From Candidatus Poribacteria bacterium (lineage in GTDB: Bacteria; Poribacteria; WGA-4E; WGA-3G): DNA of 64,000 nucleotides. The DNA lies in NCBI GenBank assembly GCA_022825825.1, contig JAJDWA010000029.1, positions 62,001 through 126,000 of the forward strand. Reading direction: 5' to 3'. Both the position numbers and the translations under genes were made by a program. The first letter of the stretch is position 1. Each line of letters opens with the position of its first letter. The notes below the pieces were generated by a model, which worked only from the letters and a program-made list of their open reading frames with translations, had not been told where the DNA came from and ran no database searches. Below are positions 1-64,000 of the stretch, piece by piece.

Positions 1-997
1 CCGGATGAACCCGATTTGTCAACAATATCGCAGCTATTCCTTTTTCAAGATCAATCCGTATTGAGGTGCCGGTGAAACCGGTATGATACATAGACCCGTC
101 AGCAAGGATATGCCAACCGATACTCCGTTGCTCAGAAACAGCAGGAGGTGTTTGCGGTGTGGCTAACGTTTGGACGCTGTCCGGAGATAGAAACGTGCCA
201 CCATCTTGGAGTAGCATTTGACAAAAGGTGATAAGGTCCCTTGCATTAGAAAAAAGGCCCGCATTGCCAGAAACACCACCCAGAAAATTAGCATTTTCAT
301 CGTGGACCTCTCCGACAATTACGCCTTCACGCCAGTTATGACCACGATAAAAGCGTCCGTGCTGGTCTGAGTTCACCATCCTTCGTTCAAAACTGTTTGA
401 ATCTTCTGTTGCTGCACAGTTATCGTGCATCTGTGGTGGTGGATTGTATAAGGTGCGGTTCATGCCGAGCGGTTTGAAGATAGCGTTATGCGCCAAACGC
501 TCTAACGATTCTCCCGTGATGCCAGAGATAAGTTTTCCCATAAGAATGTATCCTAAGCAGCTATAGGTAACTTTCTCACCAGGGGCAGCTTCAAGCGGCA
601 TGCTACCCAAATGTTCAATCACATCTTCAGGTGAATCTGTTTCAATATAGAGCGGTTTCCACGCAGGTAAACCGGACGTATGCGCGAGAAGATGGCGACA
701 CGCGATATGCGGTTGTTTGAACGCGGGTAGATATGTTTGTACTGGTGCATCTAACGACAACTTTCCCGATACAATCAACTGCATGGTAAGCGTGCCAATG
801 ACAATAGGTTTTGTCAAGGAGGCGAGATCAAACAACGTATCGTGGAGCATCGGTGCCTGTTTGGGCTTTATGATGCGATGTCCAAACGCTGCGTGATAGA
901 TAATCTCGTCTTTTTTAAGGATAGCAACAACAGCACCGGGGAATATCTTTTCGGTAATTTTCTGTTCAATGAGTGTTGAAATTGCTTTAGCAGTCAT
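1..997 (-). CDS. Serine beta-lactamase-like hydrolase (partial, C-terminus beyond window)
   Basis: The minus-strand frame is open from an ATG at 997 to the window edge, giving about 332 residues without a stop. The class C beta-lactamase/EstB nucleophile motif S-L-T-K lies at about residues 60-63, inside FDLASLTKP. A later segment YSCLGYILMGKLI sits where the family has its Y-x-N motif, here with Cys in place of Asn. Family members are D-alanyl-D-alanine peptidases, esterases or penicillin-binding-like hydrolases, so the exact substrate cannot be read. No signal peptide is visible, so a cytoplasmic esterase-like enzyme is plausible. The missing part should be short, because the sequence already reaches a glycine-rich late strand (YHTGFTGTS), which takes the place of the KTG box. 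Confidence 0.85.
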   Translation of the reverse strand, partial: MTAKAISTLIEQKITEKIFPGAVVAILKKDEIIYHAAFGHRIIKPKQAPMLHDTLFDLASLTKPIVIGTLTMQLIVSGKLSLDAPVQTYLPAFKQPHIACRHLLAHTSGLPAWKPLYIETDSPEDVIEHLGSMPLEAAPGEKVTYSCLGYILMGKLISGITGESLERLAHNAIFKPLGMNRTLYNPPPQMHDNCAATEDSNSFERRMVNSDQHGRFYRGHNWREGVIVGEVHDENANFLGGVSGNAGLFSNARDLITFCQMLLQDGGTFLSPDSVQTLATPQTPPAVSEQRSIGWHILADGSMYHTGFTGTSIRIDLEKGIAAILLTNRVHP

Positions 998-1116
998 CAC
1001 CCATAAGTTTATCTTATTTTCTAAATGGTGTCAATAGATTTGTTGTGAGTAGGGGGCGCAGCTCATAAATGGGAGTGCTATCAACAGTGCTGGCAAAATT
1101 AAACACAACGTGTTTC

Positions 1117-2433
1117 TCATCGGTAAGTTTTGAATCTGTACCTTTCTAACTTGATCCGATGGAGATGTTTTCCCGTTTCCGCATCCATCAGTTCAATTTC
1201 TTTACGAATCATAACGCCGTTGCTTTTAGGAACTATCTGATCGAGTTCATAGCTTCTACAGACTGCGACAGTCCTTCCATCCGGACTAAACACCATTACA
1301 GTAGGTCCACCTCCCGAATTTTGTTCTCTGAATTTTCGGAGGACTCGTCCCCTTTTCACATCCCATAGAAGAACACTCAGTATACTGCAACTTACAAGTG
1401 TGCTACCATCTGGACTAAATGCTATACTATCAACCCCATCACGTGGCGGCCTCTCTTGATCCAGATCCTTCAAATTTCTTGTACTATCCCTTCCGAGTGT
1501 TCTGGTTTGTTGTCCCGTGTTCACATCCCATAAGCGAATGGGGGCGGAATCTCCACCACTTGCGAGCAGTTTCCCATCCGGACTAAACGCCACGCTTCGG
1601 ATATCATACCTATGCCCCTTTAAAGTCTGAAGAAGTTTCCCCGTTCGTGCGTCCCACAGATGTACTGTGGGGTTTCGCCCCCGACTATCTGCAGTAAGAG
1701 TCAAGGAGTCACCCGCAGCGATAATAATGCCATCCGGACTAAATGCCACACTATTTACCCTTCTCGCCTGTCCTGTTAGGGTTCGGATGTGCTCGCCCGT
1801 TTGCGTATCCCATAAACGCACTATGCCATCCGTTATCCAACCATCCATAGTGATAGATACGTTATTCACTGTGCCTTTTCTTGCCGGACCATCCTTAGTG
1901 ATAACCCTGGACCCTCCTGTAGCGATAATCCTGCCATCCGGACTAAACGCCAGACACCCGAAAGATGAATATTCTGGCCCATCTTCGATTGTCCGGAGGA
2001 GTTTTTCCGTTTTCGCATCCCATAGGTAAAGGGTCCCTGTAGCATTCGCACTTGCGAGTAGCTTGCCATCTGGACTAAACGCTACCCGCCATCCTCTCCC
2101 CTGATGTTCCCTCAATTTGATAGGTTTGTAACTTACCTGAACGTTTTTGCGACTTCTCTGAATGTCGTAGATCAAAATGCCGTAGTTCCCTGCCAACGCG
2201 AGACGTTTACCATCGTGGGAAAAATTTATATCATTGGTAGAATAAACAAGTTTGTTGACCTCGCCCGTTTTCTTGGCATCGCGTAAAGCCTTTTGCTGTG
2301 ATTCTAAATGCCTTCGCACTGAATCCTTTAAATCTTCTACATCCTTTTGCAGTGAATCTTGTCCGAGGCTGTTGAATGTAAATGTTAGTACCGCAAACAG
2401 TACTGTGAAAATTAAAAACAATCTATTTTTCAT
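1117..2433 (-). CDS. Secreted WD40-repeat beta-propeller protein
   Basis: About 438 residues from the ATG at 2433, preferred over an in-frame start 27 nt upstream because AAAAGGAGA lies just before it and a clean signal peptide follows (MKNRLFLIFTVLFAVLTFTFNSLG). Seven repeats of the FSPDGK-LLASG ... LWD type are visible, enough for one seven-bladed propeller. A charged coiled-coil-like stretch (DVEDLKDSVRRHLESQQKAL) links the signal to the propeller. WD40 domains are protein-interaction scaffolds, so no catalytic role can be assigned. At DNA level the repeats show as a recurrent catccggactaaa motif on the plus strand. It stands alone, with its own promoter upstream. Confidence 0.85.
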   Translation of the reverse strand: MKNRLFLIFTVLFAVLTFTFNSLGQDSLQKDVEDLKDSVRRHLESQQKALRDAKKTGEVNKLVYSTNDINFSHDGKRLALAGNYGILIYDIQRSRKNVQVSYKPIKLREHQGRGWRVAFSPDGKLLASANATGTLYLWDAKTEKLLRTIEDGPEYSSFGCLAFSPDGRIIATGGSRVITKDGPARKGTVNNVSITMDGWITDGIVRLWDTQTGEHIRTLTGQARRVNSVAFSPDGIIIAAGDSLTLTADSRGRNPTVHLWDARTGKLLQTLKGHRYDIRSVAFSPDGKLLASGGDSAPIRLWDVNTGQQTRTLGRDSTRNLKDLDQERPPRDGVDSIAFSPDGSTLVSCSILSVLLWDVKRGRVLRKFREQNSGGGPTVMVFSPDGRTVAVCRSYELDQIVPKSNGVMIRKEIELMDAETGKHLHRIKLERYRFKTYR

Positions 2434-2518
2434 GGGATGTTCTCCTTTTGTGTTGTTCAAAATACCTATTTGGGTAGAAGGACGTGGATTAAATACAAAA
2501 TCATTTTAACGTTGTGTT

Positions 2519-2547
2519 ATTCTACTATACGTCGGATTAAATGTCAA
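2519..2547 (-). promoter_or_regulatory. Sigma70-type promoter of the WD40 gene
   Basis: Read on the minus strand, TTGACA is followed after 17 nt by TAGAAT. This lies about 85 nt upstream of the WD40 start codon and points towards it. Confidence 0.6.
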
Positions 2548-2622
2548 TTGTCCTGTTTGAATGGGTGTGTAAATATTTTGTCACATAAGTCAACTTCCGA
2601 AGAATCCGCCACGTTTTCAACT

Positions 2623-2651
2623 GTAAGGTGGGCACAGAGACCCCACCCTAC
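2623..2651. repeat. GTAGGGTGGG-type palindromic repeat
   Basis: GTAAGGTGGG and CCCCACCCTAC form an imperfect inverted repeat (9 of 10 pairs) around an 8-nt loop. It lies in the otherwise empty 330-bp spacer between the divergent WD40 and phosphomannose isomerase genes. It resembles short dispersed palindromes of many environmental genomes, but only this one copy is seen here. Confidence 0.4.
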
Positions 2652-2708
2652 AAAAAGCAGAGAGATGATTTGCCAAAAACTTTACACACCCCGTTCCATT
2701 TTTTGTAC

Positions 2709-2738
2709 TTGCCGCCCCCGTTGAAGTTGTGCTAAACT
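2709..2738 (+). promoter_or_regulatory. Possible promoter for the cupin PMI/pgi pair
   Basis: TTGCCG and TAAACT are separated by 18 nt. If this is used, transcription would begin near 2745, which fits the ATG at 2765 as the start of the next gene better than the GTG at 2729. Confidence 0.35.
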
Positions 2739-2764
2739 ATAGCAAAAACCGCATCAAGAAACAG

Positions 2765-3139
2765 ATGCCACCTATGATAGATCCATCTAAAGTGCTATCA
2801 GAGATATTGACCACAGAAAAGCCGTGGGGACGTTTTATCCAGTACGTACTTAACCAACCGGTAACCGTCAAAATTTTGGAGGTGCATGCAGGTGAACAGG
2901 CAAGTTATCAGTATCACTGCCATCGGAGTGAACTGTGGATACCGCTTGACAAAGGTGCATGTGTTAGGCTTGAGGATAAAGTGCTACATCCTGAGCCGAT
3001 GGAACCTGTTTTCATTCCACAAGGTGCGAAACATCAACTCATTGGCGAATCTCACAACTATAGGATACTCGAAATTGCTTTCGGACATTTTGATGAGAAA
3101 GACATCGTCCGACTTGACGATAAATATGGGAGAGTTTAA
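2765..3139 (+). CDS. Cupin-type mannose-6-phosphate isomerase (type II PMI-like)
   Basis: Short single cupin of about 124 residues (ATG 2765; a GTG at 2729 would add 12 residues). It begins with the family hallmark KPWGRF, followed by the cupin metal motif YQYHCHRSELW, and ends with FIPQGAKHQLIG and ILEIAFGHFDEKDIVRLDDKYGR. The last part matches the C-terminal isomerase domain of ManC-type bifunctional enzymes (typically ending F-x-E-x-DI-R-x-DxYGR). Expected reaction: mannose-6-P to fructose-6-P using a metal bound by His residues. Only 43 nt separate it from glucose-6-phosphate isomerase, so both probably feed hexose-phosphate interconversion for polysaccharide precursors. Confidence 0.8.
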   Translation: MPPMIDPSKVLSEILTTEKPWGRFIQYVLNQPVTVKILEVHAGEQASYQYHCHRSELWIPLDKGACVRLEDKVLHPEPMEPVFIPQGAKHQLIGESHNYRILEIAFGHFDEKDIVRLDDKYGRV

Positions 3140-3182
3140 CTACGTTGATAACAATTTTTGGAGGTTATTAAGTAAAATATCA

Positions 3183-4616
3183 ATGAATTCAAGCGTAAAG
3201 CAGATAGAATTGGAAAGCGATTCAGGTTTGAGACTCAAAATGCTTGTCTGTGCGGAGACAGAGGGGCAAGATGAAGGTGGTTTAGTTGATGAACGTTTGG
3301 AGGATATCCAAACACTCTTCAAAGCGGAGGTGGATGCACCACTATCTGTATTAGAACAAAATTTGCGTGCATGGACCCGCAGCCATGGACAAACAGAGCA
3401 TATTCAGCAGGTGATAGACCTATCTGCTAAAGCAAGAAATGATTTCTCTGTTTTTGTAACTGTCGGCATAGGTGGGTCCGATTTAAGCGCACGTGTGTTT
3501 CACGAAATCGCCAATCATCCGTATCACAACCTATTGTCAACTTCTGAACGGGGTGGTGCCCCAGAGGTGTACTTTACAGGTGATACATTTGATCCAGTGC
3601 GTCTTAAAGCATTGCTTGAGATGTTAAAATCGCGCAACTTGCTACACAAAACGCTTTTCAATGTCATCAGCAAATCGGGAAAGACAGGCGAAACCCTCGC
3701 TACGCTAATGGTTATTCGGGATAGACTTCAACAAGAATTTGGGGAGTGGCGAAACCAAATTATCGCAACCACAGGGGTAACTGAAAAAAGTCTTCTGTAC
3801 CAATTCCATCAAGAAAGTTCTTTTTACGGCATCCTTCCTGTTCCCGAAGGGGTCGGTGGTCGTTTTTCTGCCTTTTCACCTGTCGGTTTATTCTTTTTGG
3901 CGATGACAGCAGGGATTGAGGAGACTCCAGAAGATAGGCTAAACGCTGCGATTGATGGCGTCCAACGCGCAGCTGAAAGTTTTCAGCTCCCATACGCACA
4001 TCCCAATAACACCGCGTTCCATCTGGCACTATGGCTTGACTCTGTTGAGAAATATTACGGTGCAGGTAGTATTGTTTTCTATAATTATGCTGATAACAGT
4101 CGTCTCGGTGAGTGGTTTGTTCAGCTCTATACCGAATCAATTCAGGAACGAGGTATCGGTTCTAACGTTATTGCTGCAAAAGGTCCTACAAGTAATCATT
4201 CCATCCTTAACGGTATTCTTGCTGGACCGAGAGATAAGGCAGTTATGTTTATCCATTGGAAAGACCTCGGCACTGACTTAACAATTCCGTATGGAGATGA
4301 AGAAAGTGGATTAGAAGCGTTTGAAGGGCTTTCAATGAACGATAGTCAGACTGCATCTTATCAGGGAACAGAGATGGATTTTACCGATAAGGACATTCCA
4401 AATGTTACGTTAACGCTCCCCAAACGAGATATTAGTAATCTGTGTCAATTGATGCGAACCTTAATGGATACCGTCGCTGTAAAAGGTCGATTACAAGAAC
4501 TACACCTTACTGATGGCATGCCAATGCTTGCGGAAGAGTTAACCTATCATCAATCGGCTGTTGAAGGATATAAAAAGCGCACTGAACAAATCGCACGCGA
4601 GATGAAAAGGCGTTAA
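3183..4616 (+). CDS. pgi: Glucose-6-phosphate isomerase
   Basis: 477 residues from ATG 3183. The frame is open further upstream, but that extension overlaps the PMI gene and shows no similarity to the family. A TTGGAGG box lies 18 nt before this ATG, so the exact start is not certain. Typical PGI blocks are present: VGIGGSDLSARVFHE, the sugar-phosphate-binding VISKSGKTGETLATL, GGRFSAFSPVGLF, and GPTSNHSILNGILAGPRDK containing the family His region. It interconverts glucose-6-P and fructose-6-P in glycolysis and gluconeogenesis. The sequence looks closer to the shorter bacterial PGI branch than to the E. coli 549-residue enzyme. It is cotranscribed with the PMI gene. Confidence 0.88.
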   Translation: MNSSVKQIELESDSGLRLKMLVCAETEGQDEGGLVDERLEDIQTLFKAEVDAPLSVLEQNLRAWTRSHGQTEHIQQVIDLSAKARNDFSVFVTVGIGGSDLSARVFHEIANHPYHNLLSTSERGGAPEVYFTGDTFDPVRLKALLEMLKSRNLLHKTLFNVISKSGKTGETLATLMVIRDRLQQEFGEWRNQIIATTGVTEKSLLYQFHQESSFYGILPVPEGVGGRFSAFSPVGLFFLAMTAGIEETPEDRLNAAIDGVQRAAESFQLPYAHPNNTAFHLALWLDSVEKYYGAGSIVFYNYADNSRLGEWFVQLYTESIQERGIGSNVIAAKGPTSNHSILNGILAGPRDKAVMFIHWKDLGTDLTIPYGDEESGLEAFEGLSMNDSQTASYQGTEMDFTDKDIPNVTLTLPKRDISNLCQLMRTLMDTVAVKGRLQELHLTDGMPMLAEELTYHQSAVEGYKKRTEQIAREMKRR

Positions 4617-4719
4617 CGGTATTTTATTGTGATATCCATTCTATAAATGTCTGTCCGTTTTGTTCGAAAAAAACGCGTTTGTAGTGACCAATTCATTATG
4701 TCTTTTCGGGAACGTAAAT

Positions 4720-6666
4720 ATGAGATATGCGGAAAAAATACTCAACAAATTATCCTCGCTACGACTCCAGAACAAGATTTTTTTCACCTATAGCTTGGTG
4801 TTTCTGCTTATGTTTGTTGTCATTTTTGGGATTGCCAGTTTTCTGATTGACCATACGTTTAATGCCCAACTTGATAAAGACGTGATAGAGTTAAAAACAA
4901 ATATTTCCAATAGATATGCCCTATTCATCGATTCTATTAGGAATGAGGTAAAGGCAAAAGGCGAAGATAGAGATGTCAGCAATGCCGTGTGGGAAGCAGA
5001 GACTGGTGGCGGCAGAAATATTCCGCAGACAAATTTTGATGTTTTTGAATGTGGGAACACCGAGGGGATATTGGTGTTGAGTAAACGCGGAGATGACCCC
5101 CGTATCGGGCGTAAAGATACTGAGATTGCCAATGCGAAATCAGACGAAGCGTTTAAAGTGGGAAAAGACACAATTCGTGAGCGGATCATCGAAACTGGTG
5201 AGGAACCGCAGTTGGTCGTTGAAGTTACACGATGGTTAGATTGGGGTTTTGTGACTGGCGGTAAGTCAATCCGAAAATGGTTAGAAGGATACATGCTAAG
5301 TCAACCTGCGGAACATCCCACTTTTCTCGTTAAAAGGAAGGATGAACAGGAGGAATGGATACCCTTAAATAACATCGCAGGAAAGACACCGACTCTAAAA
5401 GATGAATGGGGACAGCAGATACAGGCAAATCAGACAGAAGGAGAACCTATAGAAGAGTTAGTCCTCACTTTGAAAGGTATTCAACGATCGAATGAGACAG
5501 CATCTACAGATGACGAGTTACGCACGACTACCTTTACAGTTGTCCGTGCAGACATCTTAAATACTCCTTTCTCGGATACGCAAAGATTGCCTTTTGTGGA
5601 ATTAATCATTGCCTATTCACATGAAAATCGAATCCAATGGCAGAGACAAATGTGGGTGATATTATTGTTGAGTATAGGCGGCGGGGCTGTCCTTGTATAC
5701 TGCAGCAGCTATCTCGTGAGTCGGCGGATCACCCGACCAATTTCACAACTGCAGCAAGGGGTAAACGAGATCGGTGCAGGAAACCTTGCCTATCAGATCG
5801 CTGTTGAATCTAAGGGCGAAGTGGGAACACTTGCTGATGGATTTAACCAGATGGCACTCGCGTTGAAGCAGAGTTTGGATGAGCATAAGGCAGCTGAAAG
5901 GATCGCTGTGTGGCGGGACGTCGCGCGCCAACTCGCGCATGAAGTCAAAAATCCACTATTTCCGATTCGGCTTTCTGTTGAGAACCTGCAAGCTGCGAAA
6001 GATCAACCGGAAGTTTTTGAGAGAATTTTTGATGAATGTACGGAAACAATTATTGAAGAAGTCGACCGTATACGTGGACTAATAGATGAGTTTCATCAAT
6101 ATGCCAGGTTACCCGTGCCCGATCGACACCCAATTAATTTGAATGATATTGTGCATGCTGTTCTGAAATTGTATATGGAATTATCGCAAGCGCAAAGTAT
6201 TAAGGTCGAAAAACAGTTGAGCCCGATGCCACCACTCTCGTTAGACCGAGAACAGATGGAGCGGGCAGTCGGAAATCTTGTTAAGAATGCAATTGAAGCG
6301 ATGCCGGACGGTGGAACGTTAACCATTAGAACTTTTTCTGCCCCATTTGAAAAAGGCAGGAACATCTCGCTTGAAGTGAGAGATACAGGACACGGCATGT
6401 CTGAAGAGACCCAACAAAATCTTTTTGCTGCTGATTATACAACAAAATCTTATGGCACCGGCCTCGGTATGGCAATTGTGCGGCGCATTATCACTGTCCA
6501 CGGTGGAGAGATAGCAGTAGAATCAGAAGAAAATGTTGGAACGACGATACAGATTACCTTTAACGAAGCCTCATACCTTACCGAGACTGCACCCGTTTTG
6601 ATGCTACCTGAAACTGATCCAATGAGTGTCTCAAATGGTGGGGAAGAGGGTTTAGCAGACAAATAA
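4720..6666 (+). CDS. Membrane sensor histidine kinase, NtrY-like
   Basis: About 648 residues from ATG 4720. A TTG at 4660 would add 20 residues without a better ribosome site. The order is: TM helix near residues 20-42, a large periplasmic sensor region of about 260 residues, a second TM near 311-333, HAMP (RRITRPISQLQQGVNEIGAGNL), HisKA with phospho-acceptor His407 in RQLAHEVKNPL, then HATPase with N box NLVKNAIEAMPDGG, G1 DTGHGMS and G2 GTGLGMA. The H-box wording and the loop before HAMP resemble NtrY-type kinases. The periplasmic part matches nothing I recognise, so the signal is unknown. The cognate regulator begins 34 nt downstream. Confidence 0.88.
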   Translation: MRYAEKILNKLSSLRLQNKIFFTYSLVFLLMFVVIFGIASFLIDHTFNAQLDKDVIELKTNISNRYALFIDSIRNEVKAKGEDRDVSNAVWEAETGGGRNIPQTNFDVFECGNTEGILVLSKRGDDPRIGRKDTEIANAKSDEAFKVGKDTIRERIIETGEEPQLVVEVTRWLDWGFVTGGKSIRKWLEGYMLSQPAEHPTFLVKRKDEQEEWIPLNNIAGKTPTLKDEWGQQIQANQTEGEPIEELVLTLKGIQRSNETASTDDELRTTTFTVVRADILNTPFSDTQRLPFVELIIAYSHENRIQWQRQMWVILLLSIGGGAVLVYCSSYLVSRRITRPISQLQQGVNEIGAGNLAYQIAVESKGEVGTLADGFNQMALALKQSLDEHKAAERIAVWRDVARQLAHEVKNPLFPIRLSVENLQAAKDQPEVFERIFDECTETIIEEVDRIRGLIDEFHQYARLPVPDRHPINLNDIVHAVLKLYMELSQAQSIKVEKQLSPMPPLSLDREQMERAVGNLVKNAIEAMPDGGTLTIRTFSAPFEKGRNISLEVRDTGHGMSEETQQNLFAADYTTKSYGTGLGMAIVRRIITVHGGEIAVESEENVGTTIQITFNEASYLTETAPVLMLPETDPMSVSNGGEEGLADK

Positions 6667-6700
6667 GCTACGAACGTCCAAAATTCAGAGGCAGAGAAAT

Positions 6701-8080
6701 ATGAACACCATTCTTATTGTAGATGACGAAAAGAATATTTTGAAACAGCTTTCCCAAGGATTGAAACTGAAAGGGTACGAGACCTTGACTGCGGCGAGTG
6801 GAGAAGAGGCGTTACAAATTTGTATATACGAGGACATCGATCTTGTGCTGTTAGATATTATGATGGAAAAAGGCATAGATGGTGTCGAAACGTTGACGAA
6901 ATTACTTGAGCAGCACCCGCATCTCAATGTTGTCATGATGTCCGCACAGCAGGATATTGAAATTGCCGTTAAAACGATGGCGCTCGGCGCGAAGCAGTAC
7001 ATCACAAAACCGGCGAGTGTGGATGAAATTCTATCCAATATAGAACCGTTTTTAGAACTCTCGCGTTTAGCAAAAGAAAATGAGATTCTCAAGTCGCAAA
7101 TTGTTATTGATGACGAAATGGTTGGTGAGAGTGAGGCTGTTTTCAAACTGCGCTCCGAAATTCGTCAAGTTGCTGCAAGCGATCTGGGCGTACTTATTTC
7201 TGGTGAAAACGGCACTGGTAAACAACTTGTGGCAAATGCAATCCACAGACATAGCAAACGTGCTGATAAACCCTTTATACCATTAAACTGTGCAGCCTTA
7301 CCTGAAGAACTTGTTGAAAGCGAACTCTTTGGACATGAGCGCGGCGCGTTTACTGGTGCTGATTCTATGCGGCAGGGACGATTTGAACTGGCTGATGGTG
7401 GCACGCTTTTCCTTGATGAAATAGGCGATATGAGTTTGAAGGCACAGGCAAAAGTGCTACGCGTGCTTGAATATGGAGAAGTAGAACGGCTCGGAAGCCA
7501 GCAGATTCGCAATGTTGATGTCCGAATCATTGCCGCAACAAACAAGAATCTCACTATGGAAATTGAACGTGGGCAGTTCCGAACGGACCTCTACTACCGT
7601 CTCAAAATTGTACCTATTGAAGTGCCGCCACTGCGGGAAAGGATAGAGGATGTCCCGATATTAGCAAAATATTTTGCTGAACGGTTACAGATGAATATGG
7701 CATCTACACCGAAAGTTTTTGCTTCGGAAGCATATCCTGTCTTCCAATCTTACCGTTGGCCCGGCAACATCCGTGAACTCAAAAATATCGTTGAACGTCT
7801 ACTCATTATGGTGAACAGGGAAATTATCCTGCCAACTGATGTTGCCGATGTCCTACCGATTGAAAGAGATGAAATAGAAGTATCCGGTGCTGCTGTCGCC
7901 TATCAGTCAAATACGCCGCTCAGCACTATGGTAGATTCAGCTGAAGCAGAATGCATTTTGGCTGCTTTAAAAGAGAACGATTGGAATATCAGGCGAACTG
8001 CCGAAGTGTTGGAAGTTGAGCGAAGTAATTTATATAAAAAGATGAATAAATACAATATTGCCCGTCCAGATTCTGACTAA
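6701..8080 (+). CDS. NtrC-family sigma54-dependent response regulator
   Basis: 459 residues, start ATG 6701 behind AGAGGCAGAG. Receiver domain at residues 1-120 with acidic pocket DDE and phospho-acceptor Asp52 (LVLLDIMM). Sigma54-interaction AAA+ domain: Walker A GENGTGK near 168-174, intact GAFTGA loop near 214-219, Walker B FLDEIGDM and the arginine-finger region YYRLKI. A Fis-type HTH closes the protein (NIRRTAEVLEVERSNLYKKM). The intact GAFTGA means it should activate sigma54 promoters. It forms an operon with the upstream kinase. The output genes are unknown; no clear -24/-12 promoter was noticed in the flanks. Confidence 0.93.
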   Translation: MNTILIVDDEKNILKQLSQGLKLKGYETLTAASGEEALQICIYEDIDLVLLDIMMEKGIDGVETLTKLLEQHPHLNVVMMSAQQDIEIAVKTMALGAKQYITKPASVDEILSNIEPFLELSRLAKENEILKSQIVIDDEMVGESEAVFKLRSEIRQVAASDLGVLISGENGTGKQLVANAIHRHSKRADKPFIPLNCAALPEELVESELFGHERGAFTGADSMRQGRFELADGGTLFLDEIGDMSLKAQAKVLRVLEYGEVERLGSQQIRNVDVRIIAATNKNLTMEIERGQFRTDLYYRLKIVPIEVPPLRERIEDVPILAKYFAERLQMNMASTPKVFASEAYPVFQSYRWPGNIRELKNIVERLLIMVNREIILPTDVADVLPIERDEIEVSGAAVAYQSNTPLSTMVDSAEAECILAALKENDWNIRRTAEVLEVERSNLYKKMNKYNIARPDSD

Positions 8081-8094
8081 ATTGTTCATGCACT

Positions 8095-8120
8095 TTGGTA
8101 GATGCGGTTTCTAACCGCCC
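8095..8120. repeat. Short hairpin, GGTAG-GCGGTTT family
   Basis: GCGGTT-tct-AACCGC is a 6-bp stem preceded by TTGGTAGAT, 15 nt after the response regulator stop. The same core (GGTAGGTGCGGTTTC...AACCGC) recurs at 29371-29399 and, inverted, at 21941-21956. It may fold at the 3' end of the two-component transcript. Confidence 0.5.
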
Positions 8121-8267
8121 CATTTACCCTATCTTTGTAAGCGCACCGATCAATGAAGTTCAAGTTTACTATAATGTTTGGTGGTAGTAAAACTATCAAC
8201 AAGGACTATAGGGTATGAAGTTTCTGTCACTGATAACCGACTGCTGAAAGCCAAAAGCCACAAAAAT

Positions 8268-8687
8268 ATGAACAAAAACAGCGGCATGACCCGCATTCAA
8301 CTTCTTATTTTGGTTGCAATAGTAATTGTCATTGGCGTGCTCTCTTATCCACCCTGGGCAGAATATAGAAAAGTTAGTCAAGCAGATGTAGATGTTGAAG
8401 TGCTTGCCATAGCAATAAAGAAATACTACAAACACACGCAGGCATATCCAACAAGTTTAGATCAACTTGTAACCGATCCTGGTGTGGAAGGATGGCGCGG
8501 CACCTACCTGAAATCCGTTCCAAAAACGCCTTGGGGTGGAGATTATGTGCTGATAAAAGAAACCTATAAAGTCGGAATTGCGAAAAATCATCCGCGTGTG
8601 CCAACAAAATATCGGTTAGGTGGGATCGCTGAAATCAGTAGAGTTTATCACGCAGATGCTGCACATGGCGAAAAATATTGGTGGTAA
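8268..8687 (+). CDS. GspG-like pseudopilin with type IV pilin-like N-terminus
   Basis: 139 residues from ATG 8268. The longer frame from a TTG at 8178 adds a non-conserved leader. A short charged leader MNKNSG is followed by MTRIQLLILVAIVIVIGVL, which has the layout of a prepilin cleavage site and hydrophobic helix. The usual Glu at mature position 5 is Gln here and the mature N-terminus would be Met. The rest resembles the major pseudopilin GspG: AIKKYYKHTQAYPTSLDQL, then YLKSVPKTPWGGDYVL. The prepilin peptidase starts 3 nt after its stop, supporting the call. TATAAT at 8170-8175 could be the -10 element, though no good -35 is visible. Confidence 0.72.
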   Translation: MNKNSGMTRIQLLILVAIVIVIGVLSYPPWAEYRKVSQADVDVEVLAIAIKKYYKHTQAYPTSLDQLVTDPGVEGWRGTYLKSVPKTPWGGDYVLIKETYKVGIAKNHPRVPTKYRLGGIAEISRVYHADAAHGEKYWW

Positions 8688-8690
8688 TCT

Positions 8691-9590
8691 ATGATTTGGA
8701 TACCAATCTTCATTTTCATATTAGGATTAGCAATCGGCAGCTTCCTCAATGTGTGTATCTATCGCATTCCCCGCACCGGACTGTCAGTTCATTCGCCCCG
8801 TCGTTCATTCTGTACTGAATGTAGTCAACCGATAAAGTTTTACGACAATATTCCACTTTTAAGTTATCTGTTTTTACGCGGCAAGTGTCGGTATTGCCAA
8901 GCGAAGATTCCTATCTCTTATCCGGTAGTAGAGTTTATTACAGCGGTCCTATTTCTTGCGATGTATTACCACTTCGGGAAAACGCTTTACCTTTTACATG
9001 CACTCATTTTTGTTTCGATACTCATCCCAATTTTTGTTATTGACTTACAACATCATATTATACCTAATTCCCTCATAATCATTGGATCAATTCTGGGGCT
9101 AGTGATAATATGTGTAATCTCTTATCAACGTAGTGATATTAAATATTTATTGACACGATTTGCCGGTTTTATGATAGGTGGTGGTGTGCTTTGGTTAGTG
9201 GCAATTATTGCGAAGGAAATATTATATCGGTTCAAATTGATGGACAGATTTCTACGAAAGCAAAAAAGGGCTGATAAGCAGAAATCTGAACTCCAAAATT
9301 CATTTGAAGTAGGATCGCGCAAACCATTTCGCAAACCATTTATAGAGGCTATGGGTTTCGGAGACATTAAAATGATGGCACTTAATGGATTGTTTCTTGG
9401 TTTGTGGCCTGAACTTGTAATGGTGATAGGGCTTTCATCTATACTGGGAGCAGTCATAGGATTAATAGTCAAAAAGAGCATGAATAGCCGTATACCTTAC
9501 GGTCCATTTATAGCTGTTGCCGCGGTTGTCGTGTTGTTGTGGGGTGATGTGCTTTGGGCGCAATATTTGCAGTTGGCTGGTTGGAATTAA
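8691..9590 (+). CDS. Prepilin peptidase (A24 aspartyl protease, PilD/GspO type)
   Basis: 299 residues. Begins with the N-methyltransferase-type region: GSFLNVCIYRIPR, and paired cysteines CTEC and CRYCQAKI flanking NIPLLSYLFLRGKC. The two catalytic aspartates of A24 peptidases are present in FVIDLQHHIIPN and in GFGDIKMMAL. About seven to eight hydrophobic helices place it in the inner membrane. A charged insertion of about 45 residues (RFLRKQKRADKQKSELQ...) sits before the second Asp motif, longer than usual. It cleaves leader peptides from pilins and pseudopilins; the natural partner is the pseudopilin just upstream. No secretion ATPase or secretin genes are in the window. Confidence 0.92.
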   Translation: MIWIPIFIFILGLAIGSFLNVCIYRIPRTGLSVHSPRRSFCTECSQPIKFYDNIPLLSYLFLRGKCRYCQAKIPISYPVVEFITAVLFLAMYYHFGKTLYLLHALIFVSILIPIFVIDLQHHIIPNSLIIIGSILGLVIICVISYQRSDIKYLLTRFAGFMIGGGVLWLVAIIAKEILYRFKLMDRFLRKQKRADKQKSELQNSFEVGSRKPFRKPFIEAMGFGDIKMMALNGLFLGLWPELVMVIGLSSILGAVIGLIVKKSMNSRIPYGPFIAVAAVVVLLWGDVLWAQYLQLAGWN

Positions 9591-9739
9591 ACATGGTAGT
9601 AGGCATACGTTAGACGGTATGTGAATTGACACGCAGGTTGGTCCCAGAATCTTCCGATGTAATCTAAGTTGCTATTTAACAAGAAGAACATAATTTGGGA
9701 TGAATATACATTGAGACTGCAAGCGAATCCTGCACATAC

Positions 9740-9754
9740 CGCTCCGCTGGAGCG
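9740..9754 (+). repeat. REP palindrome, forward copy 1
   Basis: CGCTCC-gct-GGAGCG preceded by CACATAC. It is the same unit as the next copy and defines a consensus RCATAYCGCTCCGMTGGAGCG. Confidence 0.75.
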
Positions 9755-9787
9755 GAAGAAAGAATTGCCTCTTTTCTATAAACATAT

Positions 9788-9802
9788 CGCTCCGCTGGAG
9801 CG
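9788..9802 (+). repeat. REP palindrome, forward copy 2
   Basis: CGCTCC-gct-GGAGCG preceded by CTATAAACATAT. The upstream tract matches the inverted copy at 9919 read on the other strand. Confidence 0.75.
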
Positions 9803-9918
9803 AAAGATTTAGCACTTAACTATAAGGGAATTGATTTTCAATCTGAACGATGTCCTTGAAGGTTTCAGTTTCAGATCGAACACATGGTAAGGAATAGGCA
9901 AGTATTCATCTGTTTCCT

Positions 9919-9933
9919 CGCTCCATCGGAGCG
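9919..9933 (-). repeat. REP palindrome, inverted copy 3
   Basis: On the minus strand this reads CGCTCC-gat-GGAGCG preceded by CTATAAACATAC, so it is head-to-head with copies 1 and 2, as in a BIME. Confidence 0.75.
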
Positions 9934-9966
9934 GTATGTTTATAGCACACGGCATCATGCTGATCC

Positions 9967-9981
9967 CGCTCCATCGGAGCG
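9967..9981 (-). repeat. REP palindrome, inverted copy 4
   Basis: On the minus strand it reads CGCTCC-gat-GGAGCG preceded by TTCACATAC, in the same orientation as copy 3. Confidence 0.75.
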
Positions 9982-10059
9982 GTATGTGAAGGGATAGGTA
10001 AATCGGTCCAAGAATCTCTAGTATAATAGGACTTAGTGTTTTAGAGACGGATAACCCCT

Positions 10060-10539
10060 ATGGCAAATACATATACTCAACTCTATATCCATACCGTATT
10101 CGCAGTTAAGGGGAGACAGTCTCTCATTCCAAAACATTACAAAGAGGAACTTCACCGATACATCACGGGCATTGTTACCAATAGAAGGCAGAAGGTCATA
10201 CAAATCAATTCAATGCCCGACCACATTCATATCCTCATCGGTATGACTCCAGATTTGTCTCTTTCTGATTTAGTAAGAGACATTAAGGTGAGTTCAACAA
10301 AATTTATCAACAAAAACCGTTGGGTAGTAGGTCAGTTCAGATGGCAGGAAGGATTTAGTGCATTTACCTATTCACATTCTCAGTTAGGAGATGTCGCAAG
10401 ATACATCCGAAACCAAGAAAAACATCATTCTCATAAAACATTCAAAGAGGAATATCTTGAGTTATTGAAACGTTTTGATATTGCTTACGATGAGAAATAC
10501 GTTTTTGAAAGTGTTGATGAGAATGTTCCAGAAACATAA
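10060..10539 (+). mobile_element. IS200-like/RAYT Y1 transposase (REP-associated)
   Basis: 159-residue single-domain Y1 transposase. The HUH motif is PDHIHIL (His55 and His57), and the putative nucleophile is Tyr115 in ARYIRNQEKHH, a wording typical of REP-associated tyrosine transposases. The gene is intact from ATG 10060. Four REP palindromes lie upstream in two opposed orientations and one lies 36 bp downstream, which is the REPtron arrangement and unlike the fixed subterminal hairpins of a classical IS200 element. RAYTs cut and rejoin single-stranded DNA at REP hairpins and are normally domesticated single-copy genes. An ordinary IS200/IS605 TnpA is the alternative. Confidence 0.85.
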
Positions 10540-10574
10540 TGTCCTGTTCGTATGAAGGCAGTAAGTAGACATAT

Positions 10575-10589
10575 CGTCCCGCTGGAGCG
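10575..10589 (+). repeat. REP palindrome, forward copy 5 (imperfect)
   Basis: CGTCCC-gct-GGAGCG preceded by AGACATAT, just downstream of the RAYT gene. The stem has a mismatch, but the flank and loop match copies 1 and 2. Confidence 0.6.
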
Positions 10590-10629
10590 ACTGAATGCCT
10601 CTGATGCTATATGCAAAAGTGCTAATACC

Positions 10630-10658
10630 TTGCAATCAACTACCTAATACACTATAAT
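10630..10658 (+). promoter_or_regulatory. Sigma70-type promoter of the nitroreductase
   Basis: TTGCAA and a perfect TATAAT with a 17-nt spacer, ending 18 nt before the nitroreductase ATG. Confidence 0.65.
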
Positions 10659-10676
10659 TCCACAAAGGAGGATTTT

Positions 10677-11246
10677 ATGGACGTAAAAGATGCAATTCTT
10701 TCAAGACGAACCATTTTCAAATTCAAACAGGAACCTGTCCCGAACGACGTAATTGAACAGATTTTCAGTTACGGGATATGGGCACCGAACCATCATGTTA
10801 CTGAACCGTGGCGATTTACCGTCCTCGGTGAAAAAACAAAGTTGACCCTTGCACAACGTTACCGAGAAATTAAGATGGAGGATACGCCAGACCACGTTGA
10901 TGCCGAGAATCTGGCAAAGATAGGTGAATTGGCTTACGAAAAATTCATGTCTAAGCCAACGATTATCGCTGTGTCCTGTATCCAAGACGGAGACGAACAA
11001 CGGCAGCGCGAAGATTACGCTGCTGCCTGTTGTGCGATGCAGAACGTCCAACTCGCTGCGTGGGATGCAGGCGTTGGCATGCAGTGGAGCACCGGCAGAA
11101 TCACAATGGAAGAGCAGACCTATCAGTTGCTTGGCATAGATTCATCACAGGAATACATCATCGGTTTTTTCTATACCGGCTATCCCGCAGAGATTAAAGA
11201 ACCGAAACGTAAACCCGCAGCTGAGTTTATCCGATGGGTCGCCTAA
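10677..11246 (+). CDS. Nitroreductase-family FMN oxidoreductase
   Basis: 189 residues with a strong ribosome site (AAAGGAGG, 7 nt spacing). The N-terminal MDVKDAILSRRTIFKFKQEPVP is the nitroreductase opening with the FMN-phosphate-binding SRR; SYGIWAPNHHVTEPWRF and the AAWDAGVGMQWSTGR segment are also characteristic. Enzymes of this fold are dimeric and reduce nitro compounds, quinones or flavins with NAD(P)H; the natural substrate cannot be read. It sits directly behind its own promoter and converges on the amidohydrolase gene with a 4-nt overlap of the stops. Confidence 0.9.
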   Translation: MDVKDAILSRRTIFKFKQEPVPNDVIEQIFSYGIWAPNHHVTEPWRFTVLGEKTKLTLAQRYREIKMEDTPDHVDAENLAKIGELAYEKFMSKPTIIAVSCIQDGDEQRQREDYAAACCAMQNVQLAAWDAGVGMQWSTGRITMEEQTYQLLGIDSSQEYIIGFFYTGYPAEIKEPKRKPAAEFIRWVA

Positions 11247-12079
11247 ACCGATAACTGATACGCTGCTTTTGCATTTTGCCAAAAGAACTTCGCTGTGACT
11301 TCTTCGCCTTTCGGACTGAAGTAGTTGTTCACAATCTTTTGCACGACTTTGTACTGTGCAAAACGTTCGGATACAGGCCAGTTGCTTCCGTAGATGAGTC
11401 TGTCTTCACCGAATGCTTTCCACAACACATCTATTGTCGGGGTGTAGTAGGCAACGTCTTCAGGAGCAGGTGTTTGTCCTGTGTGTTCCGCTAAACCCGA
11501 TACCTTGCAGTAGACATTCGGATAGCGTGCAACTTCCTGGATTGCTGAAACCCATGCAGCGTCAGGCGGATTACCGTCAACACGAACGCCAGCGATGTGG
11601 TTAATCACAACCCGCATTGTCGGTATATGTTCAACTAAAGCAGGCACGTTCCTGAGCGCATCAGGGTTTATGAGCAGGTCTAAGGCCAGTTCCTTCTCTG
11701 CCAACTTCTCAATGTTTTTTAAGAAGTCTGTATCGCCGAGTGCTTGCAGATGGCCACCACCGAGGCGTATTCCCCGGAAAAGCGGGTTGGCAGAAAACCG
11801 ATTCAAATTATCTTCAAAATCGGCATCGTTTGGGTTTAAATTGCCAACGAACCCGACAATGAACGGTTCATTTGCAGCAAGGTCAAGAATCCATTGGTTA
11901 TCTTCAACCCATCTGCTTGCCTCAACGACTACAGTTCCTGTTACGCCTTCAGGCACGGCAAGTTTTTTATAGTCATCGGGCATAACGGTGCGGTAGAGTA
12001 GATCATCATTAGGGTTTGGCCACGGCACGCCTTCTGGTCGTGTCGGGTCATAAAAATGCGTATGTGTGTCAATAATCAT
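11243..12079 (-). CDS. Amidohydrolase-2 family metal-dependent hydrolase
   Basis: 278 residues, start ATG 12079 behind AAAGGA. MIIDTHTHFYDP carries the first metal-binding His pair of the amidohydrolase TIM barrel. Later landmarks are VINHIAGVR, YCKVSGLAEHTG and the Asp-equivalent segment RLIYGSNWPVSE. These match the lactonase/2-pyrone-4,6-dicarboxylate hydrolase branch (COG3618-like), so sugar lactone hydrolysis is a reasonable but unproven guess. The start region overlaps the divergent TPR gene. Similar genes often accompany Gfo/Idh/MocA dehydrogenases in sugar catabolism, and one such gene lies 5 kb away. Confidence 0.88.
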   Translation of the reverse strand: MIIDTHTHFYDPTRPEGVPWPNPNDDLLYRTVMPDDYKKLAVPEGVTGTVVVEASRWVEDNQWILDLAANEPFIVGFVGNLNPNDADFEDNLNRFSANPLFRGIRLGGGHLQALGDTDFLKNIEKLAEKELALDLLINPDALRNVPALVEHIPTMRVVINHIAGVRVDGNPPDAAWVSAIQEVARYPNVYCKVSGLAEHTGQTPAPEDVAYYTPTIDVLWKAFGEDRLIYGSNWPVSERFAQYKVVQKIVNNYFSPKGEEVTAKFFWQNAKAAYQLSV

Positions 12080-12961
12080 CAGTATTCCTTTCTAAACGTT
12101 GTAGGGAAACCAGGTCTCTTTTCCCACCTGATAAGGGGACCACGTGCCTTCACGCTGCTATTTGTTGGACTACTAACCTGCTTTCTATGCGGATGTCCTA
12201 CTCCCGATGAAGCACAACAACAGCAAAGAGAACTCCAGCGCGAGGCTTTAAAACTTGAAATGGGACAAGAACTCAACCCAATTGATCCGGAAGGACATAT
12301 CGCGTTAGGAAAAATCTATCATCAGTTAGGTGAACATGAGAAGGCGATAGAATCCTTTCAAGCAGCACTTTCGCTGGACGACAAGCATCAGCATGCATAT
12401 AACAACTTGGGGTTGGTTTACGTCGACCTCCGTTTATTCGTCTTAGCAATAAATATGTTTCAAGCAGCGCTTGAAATAGAACCAGAAAATCCCGCCTTTT
12501 ATAACAATCTCGGGTATGCTTACGATCTGTCGGACAGATTTGCTGAAGCATTGGAGGCTTATCAAAATGCCTTGGATGCCGACCCAGCATTCGTGGATAC
12601 CTATTACAACCTTGCGGATGCGTTTCTCAACCGGGAATCTTATCAGGAGGCTATTCAGTATTATAAGGCAGGAATAGAACTTGATAGTGGTGATGCTACG
12701 GTCTATTTTAACCTCGGCCTCGCTTATGAAGAAACCGACGAAGTTCTCAGTGCTATCCGAGCCTATGAAAAGGGCGTATCTTTGGATGCCGATGAAGTAG
12801 AGGCTTATTATCGTCTTGCGCTGACATATCAGAAAAAAGGGGATCACGTCATGATGCACCGCTATTTAGACACGTTTCTTGAAAAGGCTGAAGGTATAGC
12901 CCGATTTGAAAAACAGGCCTTCACTGCAAAACGGATGCGTCAGACTTCAGAGGATAGATAA
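12056..12961 (+). CDS. TPR-repeat lipoprotein (start uncertain)
   Basis: At most 301 residues. Six consecutive tetratricopeptide repeats run from about residue 78 to 285 (IALGKIYHQLGEHEKAIESF and five like it). A lipoprotein-type signal RAFTLLFVGLLTCFLCGC precedes them, with the lipobox Cys near residue 47. The only ATG codons in frame (12056, 12062) lie within the 5' end of the divergent amidohydrolase gene and have no ribosome site. A non-standard start such as CTG near 12131, just before the signal peptide, cannot be excluded. TPR lipoproteins scaffold envelope complexes; no specific partner is visible. Confidence 0.78.
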   Translation: MRMCVNNHQYSFLNVVGKPGLFSHLIRGPRAFTLLFVGLLTCFLCGCPTPDEAQQQQRELQREALKLEMGQELNPIDPEGHIALGKIYHQLGEHEKAIESFQAALSLDDKHQHAYNNLGLVYVDLRLFVLAINMFQAALEIEPENPAFYNNLGYAYDLSDRFAEALEAYQNALDADPAFVDTYYNLADAFLNRESYQEAIQYYKAGIELDSGDATVYFNLGLAYEETDEVLSAIRAYEKGVSLDADEVEAYYRLALTYQKKGDHVMMHRYLDTFLEKAEGIARFEKQAFTAKRMRQTSEDR

Positions 12962-12992
12962 GTTATACTATCTACGAACTGAACTTTGCAAC

Positions 12993-14483
12993 CTAAAGGA
13001 TATACCTACTCAAATCCTGATCTTTAACGATTTCTGCCAATTCACCTCTGACATAATCTGCGTCAACAGTAATGCTCTTCTCCTCAAGATCGGGGGCATC
13101 AAAAAACAGGTTTTCAAAAAGTTTTTCCATAATGGTGTGCAGGCGCCGTGCACCAATATCTTCCACAGACTCGTTTACCTGAAACGCAAGCGCAGCGATT
13201 TCGTCAATCGCATCTTCAGTAATATCTGCTTCTATTCCTTCCGTTTGTAGGAGTGCTGTATACTGCTTAACTAAAGCGTTTTTCGGTTCCGTCAAAATAG
13301 ATTGAAAGTCGCTTTTATTTAGGCTTTTGAGTTCAACACGGATGGGGAACCTCCCCTGAAGTTCAGGAATGAGGTCTGATGGATTAGAGACATGAAAAGC
13401 CCCCGCAGCGATGAACAAAATGTGATGTGTACGCACCGCACCATATTTTGTTGTGACGGTACTTCCCTCAATGATGGGCAGAATATCGCGCTGCACACCT
13501 TCGCGTGATACGTCCGGCCCCTGTCGGGATTCGCGCCCCGCAATTTTATCAATTTCGTCTAAAAAGACGATTCCAGAGTTTTCAACTCGTTCGATCGCTT
13601 CACTGATGACAGCATCCATGTCAATTAGTTTTTCTGCTTCCTCTTGCATCAGGATTTGTCGCGCTTCAGAGACGGGCACTCTCCGTTTTTTCGTCTGATT
13701 CGGGAGTATGTTGCTGAACATATCTTTAAAGTTAATGTCCATTTCCTCAATACCACCCGGCGAAAATATCTCAACGAACGGCATACTTCGACTTTTCATA
13801 TTGATTTCAACGTCTTTGTCTTCGAATTTACCATCTTTCAGCTGCTGCCGTAACTTTTCACGCGTCTTGAGGTGCCGTTCTCGTTGTTTTTCTAACGCCT
13901 CATTTTGTTCGTCAGTTGTTTCTAATTCAAACGGCAATCCTATTTCATCTTCGTCAATGTCATCTATATCAATGTCGTCGTCTGCATCAAATTCATCAGT
14001 TTGTCTGCTATGAGATTGGCTTTTTAATGCACGCGGCATCGGTAATAAACAGTCTAATAGGCGTTCCTCGGCTAATCCTAATGCTGTTTCTTCAACAGAG
14101 GCGGTCTGTTCTGCTTTCACTTTGCTGACTGAAAGTTCTGTCAGATCGCGTATCATTGATTCCACGTCACGACCAACGTAACCGATTTCCGTATATTTAG
14201 AAGCTTCAACCTTGATGAAAGGTGCTTCAACGAGGCGCGCAAGGCGCCGTGCTATTTCTGTTTTACCGACACCCGTTGAGCCGATCATGATGATATTTTT
14301 CGGTGCAACTTCATCTTGCATATCGTCCGCAAGCATCTGCCGGCGCGCGCGATTGCGCAGCGCGATAGCAACACTACGTTTTGCCTCAAACTGTCCAATG
14401 ATGTACTTATCAAGCTCTTCAACAATCTGCCGCGGCGTTAGCGCGTCTGTTAAGTTTTTCGTTTCAACAGTTGATTTCTCCAA
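12993..14483 (-). CDS. hslU: HslU, ATPase subunit of the HslUV protease
   Basis: 496 residues, starting at TTG 14483 behind a strong AGGAGGGG site; no better ATG exists. [31 protein letters not shown]-type opening, Walker [10 protein letters not shown], Walker [11 protein letters not shown], sensor region and the C-terminal peptidase-docking tail DLSRYIL are all present. It is about 45 residues longer than E. coli HslU because the intermediate domain holds an acidic insertion ([18 protein letters not shown]). It unfolds substrates and feeds them to HslV. hslV lies 70 nt upstream on the same strand, the usual order. Confidence 0.96.
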
Positions 14484-14553
14484 TGTCCCCTCCTAAAAAG
14501 ATGGTGGCACACGCCTCTGTGCCGCAACCAAAATAACAGAAATTTTGCGTATC

Positions 14554-15114
14554 CTACTCTTCAGTTTCAATTGATTCAATTTCAATCTGCGCGTTTGTGT
14601 AGATGCAGATTTCACTCGTAATTTTTAATGCTTCAGCAACAATCTCGGATGCGGTCAGTTTTGAATATTTGAGTAGTGCTCTGGAAGCAGAGAGCGCAAT
14701 AGAACCGCCCGAACCGATAGCGAGAACGTCGTCGTCAGGGATAATGAGATCACCATTGCCAGAAATTAGGTAACTATCGTTTTCATTGATCGCTATCATC
14801 AAAGCCTCCGCACGTCTAAGTATACGATCACTACGCCAATCTCTTGCGAGCTCCACCGAAGCTTTCTGCAGGTTGCCTCGGTACTGTTCCAATTTCTTCT
14901 CCAAATTTTCATAAAGGGTGAGCGCATCTGAACCAGAACCCGCGAACCCAATAAGAACACGGTCCTGATAAATTTTTCGAATTTTACGAGCACCGTGTTT
15001 AATAGCAGTATCACCTAACGTAACCTGACCGTCTCCACCAATAGCGATTTGTCCATTTCGGCGCACCGCCAATATCGTTGTTGAACGGATCCTTTTCTTT
15101 TCAAGTAAGTCCAT
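14554..15114 (-). CDS. hslV: HslV, threonine peptidase subunit of HslUV
   Basis: 186 residues, ATG 15114 with AGGAAAAG upstream. The catalytic N-terminal threonine should be Thr12 in RSTTILAVRRNG, aligned with the mature start of E. coli HslV. No start codon lies directly before it, so an 11-residue propeptide must be removed. The GDGQVTLGDTAIKHGARKIRK block, GFAGSGSDALTL and GSGGSIALSASRALL are typical. It forms the double hexamer proteolytic core capped by HslU. Confidence 0.95.
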   Translation of the reverse strand: MDLLEKKRIRSTTILAVRRNGQIAIGGDGQVTLGDTAIKHGARKIRKIYQDRVLIGFAGSGSDALTLYENLEKKLEQYRGNLQKASVELARDWRSDRILRRAEALMIAINENDSYLISGNGDLIIPDDDVLAIGSGGSIALSASRALLKYSKLTASEIVAEALKITSEICIYTNAQIEIESIETEE

Positions 15115-15162
15115 ATCTTTTCCTAATGTAATTTGTCAAACGTTAACTATACCTGTTTTGCT

Positions 15163-15858
15163 TTATAGCCTCCAAAAGATCAGAAAACTCAAAAACATCA
15201 CTATTCCCATGAAAAGTCCACACCTTATCCCAGCTATCAATGCATGTTGCTTACGGTAAAAATAATAAGGACATAAGGTGAAGGTTAGCAAAAATGTAAT
15301 TGGGATAAAAATTGGAACGGTTGCAATGTGTGGAATATTATCAACACGCAGTACATTCCATTCCCATAGCTCTTTTCCAAGTCCGTAAATAGCGATACTT
15401 CCAATCGCAGCGACAATTCCTGTAATCCCTGAAGCAACAAAATGGGGTAAGCCAAGTATATGAAGCCGATGGTAGCAGTAAACGGCTAACGTAGCAAAAA
15501 GCACCCAAGTTATTATCAGCCCAATCGGTGTTGTTACATTTATCAGAAAATCGTAACTGGTGTAGACGATGAACTGCAATTTTCTTGAAAACAACCAGTC
15601 CATCGGTAGGTACGTTGCTGTAGCTGCAGATCCGAATAAAACACTATGTAACAGCAGTTGAGACGATTCATCTTCAATGATATTGCGATTTAATTTTATG
15701 AGATAACCGAACCATCCGATTGCAATCAATAGGTTTGGGTAAAGCCACCAGATAGCACCAATACCTAACGACCTGATCGGTAATAAAAACAGTAATAAGA
15801 ACGTTAAAAATGTGGTAAAGGCAACAGTAAGTACGGCTCTGTCTGTTTTGATACTCAT
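15163..15858 (-). CDS. Predicted seven-helix membrane protein, unknown function
   Basis: 231 residues with about seven hydrophobic helices (roughly 10-29, 33-54, 67-89, 105-129, 135-156, 175-197 and 206-229) and short loops. I do not recognise the family. Aromatic-rich turns (IWWLYPNLLIAIGWF, LPMDWLF) and a lone ELWEW loop are the only distinctive features. It lies between hslV (48 nt) and the ArsA-like ATPase (48 nt), all on the minus strand, so it may share a transcript with either. Its base composition is similar to that of its neighbours, with no sign of recent transfer. Confidence 0.7.
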   Translation of the reverse strand: MSIKTDRAVLTVAFTTFLTFLLLFLLPIRSLGIGAIWWLYPNLLIAIGWFGYLIKLNRNIIEDESSQLLLHSVLFGSAATATYLPMDWLFSRKLQFIVYTSYDFLINVTTPIGLIITWVLFATLAVYCYHRLHILGLPHFVASGITGIVAAIGSIAIYGLGKELWEWNVLRVDNIPHIATVPIFIPITFLLTFTLCPYYFYRKQHALIAGIRCGLFMGIVMFLSFLIFWRL

Positions 15859-15906
15859 TTTGTTTCTTTAAAGGCGCAATTTGAGACGTGCAACTTTACT
15901 GAAAGT

Positions 15907-17085
15907 TTATTCAAAGGTGATAACAAGTTGCTGTCCGGTGAGTTTTGCACCTGTCGCTTTAGTGCTTGCAAGGCTGCGTGGCAAGGCGACATGTCGCTTA
16001 AAACCGCCAATTGTAACGATTAACTCATCGCCATGCTTGGTGAGGTTGACTTCCTGCTTGGTTAAAAACGGAAGTTGCATCGCAAGTTGATAAACTTCAT
16101 CAGTTTTCCGAAATTGGTACGGACTCTGTTCGGAAAACCTTTCTGCTGGGTCAATGTCAGGATAGAGGACGTCTCCTAACTTACGGAGTCCCGTTTTTCC
16201 AACAATTTGATCGTCAAAAAGATTAACCTTCCAAATTGGTACATCTGAAAAATAGTTCTCGGCTTCCTCTATGTATTGCTGTTGTGTCTGTTTCCATACT
16301 TCAAAAAACTTTGCATCAATACCTTCAGGAAAAATACGGTTGATGATGACTGCGTCAACACATAAACCGTAAAGACAGAAGTACATAAATGCACGTTGTG
16401 TCTCTTTTATGACGATTTTTTCTGGATTTGTTACTAAACGCACAGTGGTGATTTTCGGGTCTGTTAGCACTGTATCAATGCCTTCCAATTTGTCAAAGAG
16501 GTTTTGGATATTTTGAAAGTAAGCATCCTTCGGTATTGGAACAGAACTGACCTTTTCAATCACAGGCCCTGCGATTCTTGCAAGATTCCGTTCTAATTTA
16601 AAGATGCGGTTCATATACCATTCAAGCGTAGTTGGGATACTAACGAACCGCAACGATTCGCCAGTCGGCGCACAGTCAAGGATGATAACGTCATACGCCT
16701 TTTCACGGACGTACTGGTTAATATAGAGAAGGGCACATATTTCCTCCATACCTGGAAATACCGCTATCTCCTCTGCAACAAGGGTTTCCAGCCCAGAACG
16801 GTTTAGTAATGAACGGATGTAGTTGTAAACCTCATCCCAATATTCAACAATTGCTTCTTGAACGTTGATTTCTTGTATCCAGAGGTTATCATTAATTTGT
16901 ATCCGTTTTTCGGTAGGCTGCGCTATGAGATGTTCTTGGCTATCAAACGAGTCGCGGAGCGAATGTGCCACGTCAAGGGAGATGACAATCGTTTTATATC
17001 CAAGTGATGCCAATTTCATGCCTGTCGCAGCAGAGATAGTCGTTTTACCGACACCGCCTTTGCCTGTATAAAAAATAATTCGCAA
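15907..17085 (-). CDS. ArsA/GET3-family ATPase
   Basis: 392 residues starting at TTG 17085 (AGGAT 8 nt upstream). Deviant Walker A GKGGVGKTTISAATG with the signature lysine, switch I SLDVAHSLRDSF, Walker B VIILDCAPTGESLRF and the adenine-loop region VTNPEKIVIKETQRA identify a single-copy ArsA-type ATPase. The C-terminal 55 residues (HGDELIVTIGGFKRHVALP) form the small HSP20-like domain common in bacterial homologues. There is no arsB or arsR nearby and no obvious arsenite-binding Cys triad, so an arsenite pump is unlikely. A protein-targeting or chaperone-like role is more plausible but unproven. Confidence 0.88.
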   Translation of the reverse strand: MRIIFYTGKGGVGKTTISAATGMKLASLGYKTIVISLDVAHSLRDSFDSQEHLIAQPTEKRIQINDNLWIQEINVQEAIVEYWDEVYNYIRSLLNRSGLETLVAEEIAVFPGMEEICALLYINQYVREKAYDVIILDCAPTGESLRFVSIPTTLEWYMNRIFKLERNLARIAGPVIEKVSSVPIPKDAYFQNIQNLFDKLEGIDTVLTDPKITTVRLVTNPEKIVIKETQRAFMYFCLYGLCVDAVIINRIFPEGIDAKFFEVWKQTQQQYIEEAENYFSDVPIWKVNLFDDQIVGKTGLRKLGDVLYPDIDPAERFSEQSPYQFRKTDEVYQLAMQLPFLTKQEVNLTKHGDELIVTIGGFKRHVALPRSLASTKATGAKLTGQQLVITFE

Positions 17086-17150
17086 TGTACAAAATCCTAT
17101 CCATCATAATTTGGCGAAGGTATTGTTGCCTCCGCCTTTTTTATATTTGT

Positions 17151-18263
17151 CTAATCTATTTCCCAAGGTGCTACTTTGCCAACAGCAGGTGGTGCCGGGA
17201 AGCGGCTTAAAACATCAACAGGTTTTCCCAAATCTGAAGATTCAATCACCCGTTCACAGACTTCTAACACATGCCGCGCTTGCGCACCGTTACATCTTGG
17301 AGTCCGATCATTTCTGATCGCATCGGCAAAATCAGCTACGCCTTTTCCCCAATCCAACCCTGTAAAAGCCTTCGGCGGTGACGGTTCATCTTGCCACCCA
17401 GATTGCGGTGTGAATTTTTTGATGCCCCGCCCATCATCATGAGCCTGAATTGAAAAGCCACCATTTGTACCATGAATTTCATAAGGTGGAATTTGTGAGG
17501 TTACGGTGAAACTGTGATAGATGAAACCGTGTGAGCCGCCTGCTTGTGGCACCTCAAACTCAAGTACAGCAAACCCATGATCCTTCTCGGTTACCTCAAA
17601 CTCAGTCCCTTGACGTGGTCCTTGGGTTAGCACCCGTTTAGGAACAGCCACCCTTGCAAATCCATGAACTGTTTTAACAGGACCAATCATTGTTGTCATT
17701 GCAGTCAAAGGATAGGGAGCGACATCTCGGAAGGGGCCTGCGTGCATCAAAAACGCATCTGCATTCGGATGCCAATGTTCCAAAGGCCCACCGAAGTTAC
17801 CAAGCGCAGAAAGAACATCACCAATTTCTCCATCGCGAATACGTTTCCACACATTTTGTTGTACATAACCGAGTATTGCCGATGGCGCACATGCCAATTT
17901 TAAACCCATAGTCTCTGCTGTTTCTACAAGTTCGTTCGCTTCATCGGTCTTAATAGAAATCGGCTTCTCAGAATAGACATGCTTACCGGCTTTTAGTGCT
18001 GCTAATGACACAGGATAGTGTGAAATATGGATAGTCAGATTTACAATCGCCTCCACATTAGGGTCATTTAGGACAGCTTCAAGTGATGGATAGACCTTTC
18101 CACCGCCTCTTTCTGCAAGTGCTGATGCGCGCGCTTCGTCCTGATCATAATAGCCAACCAATTCAATCTGATTTGGGTACGCTTGACACCGAGGCTGATA
18201 GCCTCCTGCTGCAATCATACCACATCCAATAATCACAGTTCGTAAAGGTGTTGTGTTAGACAT
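17151..18263 (-). CDS. Gfo/Idh/MocA-family NAD(P)-dependent oxidoreductase
   Basis: 370 residues, ATG 18263 behind AAGGAGA. The N-terminal Rossmann fold reads TVIIGCGMIAAGGYQPRCQAYP, followed by VEAIVNLTIHISHYPVSLAALKAGKHVYSEKPIS, where EKP is the family active-site motif. The C-terminal half is the usual beta-sheet substrate domain (HGFIYHSFTVTSQIPPYEIHGTNG). Such enzymes oxidise or epimerise sugars and inositols; no substrate can be assigned. It is separated from the ArsA gene by 65 nt and from the unknown operon at 18502 by a terminator pointing the same way. Confidence 0.9.
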   Translation of the reverse strand: MSNTTPLRTVIIGCGMIAAGGYQPRCQAYPNQIELVGYYDQDEARASALAERGGGKVYPSLEAVLNDPNVEAIVNLTIHISHYPVSLAALKAGKHVYSEKPISIKTDEANELVETAETMGLKLACAPSAILGYVQQNVWKRIRDGEIGDVLSALGNFGGPLEHWHPNADAFLMHAGPFRDVAPYPLTAMTTMIGPVKTVHGFARVAVPKRVLTQGPRQGTEFEVTEKDHGFAVLEFEVPQAGGSHGFIYHSFTVTSQIPPYEIHGTNGGFSIQAHDDGRGIKKFTPQSGWQDEPSPPKAFTGLDWGKGVADFADAIRNDRTPRCNGAQARHVLEVCERVIESSDLGKPVDVLSRFPAPPAVGKVAPWEID

Positions 18264-18442
18264 TCCAATTCTCCTTTTTGATCGCTAATTCCACATTTTT
18301 AAGCATAGCAGATTCTCATTTTTATGCCAATAGAAATCCTGCCTTGCTACTCTTGAGAATGTGAAGTTTTGCCAAAGTCCAATTGAAGATACATCAAAGA
18401 ATGTTAACACATTTGAATCTTGCATTTACGCGATGGGGTGAC

Positions 18443-18480
18443 AAAAGAAAAGGCAGGCATCCATAAAGGGCACCTGCCTG
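18443..18480 (-). terminator. Intrinsic terminator of the three-gene Cys/His operon
   Basis: On the minus strand GGCAGGTGCC - CTTTAT - GGATGCCTGCC forms a strong stem, directly followed by TTTTCTTTT. It lies 22 nt after the stop of the operon's last gene. Confidence 0.8.
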
Positions 18481-18501
18481 TGTGATAAGTTTGCGCTGTG
18501 G

Positions 18502-20472
18502 CTACTCTATCGCCCAGCAGTTTCGCTTTGTCTTGACTAAACACTGCGGCGCCCCGCTCACGCACTTTTGCCACGTTTGACTACACCACCGACACGTGCG
18601 TGTCCGATGCCTGTTGTTTTCCGTGCTAATGTCAGGATCGTAAGAGTGACCATTGGCACACGTCGCACGGACAGGATACACATGCGTATGTGTTTGACAC
18701 GCATAGAAACTTGTCACCGTGCAACTATCCCCGTTCGCATTGGTTTCTGAACAACTCGCTTGCAGTTCGTGTGAACTCCTCTGACCCACCGTGTAGGTGT
18801 GTCCACAAGCACCGTCTATCCGATTCGGGTAATCGTGCGTATGCGACTGACACGCGTAGTAAGAACCGGACGAACAAGCCTGGGCATAGCTATCAAAAGG
18901 ACACGTCTCTGACCGATGCGTATAGGAGTTGGCAGTCAAATCCGTATGTCCACATGCAAACGTCTGGTGCGGTTGACATTCGTAGAAAGAACCACCCCAC
19001 CCCGAAATCGTTGTGCCATGATCCGATGAGGCTTGGCATAAATATCCCGAATGCACACCACACGCATACGTGCCACTTTCATGCGAACTCGCATCGCTTG
19101 CCGCTATCGTATGTACACCGCACGCACCCGTGATGGCGTTCTGTGGGGCTGTTGTAGGAGTGGTCTCTGAGGGTGTTGAGGTCGGTTCATTGGTAGCTAG
19201 TGTCGACGTCTCCAATGACGACGAGGAGGATACTTTCTGTGAACTATTGTTCCTCGGAGGCCACGGAGAGTGATAATCATCACGCCAATCCGCATGTGTT
19301 ATAGTGGAATAACTCTCCCAAGAACGCACAAAATAGCCCCCTGCTGCCTCTGCGGCAACCCTCATTGCGTCACCATCTGCACTTTTTGCCTGATTACCCT
19401 TGACCTGCTCAATGCCGTTGGGCCCCTCGCCATCACCATCTACATCGAGGGTGATTATATCTAAGGCATACCCATACTGATGCAGTCCATGCGGATGTTT
19501 ACCACTGTTTTTCACATGATATCGGTTATGATGTGCACTCCGATACGCACTTGTCACACTAAAATCGTCAAGTGTGAAATCTGTGATGTCCGCATGTTCA
19601 CACCCCTCCACAGGACAAATCGGTGGCTTACAGACGGTTTGTCCGTTGCCATGCTCTTTATTATGTTCACAATTATGAGATTCATTACACTGCCGATGCA
19701 GTTCATTCACCTTGTCCAACCACGCTCTACGGTAGCCTGCTAACCCGCCATTTAACATCATGTCATAATGTCCATGATTATATTCATCGCCCGCGACAAA
19801 AGAGTCATAACTCGGCACATAAATGCCCTGATCGATGTGTTCCTGCCGTATCCGATCCGGTGTTTCTTGACTCAGCTGCAGTAGGATTTCTTCTTTCTGC
19901 TGATTGTTCGGATCCGTGCCGTAGTAGCCGATAAACTTGATATTAATACTTAGACTTCTGCCATTGATCGGCGTTTTCTTCGGCTTGTATTTCGCCTCAG
20001 TGTAATTGGGACAGTATTTTCGCTGTTCTGTTTCACCCCCAGTCGGGTGCCAATGCTCCGTCAGCGCGCCGATGCCAGAGTAACTAAAACTCGTGCTACC
20101 AGCAGCGACTTGCTGCTTCGGTTGCTCCGGAAACGTAAACGTATGCTTCTTCAGTTCCTCCTCCGACAACCCCGGCAATGAAATAGAAGCGGTTACCTTA
20201 AACTCATAACTTGTTAGTTTATACGCATTCGCCGGTTGATTCATCGCATAACCCACCGAGACATCAAGTTTACACTGCGTCTCATTGTTGGTCGCAAAAC
20301 TATACCATTTCTTCGGTATATTTGGCGCATTAGACGGCCCCGCTTGCAAACCGCGACCCGCCTTCCAAGATGTGAAAATCAACGTAGGGGCAATGCCACC
20401 AGAACCCGAACCAAAAGAAAACGCACAAAACAAAAATAGACATACGTATAAGCAAAAAGTTCTAATCTTCAT
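18502..20472 (-). CDS. Secreted Cys/His-repeat protein with M15-like peptidase signature
   Basis: 656 residues with a signal peptide (MKIRTFCLYVCLFLFCAFSFGSG). The middle section (about 310-400) has the layout of M15/VanY-type zinc peptidases: TSAYRSAHHN, HQYGYALDI (H-x6-D) and a later THADW, supplying a possible His/Asp/His zinc triad. Before it sits a Cys/His-rich knot (CNESHNCEHNKEHGNG...C-x4-C). A Ser/Thr-rich linker follows, then from about residue 448 to the end several degenerate repeats of the form ACGH...H...C...C...YACQxHTHxYP, ending in a zinc-ribbon-like CxxC-containing tail. The start overlaps the upstream gene by 4 nt (ATGA), implying translational coupling. I know no described system with this make-up; the peptidase call is inference. 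Confidence 0.8.
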   Translation of the reverse strand: MKIRTFCLYVCLFLFCAFSFGSGSGGIAPTLIFTSWKAGRGLQAGPSNAPNIPKKWYSFATNNETQCKLDVSVGYAMNQPANAYKLTSYEFKVTASISLPGLSEEELKKHTFTFPEQPKQQVAAGSTSFSYSGIGALTEHWHPTGGETEQRKYCPNYTEAKYKPKKTPINGRSLSINIKFIGYYGTDPNNQQKEEILLQLSQETPDRIRQEHIDQGIYVPSYDSFVAGDEYNHGHYDMMLNGGLAGYRRAWLDKVNELHRQCNESHNCEHNKEHGNGQTVCKPPICPVEGCEHADITDFTLDDFSVTSAYRSAHHNRYHVKNSGKHPHGLHQYGYALDIITLDVDGDGEGPNGIEQVKGNQAKSADGDAMRVAAEAAGGYFVRSWESYSTITHADWRDDYHSPWPPRNNSSQKVSSSSSLETSTLATNEPTSTPSETTPTTAPQNAITGACGVHTIAASDASSHESGTYACGVHSGYLCQASSDHGTTISGWGGSFYECQPHQTFACGHTDLTANSYTHRSETCPFDSYAQACSSGSYYACQSHTHDYPNRIDGACGHTYTVGQRSSHELQASCSETNANGDSCTVTSFYACQTHTHVYPVRATCANGHSYDPDISTENNRHRTRTCRWCSQTWQKCVSGAPQCLVKTKRNCWAIE

Positions 20473-21284
20473 TTTAAATTCTCCTTATTTTTCAGCATCT
20501 CAACGGACTTTGCCGCATACATTTTAGCCAGCATCATTGGTCCCTCCGCCGGTGCATTGATAAATACTTCTAATTTTGGGATGATGATGTGTTCTATCAC
20601 CCCTGCTAATTCCTCGCGATGTTGCACGCCGATATGACCTAACGCATAAGCTGCTGCCATTGGCTCCTTTACAGAGAAGTCGTAAGGTGGCTCGATATAG
20701 GGAATAAGGTAAGGCACTGCAGGAACACCTATTTCAACCAATGCCCTGTTCATGCCTTTTCCAGTTACGATCCCTTCCCCTGCATAAGTTGCGAAGACGA
20801 CGGCGGCACGCGGGTCTCCATATTGGGCAAGTTCGGACAGCATATCCATCTCACCTTCACCGTGAGAATCATCACTAAGCGTGGGCGGATATAGTTCCGC
20901 TATCAGTTCTTCGGCACGTGGCGATGGCACACCTCCGAATTCCCATATATTGTTTGCGATATAGTCAACCCGTTCCCACGCTGCTAAGACTTCGGGGTCT
21001 GTGATACCTTCTGGTATTTGCACAGGGGCGGGTTGGTATTCTCGCGAGTGCGTATCAGTTTGTATCGGATCGGTCGGGGCACCTTCGTGAAAAGTGCCAT
21101 CATCATGAAAATGTCCTTTTTCTTTTTGCATTTGTTGCGCGTTGTGTTGCTGAAGTAGCTTATCTGCTTCAGCAACTTCTCGTTCAAGCTGCCGTATTTC
21201 GGCTTGGTTTTTGACAAACAGAAACACGCCGCCGATGATGAGTAGAATGAGGGCTGCTAACCCCCAATAGATTTGCTTTTTCAT
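20469..21284 (-). CDS. Membrane-anchored protein with coiled coil, His motif and HEAT-like C-terminus
   Basis: 271 residues, ATG 21284 with GGAGG upstream. One N-terminal TM helix (residues 5-24, IYWGLAALILLIIGGVFLFV) is followed by a short coiled coil (IRQLEREVAEADKLLQQHNAQQ) and a His-rich motif GHFHDDGTFHEG that could bind metal. The C-terminal 130 residues are helical with HEAT-like wording (YGDPRAAVVFATYAG, ALVEIGVPAVPYLIPYI, AAYALGHIGV). It is the middle gene of a coupled operon, with 4-nt overlaps on both sides. Function unknown. The topology suggests the bulk is periplasmic. Confidence 0.78.
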   Translation of the reverse strand: MKKQIYWGLAALILLIIGGVFLFVKNQAEIRQLEREVAEADKLLQQHNAQQMQKEKGHFHDDGTFHEGAPTDPIQTDTHSREYQPAPVQIPEGITDPEVLAAWERVDYIANNIWEFGGVPSPRAEELIAELYPPTLSDDSHGEGEMDMLSELAQYGDPRAAVVFATYAGEGIVTGKGMNRALVEIGVPAVPYLIPYIEPPYDFSVKEPMAAAYALGHIGVQHREELAGVIEHIIIPKLEVFINAPAEGPMMLAKMYAAKSVEMLKNKENLK

Positions 21285-21529
21285 TCAAAACCTCCTTTTG
21301 GAGTAGCTGTCCCTGGTGCCACTGCGTCCAGTGTGCAGGGCGGGGGATTTGGATTTGGACAAATCGGTCTTTGTCCACGTGGGAAACATTCCGGTTTGGG
21401 CTGTTGTTGGCATGGGGGCGGGCCTGTTTGTGTGGCGCGCGTGATCTTTCGCGCGCCGATGAACAGACCGCCACCGAGTAAAACGATTGCCAAATAGGTG
21501 GCAATTGTTTTTGGTATAAATTGTTTCAT
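21281..21529 (-). CDS. Small membrane-anchored Pro/Cys-rich protein
   Basis: 82 residues, ATG 21529 behind an excellent AAGGAGGTG site. A single TM helix (ATYLAIVLLGGGLFIGAR) is followed by a tail very rich in Pro and Cys (PPPCQQQPKPECFPRGQ..., four cysteines). The stop overlaps the start of the next gene by 4 nt. It is the first gene of the three-gene unit downstream of a consensus promoter. The short length, strong translation signal and coupling argue that it is real despite having no recognised domain. Confidence 0.72.
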   Translation of the reverse strand: MKQFIPKTIATYLAIVLLGGGLFIGARKITRATQTGPPPCQQQPKPECFPRGQRPICPNPNPPPCTLDAVAPGTATPKGGFE

Positions 21530-21686
21530 TATAGCACCTCCTTAGTGCATTGCTTGGTCGTGGAGTTTGCCTATCATCTGAAAAAAACAACGGGCACCCC
21601 CAGCAACCAAGCCATCGTTTACCTAAAGTATAATATTAGATATGAGGTACCCAATTTGGTACACGATGAATTGGTTGATATTAAAC

Positions 21687-21715
21687 ATTATACAAAAAAC
21701 TAAAAAAAATGTCAA
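21687..21715 (-). promoter_or_regulatory. Consensus sigma70 promoter of the three-gene Cys/His operon
   Basis: On the minus strand a perfect TTGACA, 17-nt spacer and perfect TATAAT. The implied leader is about 150 nt before the ATG at 21529. The spacer is a T-rich tract. Confidence 0.78.
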
Positions 21716-21904
21716 ATTAAATTTTAAAAAAGTGAAATTAGCGGAAATTGAGGCATTTTTTGCAAAACGGTGGCATTGATATCTCTCATCATGTTAAGAC
21801 ACAAGATTATGTCGAAAGGGGTGCAAAATGTGAAAAATGAAGAAATATAAGTTTCAATGTCCATTGCGTAAACCCTAATCTATTGTAATTCAGGACTTAC
21901 GCAA

Positions 21905-22017
21905 AAATAAATATTACCGAATTAATAAATTAATCTTCATGAAACCGCACCTACCGTTATTATTAGAGTAATTCAAAGCAATAAAAACTATATGTCCTTA
22001 TACCGAACTCATGTTAA
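21905..22017 (-). repeat. Dispersed element, copy related to 29297-29400
   Basis: 21905-21943 matches the inverse of 29325-29363 with only about one or two differences (core TATTACCGAATTAATAA). Further on, GAAACCGCACCTACCG and ACCGAACTCATGTTAA match the GGTAGGTGCGGTTTC and TAACGTGAGTTCGGT modules of the same second locus. Confidence 0.7.
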
Positions 22018-22031
22018 CCTAAGTTGCCACA

Positions 22032-22133
22032 TATAGTAAAACTTACAATTATTGGGATGACTTCTGTTGTCCGTTATGTTTCACGGGTTCATCGTTTATC
22101 AAAGTGTCCCAATAATTTCAAAGTTTCACTATA
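22032..22133. repeat. Inverted-repeat (MITE-like) element upstream of alaS
   Basis: Two arms of 32 nt (22032-22063 and 22102-22133) pair with one small bulge on each side. The shared core is AATTATTGGGA and the shared end is TATAGT-AAACTT. 38 nt separate the arms. The transcript of either strand would form a long hairpin. It lies just before the alaS promoter. Confidence 0.65.
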
Positions 22134-22150
22134 AATAACCCTATTTTCCC

Positions 22151-22180
22151 TTGACTTTTTGCGTGAAAATAAACTATAAT
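22151..22180 (+). promoter_or_regulatory. Sigma70 promoter of alaS
   Basis: TTGACT and a perfect TATAAT with an 18-nt spacer, 25 nt before the ATG. Confidence 0.75.
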
Positions 22181-22205
22181 TGGATTTACGGGAGCAAGTC
22201 AAAAT

Positions 22206-24866
22206 ATGACATCAGATGAAATCAGAGCAAGTTATTTAGAATATTTCCAAAAAAAGGGACACACAGTTGTTCCAAGTGCCTCGTTAATTCCTGCTGATGA
22301 CCCAACGTTGTTGTTTACCAATGCGGGTATGAATCAATTCAAGGATGTCTTCTTAGGCATTGGACAACGGGAATACACGCGGGCAGTGGACACCCAGAAA
22401 TGCCTGCGCGTGAGTGGAAAACACAACGACCTTGAAGAGGTGGGACACTCGCCAAGCCATCACACGTTCTTTGAAATGCTTGGAAATTGGTCATTCGGAG
22501 ATTACTATAAGCAGGAGGCAATCGCTTTTGCATGGGAATTAGTGACAGAGTTGTGGAAAATTCCTTCAGAACTGCTCTGGGCAACGGTATACATTGAAGA
22601 CGATGAGGCAGAAAAACTGTGGCTGCAAGAGACTGACCTACCGCTTACTCGCATTCGCCGCTGTGATAAGGACAACTTTTGGGAAATGGGTGAGACCGGT
22701 CCCTGCGGTCCGTGTAGTGAACTCTTTATTGATTTAGGTGTGGAAGCGTATCCTGAAACGGCGAACGATCCTGACGCCGGTCCCAACACAAGTGATAGAT
22801 TCCTTGAATTTTGGAATCTTGTGTTTATACAATACAATCGGGACCAGGATGGAGAACTTGAACCCCTCCCAGCTACTCATGTAGATACGGGCATGGGTTT
22901 TGAGAGAATTACGTCTATACTGCAAGGAGTTGATTCAAACTACAAGACAGACCTATTTACACCGCTTTTGGAAACGATTTCGGATATGACAGAGACTGCC
23001 TACTCTCACGACATCAATGGGCTACCGCATAGGGTAATCGCTGACCATATCCGATGTTTAACGTTTGCCATTGGAGATGGTGTAATGCCATCTAACGATG
23101 GTCGTGGATATGTAATTCGCAGAATTTTGCGGCGCGCTGTTTTATACGGCAAAAAATTGGAGATGGACGAACCGTTCATTTTTCACCTTGTTGATAAAGT
23201 CGTTGCGCTGCTCGGTGATGTTTTTCCTGATGTTGGACCACGACAGGAGTTTATCAAACGCACTATTCAAGCAGAGGAGAATCGTTTTCATCAAACGCTG
23301 GCGCGTGGGTTAGATATGCTTGAACAGTCAATTGACACGCTCAAAGCGGAAAGTGAAACAGAACTTGACGGTAAACGTGCATTTGAGTTATATGATACAT
23401 TCGGATTTCCACTTGACCTGACGCAGCTCCTGACGCGCGAAGAAGGTTTTACAGTAGACGCAGCTGGTTTTGAAGACAGCATGGCGGAACAACGCGCACG
23501 GGGACGCGCTGCATGGCAGGCAACAGGTAGTGGTGCAAAAGACGATGAAATCGCTGTTTATGCAGAAGTGCTCAAAGAGACCGGCAGCACAGAATTTGTT
23601 GGATATACTGAACATACTGTTGATGCAGAAATTGTGGCGTTGATTGCTGGAACAGAATCTGTTGCAAGAGCAACACAAGATGAAGAGGTCTCTGTGCTTC
23701 TCAATCGCACACCGTTTTACGGGGAATCGGGCGGACAGGTTGGCGATGTAGGCATGCTTGAAAGTTCTGACGCGAAACTTGCTGTGATTGACACGATAAA
23801 ACCTTCTCCTGATCTGTTTGTGCATAAGTGTAAGGTTGTTGAAGGTGAAATTACCCCGTTTACTAAAGTGAAAGCACAGATTGACACTGCTCGACGCAAC
23901 GCTATTGCGTTGAGCCACACCGCAACCCATCTGCTACATAGCGGATTGCGAAACATTCTTGGAACACACGTCGCACAAGCAGGATCGCTTGTTCAGGCAG
24001 GAAGATTACGGTTTGATTTTAACCATTATGAGGCTGTTTCATCGGAACAACTCCGTGAGATTGAGGCCTTTGTCAACGGAAAGATTCGTGAAAATGACAC
24101 GCTTGAGATTAGTGAAATGTCGTTGGATCAAGCAAAAGAAAAAGGGGCATTGGCCTTCTTCGGAGATAAATATGGTGATGTTGTTCGTGTGGTGCAAGCA
24201 GGTGAATATAGCGTAGAGCTATGTGGTGGCACGCACGTTGAAGCAACCGGCGAATTAGGTTATGTCAAACTGATAAGTGAAAGCAGTATCGCCGCGGGTG
24301 TACGTCGCGTTGAAGCACTCACTGGCAGCGCTGCTGTTACAACAATTCAAGATGATGAGGCACTACTTACCGATGTCGCAAATTTGCTGAAAACGCCAAA
24401 AACTGGTCTGTCCGAAAGAATTGAGCAACTACTACTGGAACAACGTGAATTAGAACAGCAAATTCAACAATTGAAAAGTCAGAACGCACTCTCGAACATT
24501 GATGCTTTAGTTGATGGGGCAACACTTGTTGAGGGAGTAAAGGTTGTTGCTTCACGGATAGACAAAACTGATAGAGATAGTTTGCGACAGATGGTAGACG
24601 CGCTTAAAATTAAGATTGAGTCCGGTGTTGTTACGCTTGCATCAGTTACAGGAGATGACGCAGCTTTTATTGTTGGTGTAACATCTGACCTTGTAAAGAA
24701 GCAAGGTTTGCATGCTGGCAAGCTGATACAAGCGATAACCGAAATTGCTGATGGGCGCGGCGGTGGTCGACCGGAATTGGCACAAGGTGGCGGTAAAGAC
24801 CTTGGTAAAGTAGACGCAGCCATAGCTGCAACCGCGCAAATTATTGAAAACCAGCTACAAGCATAG
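22206..24866 (+). CDS. alaS: Alanine--tRNA ligase
   Basis: 886 residues, full family length. Class II catalytic core at the N-terminus: SYLEYFQKKGHTVVPSASLIP, motif 2 region TFFEMLGNWSFGDYYK, and GRGYVIRRILRRAV. The editing domain carries the zinc motif H-x3-H (SHTATHLLHSGLR) with the later C-x3-H in VELCGGTHVEATGE. The C-terminal C-Ala domain ends in GRGGGRPELAQGGG. It charges tRNA-Ala and deacylates mischarged Ser or Gly. GGGAGCA precedes the ATG by about 10 nt. The DUF948 gene follows after 74 nt. Confidence 0.97.
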   Translation: MTSDEIRASYLEYFQKKGHTVVPSASLIPADDPTLLFTNAGMNQFKDVFLGIGQREYTRAVDTQKCLRVSGKHNDLEEVGHSPSHHTFFEMLGNWSFGDYYKQEAIAFAWELVTELWKIPSELLWATVYIEDDEAEKLWLQETDLPLTRIRRCDKDNFWEMGETGPCGPCSELFIDLGVEAYPETANDPDAGPNTSDRFLEFWNLVFIQYNRDQDGELEPLPATHVDTGMGFERITSILQGVDSNYKTDLFTPLLETISDMTETAYSHDINGLPHRVIADHIRCLTFAIGDGVMPSNDGRGYVIRRILRRAVLYGKKLEMDEPFIFHLVDKVVALLGDVFPDVGPRQEFIKRTIQAEENRFHQTLARGLDMLEQSIDTLKAESETELDGKRAFELYDTFGFPLDLTQLLTREEGFTVDAAGFEDSMAEQRARGRAAWQATGSGAKDDEIAVYAEVLKETGSTEFVGYTEHTVDAEIVALIAGTESVARATQDEEVSVLLNRTPFYGESGGQVGDVGMLESSDAKLAVIDTIKPSPDLFVHKCKVVEGEITPFTKVKAQIDTARRNAIALSHTATHLLHSGLRNILGTHVAQAGSLVQAGRLRFDFNHYEAVSSEQLREIEAFVNGKIRENDTLEISEMSLDQAKEKGALAFFGDKYGDVVRVVQAGEYSVELCGGTHVEATGELGYVKLISESSIAAGVRRVEALTGSAAVTTIQDDEALLTDVANLLKTPKTGLSERIEQLLLEQRELEQQIQQLKSQNALSNIDALVDGATLVEGVKVVASRIDKTDRDSLRQMVDALKIKIESGVVTLASVTGDDAAFIVGVTSDLVKKQGLHAGKLIQAITEIADGRGGGRPELAQGGGKDLGKVDAAIAATAQIIENQLQA

Positions 24867-24940
24867 AAGAAAATAGCGTTTGAAAATAGTAGCATTTCTT
24901 GTTGCTCTGTGTTCAAACGCACAAAATAAGGAATACATAT

Positions 24941-25570
24941 ATGGCAGAGTGGGATGTAATTCTTTCATTTTTTTGGAAAGGCAGTCTTGGTGTAGCACTA
25001 ATTGCTTTAACTGTTTTATTTGTTTATCTTTGTGCAACACTCGGCAGTTTTAGAAATTCGCTGAATAGCATTCAGAATACGCTCAATTCTACGGAAAATC
25101 TCGTCAACGAAGAAGTTGGAATACTTATAAATGATGTTAGTCAAACTGTGAAAGAGATCAACAAAGAATTGCCGCAACTGCTACAAAATATTAATGGTGT
25201 TACGGCATCAATACAGCAGATCAGCGAAAATGAGGTTCAACCGACTTTACATAATGTTCAAGAATTGACAGAAACACTGAATCAAAGTGTGCAGGAACTT
25301 GAGTCGCTTGTCCAAAAGGTTTCCACTTTTTCTGGTCAAACCATTGAGCAAGCAGCGTATTTTCGTAATCAAGTTGCAGTATCTCTTGCGGATATTGTAA
25401 GTATGTGGCATGGTTTAAAAGCGGGATGGGACAGACTTTATAATAAATCAGCAGATTCAAATGATGCAACGCAACCTAATACCGAAAACAGTGAGTCTCA
25501 ACCGTCTGTCCAAAATGACGAATCCGAAATAGAGGCTGGAACAGAGCAATCTGAAGCTGTTGCCGAGTGA
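24941..25570 (+). CDS. DUF948-like membrane-anchored coiled-coil protein (YtxG-like)
   Basis: 209 residues from ATG 24941 (AAGGA 8 nt upstream), preferred over an earlier in-frame start that lacks a ribosome site. One N-terminal TM helix (VALIALTVLFVYLCATLGSF) is followed by a long amphipathic helical region of the DUF948 type (SIQNTLNSTENLVNEEVG, LLQNINGVTASIQQISENEV). The tail is acidic and low in complexity. The next gene encodes a YtxH-like protein. This pairing mirrors the ytxG-ytxH arrangement of Bacillus, where both are linked to general stress, and it supports the call. The biochemical role is unknown. Confidence 0.75.
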   Translation: MAEWDVILSFFWKGSLGVALIALTVLFVYLCATLGSFRNSLNSIQNTLNSTENLVNEEVGILINDVSQTVKEINKELPQLLQNINGVTASIQQISENEVQPTLHNVQELTETLNQSVQELESLVQKVSTFSGQTIEQAAYFRNQVAVSLADIVSMWHGLKAGWDRLYNKSADSNDATQPNTENSESQPSVQNDESEIEAGTEQSEAVAE

Positions 25571-25787
25571 CATATTAGCGGACTCTTCGAAAATTAACCG
25601 CTTCACCAGAATGTTATTGTTCGACTCGCGTGTAAATAAAATCGAAAAAAGATTGACGAATGTCCACTTAATTGAAAAGAAATATCAAAAATAAACGTAT
25701 ATACTAAAGAAGTGAACAATTTTATTTTAACTGTGATAAGTCAACATTGTGTTAACGCTTACACCTATATAAAGAAAGGACAAACTC

Positions 25788-26186
25788 ATGAGTAACGATG
25801 GACGCAATAATGGATTAACGATGATTTTTGCTTTTTGCACCGGCTTTTTGACAGGTGCGGTAATTAGCCTACTCTATGCACCAGCACCTGGTAAAGAGAC
25901 TCGACAGAAAATTCGAGATACCTCTGTTCAGGCAAAAGATAAGACACTGGAATTCGCTCAACATGCTGGTGAAGCAGCAAGAGAAAATGTGCAGCACATA
26001 GTGGATCAGGGGAAAGAAAGTGTCCAAGGACTCGTTGAAGTCGGCAAAGAACGTGTCAAAGATGCAACGGATCAAGTGAAATCTGCTGTTGAAACTGGGA
26101 AAAAAGTCTCTTCCGAAGTTCGAAATAAAATCACTGAGACGATTCCTGGACTTAACAATGATAAAAAATCAACCGAAGAGGCGTAA
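25788..26186 (+). CDS. YtxH-like general stress protein
   Basis: 132 residues, AAGGA 8 nt before the ATG. A glycine-containing TM helix FAFCTGFLTGAVISLLYAPAPGKETRQKIRD is the YtxH hallmark (GxLxGAxxGLLfAPxxGkeTR). A long charged helix of repeated K-x-x-V-x-x-A type heptads (DQVKSAVETGKKVSSEV) follows, resembling apolipoprotein or LEA-like amphipathic repeats. It lies 217 nt after the DUF948 gene. Confidence 0.82.
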   Translation: MSNDGRNNGLTMIFAFCTGFLTGAVISLLYAPAPGKETRQKIRDTSVQAKDKTLEFAQHAGEAARENVQHIVDQGKESVQGLVEVGKERVKDATDQVKSAVETGKKVSSEVRNKITETIPGLNNDKKSTEEA

Positions 26187-26220
26187 TATCTAAATTTCTG
26201 CGGTTGTCACTACCACTCTT

Positions 26221-26241
26221 ACTTGTCTGTAGCAGACAAGT
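26221..26241 (+). terminator. Perfect hairpin after the YtxH gene
   Basis: ACTTGTCTG-tag-CAGACAAGT, a 9-bp perfect stem with a 3-nt loop, 34 nt after the stop. The following tract is T-containing but not a pure U-run, so termination is possible, not certain. Confidence 0.45.
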
Positions 26242-26271
26242 CTAACAAACTATTTTATTTATTTCAACCGT

Positions 26272-27024
26272 ATGGAAGTTGCAAAATTAAGAACTCTCCT
26301 TGAGAAGGTCAAAAGTGGGGAGATTGAAGTCAGTGATGCACTTCAATCTCTCCGCACTCTCCCTTTTGAAGACCTCGGCTTTTCCAAAATTGACCACCAT
26401 AGACAACTTCGTACCGGTTTTCCTGAAGTCATCTTCTGCGAAGGAAAAACTGATGCCCAAGTTGCCAAAATTAGCGAGCGTATCCTTGATGCCGGACACC
26501 CTCTCCTGGCAACGCGTGCTACCCCCTCAATGTACGAAGCTGTCCAAGCGATCCATCCCGAAGCACGTTATAACGATCTCGGACGCACAATCTCTGCTAT
26601 GCAATCTGAGGTAGAAGGTAAGACAGGAGTCTTGGTGATTTCTGCAGGCACCTCTGACTTACCTGTAGCTGAGGAAGCTGCTGAAACGGCATATATGATG
26701 GGCAGCCCGCCTGAACGGCTTTACGACGTGGGCGTTGCAGGATTACACAGGCTTATAGGTAATCACGAGAAACTTTTAAATGCGCGTGTCATTGTTGTTA
26801 TTGCGGGCATGGAGGGCGCACTACCGAGCGTTGTTGGCGGTTTGGTTGATTGTCCTGTCATCGCCGTGCCAACAAGTGTTGGTTACGGTGCAAGTTTCGG
26901 CGGGCTCGCTGCGTTGCTTGGTATGCTGAACAGTTGTGCGTCTGGTGTTACAGTTGTCAATATTGATAATGGGTTTGGTGCTGGATACAGCGCCTCGCTT
27001 ATTAATCGGTTGTCTGATACCTAA
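26272..27024 (+). CDS. larB: LarB, nickel-pincer cofactor biosynthesis carboxylase/hydrolase
   Basis: 250 residues. The C-terminal half has the NCAIR-mutase-like PurE fold: VLVISAGTSDLPVAEEAAETA, YDVGVAGLHRL, VIAGMEGALPSVVGGLVDCPVIAVPTSVGYGASFGG and VVNIDNGFGAGYSA, which are LarB signatures. The N-terminal part (LRTLPFEDLGFSKIDHHRQLRTGFPEVIFCEGKT) is the LarB-specific extension. LarB carboxylates nicotinic acid adenine dinucleotide as the first step towards the pincer nucleotide used by lactate racemase-like enzymes. Partners larC and larE are absent from the window. The ATG lacks a clear ribosome site. Confidence 0.93.
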   Translation: MEVAKLRTLLEKVKSGEIEVSDALQSLRTLPFEDLGFSKIDHHRQLRTGFPEVIFCEGKTDAQVAKISERILDAGHPLLATRATPSMYEAVQAIHPEARYNDLGRTISAMQSEVEGKTGVLVISAGTSDLPVAEEAAETAYMMGSPPERLYDVGVAGLHRLIGNHEKLLNARVIVVIAGMEGALPSVVGGLVDCPVIAVPTSVGYGASFGGLAALLGMLNSCASGVTVVNIDNGFGAGYSASLINRLSDT

Positions 27025-27067
27025 GCACGTTTCTTGGCGTAAATTAGAAAAGGCATAAACACCTGTC

Positions 27068-27080
27068 GCCCCGCTGGGGC
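27068..27080 (+). repeat. Degenerate REP-like palindrome
   Basis: GCCCC-gct-GGGGC between larB and the permease gene. The loop and layout match the REP copies at 9740 and 9788, but the stem has diverged. The rest of this 282-bp spacer holds only the promoter at 27246. Confidence 0.45.
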
Positions 27081-27245
27081 TACAGTGGGTGATATATCGC
27101 TATTCTATAAACACGTGCTGGAAAATGACTTCGTAAGACCTTTGTACGTTATGATAGCGAAAACCTTACGTATCTTTAGATTTAACAGTGGACGCCCAAA
27201 ATCCGCGATTCAGACAGTTGAACGCCTCGCCGAATTCAACAAAAC

Positions 27246-27274
27246 TTGACCAAAAACTGAATATTTGATATAAT
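27246..27274 (+). promoter_or_regulatory. Consensus promoter of the permease/ATPase pair
   Basis: TTGACC and perfect TATAAT with a 17-nt spacer, 32 nt before the TTG start. Confidence 0.75.
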
Positions 27275-27306
27275 ACTCCTATAAACAAAATACGCAGGAG
27301 ACAAAT

Positions 27307-27984
27307 TTGGAGCAGCAAAGACCTATTGAGGAACAGATTGATCTTCCATTTTTAGAATCGTTACGGATAAGTTTCCAAAGCCTAAAAATCCGTTTTGGTC
27401 GTTCTATTATCACAACAGCAGGAATTACGCTCGGCATCGCTTTCCTCGTTTCCGTTTGGACAAATAACGAAATAGAATTTGCACTTCAGGAAAGCGGACG
27501 TAGTTCCGAAATTGCAAATCTTGATGAAGCATCTGAGCAAGGCATTTCAACCAAGGACATTTGGCTTATCATTATGTCCCTAATCGTCTGTGTTGTTGGG
27601 ATTGCGAACTCTATGCTGATGGCTGTGACTGAGCGGTTCCGTGAAATCGGAACGATGAAATGCCTTGGTGCATTGGACGGGTTTGTCGTGCGGCTGTTTC
27701 TATTGGAGTCGGGTTTCCAAGGATTCGCCGGTGCGCTTATCGGTGCGCTCATCGGTTTGTTGGGTGCTGTTATTTTAGGACTGAAAAACTATGGGCTTGA
27801 CTTGTTCTTTTACTTTCCGCTGTTGCCTGCGCGTCCAGAAAACGGACCATTTCAACTGGGTGTACTGTTACTCATCTTATTTGGGTGCTTGCTCGGAATG
27901 ATTTTGGCTGTTATCGGGTCATCATTTCCCGCATGGCGTGCAGCGAAACTTCCGCCAGCTGAGGCTATGCGGACTGAAGTATAA
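27307..27984 (+). CDS. Minimal FtsX/MacB-type ABC transporter permease
   Basis: 225 residues, TTG start behind CAGGAGA; no ATG is available. A first TM (SIITTAGITLGIAFLVSVW) is followed after only about 35 residues by the conserved FtsX block: LIVCVVGIANSMLMAVTERFREIGTMKCLGA, then two more TMs and the C-terminal SSFPAWRAAKLPPAEAMRTE. The periplasmic MacB_PCD domain of about 200 residues normally found between TM1 and TM2 is missing. The ATPase follows 164 nt downstream. Either a genuinely minimal permease or an internally deleted one; the frame is intact with a good promoter, favouring function. Confidence 0.82.
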   Translation: MEQQRPIEEQIDLPFLESLRISFQSLKIRFGRSIITTAGITLGIAFLVSVWTNNEIEFALQESGRSSEIANLDEASEQGISTKDIWLIIMSLIVCVVGIANSMLMAVTERFREIGTMKCLGALDGFVVRLFLLESGFQGFAGALIGALIGLLGAVILGLKNYGLDLFFYFPLLPARPENGPFQLGVLLLILFGCLLGMILAVIGSSFPAWRAAKLPPAEAMRTEV

Positions 27985-28148
27985 TTTAAAGTCGCGACCA
28001 GGAGGGCGCTCGGACAAGAAGAGGTCACTGAATGGCAGAGGCGCAATGAATTGCGCGATTACAAACACTGTCAATCCAAAAAAATAGAGAAAATTGGATT
28101 TCACAATCTGATCGTCCTCACTGTTGGAAAAAAGGCTAAAGGACTATT

Positions 28149-28880
28149 ATGCCAGATATTGTTGTAAAAACTGAAGATGTCGTCAAAGAATATCGAATGG
28201 GATCAAACGTCCTTCGCGCTTTGGACGGTATTAATATTGAAATTCAACGCGGAGAATATATCTCGTTGATGGGACCCTCCGGGTCTGGAAAATCGACTCT
28301 GTTTAACATGATCGGTGCGCTTGACCGGCCAACCGAGGGCGAGGTTTACATTGATGGGCAAAATATGTCCCACCTCTCACAACGGCAGATCGCAGCGTTT
28401 CGGTGTCATCGCGTTGGTTATATCTTTCAGAGCTACAACTTATTGAACGTGCGTACCGCACACGGTAATGTTACTTTACCGATGATTTTTGCTGGCATCC
28501 CCGAAAAGCAACGAAATGAAAAAGCAGAGAGATTGTTGGATAAGGTCGGTTTAGGAGATAGGATGTATCACCTTCCCGATGAACTTTCTGGTGGACAACG
28601 ACAACGGGTTGCCATCGCCAGAGCACTTGCCAATGACCCCAGCATTATCCTTGCTGATGAACCCACGGCAAACCTTGATACGATTACGGGACGCGAGATT
28701 ATTGACCTTATCAAACAACTGAATACGGAGCAAGGGGTTACAGTGATTTCAGCAACACACGACCTGAAAATGCTTGATGTCTCTGACCGCATTGTGGATA
28801 TACGCGATGGGCTTGTTGAACGGATTCGGAATCGCGATGAGATTGAAATTGAAGTCGGAGAAGTTGGCGGTCATGAGTAG
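28149..28880 (+). CDS. ABC transporter ATPase, MacB/LolD family
   Basis: 243 residues. Walker A GPSGSGKST, Q-loop FQSYNLL, signature LSGGQRQRVAIARAL, Walker B IILADEPTANLD and H-loop SATHD are all intact. The family-specific layout (EYRMGSNVLRALDGINIEIQRGEYISLMG) is of the MacB/LolD/FtsE type that drives FtsX-like permeases by mechanotransmission rather than transport through the membrane. The partner is the minimal permease upstream. Confidence 0.93.
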   Translation: MPDIVVKTEDVVKEYRMGSNVLRALDGINIEIQRGEYISLMGPSGSGKSTLFNMIGALDRPTEGEVYIDGQNMSHLSQRQIAAFRCHRVGYIFQSYNLLNVRTAHGNVTLPMIFAGIPEKQRNEKAERLLDKVGLGDRMYHLPDELSGGQRQRVAIARALANDPSIILADEPTANLDTITGREIIDLIKQLNTEQGVTVISATHDLKMLDVSDRIVDIRDGLVERIRNRDEIEIEVGEVGGHE

Positions 28881-28915
28881 ACATTTTGGGTGTTGCTACA
28901 AGATTTTCGATAAAA

Positions 28916-29215
28916 TTAAACCGAATAATCAAAAACAAGAACATCCTCAACAAGCGGCCGAATGTGCTCACCTGCCACTTTACGGTGAAACGGATGCGGT
29001 AGATATGCGTCTCGCGCGGCTTCATCTGTAAATCGCACTATAAAACCGTAGGTATATCCCTGACTCTTCCCTTCGGGGCTGTTATTAGTGCCAGCAGTAA
29101 TAGATTCAATGCCAGGAATTTCGTCAGCCATTTCCATTAAGGCATCAGGCAATGCATCCAATTGTTCTGATGTGATATCCGATTTCAATTTGAGTAGAAC
29201 AATATGTTCAACCAT
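28916..29215 (-). CDS. Stress-responsive A/B barrel (Dabb) domain protein
   Basis: 99 residues, ATG 29215 with TTAGGAGG upstream. MVEHIVLLKLKSDITSEQLDAL and IPGIESITAGTNNSPEGKSQGYTYGFIVRFTDEAARDAYLPHPFHRKVAGEHIRPLVEDVLVFDY (quoted here only in part by its landmarks HIVL, GxN, Y-x-HPxH and F-D-Y) follow the Dabb dimeric alpha-beta barrel fold. Its function is generally unknown; members bind small hydrophobic ligands or degrade them. It converges on the ABC ATPase gene. Confidence 0.88.
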   Translation of the reverse strand: MVEHIVLLKLKSDITSEQLDALPDALMEMADEIPGIESITAGTNNSPEGKSQGYTYGFIVRFTDEAARDAYLPHPFHRKVAGEHIRPLVEDVLVFDYSV

Positions 29216-29296
29216 ATAAGCCTCCTAATTTTTAACGAAAGTATCATATTTTTGTGGTGGAAAGTTTTGAAATTTGGTATATACTATAAAGTATTA

Positions 29297-29400
29297 TAAC
29301 GTGAGTTCGGTTTGTAGCGCAAACTTTATGAAGATTAAGTTATTAATTCGGTAATATTTATTTCCCCCAATCCTGGTAGGTGCGGTTTCCTAACCGCACT
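29297..29400 (+). repeat. Dispersed element with TAACGTGAGTTCGGT end and GGTAGGTGCGGTTT hairpin
   Basis: Modules in order: TAACGTGAGTTCGGT, the 39-nt segment 29325-29363 shared (inverted) with 21905-21943, and a hairpin GGTGCGGTT-tcct-AACCGCAC at 29379-29399. It lies in the 304-bp spacer between the divergent Dabb and unknown exported protein genes, which otherwise holds only AT-rich sequence. Confidence 0.7.
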
Positions 29401-29519
29401 GGATATAATTATGAAATTACCGAAACACATACTTACCAGTTTGTCAAGTGTTTTTTACATAAATTTGCGATTTTTTTCACTTTTTTCACAAAAAAACCAC
29501 TTTTTTTATAGGAGAAAAT

Positions 29520-29882
29520 ATGAAACGCACTTTTGAACGAATTGTATTTATGTTTATCGGAGCACTTATTGCTTTCTGTGCTTATATAACTGGCAATATT
29601 GATCGTGATGTTGAGGCACAACGACAGAATGAACTTAGGTGCGACACGCTTTTGGTTCGTGACAAAATTATAGTAGGCAATGATGTTACTGTTGGAGATA
29701 CTGAAAAAGGCATGATTAGTATAGCTGTTAAAGACGAAATGCAAATCGTTTCTATCCAAGATAACATAGACCCTAAAAAGCAAGAACCTCGAGAGAGTAT
29801 CTTAATTCGTAATCAAAATGGTAATACTGCAATTTCGCTAATGGATAAAAACGGATCCCGTACAATCGGAACTCATAGATAA
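29520..29882 (+). CDS. Small exported or membrane-anchored protein, unknown
   Basis: 120 residues, ATG behind ATAGGAGA. The N-terminal helix (IVFMFIGALIAFCAYITG) is a signal anchor. The rest looks like short beta strands (LRCDTLLVRDKIIVGNDVTVGD, ESILIRNQNGNTAISLMDKNGS), possibly a small beta-solenoid or sandwich. No family recognised. A homopolymer-rich T/A tract precedes the ribosome site. It is 48 nt upstream of another unknown exported protein, suggesting a pair. Confidence 0.65.
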   Translation: MKRTFERIVFMFIGALIAFCAYITGNIDRDVEAQRQNELRCDTLLVRDKIIVGNDVTVGDTEKGMISIAVKDEMQIVSIQDNIDPKKQEPRESILIRNQNGNTAISLMDKNGSRTIGTHR

Positions 29883-29930
29883 AACCCGCGTATTATGAAT
29901 TTTTAATCGCATCAGTTCGGAGATATAAAA

Positions 29931-30992
29931 ATGTATAATTTATTGAAAAACGACTACAAACACTTTTATTGCTGTTTTATTTTCATCGTCCTGTGTTTTT
30001 TCGGATGTGATGATCCCCTAAAGGACACTGTTGTTAGTAATGTACTAAATAATTCAGATCAAGAAGTAACGTTATCAACACCTTACATGTGGGATGCCTC
30101 ACAAGACATAAAACTGCAAGTGCCGGAACATTTAATCCATATCCCATCTGTCTGGCATCCTTGCCCTGAAGGAGTGAACATCTGCCACCCTAACGTGGAC
30201 TATTTCACAGATGAATCCATCACGTTGTCCAGTTGCATGGCAATAACAGAAGATCGTATTTACGTAGCGGATGGATCAGGCACAAACATTTATGCCTTTA
30301 ACTTTAAAGGTGAGTTTATGGAAGATGAGACACTGTCGCGAAAGACATTAGGACAAACCGGACACAATATATCTGGTGAAGGCACTTCGCCCGATCGCTG
30401 CCTAAAAATCGTAACGAACGGCACACATATCTATATGGAAGTGCGCTACACACCTTTTCGCGGTTTAATCAATGTTGAAGCAATAGTCTCTTTCGATATT
30501 GCGTCTAAATCTGTTGTCAAAGTTGAAAAAACTGGTAATGTTATAGATGGACACAAAAATTTAGAATTTGCAACAGCAGATTATCTATATTTTACAGAAA
30601 AGTCTATGGTAGACCTTTTCAGAGCGCATGATAAGTATCTCATAAGACCTTTGCCAGAGTTTGACATCCAATTGCAGCATGAGTATGAAGGTAACTATCC
30701 GATACCTCTTGAGTTGCAATTGAGTGGTAATCTTTCCAAGGCAGCGATATATGGAATGGCACTTGCCGGCGCTGGCATATTTTATGACCATGACCATCAA
30801 CTCATATATAAAAGCCATGTGAATAACACGTGGGGGGCATTCCATCTAAATGGTGAATATGCAGATATAGAATTTGTGAGTGAAAGATGGTTTCGCTCGC
30901 CTCAGTATGCCAATAATCGTGTCTATTTCATGGAACGCCCCAGAGAACCTGGCGTAAAAGGCGATTATTATTTAAGATGTTATTCAAAATAG
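29931..30992 (+). CDS. Predicted lipoprotein, possibly a beta-propeller
   Basis: 353 residues. Type II signal peptide with lipobox LCFFGC (Cys near residue 25). Recurrent strand-like segments (CMAITEDRIYVADGSGTNIYAFNFKGEF, RCLKIVTNGTHIYMEVRY, FATADYLYFTEKS) look like propeller blades in the style of six-bladed NHL-like proteins, but no family motif is certain. An AGTTCGGAGA sequence precedes the ATG. Genes on both sides are also envelope proteins. Confidence 0.68.
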   Translation: MYNLLKNDYKHFYCCFIFIVLCFFGCDDPLKDTVVSNVLNNSDQEVTLSTPYMWDASQDIKLQVPEHLIHIPSVWHPCPEGVNICHPNVDYFTDESITLSSCMAITEDRIYVADGSGTNIYAFNFKGEFMEDETLSRKTLGQTGHNISGEGTSPDRCLKIVTNGTHIYMEVRYTPFRGLINVEAIVSFDIASKSVVKVEKTGNVIDGHKNLEFATADYLYFTEKSMVDLFRAHDKYLIRPLPEFDIQLQHEYEGNYPIPLELQLSGNLSKAAIYGMALAGAGIFYDHDHQLIYKSHVNNTWGAFHLNGEYADIEFVSERWFRSPQYANNRVYFMERPREPGVKGDYYLRCYSK

Positions 30993-31089
30993 TTTGGGGC
31001 TGGTAAATCAAACCTCCATCACCAAACTCCCTTTCACGCGAACCTCTGCACAATTTTCTTTCAACACCTTATAATGAAGATATTTGTCA

Positions 31090-33381
31090 TTATATACTAA
31101 GGGTATGGGTCCACTTTATTAGCAGTGTGCGGCTTTTCGTTAATAATTTCCTCGGTATGTCATCATCTCGGTCCGTATTGAGATTTTCATTATAAACCAA
31201 CCATAGGTCCTTTCCTTCTCCGAAATTGTATCGAAATCGGATATTTGTTGAAAATTGATCACTGACGTTGCTGTATTGCACAAATGCATTAAGAGAGGCT
31301 TTCGTGTTGAAAGCTGCACGTGTCCGAAACCGAATTACATGTGCATTAAATCCTTGATTGCGATTGGGAAAACGGACGACATTAATTTCGTATTCACTAC
31401 CCATTTCCAAATGTCGGGAAACATTCCATTTTGGTTTAACACCTAAATCCAGTCGCCAACCATCGAAAAATCCTCCAAAAGAACAGCCAAAATCGGTTCG
31501 GAATAAACTTCCGCCTGGCATATCGTATCCCCCCTTAACCTCAAAGGTGGTATAACTTCCTGCGGGGACTATCGTTCCTTCAGGAAAGTCTTCATCTTTT
31601 TTTAGATCTTCATAATCCATTTCCAAATCCATAGATGCATTTGCGCCAGATTTCCACTGCAGATCGATAGCATATTCAGCGTTAGCAGACTCAACAGACC
31701 TATCTTCATTTCGTAACGCGACATCTCCAGAAAATTGTAATGGGCTTACTTGTCGAAATGAAGTTCGCTTATCCATTAACCAGTCGTAACGAAGGCTGCC
31801 TTCCAGTTGCGTGAAATCTTTCCGAGATGTAAACCCTATTCCGGGCAAAAAATCATCTCCGCGTCTAACTGCAGTAAGTCGATAATCGAAGCCAACATCG
31901 GTGCGGCGGGTTAAGTCTATTAGAAACATTGATGTGTCCAAAAAATTGAATGTTTGTTTTTGAATAATCTCATCTTCAAAAGTTTGCCCCCACTTGAGAG
32001 TTAAAAATTCTTTTCCAAGAAGCCGAAAGATACCGTCGATTCCATAAGCAAAGTTGTAATTGCCATTTTCATCGACACGGTTTGTTAACATAAAGCCCGC
32101 GTAGGAGTGTGAATTGAGAACTTGTCGACGTAGCCTCATGACTCCAAAGTTTTCAGTAGGCATTTTATTTTTACGGGCCGTTTGCATGTCAAGAAAACCG
32201 AGATCCCAGGTTCCGATACGTCCGACTAACCTTGCTCCGCCAAGAATGGGAATTTGTTCATCGTTTTGGATACCGATTCGACGGCTATGAAAAAGTCGAG
32301 AACGCCCAACAAAATTAAAAGAGAAAATACCAGAACGTTCTTGGAAAAACTGCCGCTTCTCCGGAAAGAACAACGAAAATCGGCTTAAATTTACCTGCTG
32401 GTCATCTGCCTCCACTTGCGCGAAATCAGGGTTTAGGGTTGTGTCCAAGGTTAAGTTACTTGTAAAGTTATATTTAATATCAAGTCCTACACCTCTCTCG
32501 AAATTATCTTTAAGATGATATGTTGTTTCGGCATCATTCAACGTCGGTTTTTGTTCAAGTCCGCCAACTATGTAAGGCGTAAAGTAGATCGGTTTTTGAC
32601 TGTGAACTTGTTCAAAAATCACTGGATGTGCTCGAGATGGTGTATCAATGCCGCGTTCTGGAGATAGTGCAGGAAAGACAAGCCGTTCATTTTTTCGAGC
32701 AATATCTCTATAAGCGATTAGCCCCATAACGACCCTACCGTTTTTATCCTGAAAACTTAAACTGGAGAAAGGAATCCGCATCTCAACAAACCAACCCTCT
32801 TCATTCTGAATAGCAGCAACATCCCAGTAAGTGTTCCAATGTTTATTATCCGATTTACCATCTTTATAGATAGCTTTATCACCTCGAATGCCGGCGGGGG
32901 TGGTCCAAAACTGCAGGGCAGATTTCTTGTCGTTGAAAGTATCAAGAATGATCCCAAACTTATCATCTTCGCTTGCTCGATCACGGTAAAGCGAATTGAC
33001 GCGAATATCGGAGGGAGTCGTATCATAACATCGCGCAGCACAGTAGAAATAATCACTGTCATAAGCAATTCTGATTTCAGTTTTTTCGGTAGGTTCTCCC
33101 TGGTATGTGGGTTTATACATGGTGAGGTGCAGCGGTGGGATATTCTGCCATTCCGGTTCGTTGCTCAAGCCATCAATTTTAATTGTTTCTGTTATACGGG
33201 TTAGCGGTATAGGGGTTTGGGCGTTAATGGTATTGACAGAGAAGAAAAAAATTGAAACTATGGATGATATAATTGTATGTAACAACCGTGTTAATTTGAT
33301 TTTTTTCGCTAAGACATCAAAATGCGTCCTGCTTGATGCCACCACCTGCTTAATAACGTAATGATGATAAGGATTGCTCAT
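31090..33381 (-). CDS. CBM9-like/DUF5916 outer-membrane protein
   Basis: About 763 residues from ATG 33381; the frame is open 63 nt further, and the true start could also be closer to the signal peptide TIISSIVSIFFFSVNTINAQ. After the signal comes a carbohydrate-binding-module-9-like domain (KIDGLSNEPEWQNIPPL, RIAYDSDYFYCAARCYD, FGIILDTFNDKKSALQFW, WFVEMRIPFSSLSF), then a long DUF5916 beta-strand region with the marker NPDFAQVEADDQQVNLSRFSLFFPEKRQFF. The C-terminus is a repetitive amphipathic barrel. Probably an outer-membrane protein that binds a glycan or other ligand. A close homologue lies at 42211-44442. Confidence 0.85.
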   Translation of the reverse strand: MSNPYHHYVIKQVVASSRTHFDVLAKKIKLTRLLHTIISSIVSIFFFSVNTINAQTPIPLTRITETIKIDGLSNEPEWQNIPPLHLTMYKPTYQGEPTEKTEIRIAYDSDYFYCAARCYDTTPSDIRVNSLYRDRASEDDKFGIILDTFNDKKSALQFWTTPAGIRGDKAIYKDGKSDNKHWNTYWDVAAIQNEEGWFVEMRIPFSSLSFQDKNGRVVMGLIAYRDIARKNERLVFPALSPERGIDTPSRAHPVIFEQVHSQKPIYFTPYIVGGLEQKPTLNDAETTYHLKDNFERGVGLDIKYNFTSNLTLDTTLNPDFAQVEADDQQVNLSRFSLFFPEKRQFFQERSGIFSFNFVGRSRLFHSRRIGIQNDEQIPILGGARLVGRIGTWDLGFLDMQTARKNKMPTENFGVMRLRRQVLNSHSYAGFMLTNRVDENGNYNFAYGIDGIFRLLGKEFLTLKWGQTFEDEIIQKQTFNFLDTSMFLIDLTRRTDVGFDYRLTAVRRGDDFLPGIGFTSRKDFTQLEGSLRYDWLMDKRTSFRQVSPLQFSGDVALRNEDRSVESANAEYAIDLQWKSGANASMDLEMDYEDLKKDEDFPEGTIVPAGSYTTFEVKGGYDMPGGSLFRTDFGCSFGGFFDGWRLDLGVKPKWNVSRHLEMGSEYEINVVRFPNRNQGFNAHVIRFRTRAAFNTKASLNAFVQYSNVSDQFSTNIRFRYNFGEGKDLWLVYNENLNTDRDDDIPRKLLTKSRTLLIKWTHTLSI

Positions 33382-33460
33382 TGTCTGAATCAGGACTCCA
33401 TAAAGGCACAAGAGATGTGTTTGGAAGGGTATTCCTTTGCACAAAGCATCATTGTAATAT

Positions 33461-33491
33461 TAGCGAGTCAAAATAGGATTCTGACTCGCTA
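33461..33491. repeat. Perfect 10-bp inverted repeat upstream of the DUF5916 gene
   Basis: TAGCGAGTCA, 11-nt spacer, TGACTCGCTA. It lies about 80 nt upstream of ATG 33381 and 96 nt after the preceding barrel gene. No U-run follows, so an operator is as likely as an RNA hairpin. Confidence 0.6.
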
Positions 33492-33586
33492 ACAAGATTG
33501 ACGCACTCCGCAAATGAACGAAGCGTGCCTAATGATTATCAGGCAAGAACGTACTTTATTGCTAATTTTCGGATATGAAAAATGTC

Positions 33587-34336
33587 CTACCAGAAACGAG
33601 TAAAATTCATTCTACCGGTAAGTCCAGTTTCCCCTTCAGCTTTTTTTGTTTCATACCCGACGTATATGCCAAGTGTATTCGCTTTACCATAGCCGATGTT
33701 AATACGTCCTCCAAAATTTAATTTCAGAGGCTTATCCAGATCATCGGCAAAAACGAAAACTGCTTCAGCCTGCGGACCAATAGCGATGGTATCGTTTATG
33801 GAGTATATAAGGTAATTTCGGGTGTAAAGTTCATTGGCACTCTCGTCATCAAATACAGTGGAAAGTGTCCCGATTGTCCAGTGGAAAAAGAAAATATTGG
33901 GTGCGTTCAGAAAAGCAAAAAATTGCGGATAAAGAGCATCGGGACCATCTGCTCCTTTATAATCAAACCCAACACCGAGCATTGGTTGCAACGCAAGTGA
34001 TACACTATCCGACTTTACCACAGGCAATGTTACTCCCAAATCAAATTCGCCTGTATACTTTCCCTTGTTAACATCATTTACATAGATGTTAGAAGCAATT
34101 GAGACCCCACCGATTGGATGGCTTGCACCAATCAAGAAATACGTCCCTAAACTATCAACATCAATTTGGAACCATCCTGAAACACCCGGTTTTTCTTCTG
34201 CCATTTCAACTTTATCTTCAGGTGCCATTTCCCCCTCAGACTCATGGGCATCTGCCAAGACAACGGAAGGAAAGGCTACGGAAATTATATATATAGCTGA
34301 TATGATAAAGGTTAACTGAAATGCTTTGATCTTCAT
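33587..34336 (-). CDS. Predicted outer-membrane beta-barrel protein
   Basis: 249 residues, ATG 34336 with AAGGAGA upstream. Signal peptide ends near VVLADA; an acidic linker (ESEGEMAPEDKVEMAEEKPG) follows, then alternating amphipathic strands (FLIGASHPIGGVSIASNIYV, FDLGVTLPVV, LQPMLGVGFDY, LNFGGRINIGYG) ending in FTRFW with a terminal aromatic, as in outer-membrane barrels. Length suggests 8-12 strands. No family recognised. It lies 205 nt upstream of the CBM9/DUF5916 gene on the same strand. Confidence 0.72.
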   Translation of the reverse strand: MKIKAFQLTFIISAIYIISVAFPSVVLADAHESEGEMAPEDKVEMAEEKPGVSGWFQIDVDSLGTYFLIGASHPIGGVSIASNIYVNDVNKGKYTGEFDLGVTLPVVKSDSVSLALQPMLGVGFDYKGADGPDALYPQFFAFLNAPNIFFFHWTIGTLSTVFDDESANELYTRNYLIYSINDTIAIGPQAEAVFVFADDLDKPLKLNFGGRINIGYGKANTLGIYVGYETKKAEGETGLTGRMNFTRFW

Positions 34337-34545
34337 AAAAGTCTCCTTAGGTTGAACAAATTAATAAAGCATCATTTGGTACTCGCTTCTATAAGAAATT
34401 AGGAAGCAAGAAGTTGTTAATTATACAAAAAGTTGTTTCAAAATTCATTTTAACTCTTAGTCAATCTAAGATCCCTTCGCTTTGTTATTCAAATATAAGT
34501 ATACCTTATATATTAACTGATTTCAAGAATTTTAGGACTACAAAT

Positions 34546-34736
34546 TTAACGTGAGTTCCAAATATAATTGTAGGTTAGGTAGAGCGGAACGAAGACCTAT
34601 AAGTTTGGCTTACGTCCTACCCATAGTCATCAATTTAGCTGTCCACATCCCTGGTAGGCGCGTTTTGTAAACGCGCCTACCAGGGGAGACTAAATCGGGC
34701 TTAGAAAACGGACAGAATTTATCAAACTCACGTTAA
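34546..34736. mobile_element. MITE-like element with 12-bp terminal inverted repeats
   Basis: Perfect TTAACGTGAGTT / AACTCACGTTAA ends bound 191 bp with no ORF. Inside, 34649-34665 and 34669-34685 form a perfect 17-bp palindrome around a 3-nt loop (arm core CTGGTAGGCGCGTTT). The same ends and palindrome recur at 48911-49095, and the palindrome alone at 62977-63004. Non-autonomous element is an inference. Confidence 0.72.
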
Positions 34737-34800
34737 CTATGCTATCGTTTGGACAATTTTTTCAGACGTGAGTTGATATAAGTTTTCTATGAACATAGCA

Positions 34801-34811
34801 CTCCGCTGGAG
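34801..34811 (+). repeat. REP-like palindrome
   Basis: CTCC-gct-GGAG preceded by CTATGAACATAGCA, matching the flank and loop of the RAYT-associated REPs at 9740-9802. Confidence 0.5.
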
Positions 34812-35071
34812 GGCCGCATTTTCTTAGGTTTCCACTAATATTCGAAACTCGTCCAAAAATAGGCTTTCCGTTGAAAACTTAACGTGAAACAGATAGAAAC
34901 TGTCCAAACTATAGTTAACTATGAGATAGGGATTTAAGTTTTCAAGAATTTTAATTTCATTAATTACAAGTATATTTGGAACAATTGCAAGCAAACTCAC
35001 CCCTCATGCATTAACATGATTGCACGATGAAATGTCTGAAATAAAACGGATATTTGTATAAGATCGTTCAA

Positions 35072-35854
35072 TTATGCAAGTATGTCGTCTGCAGAAGGAT
35101 TATCTTTAAAACCACCTGCCATGATGTTATTGTATGGTTCTTTCGGATCTCGACCAACTGGACGCATCTCAGGTGTGTGGTATCCGAATCGGACTGCTTT
35201 CCGCCACTGATCAGTCCGATTAACCTCAGACCAATGAATAAGACAATAACTAAAGAAGATAACGTCTCCGGCCTTTGCTGGAATCGGGATAGAATCAATA
35301 AAATCGGGGTGGAATTTATCGGTCGGCAGGTGTGGTGCAGTGCCTTCTCCGGTAATATGTTCTCGCGGCCCTTCTTTATGGCTTCCGGGGACAACCCTTA
35401 GCGCGCCGCTTTCAAATGGGGCATCATCAAGATGCACAAGACAGTCAACGAAATCAAGTCCGTCGTGCGGGTAAAACGGATAATCCTGATGCATTGGAAA
35501 AGGAGTGCCTTTTTCGGGCGGCTTCGCATGTAACACAGTATGATGCCACTGAACAGTATCTCCGATGAGTGATTGCACAGCACCAGTCAAACGCTCATGG
35601 AAAATTACTCTCCCCCACGCAGCAGAATAGAAGTGGGGATTATGCATGAAAACTGCCTTCGTGGTTTGCTGGTCTTCCTCTTTGAGATATTTAGTCCGCC
35701 ACGGTCCGGGCCAGCCAATTGTTTCCTGTCCCCAATTGTTTATGATTCGCACCATTTCTGATGCAAGTTCTTTGCTCTCCTCTGGTGTGAAAAGCTGCTC
35801 TACTTTTAGATAGCCGTTCTCATTGTAAAAATCTACCTGATCTTGCGTAAGCAT
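35072..35854 (-). CDS. Phytanoyl-CoA dioxygenase (PhyH) family protein
   Basis: 260 residues from ATG 35854 (AAGGAG 7 nt upstream); the open frame extends 66 nt further without a ribosome site. LTQDQVDFYNENGYLKVEQLF is the usual PhyH opening. The Fe(II) facial triad is visible as H-x-D in FPMHQDYPFY and the distal His in CLIHWSEVNRT, with the 2-oxoglutarate-binding Arg in KAVRFGYHTPE. GALRVVPGSHKEG is a family hallmark. These enzymes hydroxylate varied substrates, and large PhyH families are known in Poribacteria. The gene stands alone. Confidence 0.93.
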   Translation of the reverse strand: MLTQDQVDFYNENGYLKVEQLFTPEESKELASEMVRIINNWGQETIGWPGPWRTKYLKEEDQQTTKAVFMHNPHFYSAAWGRVIFHERLTGAVQSLIGDTVQWHHTVLHAKPPEKGTPFPMHQDYPFYPHDGLDFVDCLVHLDDAPFESGALRVVPGSHKEGPREHITGEGTAPHLPTDKFHPDFIDSIPIPAKAGDVIFFSYCLIHWSEVNRTDQWRKAVRFGYHTPEMRPVGRDPKEPYNNIMAGGFKDNPSADDILA

Positions 35855-36183
35855 GTTAAACTCCTTAATCTGAATGTGATTGGACTTAATGGTGATATTA
35901 AATTTTACGCAAGACGACACAATTTGTCAAGGCATTTATTCAATTCGGGTGTGTTGTCCAGAGATATTGGTTGGGATGTGTGCAGTACACAATGCGACTA
36001 TGAGTCTATTGCGTACTACCAGAAACACAGAAATAGCGGACACACTCCGTTGTTTTGTTGCGCATCCAGAGCAAACACTCAAATTCAGACAATTGAATGG
36101 CGGCAATTTTTGCAAATATCTTGACAAAGTTATGACACCATGATATACTTAAAACAGATGAATTTTATGGGTAAGGAGATGTG
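35855..36183. other. Intergenic region between divergent PhyH and membrane protein genes
   Basis: About 330 bp with no supported gene. Only the plus-strand promoter at 36121-36149 was recognised. Confidence 0.5.
36121..36149 (+). promoter_or_regulatory. Sigma70 promoter of the membrane protein gene
   Basis: TTGACA and TATACT with a 17-nt spacer, 34 nt before the ATG at 36184. Confidence 0.72.
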
Positions 36184-36726
36184 ATGTCCCGAAAAAATAG
36201 TATCTTGTTAACGCTGAGCCAAATCGCTATTGGAGGTGTGATAACGGTTGCTGGTAGTTTAATATATCTACTAATCTTTAAGAATCTTTGGCAGATGTTC
36301 ATTGATGAGCAAATAACGCACGGATTTTGGGTCGGACTGTTTCTGTTAATATCAATAGGATGTACTTATGGTGTGATCATAGTAGGAGTAAGTGAAGGGG
36401 TTAGATTTGTCGGACGGAAATTCGGAATTGATGTTCCTTTCAAACCAGTGTGCTCAGGCGCATTTTTGGGTGCCCCCGCAATCGTTGGGCCACTTGAGCT
36501 ACTGAATTTACCATTGGATATTTCTGGAACACAAAATATTATTTTTGCCTTAATTCTTCTGGTATTTAAAACCATTGTCTTCCTTTTGTCTTTACCTGTT
36601 CAAGCTTGGTTGATGCTTCAGTTACCAATTGAAATTTTATATGTTATAGCGATACCTATTGGTGCGATTTTGGGGTACCGGTTAGCGAACATAGAAGAGG
36701 CAGAAGTCAACGTCCAAGAAACGTAA
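36184..36726 (+). CDS. Predicted membrane protein, unknown function
   Basis: 180 residues from ATG 36184 with AAGGAGA 6 nt upstream; a GTG directly before it is also possible. About five hydrophobic helices: LTLSQIAIGGVITVAGSLIYLLIF, GFWVGLFLLISIGCTYGVIIVG, a Pro/Gly-rich half-helix GAFLGAPAIVGPLELL, IIFALILLVFKTIVFLLSLP and IEILYVIAIPIGAILGY. The tail is acidic. No family recognised. It has its own promoter and purF follows after 115 nt. Confidence 0.7.
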   Translation: MSRKNSILLTLSQIAIGGVITVAGSLIYLLIFKNLWQMFIDEQITHGFWVGLFLLISIGCTYGVIIVGVSEGVRFVGRKFGIDVPFKPVCSGAFLGAPAIVGPLELLNLPLDISGTQNIIFALILLVFKTIVFLLSLPVQAWLMLQLPIEILYVIAIPIGAILGYRLANIEEAEVNVQET

Positions 36727-36841
36727 AAGATTATACGTATCCGATTAGTTCATTTTAGTGTCACGAAGGTTTTGTCTTTAAGTGAAGGATAGCATTATGA
36801 ATTGCGCGTATCCATTCGCGTGTCGGAGGTATCACTGACGA

Positions 36842-38248
36842 ATGCTGTATGATAAACCCAAGGACGAATGCGGAGTATTCGGTGTTTTTGGACACCCAAG
36901 AGCGGTAGAATTAACCTATTTAGGATTACGTGCGCTTCAGCACCGAGGCCAGGAGAGCAGCGGGATTGTCGCGTCTGATGGTGAGAGATTATCAAGTCAT
37001 CATGGGATGGGGCTTGTAGATTCTGTTTTTAATACCGATATTTTATCGAAACTTACAGGGCATATTGCTATTGGACACAACCGATATTCAACAGCGGGTG
37101 AAAGCACGCTTGAAAATGCTCAACCTTTAGTACGGAATTATAAGCAGGGACAGCTTGCGCTTGGGCACAACGGTAACTTAGTCAATGCACCTCACATCCG
37201 GAATCATCTTGAAAATATCGGGTCAATTTTCAGTACAAGTTTGGATACGGAAGTTGTCTTCCATCTTGTAGCACATTCCCGCCAAAACAGTTTAGAAGAT
37301 AGAATTTTTGATGCGTTTCGGGCAGTTGAGGGCGCCTATTCGTTCGTTGTCATGGACAAGACAACACTGATGGGCGCTCGCGATCCGTATGGCTTCCGTC
37401 CTCTATGGATCGGTAAATTAGGTGAAGCTTATGTGTTGGCTTCTGAAACTTGTGCCCTTGATGTTATAGAGGCAGAATCGATACGTGAAGTTGAACCAGG
37501 CGAATTGGTCACTTTGCGCTCAAAACATCTCGGTATAGAATCTTTCCGTTTCTCCCCACAGCAATCTAAATTATCCCAATGTATTTTTGAATATATCTAT
37601 CTTGCTCGTCCAGACGGCATGATGTTTGGACAGGGTGTGAACAGTACACGGCGTGAGTTCGGTAAGCAGCTTGCCCGTGAACACCCTGTCAAAGCTGATG
37701 TCGTCATCCCCGTTCCCGATTCAGCCACGATAGCAGCGCTTGGTTATGCCCAGGAATCTGGCATTCCTTTTGATCTGGGATTATCACGGAATGCCTTCGT
37801 GGGCCGTTCATTCATGAATCCTACACAAGATATCCGTGAACTCATGGTAAAAGTGAAGCAGAATCCGATTCGCGAAGTACTCAAAGGCAAACGGGTTGTG
37901 ATGGTTGATGATTCAATCATGCGTGGCACGAATAGCCGAAAACTTGTCAAGATTGTGCGGCAAGGCGGCGCAACGGCGGTTCATGTACGTATTGCATCAC
38001 CACCAAATAAATATCCATGTTTTTATGGTGTTGATACGCCTACTCAAGCAGAACTGATAGCGAGTAAACATTCTATTGAGGAAATCCGCAAATATATCCG
38101 CGCCGATAGTTTAGGATATGTCAGTATTGAGGGGATGCTGAAGGCAGTGAAGTCACCGGACAATTTTTGCACCGCATGTTTTGATGGGGGTTATCCTATT
38201 GTTTTGAATGGAAATATACCTCGCCAATTACCATTAATTATTGATTAA
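36842..38248 (+). CDS. purF: Amidophosphoribosyltransferase (Fe-S, propeptide type)
   Basis: 468 residues. Glutamine amidotransferase class II domain with nucleophile Cys10 in KDECGVFGVFGHP, so a nine-residue propeptide must be removed as in the Bacillus-type enzyme. The phosphoribosyltransferase half has the PRPP loop VVMVDDSIMRGTNSRKLV. Cysteines in SQCIFEYIYLARPDG, YPCFYGVDTP and NFCTACFDGG match the four [4Fe-4S] ligands of the Bacillus class, suggesting oxygen-sensitive stability control. First committed step of purine synthesis. GGAGG lies 13 nt upstream of the ATG. The HTH-PurM fusion gene is the next but one. Confidence 0.96.
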   Translation: MLYDKPKDECGVFGVFGHPRAVELTYLGLRALQHRGQESSGIVASDGERLSSHHGMGLVDSVFNTDILSKLTGHIAIGHNRYSTAGESTLENAQPLVRNYKQGQLALGHNGNLVNAPHIRNHLENIGSIFSTSLDTEVVFHLVAHSRQNSLEDRIFDAFRAVEGAYSFVVMDKTTLMGARDPYGFRPLWIGKLGEAYVLASETCALDVIEAESIREVEPGELVTLRSKHLGIESFRFSPQQSKLSQCIFEYIYLARPDGMMFGQGVNSTRREFGKQLAREHPVKADVVIPVPDSATIAALGYAQESGIPFDLGLSRNAFVGRSFMNPTQDIRELMVKVKQNPIREVLKGKRVVMVDDSIMRGTNSRKLVKIVRQGGATAVHVRIASPPNKYPCFYGVDTPTQAELIASKHSIEEIRKYIRADSLGYVSIEGMLKAVKSPDNFCTACFDGGYPIVLNGNIPRQLPLIID

Positions 38249-38361
38249 CTTTAAGGCTTACGGACTTGTCACAATTACATAGGAAACAGAACCGATTCCA
38301 CTGTGAATAAGAAAAATGCTATGGTATCTATTTCCCACCATACGTACCACCAAACCAAAAT

Positions 38362-38715
38362 ATGAAAAAGAATTCTACGAGAAAAACTCTGCAAAATCGC
38401 CGTGATTTACTACGGGCAAGAAATCGGATGGGAGTAGGGCAAGTAATGAGGACTTCGCTTAGCACATCGCAAGGTATGTCCACGTTAAAAATAGTCATCA
38501 TGTATTCTGTTCTCGGTATGATCTTGAATTGGTTACTGCCTATCGTTCTTCTTAAGATGAACCCTGAAATGTTCGAGGAAGATGCACAGTACTTTGGAAC
38601 ACTGGGGGCTATTGTCATAACCGGCTTCTTTTTAATTGTGAGTCTTTTGAAAAGACTAATACTACGCAGCAGATCACATAAAAAACAATCAGAATCGCGT
38701 CAGCAAGATACCTAA
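38362..38715 (+). CDS. Small membrane protein, unknown, between purine genes
   Basis: 117 residues. A basic N-terminus (KKNSTRKTLQNRRDLLRARNR) precedes two hydrophobic helices (LKIVIMYSVLGMILNWLLPIVLL and GTLGAIVITGFFLIVSLL), then a basic tail. The ATG has no evident ribosome site, which lowers confidence. If real, it would be a two-helix inner-membrane protein with both ends inside. It sits 113 nt after purF. Confidence 0.5.
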   Translation: MKKNSTRKTLQNRRDLLRARNRMGVGQVMRTSLSTSQGMSTLKIVIMYSVLGMILNWLLPIVLLKMNPEMFEEDAQYFGTLGAIVITGFFLIVSLLKRLILRSRSHKKQSESRQQDT

Positions 38716-38800
38716 CTTTTGGAAAAAAGTAGACGATAAAGAGGTTGTTAGCTCTGGTAATTTCGTAGTTCTTTCGTAAGCATAGAATATCAAATTGGAG

Positions 38801-38832
38801 TTTGTGCAGTATCCCTTTAAAAACTGCACAAA
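38801..38832 (+). promoter_or_regulatory. Perfect 10-bp inverted repeat overlapping the purM ribosome site (candidate operator or RNA hairpin)
   Basis: TTTGTGCAGT at 38801-38810 and ACTGCACAAA at 38823-38832 with a 12-nt spacer. The second arm runs into the Shine-Dalgarno AAAGGAGG of the HTH-PurM gene (ATG 38842). A weak -10-like TAGAAT at 38783-38788 would place the start of transcription just before the first arm. It could be bound by the HTH domain encoded directly downstream, or fold in mRNA and mask the ribosome site. Confidence 0.7.
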
Positions 38833-38841
38833 GGAGGAAAA

Positions 38842-40140
38842 ATGAGGGGTAGACCCAAAAAAGACCCAGAAATTCTGAAAATCTTTGCGGAGAATCTCAA
38901 CAGATTTCTTCGCAAGCCACAGCACACACAAAAATCGATTGCTGCGGCAGTTGGCGTTTCGAAACAATCTGTTTCGAACTGGTGCAAAGGTGAAGGTTTC
39001 CCATCATACCAAAATATCTACTGCCTTGCCGACCACCTTGGCGTGACGGTGGATGAATTAACAGAGGAAAGCTTTGGAAATAAGGAGAATAGGGGAACAT
39101 ATAAAAAACCTTTGACTTATGCTGATGCAGGTGTTTCATTTGAAGCAGAAGCTAAGGCTATGCAACGGACAAAGGGCATCATGGAAACTACGTACCGATC
39201 TGAAGTTATGAGCAATGTAGGAAGTTTTGGCGGCTTATTTGCACTCGGAAAGTATAAACAACCTATTCTTGTTTCAAGCACGGACAGTGTTGGCACTAAG
39301 CTGAAGGTTGCCTTTAAAGCAAACAAACATGATACGGTAGCTTTTGATATAGTTTCACATTGCGGCAATGATATAGTTGTGCAGGGTGCCGAGCCACTTT
39401 TCTTTTTAGATTATATCGGTGTTGGAAAACTGGAGCCGTTGGTATTTGAACAGATTATAATAGGACTTGCATCAGGATGCCGCGAGATTGGTTGTGCGTT
39501 AATCGGTGGAGAAACAGCAGAACTCCCCGGTTTCTATGCGCCAGGGGAATATGATCTGGTCGGAACAATCGTAGGGGTAGTAGAAAGAGATGCCTTGATT
39601 ACAGGTGAGAATATCGCTCCTGGCGATAAGTTAATTGGTTTAGAGGCAACGGGGTTACATACAAATGGGTATTCACTTGCACGGAACATTTTATTTGGCC
39701 GTTGTAACTACAATGTGAATACGTATCTGCCAGAACTTTCATTAACAGTCGGTGAAGAGTTACTCAAAACCCACAAAAATTATGTCAAATCCATTTTGAA
39801 ACTCCGCGATGTGTGTGAAGTCAAAGGGATTGCACATATTACAGGAGGCGGATTGCCCGGAAACCTCAAGCGGATTCTACCTGAGGGGTGTCGTGCAGTA
39901 ATTCAGAAGCAAAGTTGGGAAGTTCCACCTATTTTCAAGCTTCTCCAACGAGAAGGAAATGTGGAAGAAGCGGAAATGTATCAAGTTTTCAATATGGGAG
40001 TTGGAATGGTCTTGGTTCTTGCCCCTGATTCTGTTGCAGCGGCTTCGGAATTGTTAAACGCATCGGGTGAGGCAGCGTTTCTATTGGGAGATGTGGTTTC
40101 AGGTGATAAAGGAGTTGAATTGTGTCCGTCTCATTCTTAA
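38842..40140 (+). CDS. purM: XRE-type HTH fused to phosphoribosylformylglycinamidine cyclo-ligase (PurM)
   Basis: 432 residues in one uninterrupted frame, ATG behind an ideal AAAGGAGGAAAA. Residues 1-75 are a Cro/C1-type helix-turn-helix (TQKSIAAAVGVSKQSVSNWCKGEGFPSYQNIYCLADHLGVTVDEL). A short linker (ENRGTYKK) leads to a full-length PurM of about 340 residues: LTYADAGVSFEAEAKAM, SSTDSVGTKLKVAF, GNDIVVQGAEPLFFLDYIG, GGETAELPGFY, GLHTNGYSLAR and AHITGGGLPGNL. PurM usually starts at the LTYADAGV block, so the HTH is an addition. The only internal start (a TTG at that point) lies too far from any ribosome site. It probably combines AIR synthesis with DNA binding; regulation is inference. Confidence 0.92.
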   Translation: MRGRPKKDPEILKIFAENLNRFLRKPQHTQKSIAAAVGVSKQSVSNWCKGEGFPSYQNIYCLADHLGVTVDELTEESFGNKENRGTYKKPLTYADAGVSFEAEAKAMQRTKGIMETTYRSEVMSNVGSFGGLFALGKYKQPILVSSTDSVGTKLKVAFKANKHDTVAFDIVSHCGNDIVVQGAEPLFFLDYIGVGKLEPLVFEQIIIGLASGCREIGCALIGGETAELPGFYAPGEYDLVGTIVGVVERDALITGENIAPGDKLIGLEATGLHTNGYSLARNILFGRCNYNVNTYLPELSLTVGEELLKTHKNYVKSILKLRDVCEVKGIAHITGGGLPGNLKRILPEGCRAVIQKQSWEVPPIFKLLQREGNVEEAEMYQVFNMGVGMVLVLAPDSVAAASELLNASGEAAFLLGDVVSGDKGVELCPSHS

Positions 40141-40925
40141 ATGAAACTTCACTTCAAGAGTTAACAAATCTATTTGAAAAAACACCTTTGCCGGTGGTTA
40201 TGCAGGCATTTGAGCAGGTAGGTGATGCGGACGCCGCTGTTTTTTTGTTGTTATTAGATGTTGCAGATGGCAAAGTTCCCTCAGAAAATTCCGATGAGAT
40301 ACGTAAAACATTAGCTCGCGCTGAAGATGATATATCCAAAGGAGAGATAAAAGGGACACTTGCCGATTATGCCCAGCAGATTTTCGCACAATTTCCGATT
40401 CAGAGACAAGCTGGCATTGCTGAGCATTTAGCGGCTACAGAGATGATTGATACCTTAAAAGCGGAACAGATTTGGAAAGACCTTGTTAGTAAAATAAACG
40501 AAATGCTACAAAGTACACTATTTTTCGGCGATGGAGCGAAAAACCTCGCAAAATTTCTTGGACACGTAGATATTAAACGACAGAATCAACTGATGCAGGC
40601 GTTGGAAAAAAATCAACCTGACTTGGCCAACACTGTTGTTGATCGTTTGTTTGCCTTTGAAGACCTTGCTGAAGTCCCTGATGAAGCAATTATGACGCTC
40701 CTACAAGTTTTAGAAACGAATACGTTAGCCCTTGCTCTGCACGAAGCTTCACCAGCGATTCAGGATAGATTCTTTGAAAATATGTCGGCTGCACAAGCGG
40801 AAAATGTTGAAGCAGAAAGTGAGCAGCTAACTTTTGAACAGAAACGACTCAGTGAAACTGCCCAGCAATCTGTCGTAAATTTGGTTCGCAATTTTGCAGC
40901 AAAAGGATTACTAAAAATTCGTTAG
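40122..40925 (+). CDS. FliG C-domain-like protein coupled to purM
   Basis: 267 residues, GTG start behind AAAGGAG, overlapping the end of purM by 19 nt, which implies translational coupling. The C-terminal 100 residues follow the FliG middle/C-terminal pattern closely: NTVVDRLFAFEDLAEVPDEAIMTLL, TNTLALALHEASPAIQDRFFENMSA and AQQSVVNLVRNFAAKGLL. In FliG these form the torque helices of the flagellar rotor. The N-terminal 160 residues are helical, with no recognised motif. No other flagellar gene is in the window and the charged torque residues are not clearly preserved, so a non-flagellar role is likely. Confidence 0.78.
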   Translation: MSVSFLNETSLQELTNLFEKTPLPVVMQAFEQVGDADAAVFLLLLDVADGKVPSENSDEIRKTLARAEDDISKGEIKGTLADYAQQIFAQFPIQRQAGIAEHLAATEMIDTLKAEQIWKDLVSKINEMLQSTLFFGDGAKNLAKFLGHVDIKRQNQLMQALEKNQPDLANTVVDRLFAFEDLAEVPDEAIMTLLQVLETNTLALALHEASPAIQDRFFENMSAAQAENVEAESEQLTFEQKRLSETAQQSVVNLVRNFAAKGLLKIR

Positions 40926-40982
40926 GTTTAAAAAATTACAATACTTTAAGCCAAGTAGCACTGTTAGTATACCTCTATAAAC

Positions 40983-41939
40983 CTATTTATTTTCATCCAA
41001 TTCAAATTCAAATTTTCTGGTAACTGTTATCTCTACATCTTTACCTTTTTTCTTTGCGGGGATAAATCTACACTTTTTGAATGCTGCAATTGCTGCCTCT
41101 TCAAGACCAAATCCAATGCTTGTCAAAGCTACAATATTTCTTGGAATCCCATCTGTTCCAATAGTAGCTTGTAACCTGACGGTACCTTCTTTCTGTGCTC
41201 GTTTTGCATTTTTGGGGTAGATCGGTTCCACATCAATTTTGAGCTTAGGGGGCGATGTCCCTGGTTGGCTGGTGTCAATATCAGGGACCTTTAAAGTTGG
41301 ACCCTCTGCTGGTGCGGTACTGTTTTTAAGATCAGCAAGCGAAGAATTGTCTTGGGGAGGTTTCTCAAATGTGGGCTTTATTACGGTTTGTGTCGGTTGA
41401 ACCGGTCCCTTCAAACCTCCCGGAATTTTGACTTTTGGTCCCTCATTGAGTCCAGGTCCTGCGGGGCCAAGGGGTGTATCAGATGGAGACGGTAACTCAA
41501 AATCGCCTGGTGTCCGTCGGATATCTGGATTCGTCACTGGTGTAGGTTGAACCGGTGCATCTATTTTTCGCTGTTTAGCATCAACTTGTACACGAGGCCG
41601 TGTTTTGATAATGTGGCGTTTTGCCGGTGGCGTATCTTGGGGCAACAGCGCAGCGTCAAATAGTTCAGTTTCCGATGCGATCTGTTCCTTGATATAAATG
41701 AAACCCAATAACGCAGCTAAAGCTATATGTAGTCCTACAGAAAACACAAAAGCAAAAGAATTGCGCCCGCCTGTTTTCTGCACGGTTATCGGCGGCGGTT
41801 TATGCTCTTGTGCGGCAGCAATTCCGCCTATTTGACTATCATCAATACTAACTTTCTTCAATTTAGCATTAATCTTTGGTTTCTTCCGTTCAGCTCGACG
41901 GTGTTGCATTTGGTATACAATATCGGAACTTCTACTCAT
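40983..41939 (-). CDS. TonB-family energy transducer
   Basis: 318 residues, ATG 41939 behind GGGAGGAAGAG. A cytoplasmic basic stretch of about 60 residues precedes one TM helix (FAFVFSVGLHIALAALLGFIYI) with the conserved His of TonB-type anchors. A long Pro-rich periplasmic spacer follows, then the TonB C-terminal domain: EPIYPKNAKRAQKEGTVRLQATIGTDGIPRNI and AAIAAFKKCRFIPAKKKGKDVE. It transmits proton-motive energy to outer-membrane receptors. Three receptors lie just upstream on the same strand. The cytoplasmic N-terminus is longer than in E. coli TonB. It has its own consensus promoter. Confidence 0.92.
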   Translation of the reverse strand: MSRSSDIVYQMQHRRAERKKPKINAKLKKVSIDDSQIGGIAAAQEHKPPPITVQKTGGRNSFAFVFSVGLHIALAALLGFIYIKEQIASETELFDAALLPQDTPPAKRHIIKTRPRVQVDAKQRKIDAPVQPTPVTNPDIRRTPGDFELPSPSDTPLGPAGPGLNEGPKVKIPGGLKGPVQPTQTVIKPTFEKPPQDNSSLADLKNSTAPAEGPTLKVPDIDTSQPGTSPPKLKIDVEPIYPKNAKRAQKEGTVRLQATIGTDGIPRNIVALTSIGFGLEEAAIAAFKKCRFIPAKKKGKDVEITVTRKFEFELDENK

Positions 41940-42131
41940 CTCTCTTCCTCCCAGAAATTATCTCGTGATGTCGATAGCGAGCGTTCAACACACTTACCGG
42001 AGTTTACGAGATAGTATCGTAAAATTAAAGTTATCGTTACAACATTAATTTACGCATTAATGGTCTGTTAACATCAATACAACCTTTAATTAATAACTGA
42101 TTCTTAACCTACAGACCTTATTTAAAATAAG

Positions 42132-42160
42132 ATTATAACATATTTCAACATATATGTCAA
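42132..42160 (-). promoter_or_regulatory. Consensus sigma70 promoter of the TonB gene
   Basis: On the minus strand perfect TTGACA, 17-nt spacer, perfect TATAAT, with about 190 nt of leader before the ATG at 41939. The leader is AT-rich with several TTAAT repeats. Confidence 0.78.
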
Positions 42161-42210
42161 CTTTTTTTTAGTTGTAAAGGAATTTTCTTATCTTCGGTAG
42201 TGAAGTTTAA

Positions 42211-44442
42211 TTACGGATTCCACCAAAACGTCATTTTCGCGACCACCGTAGAATTCAGTAGTCTCGCCTTTGTTGTTTTGTCAGTGTCATAAGTTTGGTT
42301 AAAAACAAAATAGAAATCGCTCCCTGGACGATAGATATAATTGATCAGGAAGTTGGTAGATACCAGGTTTGTTTCTGTATTCCATTGTGCAAAGAGTTTC
42401 GCAAACAGAGTTGTTGAAAACGAATAGTTTAATCTACCTGAGAAAAGGTTGGCATCAAAATCACCTGCTGGCAGGTTGACACGATTAAATTGGTAGTCTA
42501 AGTGTAGACTGATTCGCCCATTCGGTTTTAGGTTTCCATCCACATAAAATTTGCGAATTTGACCGTCATAAAAATTTCCCAATTCAAAACCGGTTGTAGT
42601 GCTGATAATACGACTATCACTGGTTGAAAATCGCCCGCCGAATATGTTGTATTGGTAATCCCCAATTGGGATAACTACATCCTCTTGAATTTCAAAAATT
42701 TCGTCAAGTCGATCAAAAGCACTTCTAACAAACAGCATAAATGAGTCGCCAGTGGTAAATGATGTCCAATGGGTATAGGAGAAATTCCAACGTTCTAATT
42801 CATTTTCTTGATTGAGAATATAGTTTAGTTCTGGGCCCGACCAAATTTCACGAATTCCGTATTTCAGTGGTCTCGGTGCCCAGCGAAAATCACTGCGTAG
42901 TTGCCGTATTCCTGTTTGCCTAACGTAACCGACTACTGGATTAAACTCTTCGTCAATATCGGTATAAGATACGCCGGATCTGAAACTGTTTTTTCGCCAT
43001 TTAGAACCGAAGTACCATGCGTTATTTTTTCCTGACATATCAGGTGCAAAAGTGCGTGCCCACATTCCGCGTACATCAAGTCTATCGTTTGGACGAAATT
43101 CAAAGTCGAATCCCCCTGCGCGGTTATAGTCCCCAATTTCATCTTTGTTGACAGCAATCATGCCGAAACGTGTTCCTGCTGCAGCATCCTTTGTAATTCG
43201 GATAACGGAGTAGTTGGTACGCGGTATATCAATTGGATCACCTTCTGCGGGTTCATCATAGAATTCGTCTGTAAGAACATTAAGAACCCCAACTCCATAA
43301 GAACCGATTTTGCCACTGGCTTTTCCACCAAAGATAATCGGAATGGCGTTCCCCTCGGCTAACCCGATACGCCGACTGTAGAAAAGCAGCATTGGCGGGG
43401 GTCTTCTAAAGCTTTGCCTCGGCACACCGAAATCGAAAAGTCCTGCTCCTTCTAAAAAGAACGGTCTTTTTTCAGGAAAGAAGAGGCTAAATCGAGTGAG
43501 GTTAACCTGTTCCTGATCGGCTTCAACTTGTGCAAAGTCAGTGTTGTAGGTAATGTCCGCAATTAGGTTAGATGTGATACCGTATTTTGCGTCAAAGCCG
43601 AGTTTGAATTTTCGCGTCGTTTCTGATGCTGCACTCTCACTGTTTTCTTGGGTAATACCGGGCAGAACGTATGGAAGAAATTCCAAATTCCGAGAAGGTG
43701 CAATTCCCTTTAGACCGCTAAGGGTGCCAAGATTTGTTGTGCGATATTTTGCCAAGCCACCGTAAGATGCTGGCACGGGTGTCCACACCGATTCCTCCTG
43801 ATTGCGTATAAGTTCACGCCCAACATTCAGCCCCCAACGCATTGGATCGCTTTTTTTGAATCTTAGTTGGCTAAAGGGAATGCTGAGTTCCGTTGTCCAA
43901 GATGTGTCGTTAATTTTTGACTTACATGCTACAACAGCATCCCAGTCGCCGTTGAGTGTATCACCATTATTCGTTATTGCTCTATCTTGGACTGCGCCTA
44001 ATGCGTTTGCGCGAAAGAAGAACCCGCTCCGTTTATCATTGTATGTATCCAATAGGATAAAAACGTTGTCGTTCTCGTGTATATCGCGTGCGTCTCGTCG
44101 CATTTCGTTAGCAACAAGTTTTGATATATCTGAGTCGAAACAGATAAAACCGAAGTAGATGTTTTCATCGTCGTATAGAATTCTCACCTCCATCGGTTCG
44201 GTGCTGACTTCACCTTCGTACGGTTCAATTTGGACAAACCTGTCCATAACTTCAGCTTTTTGCCAATCCGCTTCGGTTAGATCACCGTCGATCTCAATGC
44301 TCTCGTAGGTACGGGACGCTGTAATCTGGTAAACGGGTGTTTCTGCACCAACTGTGGGAACAACGGCGGACAAAAATGTAAGAATAAATAAAGAAATTCT
44401 GATTTTTGGAAATGGTGGGAAAGAAGATAGAAATTGGTCCAA
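42211..44442 (-). CDS. CBM9-like/DUF5916 outer-membrane protein
   Basis: 743 residues with signal peptide (ISLFILTFLSAVVPTVGAE). N-terminal CBM9-like domain: SIEIDGDLTEADWQKAEVMDRF, RILYDDENIYFGFICFD, VFILLDTYNDKRSGFFF and TTELSIPFSQLRF. DUF5916 marker NTDFAQVEADQEQVNLTRFSLFFPEKRPFFLEGAGLFDFG is split by the same landmarks as the paralogue at 31090 and followed by barrel-like strands ending FWWNP. It lies 91 nt downstream of a TonB-dependent receptor gene on the same strand. No enzyme motif is seen. Confidence 0.87.
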   Translation of the reverse strand: MDQFLSSFPPFPKIRISLFILTFLSAVVPTVGAETPVYQITASRTYESIEIDGDLTEADWQKAEVMDRFVQIEPYEGEVSTEPMEVRILYDDENIYFGFICFDSDISKLVANEMRRDARDIHENDNVFILLDTYNDKRSGFFFRANALGAVQDRAITNNGDTLNGDWDAVVACKSKINDTSWTTELSIPFSQLRFKKSDPMRWGLNVGRELIRNQEESVWTPVPASYGGLAKYRTTNLGTLSGLKGIAPSRNLEFLPYVLPGITQENSESAASETTRKFKLGFDAKYGITSNLIADITYNTDFAQVEADQEQVNLTRFSLFFPEKRPFFLEGAGLFDFGVPRQSFRRPPPMLLFYSRRIGLAEGNAIPIIFGGKASGKIGSYGVGVLNVLTDEFYDEPAEGDPIDIPRTNYSVIRITKDAAAGTRFGMIAVNKDEIGDYNRAGGFDFEFRPNDRLDVRGMWARTFAPDMSGKNNAWYFGSKWRKNSFRSGVSYTDIDEEFNPVVGYVRQTGIRQLRSDFRWAPRPLKYGIREIWSGPELNYILNQENELERWNFSYTHWTSFTTGDSFMLFVRSAFDRLDEIFEIQEDVVIPIGDYQYNIFGGRFSTSDSRIISTTTGFELGNFYDGQIRKFYVDGNLKPNGRISLHLDYQFNRVNLPAGDFDANLFSGRLNYSFSTTLFAKLFAQWNTETNLVSTNFLINYIYRPGSDFYFVFNQTYDTDKTTKARLLNSTVVAKMTFWWNP

Positions 44443-44533
44443 AAGCGCTGCCTCCCTTAAATTAAAATGAAGGTTAAAATAAAGACGAAAAAGGAGGCTA
44501 ATTGGGTTATAAAAATATCAAAGGACGGGTTAA

Positions 44534-46630
44534 TCAAAATTCCAAGGTCAGTGCAAAGAATGGAACAATCGGCAATTGGTAAATCGGTACCTCTTTTGTA
44601 AAGTGCTTGCCATAGCGAACTTGGAGGATATTTTTGCGATCATAAGCGTTCCAAAGTTCGAAAGTGAATCCCGCCCTCGCTTTGTCCAAACGAATGAAGT
44701 ACCAATGAACACGCAGGTCCAAACGGTGATAGGGTGCCGTGCGTTTTTGGACACCCCAAATCGGCAGCCATGTTTCGTTTTTAGTGAACGGATTGGTATA
44801 CGGTTCTCTGCCTTCTAATGTAGAATAGAGAACACCGCTCCTATATTGCCAATTCGCCCCGAATTCTAACGACTCAGCAGTGTAGTTCAGATTAACTGCC
44901 AAAACATGAGGTGTGCCAAACATAAAATCTCTTTCTTTTTCCCATGACGAATCTTGGCGTCTGGAAACGGTGTAGGAATAGGCGATCCACCCTCGGAATG
45001 CTTCTCCGATTTCATGTTCCAGTGAAACTTCTATCCCTTTTACATTTCCACTCCTCTGATTTTCGTAGCGTTTCTCTAATAGATTGAAGGTAATCATATT
45101 GCGAAGGTTTTTGTAATAGCCTGCAACTTCAACCTTTGTTTCAGCAGTAAGTCTTTTTTCTATCGCAACAACATAATGTCTCGCTAAACTCGGTGTGATC
45201 TCAGGATTTTCGTTTCCGAGCACGACTTGGAAGAGACGTGGATTTTGAACATAATTTCCGTACATAAAGCGTAGGTCTATCGGTAGAAGGGATAATTCCG
45301 CAGTGTTCGTTTGCTCGGGGCCAAGCGTTAAGCCAAGTAGTCCGCGCGGTTGCAGCGAAAAGGAGTCGATCAGATTAAAGTAATTTGCTCGCATTCCCAG
45401 GGTGGCATAGAGGGCAGCGTAGCGAGATGAAACGAGGTCTTGTGTTGCTTGCACATATCCTTCAAATCGATGCAGGGTTTTAGATGTGACGGTGTGGACT
45501 TTCTCTCCTTGCTCCTTTAACCTAAAATCATAATCCCAATCCCCTTCTTCAAGTGGTCGTGCTCCGATGCTGGTAAGACTTGATGGTAGGATCGAAAGAT
45601 CAAAACCTGATTCTAACAACGTTTTCGGAAATTTAACCCAGTCCTGAAGATCGCCACGGAGTGAATAGACACTATCCGTGTTCCCATAGAAGTATCCGTC
45701 ACCATATTGTAGGTCTCTCCGAGAAAATGACCGTGTCAATGATACGACAGACTTATACGTTTTTTCTTTTTCCGAATAGAGATGAATGCCTTGTGAATCG
45801 AAAGGGTTTTCCGATTTCAACGGACCCAGTAAGTCACTATCAGAGACCTCATCGGGCCCGAGGCGAAATTCTGCTGAGTCGTCTGCTCCAATAGCGTTAA
45901 CGACCAATCTGTGGTTTTTAGTTAATTGGTAAACTGCCTTTCCTTGATAACTCCAAAAACTTGGCACTTGCGTTACCAAATCTTCGTCCACCTTAACCAA
46001 ACGTGGTAACAATTCAAAAAGCGGTCCCATGTAGCTACGTCTACCAAATGCGTACCAATATCCACGTTTCCCAATATTTCCTTCAAGAAAAGCTTGGGAA
46101 TACACCAGATTGGAATTGAGTTTACCTCCCAAGTGAGTATCAGTGATACTGCGGGAATAGATGTCAATGACTGCCTGAGAATTCGAACCGAATTCTGCCC
46201 CGTACCCGCCTGGGTACACTTCAACATTCTGAATTACCTCTGCATTGACAGTAGAAACGATTCCGTAGAGATGATACGGATATCCTAAAGGTAGACGATC
46301 GAAATAGTAGAGGTTATCTTCCGGGGCACCGCCACGTACGGAAAGAATTCCTGCAAAATCATTCAGAACACCAACGCTGGGGAGTTGGTTTAGAAGTCGC
46401 AACGGATCGCCACCTGTTCCAATGGCGTTTCTAAATGAACGTCTTTTAAAAGTGTGTCTCGGTTTCTTTTCTATCCGTTCTGTTTTGACTTCTACTGGTG
46501 GTAAGGTGATAACATCATCCGAGGATTGGTCCTTTGTAGGGGCATCGGTTTGTCCGAAAGCACAAAATGGCAATAAAAGGATTAAAAGGAGCAATATCAG
46601 TTTCAAGGTTCTGTTCATGAGAATAACCAT
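44534..46630 (-). CDS. TonB-dependent receptor
   Basis: 698 residues, ATG 46630 directly after the stop of the upstream receptor (TAAATG), so translation is probably coupled; an ATG 12 nt further in is also possible. Signal peptide LKLILLLLILLLPFCAFGQ. The plug domain includes LNQLPSVGVLNDFAGILSVRGG, DNLYYFDRLPLGYPYHLYGIVSTVNAEVI and VYPGGYGAEFGSNSQAVIDI. The 22-strand barrel ends with PFFALTLEF, a terminal Phe. It lacks the carboxypeptidase-like N-terminal extension of its two neighbours and instead has a short VITLPPVEVKT segment of the TonB-box type. Confidence 0.92.
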   Translation of the reverse strand: MVILMNRTLKLILLLLILLLPFCAFGQTDAPTKDQSSDDVITLPPVEVKTERIEKKPRHTFKRRSFRNAIGTGGDPLRLLNQLPSVGVLNDFAGILSVRGGAPEDNLYYFDRLPLGYPYHLYGIVSTVNAEVIQNVEVYPGGYGAEFGSNSQAVIDIYSRSITDTHLGGKLNSNLVYSQAFLEGNIGKRGYWYAFGRRSYMGPLFELLPRLVKVDEDLVTQVPSFWSYQGKAVYQLTKNHRLVVNAIGADDSAEFRLGPDEVSDSDLLGPLKSENPFDSQGIHLYSEKEKTYKSVVSLTRSFSRRDLQYGDGYFYGNTDSVYSLRGDLQDWVKFPKTLLESGFDLSILPSSLTSIGARPLEEGDWDYDFRLKEQGEKVHTVTSKTLHRFEGYVQATQDLVSSRYAALYATLGMRANYFNLIDSFSLQPRGLLGLTLGPEQTNTAELSLLPIDLRFMYGNYVQNPRLFQVVLGNENPEITPSLARHYVVAIEKRLTAETKVEVAGYYKNLRNMITFNLLEKRYENQRSGNVKGIEVSLEHEIGEAFRGWIAYSYTVSRRQDSSWEKERDFMFGTPHVLAVNLNYTAESLEFGANWQYRSGVLYSTLEGREPYTNPFTKNETWLPIWGVQKRTAPYHRLDLRVHWYFIRLDKARAGFTFELWNAYDRKNILQVRYGKHFTKEVPIYQLPIVPFFALTLEF

Positions 46631-48853
46631 TTAGAATGTTGCCGTAATACCTAAGTATGGAAGAATGGGAAACTGATAAATAGGGTTTTTATCTTTGTAG
46701 TCTTCTTCATATTGATAATCAAGGAGGTTTTTACGATTATAGGCGTTAAGCAGTTCTAAAAATATTCCTAACTCCCAACTATTAAAACGGAAGACTTTAC
46801 TCACGCGTAGGTCTAATCTATGATATGGCGGTAATCTTTCTGAGTTCTTTTCACCATAAATTGGTAGGTAGATAAGTTTTCCGTTCCTAGGATCGGGTAT
46901 GCGTGTAGCGTCCACAACAGGTGTATATGGGTTTCCTGTTCGGTACTGCCATTTTGCGCCGAACTCCCAGGTAGGTGTTAGGTTGTAACTTGCTGCGAGG
47001 GTAGCGACATGTGTTTGGTCAAACGAATAGTAGCGATAAGGTTCACCTAAACGGTCGCGCCGTTTTGAAAGTGCGTACGCGTAAGAAACCCAGCCGAAAA
47101 ACCTGTTGCTGCTTTGGTGTCGAAGAAATATCTCCGTACCTTGCGCATACCCCTCACCTTGATTAAGGAATACTGATAATTCGTCAGATGTCACCAAATT
47201 TATGAGGTTTTTGTAATATGCTGCTATTTTAATTTCAGTATCTTGTGAAAGTTGCCGTTTGAGTTCAAGGATATAATGGCTTGCTTGACTGGATTTTAAT
47301 TCTGGGTTGCCAACACTGGTAGAGAGTTGCGCGGGAATAGGGGTTTGATTGTAAATTCCGTAAGCGAATTGGAGTTCAGAACTGTTGGGAAGCTCAACAC
47401 GTAAACTGCCACGCGGTTGAACAGAGAGCTCATCAATTCGGTTAAAATAGTCAAATCGCAGCCCATACACGACTGACAAAAAAGGTAACAGATTATATCT
47501 GTCTTGCAGGTAACCTTCAATACGTTGCCCTCGAACGGCTTCGTCTATGACCTGTTTCTCTTCAAACCGAATATCATATTCAACTTCGCCCTCATCTGGT
47601 ATTCGTGTGAATGTGCCAGTAACTTCTCCAGGCTCAAGTCCGAGGATAAGACCTGATTCTAATTGGTGTTTTTCGTTTATTTCGTAAGTGAGGTCTTCGC
47701 GTAGTGTATAAGTTGGTGCATCAATATTAAGAGAGATTACGGGACCGAAATTAACATCAAATAGGAAGTTTGAGCGGGTTAACGAAAGAAATGAGGTAAG
47801 GCGATCTGTCAGAACGGAACGTAGGTGAAATCCTCCCCCCTCAAAACCGCTATCAAAACTCGTATCCCCCCTAAAATCTTCGTCTACGTTTTCGCCATCT
47901 AATGTTATTGCAAACTTATCCCCTGATGCAAACAGGTTGAAAAAAAATTGGTGTTTTTCGTTGAAGTCGTAGCCAGCTTTGAGTTGATAATCCCAGAAAC
48001 GTGGGAAAGCGGTGATTGCTCCTGTTGCAAACGAAAGGGAACCAATAAATAGGTCAATATAACTCCTGCGCCCGGCAGCATACCAATATCCTTTTTCACC
48101 GATTTTTCCTTGAAGTAATCCTTCAGAATATAACAAGTTAAGATTGAGTTTTCCACGTAGATTCTCTGGACTGCTGTTTTGTGAATAGATATCAATTACG
48201 GCTTGAGAGTCCACACCGTATTCAGCACCATAACCGCCCGCATAGACATCAATACGATCAATGATTTCAGAACTCAGCGATGAAACAAGTCCACCAAAGT
48301 GGTAGGGATACCCGACCGGGACACGGTCAAAATAGTAGAGATTGTCTTCATCTGAACCGCCACGGATATAGAGCGCCCCGCTAAAATCGTTTGCTACGCC
48401 GATACCTGGGATGGTTGGTAACGCACGAAGCGCATCGCCCGCTGTACCGGGGATACGTGTTATTTCTTTAGATTGAATGCTCTTTTTTATGACGGTTTTG
48501 GGTTCACGTTTTGTCTTTACCTCTACCTTTTCAAGCTCATACACGGCTGCACTAACATAGATGTTAGGTGTGAGGGTTTTACCTTCCTCAACGACAATAA
48601 CGGTTTTTTCAGTCAGTTCAGTATTTGGGAAAGATATAGATAAGGTGTATCGACCTGCGGGAATTTCCTTTATAGAGAATTTTCCGTTTTCGTCTGTCTT
48701 TATGCGTTTATCGATTTCAATGATGTGAACTTCTGCACCTACTAACGGTTCATCCGTGCTTTTACTATAAACAGTGCCTTCAATCATACCTGTTTGGGCA
48801 AAGACAGCGGTAGGGATTACTAAAACCATTAGCAGACATAAAAAACACCTCAT
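46631..48853 (-). CDS. TonB-dependent receptor with carboxypeptidase-regulatory-like domain
   Basis: 740 residues, AGGAG before ATG 48853. Signal peptide ends ...TAVFAQ, then a CarboxypepD_reg-like domain (GMIEGTVYSKSTDEPLVGAEVHI ... AGRYTLSISFP). Plug: ALRALPTIPGIGVANDFSGALYIRGG, DNLYYFDRVPVGYPYHFGGLVSSLSSEIIDRIDVYAGGYGAEYG. Barrel C-terminus ends PYLGITATF. The strong similarity in plug wording to both neighbours points to local duplication. The substrate is unknown; the receptor is of the Bacteroidetes-like class with an N-terminal extension. Confidence 0.93.
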   Translation of the reverse strand: MRCFLCLLMVLVIPTAVFAQTGMIEGTVYSKSTDEPLVGAEVHIIEIDKRIKTDENGKFSIKEIPAGRYTLSISFPNTELTEKTVIVVEEGKTLTPNIYVSAAVYELEKVEVKTKREPKTVIKKSIQSKEITRIPGTAGDALRALPTIPGIGVANDFSGALYIRGGSDEDNLYYFDRVPVGYPYHFGGLVSSLSSEIIDRIDVYAGGYGAEYGVDSQAVIDIYSQNSSPENLRGKLNLNLLYSEGLLQGKIGEKGYWYAAGRRSYIDLFIGSLSFATGAITAFPRFWDYQLKAGYDFNEKHQFFFNLFASGDKFAITLDGENVDEDFRGDTSFDSGFEGGGFHLRSVLTDRLTSFLSLTRSNFLFDVNFGPVISLNIDAPTYTLREDLTYEINEKHQLESGLILGLEPGEVTGTFTRIPDEGEVEYDIRFEEKQVIDEAVRGQRIEGYLQDRYNLLPFLSVVYGLRFDYFNRIDELSVQPRGSLRVELPNSSELQFAYGIYNQTPIPAQLSTSVGNPELKSSQASHYILELKRQLSQDTEIKIAAYYKNLINLVTSDELSVFLNQGEGYAQGTEIFLRHQSSNRFFGWVSYAYALSKRRDRLGEPYRYYSFDQTHVATLAASYNLTPTWEFGAKWQYRTGNPYTPVVDATRIPDPRNGKLIYLPIYGEKNSERLPPYHRLDLRVSKVFRFNSWELGIFLELLNAYNRKNLLDYQYEEDYKDKNPIYQFPILPYLGITATF

Positions 48854-48910
48854 GATGTATAACTCCTATGCAAAAGTGTTAAAAATCAGTATGTCGTATA
48901 GAACGTTAAA

Positions 48911-49095
48911 TTAACGTGAGTTTGATAAATACCGTGGGCTTTCTGCTTTCTCATAGCGATTTATTGCCCCCTGGTAGGCGCGTTTTGGAAACGCGCCTGT
49001 CCCTGTGTTGGAGCTTAGCTAACGGAGCGTTTAGAAAACGCGCCTACCAGAGGTGTGGACAGACTGTACTCAATCTAATTACCAATTTACGTTAA
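48911..49095. mobile_element. MITE-like element, second copy of the TTAACGTGAGTT family
   Basis: 185 bp bounded by TTAACGTGAGTT and AATTTACGTTAA (10 of 12 pairs). Two GTAGGCGCGTTT-type palindromic halves occur inside (48970-49000 and 49026-49052), as if the internal hairpin had been duplicated or expanded. It fills most of the spacer between two receptor genes. Confidence 0.7.
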
Positions 49096-49149
49096 ATTAT
49101 ACAATTTCTTTTACCAGAATTGCCAGAAAATGTATGTAATTTGGTAAAA

Positions 49150-51588
49150 TTAAAATTCAATTGTTAAACCAATATAAGGCAACCTTGGAAGTTGATTACC
49201 TTCCCCCTCCTCAGTCTCATGTTCTTCAATTGTGACTTCTTCACCCAGAACCTCAAATGTTCCCGCTTGCTGAATAAACTGAATAGTATTTTTTTGATTG
49301 TATACGTTCAGAATTTCAATGAAGCCGCCTATCTTCATTCCCATGAAGTTCCATTTTTTGCTAATTCTTAAATCTAATTTGTGGTACGGTGTGAGTTTCA
49401 CCCCTACGATTCGGTCAAAACCGGCAAAGAGTGGGTTTAATCCACGCGTCACTGGGTCTTGAATAGGAACGATTGTGCTAAAAGGTGCCCCAGATGTTCC
49501 GCTTAAGTATTGCCACTTCGCACCTATCTCAAAATCCGGACTGAAGTTATAGTTTGCCACAATGCTAACGATGTGTGTGTTATTAAAGATATACGGTTCA
49601 TACGCTACATTTGGACTTTCCCGCCGTTCTGCGTGTGTGTATGCATAGGATATCCAACCGAAGAATTTATCGGGCACTCGGTGCCGTAAGAACGCTTCAA
49701 TACCCCCAACAAAAGCATTTCCTTGATTGAGAAAATTTGACACCTCATTCTCAGTTACTAATTTCTGCAAATCTTTATAATATGTAGCAAACTTAAATTC
49801 TGTTTGAGATGAGAGTTCTTGTTCAATTTCCATGATATAGTGGCGTGCAAGGCTGGATTTTAACGCAGTGTTCCCATTTTCTGAGAGCAGCTGAGAAAGT
49901 TGCGGACTCTGTTCATAGTGTCCGTAAGCAAAACGGAGGTTAGAACCGATGGGTAGTTGTATACTTACGCTGCCACGAGGTTGAATGGATAGCTGCTCTA
50001 TCAAATCCAGGTAATCGAGCCGAACACCGAACGCAACTGAAAGTGCGGGCAAAGGGTCGTATCGTGTCTGTAAATAACCTTCAACGCGTTGCAAATCGTG
50101 TCCGAATTCATAGTTTCTGGTTTCAGTCGTGCGTATCCGAGCATTCCCCTCATCGTCATAGCCTATTTTGTCTGGGTTTGTTTGAAGTAGTTCCTGCAGT
50201 GTCTCTTCATCAAGCACATCTTCTTCAAATGTTGGAAAACTGAGAAATTCAGTACTATTCGCGGGACTGAAAGCGAAAAGAAAACCCGGTTCAAGTTGGA
50301 GCTTAGGTGATAATCTGTAATATAAATCTTCGCGGAGGGTGTAAACCGGAACGTTAACCTTTAATTCGAAATCAAATGAATCTGTAGACCTTGAGATCAA
50401 TTCACCGCTGTCATCTCGGACGGTAGTCTCTGATACAGTGAAATTAGAATCTATATCAAGAAAGTTGAGTGAACGTGTCAGCGACAAATGTGAAGTGAGA
50501 TTTTCGGTGAACTTTGAACGGAGGTGGATGCCTTGTCCGTTAAATCCGTTTTTAAAAAAGAAAGAAGACTGAAAAGGCTGGGTTCCTATTTCATCATCTG
50601 TTGCCCCTGTTTCATCAACTTCTTCCTCTAACTCAAAATGAAAGTGATCGGTCGCAGCGAATGCATTAACAGTAAGATCGTGGTTTTCAGTGATCGGGTA
50701 GGCAAATTTGAGCTGATAATCTGAAAAATAGGGAAACTGTTGTTCTGCACCGGTCTGCCTTTCAAAAATCGGTCCGACAATAAGATCAAGATAACTTCGG
50801 CGTCCGGAGGCAGAGATATACCCTTTTTCACCTATTCTCCCTTCAAGCAGCCCTTCAGAATACCAAATATTGAGGTTAAACTTTCCACTTAACCGTTCTT
50901 TAAGACTATCGCGTGCATGGATGTCCAGCACTGCTTGTGAATCTAACCCAAATTCAGCACCGTATCCACCTGCGTAAATATCTATTTTTTCAATAGTCTC
51001 TGAACTGATAGTAGAGAGCAAACCGCCCCAATGAAACGGGTACCCGAGTGGTGTTCTATCAAGATAGTAGAGATTTGATCCAGGGTCACTGCCCCGAATA
51101 TAAAGTACGCCAAAAAAATCGTTTGGAATACCAATACTGGGAAGTGTTGTCAATCCCTTCAGTGCATCGGTGCCTACACCTGCAATACGTAACAGTTCGC
51201 TGCCACGAATATCCTTTTTGCTTACCGTTGGTGGCACGCGTTCCCCTTCAACAACGACTGTTTCTAACTCAAATACTTCCCCAAGATGCATGTTTGCTTG
51301 TGTGGTCCGTCCTGCGGTTACCTCAACAGAGGTTCTTGTGGGTGTGGTAAAAGAAGAGTGTGTGATTGTGAGAGTGTATGTGCCGGGGGCGACACCTGTG
51401 AACCAGACTTTACCTTCTGCATCACTTTTTTGGCGTTCGTCTGTTTCAAGGATGTGGACTTCTGCATCTGTGAGTGGTTTTCCTGTGTTTTGGTCATAGA
51501 CAGTGCCTTCAATGGTACCTGTTTGTGCTAAAAGTGGTAACGGTGCGATAGCGAACAAAGCTATGATCAGATAAAAACTTTTATTCAT
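49150..51588 (-). CDS. TonB-dependent receptor with carboxypeptidase-regulatory-like domain
   Basis: 812 residues, ATG 51588 with GGAG 13 nt upstream. Signal peptide ends PLPLLAQ. CarboxypepD_reg-like domain: GTIEGTVYDQNTGKPLTDAEVHI ... PGTYTLTITH. Plug: LKGLTTLPSIGIPNDFFGVLYIRGSD, NLYYLDRTPLGYPFHWGGLLSTISSETIEKIDIYAGGYGAEFG. The barrel is longer than in its paralogues owing to acidic loops (EEEVDETGATDDE, ETEEGEG) and ends LPYIGLTIEF. It is the first of the receptor series read on this strand. Confidence 0.93.
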   Translation of the reverse strand: MNKSFYLIIALFAIAPLPLLAQTGTIEGTVYDQNTGKPLTDAEVHILETDERQKSDAEGKVWFTGVAPGTYTLTITHSSFTTPTRTSVEVTAGRTTQANMHLGEVFELETVVVEGERVPPTVSKKDIRGSELLRIAGVGTDALKGLTTLPSIGIPNDFFGVLYIRGSDPGSNLYYLDRTPLGYPFHWGGLLSTISSETIEKIDIYAGGYGAEFGLDSQAVLDIHARDSLKERLSGKFNLNIWYSEGLLEGRIGEKGYISASGRRSYLDLIVGPIFERQTGAEQQFPYFSDYQLKFAYPITENHDLTVNAFAATDHFHFELEEEVDETGATDDEIGTQPFQSSFFFKNGFNGQGIHLRSKFTENLTSHLSLTRSLNFLDIDSNFTVSETTVRDDSGELISRSTDSFDFELKVNVPVYTLREDLYYRLSPKLQLEPGFLFAFSPANSTEFLSFPTFEEDVLDEETLQELLQTNPDKIGYDDEGNARIRTTETRNYEFGHDLQRVEGYLQTRYDPLPALSVAFGVRLDYLDLIEQLSIQPRGSVSIQLPIGSNLRFAYGHYEQSPQLSQLLSENGNTALKSSLARHYIMEIEQELSSQTEFKFATYYKDLQKLVTENEVSNFLNQGNAFVGGIEAFLRHRVPDKFFGWISYAYTHAERRESPNVAYEPYIFNNTHIVSIVANYNFSPDFEIGAKWQYLSGTSGAPFSTIVPIQDPVTRGLNPLFAGFDRIVGVKLTPYHKLDLRISKKWNFMGMKIGGFIEILNVYNQKNTIQFIQQAGTFEVLGEEVTIEEHETEEGEGNQLPRLPYIGLTIEF

Positions 51589-51744
51589 AAAAACGTGTTA
51601 ACTCCTGCTTTGGTGTGTTATGTACTTCTTGAACGTAAAATTAATAATTTTGTTGACCTTTAACATAATTCAATTCAGAAAATTGCGTTCTCAGCAATAT
51701 TATAAACTTGTGATAAAGGGATTTATCCTATTGGAAGGTAATTT

Positions 51745-54700
51745 CTATTCTGAATCTTGGAAGATAGGGGAAAGGTAGGTGGGATCAGTAGCGTTGCGGA
51801 ATAAGATGTGCCATTTTTCTGCAAATGTATCTTTATCCATACCTTCTCTCTTGCTAAGAACAGTAAAGTCGGTTTTTGAGATAATAAAAGAATCCATTTG
51901 CACGCGTTTGTTACGAAAATCATCACTGTTTTTTGAAATGTCTTGTACTAATTTGAAAAGAGTAACTTTTTCATTTTGTTGATTAATAGCATCGTGGATC
52001 ATACCGTGAGGTTCAATAAAGACAATGCGTTGTTTTGATCCCTTTAGTATCCATAGGATAAAGTCCGGATAGATGCCTATGTTTTCGTAGAAACCGACTC
52101 CTTTACCTCGACTCTGGTTTCGTAATAGAAATATCTCATTTGTTTTAGGAATAGCCGTATTTGCTCTGTTTAGATACTGTCGCAGATCCGATACGAAATC
52201 TTGTTCGCTTTCTTCCAAAGCAGGTGGTTTCGCTTCTAAACTAGGATTTACTTCGCCCTTGAGCATGACGATCAATGGTTGATAAAGATGCCTCTCAATG
52301 TATGCTTCGGGTAGTTCCGTTCTTGGCGATCTGTATACAAATTCACCATCATTTATCATCTGCTCTATTTTTCTTTTCAGTCCACGCAGATTTTCAATTA
52401 ACTCATGTTTTTCCTTACTAACACGGATTTCCCAATCTTCAAAGTTGGATTCCATTTTATTTATATCTTCCAATTCCATATACTGTGTGGTTATCCTCTG
52501 CTGAATTAGTCGGTAGAATTTGGCAATGTATTTACGCAGAATTTGGAGAACAAGTTCCTCAAAACGTTTCAGGTCTTCTTTAGATTGCGGCACATATTCA
52601 GCGTCAGTCATTACGTACAGTTTGTATCTTTTCTCGTTTGGACTGACAATTCTTCTGAGCGTTTCAATATCAAAAATGAGGTTGTGGAATTGTTTTTCCT
52701 GTTTATACTGAAGTAGTTGGAGTCTTATCCATTCCCAATTGACCATATTTAAACTTGTATCGGGAATTTCAGCATCTTGTATCGCAGCGAGCGCTTGTTC
52801 TCTCTGAATGTTATCTTCCGAACTACTTTGTATGATTTCAACACTTTGGGTGTTGTGGGTAACGACTATATTTTTATTTATTTCCAGGGGAACACATTTC
52901 CCTTTAGCAACATCATCAAATAGAGGTGCCTTGGGACAAAGCAACCCTTTTTGCCGATACTCAGTGTTGATGATGATGGGTAATTCCAATTGAACTTTTT
53001 CTTCAAATTCTACACCTTCACGCAATAGGTAATCCCTAAATTGTGCCATGAAGTTAGCACGGACTGCAAAGATGTTAAGTGTTTCTAAAAGCGGTAGATT
53101 AGGCGGGTGTTCACCATCGACAGCACTGCTACGTTTGAGACACATATCCTTACCACGTAAGCGGACCCCACGACCAAACAACTGAATAATCTGAGAACCT
53201 TCCTGTCTGCCGATGTTGAGCAGTCCCATGGCAGTGACTCGCCAACTGTCCCATCCTTCAATAAACTTTTTTGCACCGATGAGGATATTGATTGAACTTT
53301 CGGGTTTGTTGATGTCGTTAAAGAGGCTTTCTGTTAGCACATCTTCAGAATCTAAGATAATATCTGCATCGTCCTTTTGGACGAGTTTTTTGAAAGCCGA
53401 TGTGTCTCCGATGTAAATAAGTCCAAAGTATTGGTTACCACTGGTGATTTTCAATGCGATTTCACCGGGTGAGTTTCGGACATCACAAAGATGTAACGCA
53501 CCGCCTGAATCGGTATGAAAGACTTCTTGGAGGATACTGGTGTATATTTTCTCGGGCATCTCGTCGGCTTCTCTGAGATAATCCAGTCGGTTCGAAAAAA
53601 CATCATTGCCGTAGTCATCGGATAAGCCCGATTTGCCTTTTAGAATATCTTCTATGCCTTGAGTTGCCCAACCTTCTTCGTTTCTCAGAAAACGGTGCAG
53701 AAAACGGATAACGTTAAGAACATCAGAACGCGATTGTTTTTTTTCAGTATAGACTGCGTTAACCTTACTACCAACAAATGCCCATAATGGTGAGTCTAAG
53801 CCATAGTTGCTCACAGCTTCTCGGTTTTCCTTGAAATATCTGCGTTGTTCGTAGAAACTAAGTAGATTGCCTAATAGCAGTTTTTCAGTTTGCGTGTCGT
53901 CATCATACCTGATGTTTAAGATGCGGAAGTTTTTCCCATATCCATCTCCATAGAAATATCGGTAGGAATAATCAAATGCAATCGATTTTCCGTATTCATC
54001 AATAAGGTCGGCGTTTTTAGCGGCGGTGAGTGCTTGCCCGAATGTTGCGCTATATTCAAATGTAAAACCTGTTTCGGCAAGTATCTCTCGGATTTTTCGC
54101 CAAACTTCGCCGCCGCTGCCTTTGTGTCCTTCGTCAACAAGGATCAGGTTGTTCCCTTCAAATGCCTCAACTGGGACACTTTCACCCTCACCTGTCTTTT
54201 CTTCTACTAACTTTGTGATCTCAATGACCTGCATTGCGTTGTGTGAACGAGCGTTTTGATTGCCTTCAACGTTGAAACGTTCGCATCGGATATCAGAATT
54301 TGCGAGTTCACGCCTGTGTTGTTCGCTTAAGCCCTCATTTGGTGTGATGAGAACGACATGATCCAATTCCTCTTTACAGTAGTGCCTATACTGGTGATAG
54401 TTGATGTGCATGATAAGGGTTTTGCCTGCACCAGTTGCCATCCACATAGCGATTTTTTCAAGATCGGCATCTTCAAAGTCAACATCCCTGGGATCTGCAG
54501 GGGCTTTTGCATCGTTACGTTTTTGGACAAAATCATTAAGTTGACGCATCAGCTCGCCACTTTTATTGAATTTCCAGTCCAAGAATATTTCGGTATAAAG
54601 CAGTGACAAGTATTGAAAATAACGGAGAATAATCGGCTGTGTGCGTTTGTTATTTATAGCGGACAGATGCTGTTTGATGTTGGCATCATAGATCGGGAGT

Positions 54701-54903
54701 TCAGCTTCTATCTCAGGTTTCAGATTTGGACGGGACATCAGGAATTTGCAAACTTCGGTGTGTCCATCTGGGGTGAATCCCTCCTCTATGTTTTTAACGT
54801 CGTTGAGGAGATCTTGCGTGGTTTTATAACCGAAGTGACTATTGAGCCATGCATGGAGGGTAAGATGATTTTCAAGTTTGCGTTGCGAATTGTTTCTCGG
54901 CAT
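51745..54903 (-). CDS. Type III-like restriction enzyme, helicase/endonuclease subunit (Res)
   Basis: 1052 residues, ATG 54903, 7 nt after the stop of the methyltransferase gene. Superfamily 2 helicase motifs: Walker A ATGAGKT at 156-162, motif II DEGH at 257-260, motif III-like FEYSATF and motif VI-like IIQLFGRGVRLRGK. The C-terminal nuclease region reads IGIYPDFILWILKGSKQRIVFIEPHG, which has the P-D...E-x-K spacing of Res nucleases but His in place of the final Lys. It should translocate on DNA and cut when the target is unmethylated, together with Mod. The frame is intact although mod is shifted. Confidence 0.9.
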   Translation of the reverse strand: MPRNNSQRKLENHLTLHAWLNSHFGYKTTQDLLNDVKNIEEGFTPDGHTEVCKFLMSRPNLKPEIEAELPIYDANIKQHLSAINNKRTQPIILRYFQYLSLLYTEIFLDWKFNKSGELMRQLNDFVQKRNDAKAPADPRDVDFEDADLEKIAMWMATGAGKTLIMHINYHQYRHYCKEELDHVVLITPNEGLSEQHRRELANSDIRCERFNVEGNQNARSHNAMQVIEITKLVEEKTGEGESVPVEAFEGNNLILVDEGHKGSGGEVWRKIREILAETGFTFEYSATFGQALTAAKNADLIDEYGKSIAFDYSYRYFYGDGYGKNFRILNIRYDDDTQTEKLLLGNLLSFYEQRRYFKENREAVSNYGLDSPLWAFVGSKVNAVYTEKKQSRSDVLNVIRFLHRFLRNEEGWATQGIEDILKGKSGLSDDYGNDVFSNRLDYLREADEMPEKIYTSILQEVFHTDSGGALHLCDVRNSPGEIALKITSGNQYFGLIYIGDTSAFKKLVQKDDADIILDSEDVLTESLFNDINKPESSINILIGAKKFIEGWDSWRVTAMGLLNIGRQEGSQIIQLFGRGVRLRGKDMCLKRSSAVDGEHPPNLPLLETLNIFAVRANFMAQFRDYLLREGVEFEEKVQLELPIIINTEYRQKGLLCPKAPLFDDVAKGKCVPLEINKNIVVTHNTQSVEIIQSSSEDNIQREQALAAIQDAEIPDTSLNMVNWEWIRLQLLQYKQEKQFHNLIFDIETLRRIVSPNEKRYKLYVMTDAEYVPQSKEDLKRFEELVLQILRKYIAKFYRLIQQRITTQYMELEDINKMESNFEDWEIRVSKEKHELIENLRGLKRKIEQMINDGEFVYRSPRTELPEAYIERHLYQPLIVMLKGEVNPSLEAKPPALEESEQDFVSDLRQYLNRANTAIPKTNEIFLLRNQSRGKGVGFYENIGIYPDFILWILKGSKQRIVFIEPHGMIHDAINQQNEKVTLFKLVQDISKNSDDFRNKRVQMDSFIISKTDFTVLSKREGMDKDTFAEKWHILFRNATDPTYLSPIFQDSE

Positions 54904-54910
54904 AACAGTT

Positions 54911-56890
54911 TTATTGTGAAAACATAAGTCGCTTAAAAAGCGGATCTAACGATTTTGCACCTGGAACGATGCTATTTGTATTAACATACACTTCTGCCGC
55001 ACTTTTTGTGAGTTCGTTTTCCTCAATGAATTTGCAATCACGTTCGTAGTCTTCATTTTCCCATCCTTTGGTTTCACGCCAGATAATGACAACAGTTTTT
55101 TGATCGACTGTACCTCTATAGACGAGATAACGTCTTTCACCATCGTGCAGACACTTACGTTTTTGGACTGATAAACCGAGCAGGTAGTTAAAGGTTTCGG
55201 GTAGGTCTATGGTTTCTGTTTGTGTCTGCATATTTTTGACGATCTTAAGTTGATAACTGAACGGGTTTTGAAGGTCGGAAATGTTTAAGAAAGTTGGACT
55301 TTCCTTTGTGTCACTTTCCAACATATAACGTAATCGGTGTTCGTCAAGTAAAAGATTTTGATGTTCGGTTTCGTTGAATTCTATGTTGTTGAGGGCATCT
55401 TCATAAGACTCAATCCGTTGGTATTTGATGATATGTGGGAGGTGGCTCTCACGGGATTCGGGTTTTGCATTCTTCCACTTTTCGGCATAAACGGCTTTTT
55501 TGATACGCGGCATCAAGGCAGTGTCAAAATGGTGTCCCATTTCAATGAGGATATATTTACGGTTTCCATTGTCTTTGCGATTGAGATTGATGGTGGCGTG
55601 GGCGGTGGTACCAGAGCCTGCAAAAAAGTCAAGGATTATGTCATCGCCACTTCTTTCCGTCAATATTTCAATAACATCTTTGACAGCATGTATTGATTTT
55701 GGATAACTAAAAACGTTCTGTTCTTCAAATAGGTTGCTTAGCAACTTAGTCCCATGTGAAGATGCATCATATTTACTGTCAGTCCAGACACTTTTTGGGC
55801 GTGTTCCTTCTTTTATTTTGTCAATAATCTTAACTTTCCATTGACCTGATTTATTCTGCTCTATTTTTATTTCATTATCATTGACATGTTTTGCGAAGGA
55901 TGGGCGTGTTTTTCTCCAAACTCTTTTGTTACCGTTACTATCCAATGGTAAAATTTCAATTTGTTCATCTGAAATCCTTTCTAAAGAAATTTGTTCTCCC
56001 TGTAGCAAAAAGTAAATTGGGTAATATGAGTTAGGAGCTTCTACAGGAGTTGAAAGTCCACCTGTTCTCAAAAAATCGCGCCATCTGAATAGGTCTTTCC
56101 CCGTTCCCTCAGTATATAGTTTCTTTTGTTCATCAGTTAGTTCAAGAAAATTAATTGATGGCAAACCTGCTTGTTTAGAATAAACGTATAAGTACTCATG
56201 ACATGTAGCAAAATACGAATCATTAGTACGTCCTCCTGGTTTACTCTGAACAATGACTGTGCCTATGTGGTTTTTTTTCCCAAAAACGCTATCACATAAG
56301 ACAGCTAAATAAGCTTGCTCTTCATCATCTATTGCTGTTGCAATCAAACCGACATCTCGTAATAAATCTTTAGCTATATCAAGTCTCTTTCCAATAAAAG
56401 TCAGCCAGCTTGAATGTTGGTATGAGTTTTTATAGAGAAACCCACTTGATTGAGTATTATATGGGGGATCAATATAGATTGTTTTCACAGATTCACGATA
56501 TTTCTCTGTCAACAGATTCAACCCTTGATAGTTCTCACCGTGAATTAACAAACCGTCTGTCTCGTTATCCAGATCGTCAAAATGTGCCAAGAGGCGGTCT
56601 TTGAAGTCAGAGTCAAAGTGGCAAGTATCCAAAACGAGGTTCGGGTTTTCTTTGAGAAAGTCAACGGAAAAAACAACCTCCCTGCCCTCCTTATCAGGAG
56701 GGTTGAAAAGGTTAGAGGCTATCTCGTGGATAGCAAACAGGTCTTTCCATTCGTCAAGTTGTGCGGTGTTTTCTGCGATTTCAGGATAGAATTCTTCTGG
56801 GATGCGATCAAGCGTAAAGCAGTAATCAGTAGAGAGAACAAACTTCTTTTTGAGCCAGAGACGTTTTTGGAATTCTTCAATGTGTGCCAA
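54911..56890 (-). CDS. Type III-like DNA methyltransferase (Mod), C-terminal part after frameshift
   Basis: Catalytic part of the methyltransferase, 659 residues if read from a TTG at 56890, but that has no ribosome site and the true reading frame is open back to the (AG)10 tract at 56979. Residues just upstream of the TTG (WLETAQLVHQIASQIIDFLAHIEEFQKRLWLKKKFV) match the usual linker of full-length Mod proteins. Motif IV DPPYNT precedes motif I DFFAGSGTTAHA, the beta-class order typical of type III Mod N6-adenine methyltransferases. Removing one AG unit joins it to the N-terminal part to give about 1038 residues. Confidence 0.88.
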   Translation of the reverse strand: MAHIEEFQKRLWLKKKFVLSTDYCFTLDRIPEEFYPEIAENTAQLDEWKDLFAIHEIASNLFNPPDKEGREVVFSVDFLKENPNLVLDTCHFDSDFKDRLLAHFDDLDNETDGLLIHGENYQGLNLLTEKYRESVKTIYIDPPYNTQSSGFLYKNSYQHSSWLTFIGKRLDIAKDLLRDVGLIATAIDDEEQAYLAVLCDSVFGKKNHIGTVIVQSKPGGRTNDSYFATCHEYLYVYSKQAGLPSINFLELTDEQKKLYTEGTGKDLFRWRDFLRTGGLSTPVEAPNSYYPIYFLLQGEQISLERISDEQIEILPLDSNGNKRVWRKTRPSFAKHVNDNEIKIEQNKSGQWKVKIIDKIKEGTRPKSVWTDSKYDASSHGTKLLSNLFEEQNVFSYPKSIHAVKDVIEILTERSGDDIILDFFAGSGTTAHATINLNRKDNGNRKYILIEMGHHFDTALMPRIKKAVYAEKWKNAKPESRESHLPHIIKYQRIESYEDALNNIEFNETEHQNLLLDEHRLRYMLESDTKESPTFLNISDLQNPFSYQLKIVKNMQTQTETIDLPETFNYLLGLSVQKRKCLHDGERRYLVYRGTVDQKTVVIIWRETKGWENEDYERDCKFIEENELTKSAAEVYVNTNSIVPGAKSLDPLFKRLMFSQ

Positions 56891-58029
56891 AAAGTCAATG
56901 ATTTGGGAGGCAATTTGGTGAACGAGTTGCGCTGTTTCAAGCCAACTATTACTGGATAGTCCAATTGAATTTTGAGTACTCTCTCTCTCTCTCTCTCTTT
57001 GTTAAAAAATGTTTTGTTAAGAATTAAATTAGTTAATGGTATAACTTCGTTTTTAATGTAAATATCAAGTTCACGATCAAGAAACTTTTTCAGATCTTTA
57101 TGTATAAAAAAGTCTGCGGTGTTGCGGCGTGTGTAGGTTCGGAGGTGTTTTTTGAGAAGAGTTACACCTTCTATTTCGTGTCCAAGTTCACTTTGGATAT
57201 TGTAATTGTCTATGTGAGTTAAAATTTCTTCTTCAGCAGCATCAATTATTTTGTCCTGTTGTTTTTGTCCGCTATAAAGTTTCTTCTCTTCATCGGTAAG
57301 AGGACGGTATTCAAACGGGATGCGAACTTCATCGGTTTCTGAATTATATTTAGTATTTGCTGCTATAGGAATAAAGAAACGTTTATCGCCCTTAACGTTG
57401 TCTTTTTCAATGTCTACATCTTGAAGGTCAAAGATGGTGGTAGTCCCTTGAGATTTAAAACGGTAATCGGAGAAGTGTTCACCGCTTTTGACATAATATT
57501 GGTCTCGGTTTGCCCAATGGAGATACACCTCTTCACCGTTATATGGGACAGCATAACGTTCGGTTTGTGAATAGCGTCTGCGTGGTATAAAGTCTCCGTT
57601 ATCATAGTAACGTGAGAAAAAGGTGTAGAGGTGGTTATAAACGACATCTTCACGTTGGTTACGGGTTTGTGGAGAACCAAGTTGCTCTCTTGCTTGAAGG
57701 TATTCTCGAACTGTCTTAGACTTCTTAAGACTTTCGTCAAGGAGGTTACCATCTCCATCTAACACATCACCGTCAAATTCGTCTCTAACTTGCTTTTCTA
57801 ATCTCTTAAGTTCTTCGTGGGCAGATTCTGCTTCGGAATTTGCATCAAGTGTATCGTTAACGATGGACGGAAGTTCCTCGTCAATAAAAGTTTGGAGTTG
57901 TTCGCGCCGATAGTTAATAATACGGTAGATGCCAAAGTCAAGGTCGGCGGCATCTGCGCGGAAGAGTTTTTGTAGGAGGTCTTGTAGTTTTTGTAGGGAT
58001 TCTAACATGTTCTTCTGTTCTTCTTGCAT
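56719..58029 (-). CDS. Mod N-terminal part, reading frame broken at the (AG)10 tract
   Basis: 436 residues from ATG 58029. Residues 1-345 are typical of the N-terminal half of large Mod-like methyltransferases (LFRADAADLDFGIYRIINYR, QREDVVYNHLYTFFSRYYDNGDFIPRRRYSQ, YTRRNTADFFIHKDLKKFLDREL). After FFNKERERERER the frame is shifted and the last 85 or so residues are out-of-frame sequence ending at 56719. The conserved linker and catalytic domains continue in another frame. As sequenced, the product would lack methyltransferase motifs and be inactive. Res downstream remains intact. Confidence 0.85.
   Translation of the reverse strand: MQEEQKNMLESLQKLQDLLQKLFRADAADLDFGIYRIINYRREQLQTFIDEELPSIVNDTLDANSEAESAHEELKRLEKQVRDEFDGDVLDGDGNLLDESLKKSKTVREYLQAREQLGSPQTRNQREDVVYNHLYTFFSRYYDNGDFIPRRRYSQTERYAVPYNGEEVYLHWANRDQYYVKSGEHFSDYRFKSQGTTTIFDLQDVDIEKDNVKGDKRFFIPIAANTKYNSETDEVRIPFEYRPLTDEEKKLYSGQKQQDKIIDAAEEEILTHIDNYNIQSELGHEIEGVTLLKKHLRTYTRRNTADFFIHKDLKKFLDRELDIYIKNEVIPLTNLILNKTFFNKERERERVLKIQLDYPVIVGLKQRNSFTKLPPKSLTFWHTLKNSKNVSGSKRSLFSLLITALRLIASQKNSILKSQKTPHNLTNGKTCLLSTR
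56979..56998 (-). repeat. (AG)10 dinucleotide microsatellite inside mod
   Basis: Ten CT units on the plus strand, AG on the coding strand, at the exact point where the mod frame changes. Nine units would restore one continuous frame reading ...RERESTQNSIGLSS.... Adjacent codons encode a Glu-Arg run, so the repeat is inside the protein linker. Confidence 0.9.
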
Positions 58030-58070
58030 CAAGGGAATTTCGTTTCTGATATTTACGAATTATCTATATT

Positions 58071-58101
58071 ATTATACGAAATAATTGTAAATTGTTTTCA
58101 A
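58071..58101 (-). promoter_or_regulatory. Possible promoter of the mod-res operon
   Basis: On the minus strand TTGAAA and a perfect TATAAT, 19-nt spacer, about 42 nt before ATG 58029. The spacer is longer than ideal. Confidence 0.4.
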
Positions 58102-58202
58102 GAAAAATGCAGAACCATTCAATTGCTCCTGTCACCTTCCGTTTTAACCTGCAAAAAATGTAAAGATATGCTAAAATAAATATAAAGTGAGGACACAACA
58201 CA

Positions 58203-58997
58203 ATGAAAAACCGCATTCTGATAGGCTGCCTATTGCTTTTATCTATACTCAGTGTAATCTTTCAATATCACTACCGTGTTGAAGCAGATTCACGTGGAGA
58301 CCAAGACGCAGCTGATATACCTTTTTCTCACGACCTGTTCAATCAGGTGTTGCAAGAACACGTTGATAAGGGCAAAGTTGATTACGCAAAACTCAAAGCA
58401 AATCCAGAAAAACTGGAAACATATTTAGATATATTGGCGGTTGCCAAACCTTCGGAGATGCCTTACAACGCCCAATTGGCTTTTTGGATAAATACATACA
58501 ACGCACTTATCATTAAAGGCGTTATTGACCACTACCCTACAAAGAGTGTGCGAAAGGTAAAACTGTTCGGTGGGTTTTTCTCTCGGTTGAAGTTTCAGGT
58601 TGCAGGCGAAACATATTCACTCAATCAGATTGAACACGACATCATCCGCACCGAATTTGTTGACCCACGTGTTCATTTTGCGCTTGTGTGTGCGTCAAAA
58701 AGTTGCCCACCTTTAGAAAACAGTGTATATTTACCTGAAACAATTGAGGAACAATTGGATGCTGTCACACTTAAATTTATTACCGATCCAGAGAAGGTTC
58801 TATTAGACAGAGCGAAACGCCGAGTCTATCTTTCAAAAATCTTTAAGTGGTATAAGGCAGATTTTACGGAAGGCTATGATGGCGTCCCAGATTTTCTCGC
58901 TGATTACCTGCCTTCTGAAGATGCGGATTTTGTGTTAGCAAACGATGTTAAGTTTCACTATTTAGACTACGACTGGACACTGAACGATAAAAAATGA
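58203..58997 (+). CDS. DUF547-domain exported protein
   Basis: 264 residues. Signal anchor IGCLLLLSILSVIFQYHYRVEA. DUF547 landmarks: NAQLAFWINTYNALIIKGVIDHYP, SLNQIEHDIIR, DPRVHFALVCASKSCPPLENSVY and LSKIFKWYKADF. The conserved Cys in SKSCPPL and the His/Asn pattern suggest an enzyme fold of unknown activity. A GAGGACACAACACA precedes the ATG. The oxidoreductase gene starts 40 nt after its stop, so the two may be cotranscribed. Confidence 0.9.
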   Translation: MKNRILIGCLLLLSILSVIFQYHYRVEADSRGDQDAADIPFSHDLFNQVLQEHVDKGKVDYAKLKANPEKLETYLDILAVAKPSEMPYNAQLAFWINTYNALIIKGVIDHYPTKSVRKVKLFGGFFSRLKFQVAGETYSLNQIEHDIIRTEFVDPRVHFALVCASKSCPPLENSVYLPETIEEQLDAVTLKFITDPEKVLLDRAKRRVYLSKIFKWYKADFTEGYDGVPDFLADYLPSEDADFVLANDVKFHYLDYDWTLNDKK

Positions 58998-59037
58998 AAA
59001 GGAAGTTGGTATCTTTAGATGCCGATGTTGAAATAAT

Positions 59038-60075
59038 ATGATAAATACCGCTGTTATTGGTTACGGATATGCCGGACGTGCTTTTCACTCCTATCTTGTT
59101 GGTTTAGCAGATGGGTTAAATTTATATGCGATTGCAACGCGGAATGAAGAACGCCGCGAAGCTGCACGCGAGGCATACCCGGACGCACAAATCTATCAAA
59201 CAATAGATGAAGTTATTGCTGATAATAACGTTGATCTCGTTGTCTTGGCAACGCCGCACGATACGCATGCTGAACTGGCTATTAAAGCGATGGATGCGGG
59301 GAAACACCTTGTCACAGACAAAATCATGGCGATGAATACCGCTGAAGCAGATGCGATGATTGCTGCAAGTGAACGCAATGACGTTATGCTCAGTGTATTC
59401 CATAACCGCCGATGGGATTGGGATTATCTCACCGTCAAAAAAGTTATCGCGGATGGTTTGCTGGGAACACCCTACCTGTTTCAAGTAGCGATTATGCGTT
59501 ATGGTGCCCCGGGTGGATGGCGCGGTGTCAAAAGTCAAAGTGGCGGTATTCTTTACGACTGGCCCGCCCATTTCGTTGATCAGGCACTGCAGTTCGGAGA
59601 TGTACCCGTTGAATCTGTCTACTGCGATATTCACTACAACACAAAATGGGACACCGATATTGGCAACTATGCCAACCTCATCATTAAGTTTGAAAACGAT
59701 ATGCGTTACCAAATTGAGATAGGCAATCTTTCTAAAGCAGAAAAACCGCGTTGGTTCGTTGTCGGTGACGAAGGCGGTTTAATCAAGTATGGCTTGGACC
59801 CGCAAGAGGGACCGATGCGTGAAGGTGATATTGATGCTGCCGAACAAGACCCCGCGAACTATGCGAAAGTTTGGACAGCGGCAGGTGGCGAAAATCGTGA
59901 ACTTGTGGTTGAAAGTGTTCGCGGCACATGGAAATCCTATTATCAGAATATCTCGGATGTGCTAAACAAAGGCGCAGAATTGGTCGTTAAACCTGATGAG
60001 ATGCGTAAAGTGATGCAAGTGTATGATGCTGCGATGCAATCTGCTGAATCAGGACAGACAGTAAAAATGGGATAA
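59038..60075 (+). CDS. Gfo/Idh/MocA-family oxidoreductase
   Basis: 345 residues. Rossmann start NTAVIGYGYAGRAFHSYLVG; VDLVVLATPHDTHAELAIKAMDAGKHLVTDKIMA carries DKI where most relatives have EKP, keeping the catalytic Lys. Later VFHNRRWDWDYLTVKK and GGILYDWPAHFVDQALQFG contain the Asp/His pair expected in the active site. NAD(P)-dependent sugar dehydrogenase or epimerase; the substrate is unknown. The ATG has no clear ribosome site within 10 nt, so coupling to the DUF547 gene is possible. Confidence 0.9.
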   Translation: MINTAVIGYGYAGRAFHSYLVGLADGLNLYAIATRNEERREAAREAYPDAQIYQTIDEVIADNNVDLVVLATPHDTHAELAIKAMDAGKHLVTDKIMAMNTAEADAMIAASERNDVMLSVFHNRRWDWDYLTVKKVIADGLLGTPYLFQVAIMRYGAPGGWRGVKSQSGGILYDWPAHFVDQALQFGDVPVESVYCDIHYNTKWDTDIGNYANLIIKFENDMRYQIEIGNLSKAEKPRWFVVGDEGGLIKYGLDPQEGPMREGDIDAAEQDPANYAKVWTAAGGENRELVVESVRGTWKSYYQNISDVLNKGAELVVKPDEMRKVMQVYDAAMQSAESGQTVKMG

Positions 60076-60250
60076 AATGGGACATAGTTTTCTATACCTT
60101 TGGCTTTGGATGTCAAAAGTGTTCAAATTATAGACAGTGGTGTTCATTTTTTAATCAATTTTTGTATAATTTCTGGGAATTATACCTATTTAGTGTTGGC
60201 ATCGTATTTGCTTACAAATAACTAAAACAGAATTTTAAAGGAGAAATAGA

Positions 60251-61381
60251 ATGAAAAACATGATCGGGGTAATGCTGGTGTTCCTTATGGTTGCAATCAC
60301 CGTCCACATCGGCGCACACCCACACCACGTAACAGATACAGCGAAATATAACGAATTAAACAAACGCGTCATCGTAAGTATTGATAAAGGATTAGAGTGG
60401 CTAAAGACACAACAAGGGGAAGATGGGCTCTTTGAGGTTGCACCTGGGCAAGGACATCCTGGGATAACTGCCCTCGCAATCACAGCTTTCTTGCGGCATC
60501 CGGATAAGAAATACTCAGACGAAAAACATCCGTTTATCCAGAAGGCAATTGATCGGTTAATTGCGATGCAGCAGGAGAACGGTGCTATTTACGATGTAAG
60601 CAAACAACCCGCACTACCTAATTACACGACTTCTATCTCGGTGATGGCACTTTCCTCAACCGCAAATCCGAAAAAATATGAGAAAGTAATTGAAAAAGCG
60701 CAAGGGTTCTTGAAAGGTTTACAAGTTAAAGATGAAGAAAGTGTGTATTATGGTGGTATCGGCTACGGTAGCCGAGAATCCGTACACGATCTTTCTAACC
60801 TGAACCTTGCTATTCAGGCATTAAAAGAGAGTGGTTCCGATGATGATGAAGTCTGGAACAAAGCGATTAAATTTCTCGAGCGTACTCAAAACCGTAGTGA
60901 GAGCAACGATCAAAAATGGGCAGGCAACGATGGTGGATTTATCTATTCCCCCGATGGTGAAAGCAAGGCAGGCACGGATGAAGCTGGAAGTCCACGATCT
61001 TATGCCAGCATGACATACGCCGGTTTGTTGAGTTTTATCTATGCAAATGTAGATAAAAATGATGATCGTGTGAAATCTGCTGTTCAGTGGATTGGAAAAC
61101 ACTTCACGGTTGAAGAGAACTACGGCATGGGTGCCCAAGGGCTTTACTATAACTATCATACGATGGCAAAAGCGTTGCGTCTATACGGAAAAAATACCAT
61201 TATTGATGCCAAAGGTGTGTCACACGACTGGTACCAAGAACTTGCTGAAAAATTGATTGAGGTCCAAAAACCTGATGGATCCTGGGAGAATGAGAACAGC
61301 CGCTGGATGGAAGCACTCCCTGTGTTAGCAACCAGTTACGCTATTCTCTCACTTGATACTGCTTACCCACGAAAAAAATAA
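60251..61381 (+). CDS. Secreted prenyltransferase/squalene-cyclase-like repeat protein
   Basis: 376 residues, AAGGAGAAATAGA before the ATG. Signal peptide (IGVMLVFLMVAITVHIGAHP). Alpha-helical toroid repeats: SIDKGLEWLKTQQGEDGLFEV, GITALAITAFL, AIDRLIAMQQENGAIY, SISVMALSS, NLAIQALKE, DGGFIYSPDG, SMTYAGLLSF and QKPDGSWENENS (QW-like motifs). The Asp-rich DxDD cyclase motif is not seen, so a binding or non-cyclase role is likely. TATAAT at 60165-60170 may be its -10 element, with a poor -35. A strong terminator follows. Confidence 0.85.
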   Translation: MKNMIGVMLVFLMVAITVHIGAHPHHVTDTAKYNELNKRVIVSIDKGLEWLKTQQGEDGLFEVAPGQGHPGITALAITAFLRHPDKKYSDEKHPFIQKAIDRLIAMQQENGAIYDVSKQPALPNYTTSISVMALSSTANPKKYEKVIEKAQGFLKGLQVKDEESVYYGGIGYGSRESVHDLSNLNLAIQALKESGSDDDEVWNKAIKFLERTQNRSESNDQKWAGNDGGFIYSPDGESKAGTDEAGSPRSYASMTYAGLLSFIYANVDKNDDRVKSAVQWIGKHFTVEENYGMGAQGLYYNYHTMAKALRLYGKNTIIDAKGVSHDWYQELAEKLIEVQKPDGSWENENSRWMEALPVLATSYAILSLDTAYPRKK

Positions 61382-61401
61382 AATTCTATTTCACCTCACA
61401 A

Positions 61402-61427
61402 GGCGGATATCCGTATCCGCCTTTTTT
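61402..61427 (+). terminator. Intrinsic terminator
   Basis: GGCGGATA-tccg-TATCCGCC followed by TTTTTT, 20 nt after the stop of the toroid gene. The stem is perfect and GC-rich. Confidence 0.92.
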
Positions 61428-61536
61428 ATTCCCACCGAATTCTATAGCTCCGCTATCTTTATAAAATAAACCTATTCTTCTCAATGACGTTTAAACACGT
61501 ATTTTTGTTGTGATATGTGAAAGTTGAGAAGATTAC

Positions 61537-62838
61537 ATGAGTTTAATTGAAGGGCTATCCATTGGGATTGCCGCGATACGCGCCAACAAAATGCGATCTT
61601 TGTTAACAATGCTTGGCATAATAATCGGCATTGCGGCAGTGCTTGCAATGATAGCTATTGGCGATGGCGCTAAAGAGATTGTGCTGCAAGATGCACAGAA
61701 ACTCGGTGGCGCGAACCAATTTACTTTATACCGCAGGGCTAAGAAAAAATTGGGAAAACACAACATTCCAATCCGTACGAAGGAATATCTTAACTATGAT
61801 GATGTGCTTGCGATAGAATCAGAATGTCCCGCGGTGAGTGATGTCGCCCCAAGGATACGAGATTGGAAAGGCCTGTTGATCCAAGCGCCAGGTGGTGCTG
61901 AAACACGTGCAGGGTATAACGGTGTAGATACATCCTTTAAAACTGCAATGGATTGGAAAGTCCGAGAGGGTAGATTTATTACAGATGAAGACGTTAAAAA
62001 AGCAACTACAATTTGTGTGCTTGGCGATGAAGTTGCAACTGATCTATTCGGTAGCGGGTCTCCTCTTGGGCAAGAGATAAAAATGGCTCGGCGTGTAAGA
62101 TATTATGACCATCGTGGAAAGAGACGTAGTAGACGTATAACCGAAAGGTTCACGGTTGTAGGTACAATGATGCCAAGGGGGAGAAGCCTACGTTTCGGTT
62201 GGAGTTTTGATAGCATGGTCTTTTTTCCTATATCAACCACTCAAGAACGTTTCACTGGCGATGATCATATCCAGGAAATCGTAGTCTATGCCAATTCCGT
62301 TGAAGATGTTCCTAATGCTGTACGCGAGGTGAAAGAGGTAATCCGTAAACGTCACAAGGGCGAAGATAATTTTGTCAAAATCTATCAGATGCGGAAAGGT
62401 ATTCGGCAGTTAGAAAAAATAAGTAAGATGATAAAAATTGCGCTTGGCAGCATCGCAGGCTTTTCGCTTCTCGTGGGTGGTATCGGCATAATGAATATGA
62501 TGTTAGTTGCTGTCGTTGAACGTACTCGCGAGATCGGTTTGCGGAAAGCACTCGGTGCAAAACCACTTGATATAATGTTTCAATTCCTCATTGAGTCAAT
62601 TACAATGTGTGCAGTAGGTGGAATTATAGGTATTGGCTTAGGTATCTTGGTAGGGGAAGGCATGTCGGTCCTTGCTGTTAAGGTCGTTAAAATAGTGCCC
62701 GAATGGCCCGCAGTTGTTTCTGCCCAGTGGATTTTGATTTCAGTCCTATTTTCTGCTGCAATCGGCATATCTTTTGGGTTGTATCCTGCAATAAAAGCCT
62801 CTATGCTATCCCCTATTGAGGCACTGCGAAAAGATTAA
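61537..62838 (+). CDS. MacB-type ABC transporter permease, first of a tandem pair
   Basis: 433 residues. TM1 MRSLLTMLGIIIGIAAVLAMIAIGDGAKE, then a MacB periplasmic core domain (GVDTSFKTAMDWKVREGRFITDEDV, VCVLGDEVATDLFG, PLGQEIKM), TMs 2-4 with GGIGIMNMMLVAVVERTREIGLRKALGA, and the ending LYPAIKASMLSPIEALRKD. It carries a basic insertion in the periplasmic domain (RRVRYYDHRGKRRSRR). The cognate ATPase is not in this part of the window. GAGAAG precedes the ATG. It is followed after 177 nt by a close paralogue. Confidence 0.92.
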   Translation: MSLIEGLSIGIAAIRANKMRSLLTMLGIIIGIAAVLAMIAIGDGAKEIVLQDAQKLGGANQFTLYRRAKKKLGKHNIPIRTKEYLNYDDVLAIESECPAVSDVAPRIRDWKGLLIQAPGGAETRAGYNGVDTSFKTAMDWKVREGRFITDEDVKKATTICVLGDEVATDLFGSGSPLGQEIKMARRVRYYDHRGKRRSRRITERFTVVGTMMPRGRSLRFGWSFDSMVFFPISTTQERFTGDDHIQEIVVYANSVEDVPNAVREVKEVIRKRHKGEDNFVKIYQMRKGIRQLEKISKMIKIALGSIAGFSLLVGGIGIMNMMLVAVVERTREIGLRKALGAKPLDIMFQFLIESITMCAVGGIIGIGLGILVGEGMSVLAVKVVKIVPEWPAVVSAQWILISVLFSAAIGISFGLYPAIKASMLSPIEALRKD

Positions 62839-62976
62839 ACGTTTTTAATTCAAAACCTGCATTCTATTTCTCACCCATTCAAGAAACAATAAACCTATTT
62901 TGCTAATCACGTCTAATTGAAATCAATACATTAAGTTGATTTTTTATAGATTCCACATATAAATGATATTTTTGGA

Positions 62977-63004
62977 TCAGCGCGTTTACAAAGCACGCCT
63001 GATA
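62977..63004. repeat. GGCGCGTTT-type palindrome between tandem permease genes
   Basis: ATCAGCGCGTTT and AAAGCACGCCTGAT form an imperfect palindrome whose core (GCGCGTTT / AAACGCGC) matches the internal hairpin of the elements at 34546 and 48911. The rest of this 177-bp spacer shows nothing further. Confidence 0.55.
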
Positions 63005-63015
63005 AAGAAGATAAT

Positions 63016-64000
63016 ATGCGAATAATAGAAGCAATTGCTGTCGGGATTACCGCTATTCGCTCAAACAAGATGCGATCATTGCTGACGATGCTTGGGATCA
63101 TCATCGGTGTCGCCTCTGTGCTTGCGATGATTTCAATTGGTGATGGTGCTAAAGAAATTGTGTTACGTGATGCGCAAAAGCTTGGTGGAGCAAATCAGTT
63201 TACTATCTACCGTACGTGGTATAAACGGGTAGGAACACAATGGGTGAGGATTCGTAGCAATGAGTATATGAAGTACGGAGATGTGTTGGCAATCGAGGCG
63301 GAATGTCCATCTGTAAAGGCTGTGACCCCAAGAATACCTGAATGGAGAGGTGCGTTAATTGAAGCAGCAGGTGGTGCGCAAACTCGTGCTGGTTATAATG
63401 GGGTAGATGCCACCTACCAAACTTCAATGGACTGGGATATTCAAGAGGGACGATTTATTACGGACGAAGACGTGGAAAATGCATCGACCGTCTGTGTACT
63501 TGGAGATGAGGTTGCAACGTCTCTGTTCGGTAACAAATCACCGCTGGGACAAGAAATTAAAATTGCAAGAGGCGATGGACGTTATGACCGATGGGGACGA
63601 AGGGACAAGAAGCGGTACACAGAGCGTTTCACGGTTGTCGGCACGATGCGGCCAAGAGGGAGAAGTCTTCGATTCGGTTGGAGTTACGATAATCTTGTGT
63701 TTATGCCGCTAACAACCACTCAAGAACGTTTCACTGGTGATGACCGGATTCAGGATATTGTCGTTTATGCACACACCGTTGAGGATGTCCCGAAGGCAAT
63801 AGAAGAGGTAAAAGCAGTCATCCGTAAGCGGCATAAGAACCAAGACGACTTCATCAGAATTTTTGATATGCGTGAAGGCATGGCACAGTTGGAAAAAATC
63901 AGCAGAGTTATTAAGATTGCCCTTGGAAGTATCGCAGGTTTCTCCCTGCTTGTTGGTGGCATCGGTATAATGAATATGATGCTTGTCGCTGTCACTGAGC
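63016..64000 (+). CDS. MacB-type ABC transporter permease, second of a tandem pair (partial)
   Basis: The frame opens at ATG 63016 and runs through the window end, giving 328 residues. It is closely similar to the preceding permease throughout: MRSLLTMLGIIIGVASVLAMISIGDGAKE, GVDATYQTSMDWDIQEGRFITDEDV, VCVLGDEVATSLFGN, TTQERFTGDDRIQDIVVY and the last visible block GGIGIMNMMLVAVTE. The corresponding periplasmic insertion is also charged but diverged (GDGRYDRWGRRDKKR). Probably the product of a recent duplication; both may share an ATPase, or form a heterodimer. The C-terminal TMs lie beyond the window. Confidence 0.9.
   Translation, partial: MRIIEAIAVGITAIRSNKMRSLLTMLGIIIGVASVLAMISIGDGAKEIVLRDAQKLGGANQFTIYRTWYKRVGTQWVRIRSNEYMKYGDVLAIEAECPSVKAVTPRIPEWRGALIEAAGGAQTRAGYNGVDATYQTSMDWDIQEGRFITDEDVENASTVCVLGDEVATSLFGNKSPLGQEIKIARGDGRYDRWGRRDKKRYTERFTVVGTMRPRGRSLRFGWSYDNLVFMPLTTTQERFTGDDRIQDIVVYAHTVEDVPKAIEEVKAVIRKRHKNQDDFIRIFDMREGMAQLEKISRVIKIALGSIAGFSLLVGGIGIMNMMLVAVTE

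Follow-up and report, generated by a model that had tools for sequence, protein, structure and literature searches.

Why should a DNA methyltransferase gene be broken exactly at a short tandem repeat, in a locus whose restriction gene is whole? In the window, by which we mean the entire 64,000-nt stretch of Poribacterial DNA that was analysed, the mod gene lies on the minus strand in two parts. The 5' part (56999..58029, with its ATG at 58029) codes for an N-terminal domain of about 343 residues, and the 3' part (54911..56978) codes in another frame for the N6 methyltransferase domain and the C-terminal region. Between them, in the interdomain linker, lies an (AG)10 candidate slippage tract (56979..56998, minus strand), read by TRF as CT x10 at 100% match. 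The upstream open frame (58032-56719) continues for about 90 codons beyond the tract before it meets a stop, the downstream open frame ends at 54911, and the offset between them across the tract is 2, each half being otherwise open. The initial annotation had placed the split precisely at these ten units, and this holds: TRF and the open frames agree, and both halves match one PADLOC profile, PDLC03646 MTase_III (1057 positions), over positions 7-224 and 372-1025 (E 9.9e-116 for the 3' part). The 3' part also matches PF01555 (E 5.6e-34); the 5' part matches no Pfam family at E 0.001 and is 63-74% identical in nine relatives.

The layout is that of a type III restriction-modification system, with a DPPY motif before the recognition region, an FxGxG motif after it and an adjacent res gene with a helicase domain. 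More precisely, and all on the minus strand, the translation and alignment give DPPY (56459..56470), which we take to be motif IV, and FAGSG (55610..55624), presumably the SAM-binding motif I; between them lies a 170-residue segment (55703..56212) with the presumed target recognition domain, variable among relatives. These three sets of coordinates were obtained by residue counting. The res gene (51745..54903, minus strand) was described from the start as intact, and it is a single open frame of 1052 aa that matches the REase_III profile PDLC03654; a sequence search of the window Res against the PDB gave no match at E 0.01. Only 7 nt separate the mod stop from the res ATG, and res adjoins mod in 10 relatives. 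The repeat itself sits inside the mod reading frame and has a unit length that is not a multiple of three, as in mod genes that vary in phase through simple sequence repeats (SSRs). No run of (AG)8 arose when the window was shuffled 100 times with its dinucleotides preserved, and in the whole assembly (75 contigs, 5.14 Mb) CT/AG runs of at least eight units are limited to the (AG)10 in mod and a (CT)8 on contig 3.

Related loci were collected by whole-genome searches and one scan of named genomes, and were filtered by script for an N-part match reaching at least residue 318 together with a C-part match no more than 400 nt away on the same strand (L043, L064, L068, L073, L099, L150-L152, L155 and L156 are among those that failed). 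The filter passed 21 distinct loci in the Poribacterial subfamily, counting that of the window, and, beyond the subfamily, 45 homologues from named genomes (those of L074-L134 that passed); among the latter, L096 repeats L094 around the linker, and L090 is a Candidatus Poribacteria record that nonetheless falls outside the subfamily. The named records nearest to this gene family are Candidatus Poribacteria MAGs. We define as a tract a run of at least seven G or C, or of at least four AG units, within the linker. Such a tract was found at the same interdomain linker in 14 of the 21 subfamily loci and in none of the 45 outside homologues (Fisher p 1.5e-9); in related genomes, ten additional loci from more distant subfamilies likewise lack a tract, and all are in frame. 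Three tracts are AG repeats (AG10 in the window, AG9 in L041, AG5 in L035) and the others are poly-G (G7, G8, five G9, two G10, G11 and G13). Several of the 45 outside homologues carry A or T runs of 6-8, and one of them, L117, is out of frame, probably at an A run.

Out-of-frame alleles make up 10 of the 14 tract-bearing loci and 0 of the 7 tract-free ones, which are all in frame at the linker (p 0.004). Tract-bearing loci fall into all three frame relations: four are in frame (L037, L041, L059, L066), six are at +1 (L035, L038, L057, L058, L063, L072) and four, the window among them, are at +2 (with L039, L045 and L159). L044 was counted as tract-free; its linker holds the interrupted run GGGGGAGGGG (a G5AG4 run) and a stop codon, a combination that we count against switching. 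The initial annotation had proposed comparing the tract in related genomes, and the comparison points the same way as the annotation did, with tracts at one site whose lengths and frames both vary.

A near-identical linker occurs in L041, from another species. It was claimed that nine units in place of ten would restore an intact protein of about 1038 residues, and nature supplies this allele: L041 has nine units and is open over 1037 codons. Around the tract (56860..57060, minus strand), the window and L041 are 99% identical over about 200 nt, whereas nearby 100-nt bins of mod are 59-89% identical; the immediate flanks differ by one mismatch in 56 nt upstream plus 120 nt downstream, and the tracts differ by one AG unit. 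Thus tract length differs between species in near-identical linkers while the remaining gene has diverged. Such high linker identity amid a diverged mod is read as recent recombination of a tract-bearing piece between species, which slippage would then have altered. On a tree of 31 rows that omits the linker and covers the N part plus the beginning of the C half, tract type changes at least nine times and tract presence at least seven times, and the three AG-bearing genes are not sisters.

Considering these data together, we propose, with a probability of about 0.88, that the window holds a type III mod-res operon whose mod is phase-variable through slipped-strand switching at the linker tract. 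The tracts and frames of relatives and the one-unit difference between the window and L041 lend this interpretation, which was that of the initial annotation, strong support. Slipped-strand mispairing during replication would add or remove AG units in a flexible linker that joins the N-terminal and catalytic domains. In-frame counts, such as the nine of L041, would yield the full Mod of about 1038 residues, and other counts would end translation between a few and about 90 codons after the tract, so that the assembled ten-unit state would be OFF. In type III enzymes in general, Mod and Res are both needed, and without Mod the Res should be inactive. Since both subunits are needed, loss of Mod would turn off methylation and restriction together and without self-damage. 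The likeliest outcome would be a population in which only some cells have the defence barrier; methylation at the Mod site would be mixed as well, unless another Mod covers that site. Switching of the restriction-modification system is supported at the level of sequence; slippage within a population, loss of activity in the OFF state and any effect on other genes are what we infer from it. The variation in tract length seen here is variation between species, and assemblies may miscount a homopolymer by one.

The position of the tract in the protein is consistent with this switching model. L069, the same gene as L041 and a natural in-frame protein, was modelled with a mean pLDDT of 72.7 and a pTM of 0.70. 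Residues 330-356 have pLDDT below 50 and lie between two better-predicted parts, and by coordinate arithmetic the tract encodes about residues 341-347. A linker disordered as in the model would tolerate length changes of whole codons. The catalytic half matches the Mod subunits of EcoP15I (4zcf) and Mbo45V (7dsu) and the Mod 6k0w by sequence profile, and a Foldseek search of the catalytic part against them gave E 4e-18 to 7e-11 (first chains) with TM-scores of only 0.2-0.5. The likeness is confined to that half: the best sequence stretches span only profile positions 468-829 of 1043, with none in the N-terminal domain, and the chains of the known structures have 567-644 residues against about 1038 in the window Mod.

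A broader version of the switching model would make the locus a true phasevarion, in which the methylation switch alters the expression of many genes. SSR-switched mods in pathogens control regulons, according to the excerpted text of two sources (PMC11475388, PMC7394358). The genome of the window weakens the claim here. Contig 66 carries an intact Mod of 648 aa that has no tract. Its recognition segment matches that of the window Mod at 152 of 170 residues and, in DNA, at 436 of 510 nt. Judged by this 89% identity, the contig 66 Mod might keep the same sites methylated and may mask any change in the methylome; should it be expressed and recognise the same site, the window switch would alter restriction and not methylation, and the contig 66 Mod could protect the chromosome whenever the window switch turns on. 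Moreover, the res gene is intact, and a switch in defence would suffice to account for the locus. We therefore hold regulation of many genes to be a tentative prospect at this locus, with the balance tilted against it.

Far less probable is that the tract was simply misread and that the true unit number is in frame in all cells. Metagenome assemblies can miscall repeats, the poly-G lengths in one genome (G019, below) are oddly uniform, and L064, whose sequence is that of L150, is cut off by a contig end within its poly-G, with the catalytic half on another contig of the same genome. However, current reads are long relative to a 20-nt dinucleotide repeat, and several separate assemblies show tracts that differ in length and frame. 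Even with a wrong count, the tract itself would be real and expected to be mutable.

Slightly less likely again is that the window strain has lost mod for good, as a plain pseudogene in which the AG tract is coincidental. The assembled allele is indeed out of frame, and a few subfamily loci carry further lesions (the linker stop of L044, and second breaks in the C half of L040 and L045). Against this, the window mod has no other lesion, tracts recur at the same site in two thirds of the subfamily and in no outside homologue, and in-frame tract alleles exist. Coding constraint was estimated from 36 pairs of out-of-frame (OFF) alleles and 45 pairs of in-frame (ON) alleles, L159 and L044 being left out; in most pairs synonymous sites were close to saturation. 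For OFF-OFF pairs the median pN/pS was 0.256 in the N part and 0.376 in the C half (roughly its first 240 residues), with corresponding ON-ON values of 0.260 and 0.273; the closest OFF pair, L058/L063, had dN/dS of 0.18 and 0.20, and no internal stop was found in the parts compared for pN/pS. As judged from these ratios, the out-of-frame alleles are under purifying selection, and the pseudogene explanation was rejected on the pN/pS values and the lack of stops. The somewhat weaker constraint on the C part of OFF alleles may stem from subgroup differences or from how long alleles have been OFF, and we count it against the switching model.

Maintenance of OFF alleles, together with the over-representation of OFF states in some gene families and the fact that ribosomes or polymerases can slip on repetitive tracts, also suits a programmed ribosomal frameshift or transcriptional slippage that makes full Mod from an out-of-frame gene, but a programmed event requires a fixed direction, and since both the frame relations (in-frame 4, +1 6, +2 4) and the tract chemistry (AG or G) vary, we rejected it and give it as slim a chance as the pseudogene.

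OFF alleles of mod may in some relatives still give a separate C-terminal product. In the window, the first ATG of the 3' part lies 450 residues in, beyond the catalytic motifs, and none of the starts ahead of DPPY has a Shine-Dalgarno-like site. In five other OFF alleles (L035, L039, L045, L058 and L063) the stretch from tract to DPPY contains an ATG that lacks such a site, and a TTG that has one is present in L035 and L072; because of these starts downstream of the tract, a separate product is possible in these six.

The initial annotation had regarded a mid-gene dinucleotide tract in an uncultivated environmental bacterium as unusual, but a mid-gene AG tract in a type III mod has a precedent. 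The excerpted text of a Mycoplasma study (PMC3498834) describes MmyCI of Mycoplasma mycoides subsp. capri, which like the window has an AG dinucleotide tract inside mod and a res that adjoins it; an (AG)12 clone was OFF and an (AG)10 clone ON, and both subunits are needed. The same text lists several AG-bearing mods per genome in M. hyopneumoniae. There are two differences: the MmyCI repeats begin at mod nucleotide 320 (PMC3498834, as excerpted), whereas in the window a domain of some 343 residues precedes the tract, in a Mod of about 1038; and poly-G occupies the same site in relatives of the window. The pathogen proteins ModA, ModB, ModD, ModH, ModS and ModP resemble the window Mod in having an SSR in the mod frame, ON-OFF control by frame and a variable recognition domain between conserved ends (excerpts of PMC11475388 and PMC7394358). 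They come from host-adapted pathogens with typically a single phasevarion Mod per strain, or two in A. pleuropneumoniae (same excerpts), unlike the genome of the window, which is Poribacterial and has at least two tract-bearing mods.

It had also been stated that such switches are known in host-adapted pathogens, and that one with a mid-gene dinucleotide tract in an environmental bacterium would be out of the ordinary. This stands in so far as slippage-switched DNA methylation has been studied mostly in host-adapted pathogens, to go by the available excerpts (PMC11475388, PMC7394358). It does not stand as a division by habitat: SSRs are reported in 17.4% of REBASE type III mods, environmental and commensal species included (PMC7394358, in part), and an excerpt of PMC5649159 names Poribacteria among sponge symbiont groups, so that the window bacterium is probably host-associated rather than free-living. 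In the open-access literature, phase variation in Poribacteria and phasevarions in sponge symbionts were not found beyond single passing mentions. The mechanism is thus known already, from the Mycoplasma AG-tract mod switch as excerpted (PMC3498834), and what is new is the lineage, the replacement of AG and poly-G by each other and their exchange at one site, and the scale described below. A tract switch in uncultivated Poribacteria of about 5 Mb, with repeated tract replacement at one linker, suggests that members of dense symbiotic communities may also gain from bet-hedging in DNA defence. Long-read sponge metagenomes would then be predicted to show mixed tract lengths and mixed Mod-site methylation within one symbiont population.

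The (AG)10 mod is not the only split type III mod in its genome. On contig 67 a second is interrupted by a G9 run close to the 5' end. Seven of the nine loci read in its family (contig 67 included, and a tenth, L203, omitted for having no motif to read from) carry G7-G12 near the 5' end; all seven are out of frame, in two different frames, and the two tract-free loci are open. Of four runs of at least nine G in this genome, one is inside a mod.

Poly-G tracts are far more numerous in some other Poribacteria. Poribacterium G019 has 58 runs of at least nine G, two of them in a probable assembly artefact (L302); 57 were read together, the 58th being the window-type mod L039. With L302 set aside, an adjacent open frame of at least 100 aa was found at 43 of 55 tracts, and 40 of these frames were given to Pfam, which identified 21 as DNA methyltransferases (17 N6_N4_Mtase, 4 Eco57I or N6_Mtase). 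Together with L039, at least 22 of the 58 tracts therefore adjoin methyltransferase genes, and in many cases a methyltransferase start can be read upstream of the tract in another frame. In G021, of the same genus and separately assembled, 30 of 31 tracts were read, 23 had such an adjacent frame and 18 of these went to Pfam; ten were methyltransferases, with one gene accounting for two of these tracts, 33 nt apart. At 20 of the 21 methyltransferase tracts in G019 and at 9 of the 10 in G021, the best frame upstream of the tract is not the best one downstream, where chance gives two thirds; this excess of OFF states, like the 7 of 7 in the contig 67 family, is counted against the switching model. 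Tract lengths are 9-12 in G021, and in G019 43 of 55 are nine, a uniformity suspicious enough that the G019 frames are not to be trusted.

The pattern of these two genomes is not common to all: G009 (one contig, 46 PF01555 matches) has seven poly-G tracts, none of them lying between two long open frames, and poly-G tracts of this kind are absent from G023 and G081. In G079, 10 of 16 tracts were read and two tested with Pfam, one being a window-type mod and the other without a family. Across eight genomes, which belong to related species and have many tracts away from methyltransferases, tract number rises with the count of PF01555 matches (Spearman 0.89, p 0.003). It is conceivable, though we would put it somewhat below even odds, that some Poribacteria run a large phase-variable methylome, in which the mod linker serves as an exchangeable AG/poly-G switch cassette passed between species and slippage tracts lie within or next to about 9 methyltransferase genes in G021 and about 22 in G019, the two genus g3 genomes examined. 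If so, a population could hold very many combined states of defence and methylation. Eight poly-G loci compared with Rfam gave no match at the gathering threshold. Shared GTTAA-rich flanks raised no more than a suspicion that the poly-G linkers might derive from an intergenic poly-G repeat element.

DNA methyltransferase genes were recurrently found at poly-G tracts in two separate Poribacterium assemblies of one genus. In the first of these (G019, L254-L302), a DNA methyltransferase was identified in 21 of the 40 tested frames lying in or beside poly-G, together with a mod of the same subfamily as that of the window; in the second (G021, L311-L340), 10/18 tested frames in or beside such tracts were DNA methyltransferases. 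Poly-G also adjoins non-methyltransferase genes in G019, with sulfatase, NAD-dependent DNA ligase, cadherin/fn3 and leucine-rich-repeat proteins being the types present at L259, L281, L289 and L294. Matches to the N6_N4_Mtase family (PF01555), to which the catalytic part of the window's Mod belongs, numbered 72 in G019, 48 in the window's own genome (G000) and 8 in another compared genome, G023.

In G032 the window-type mod is cut within its poly-G by the end of contig 12 (L064, the same contig as L150), and its catalytic half sits at the start of contig 130 (L043). Runs of C17 and C88 on contig 4 of G019 (L302) are probably an assembly artefact.

Within G000, another type III mod on contig 67 (L185) is split near its 5' end by a G9 tract (2551-2559, reverse strand). 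G7-12 was observed near the 5' end in seven of the nine loci read of this mod family (L185 included), and all seven are out of frame. Contig 66 carries an intact Mod without a tract (L190:1794-3740, minus strand), which shares 89% identity with the window's Mod across the recognition segment; the 512-aa frame that follows this tract-free Mod, in place of res, matches no Pfam family.

Leader-like regions with G8-G11 runs, the tract lying near 1501, were also noted (L165, L177, L169, L176, L182 and L170). Rfam returned no match for these regions, several of which are closely similar, and GCCCGC...GCGGGC arms were found in them. Finally, a (CT)8 run on G000 contig 3 (L001:1501-1516) lies within an open frame of 821 codons.
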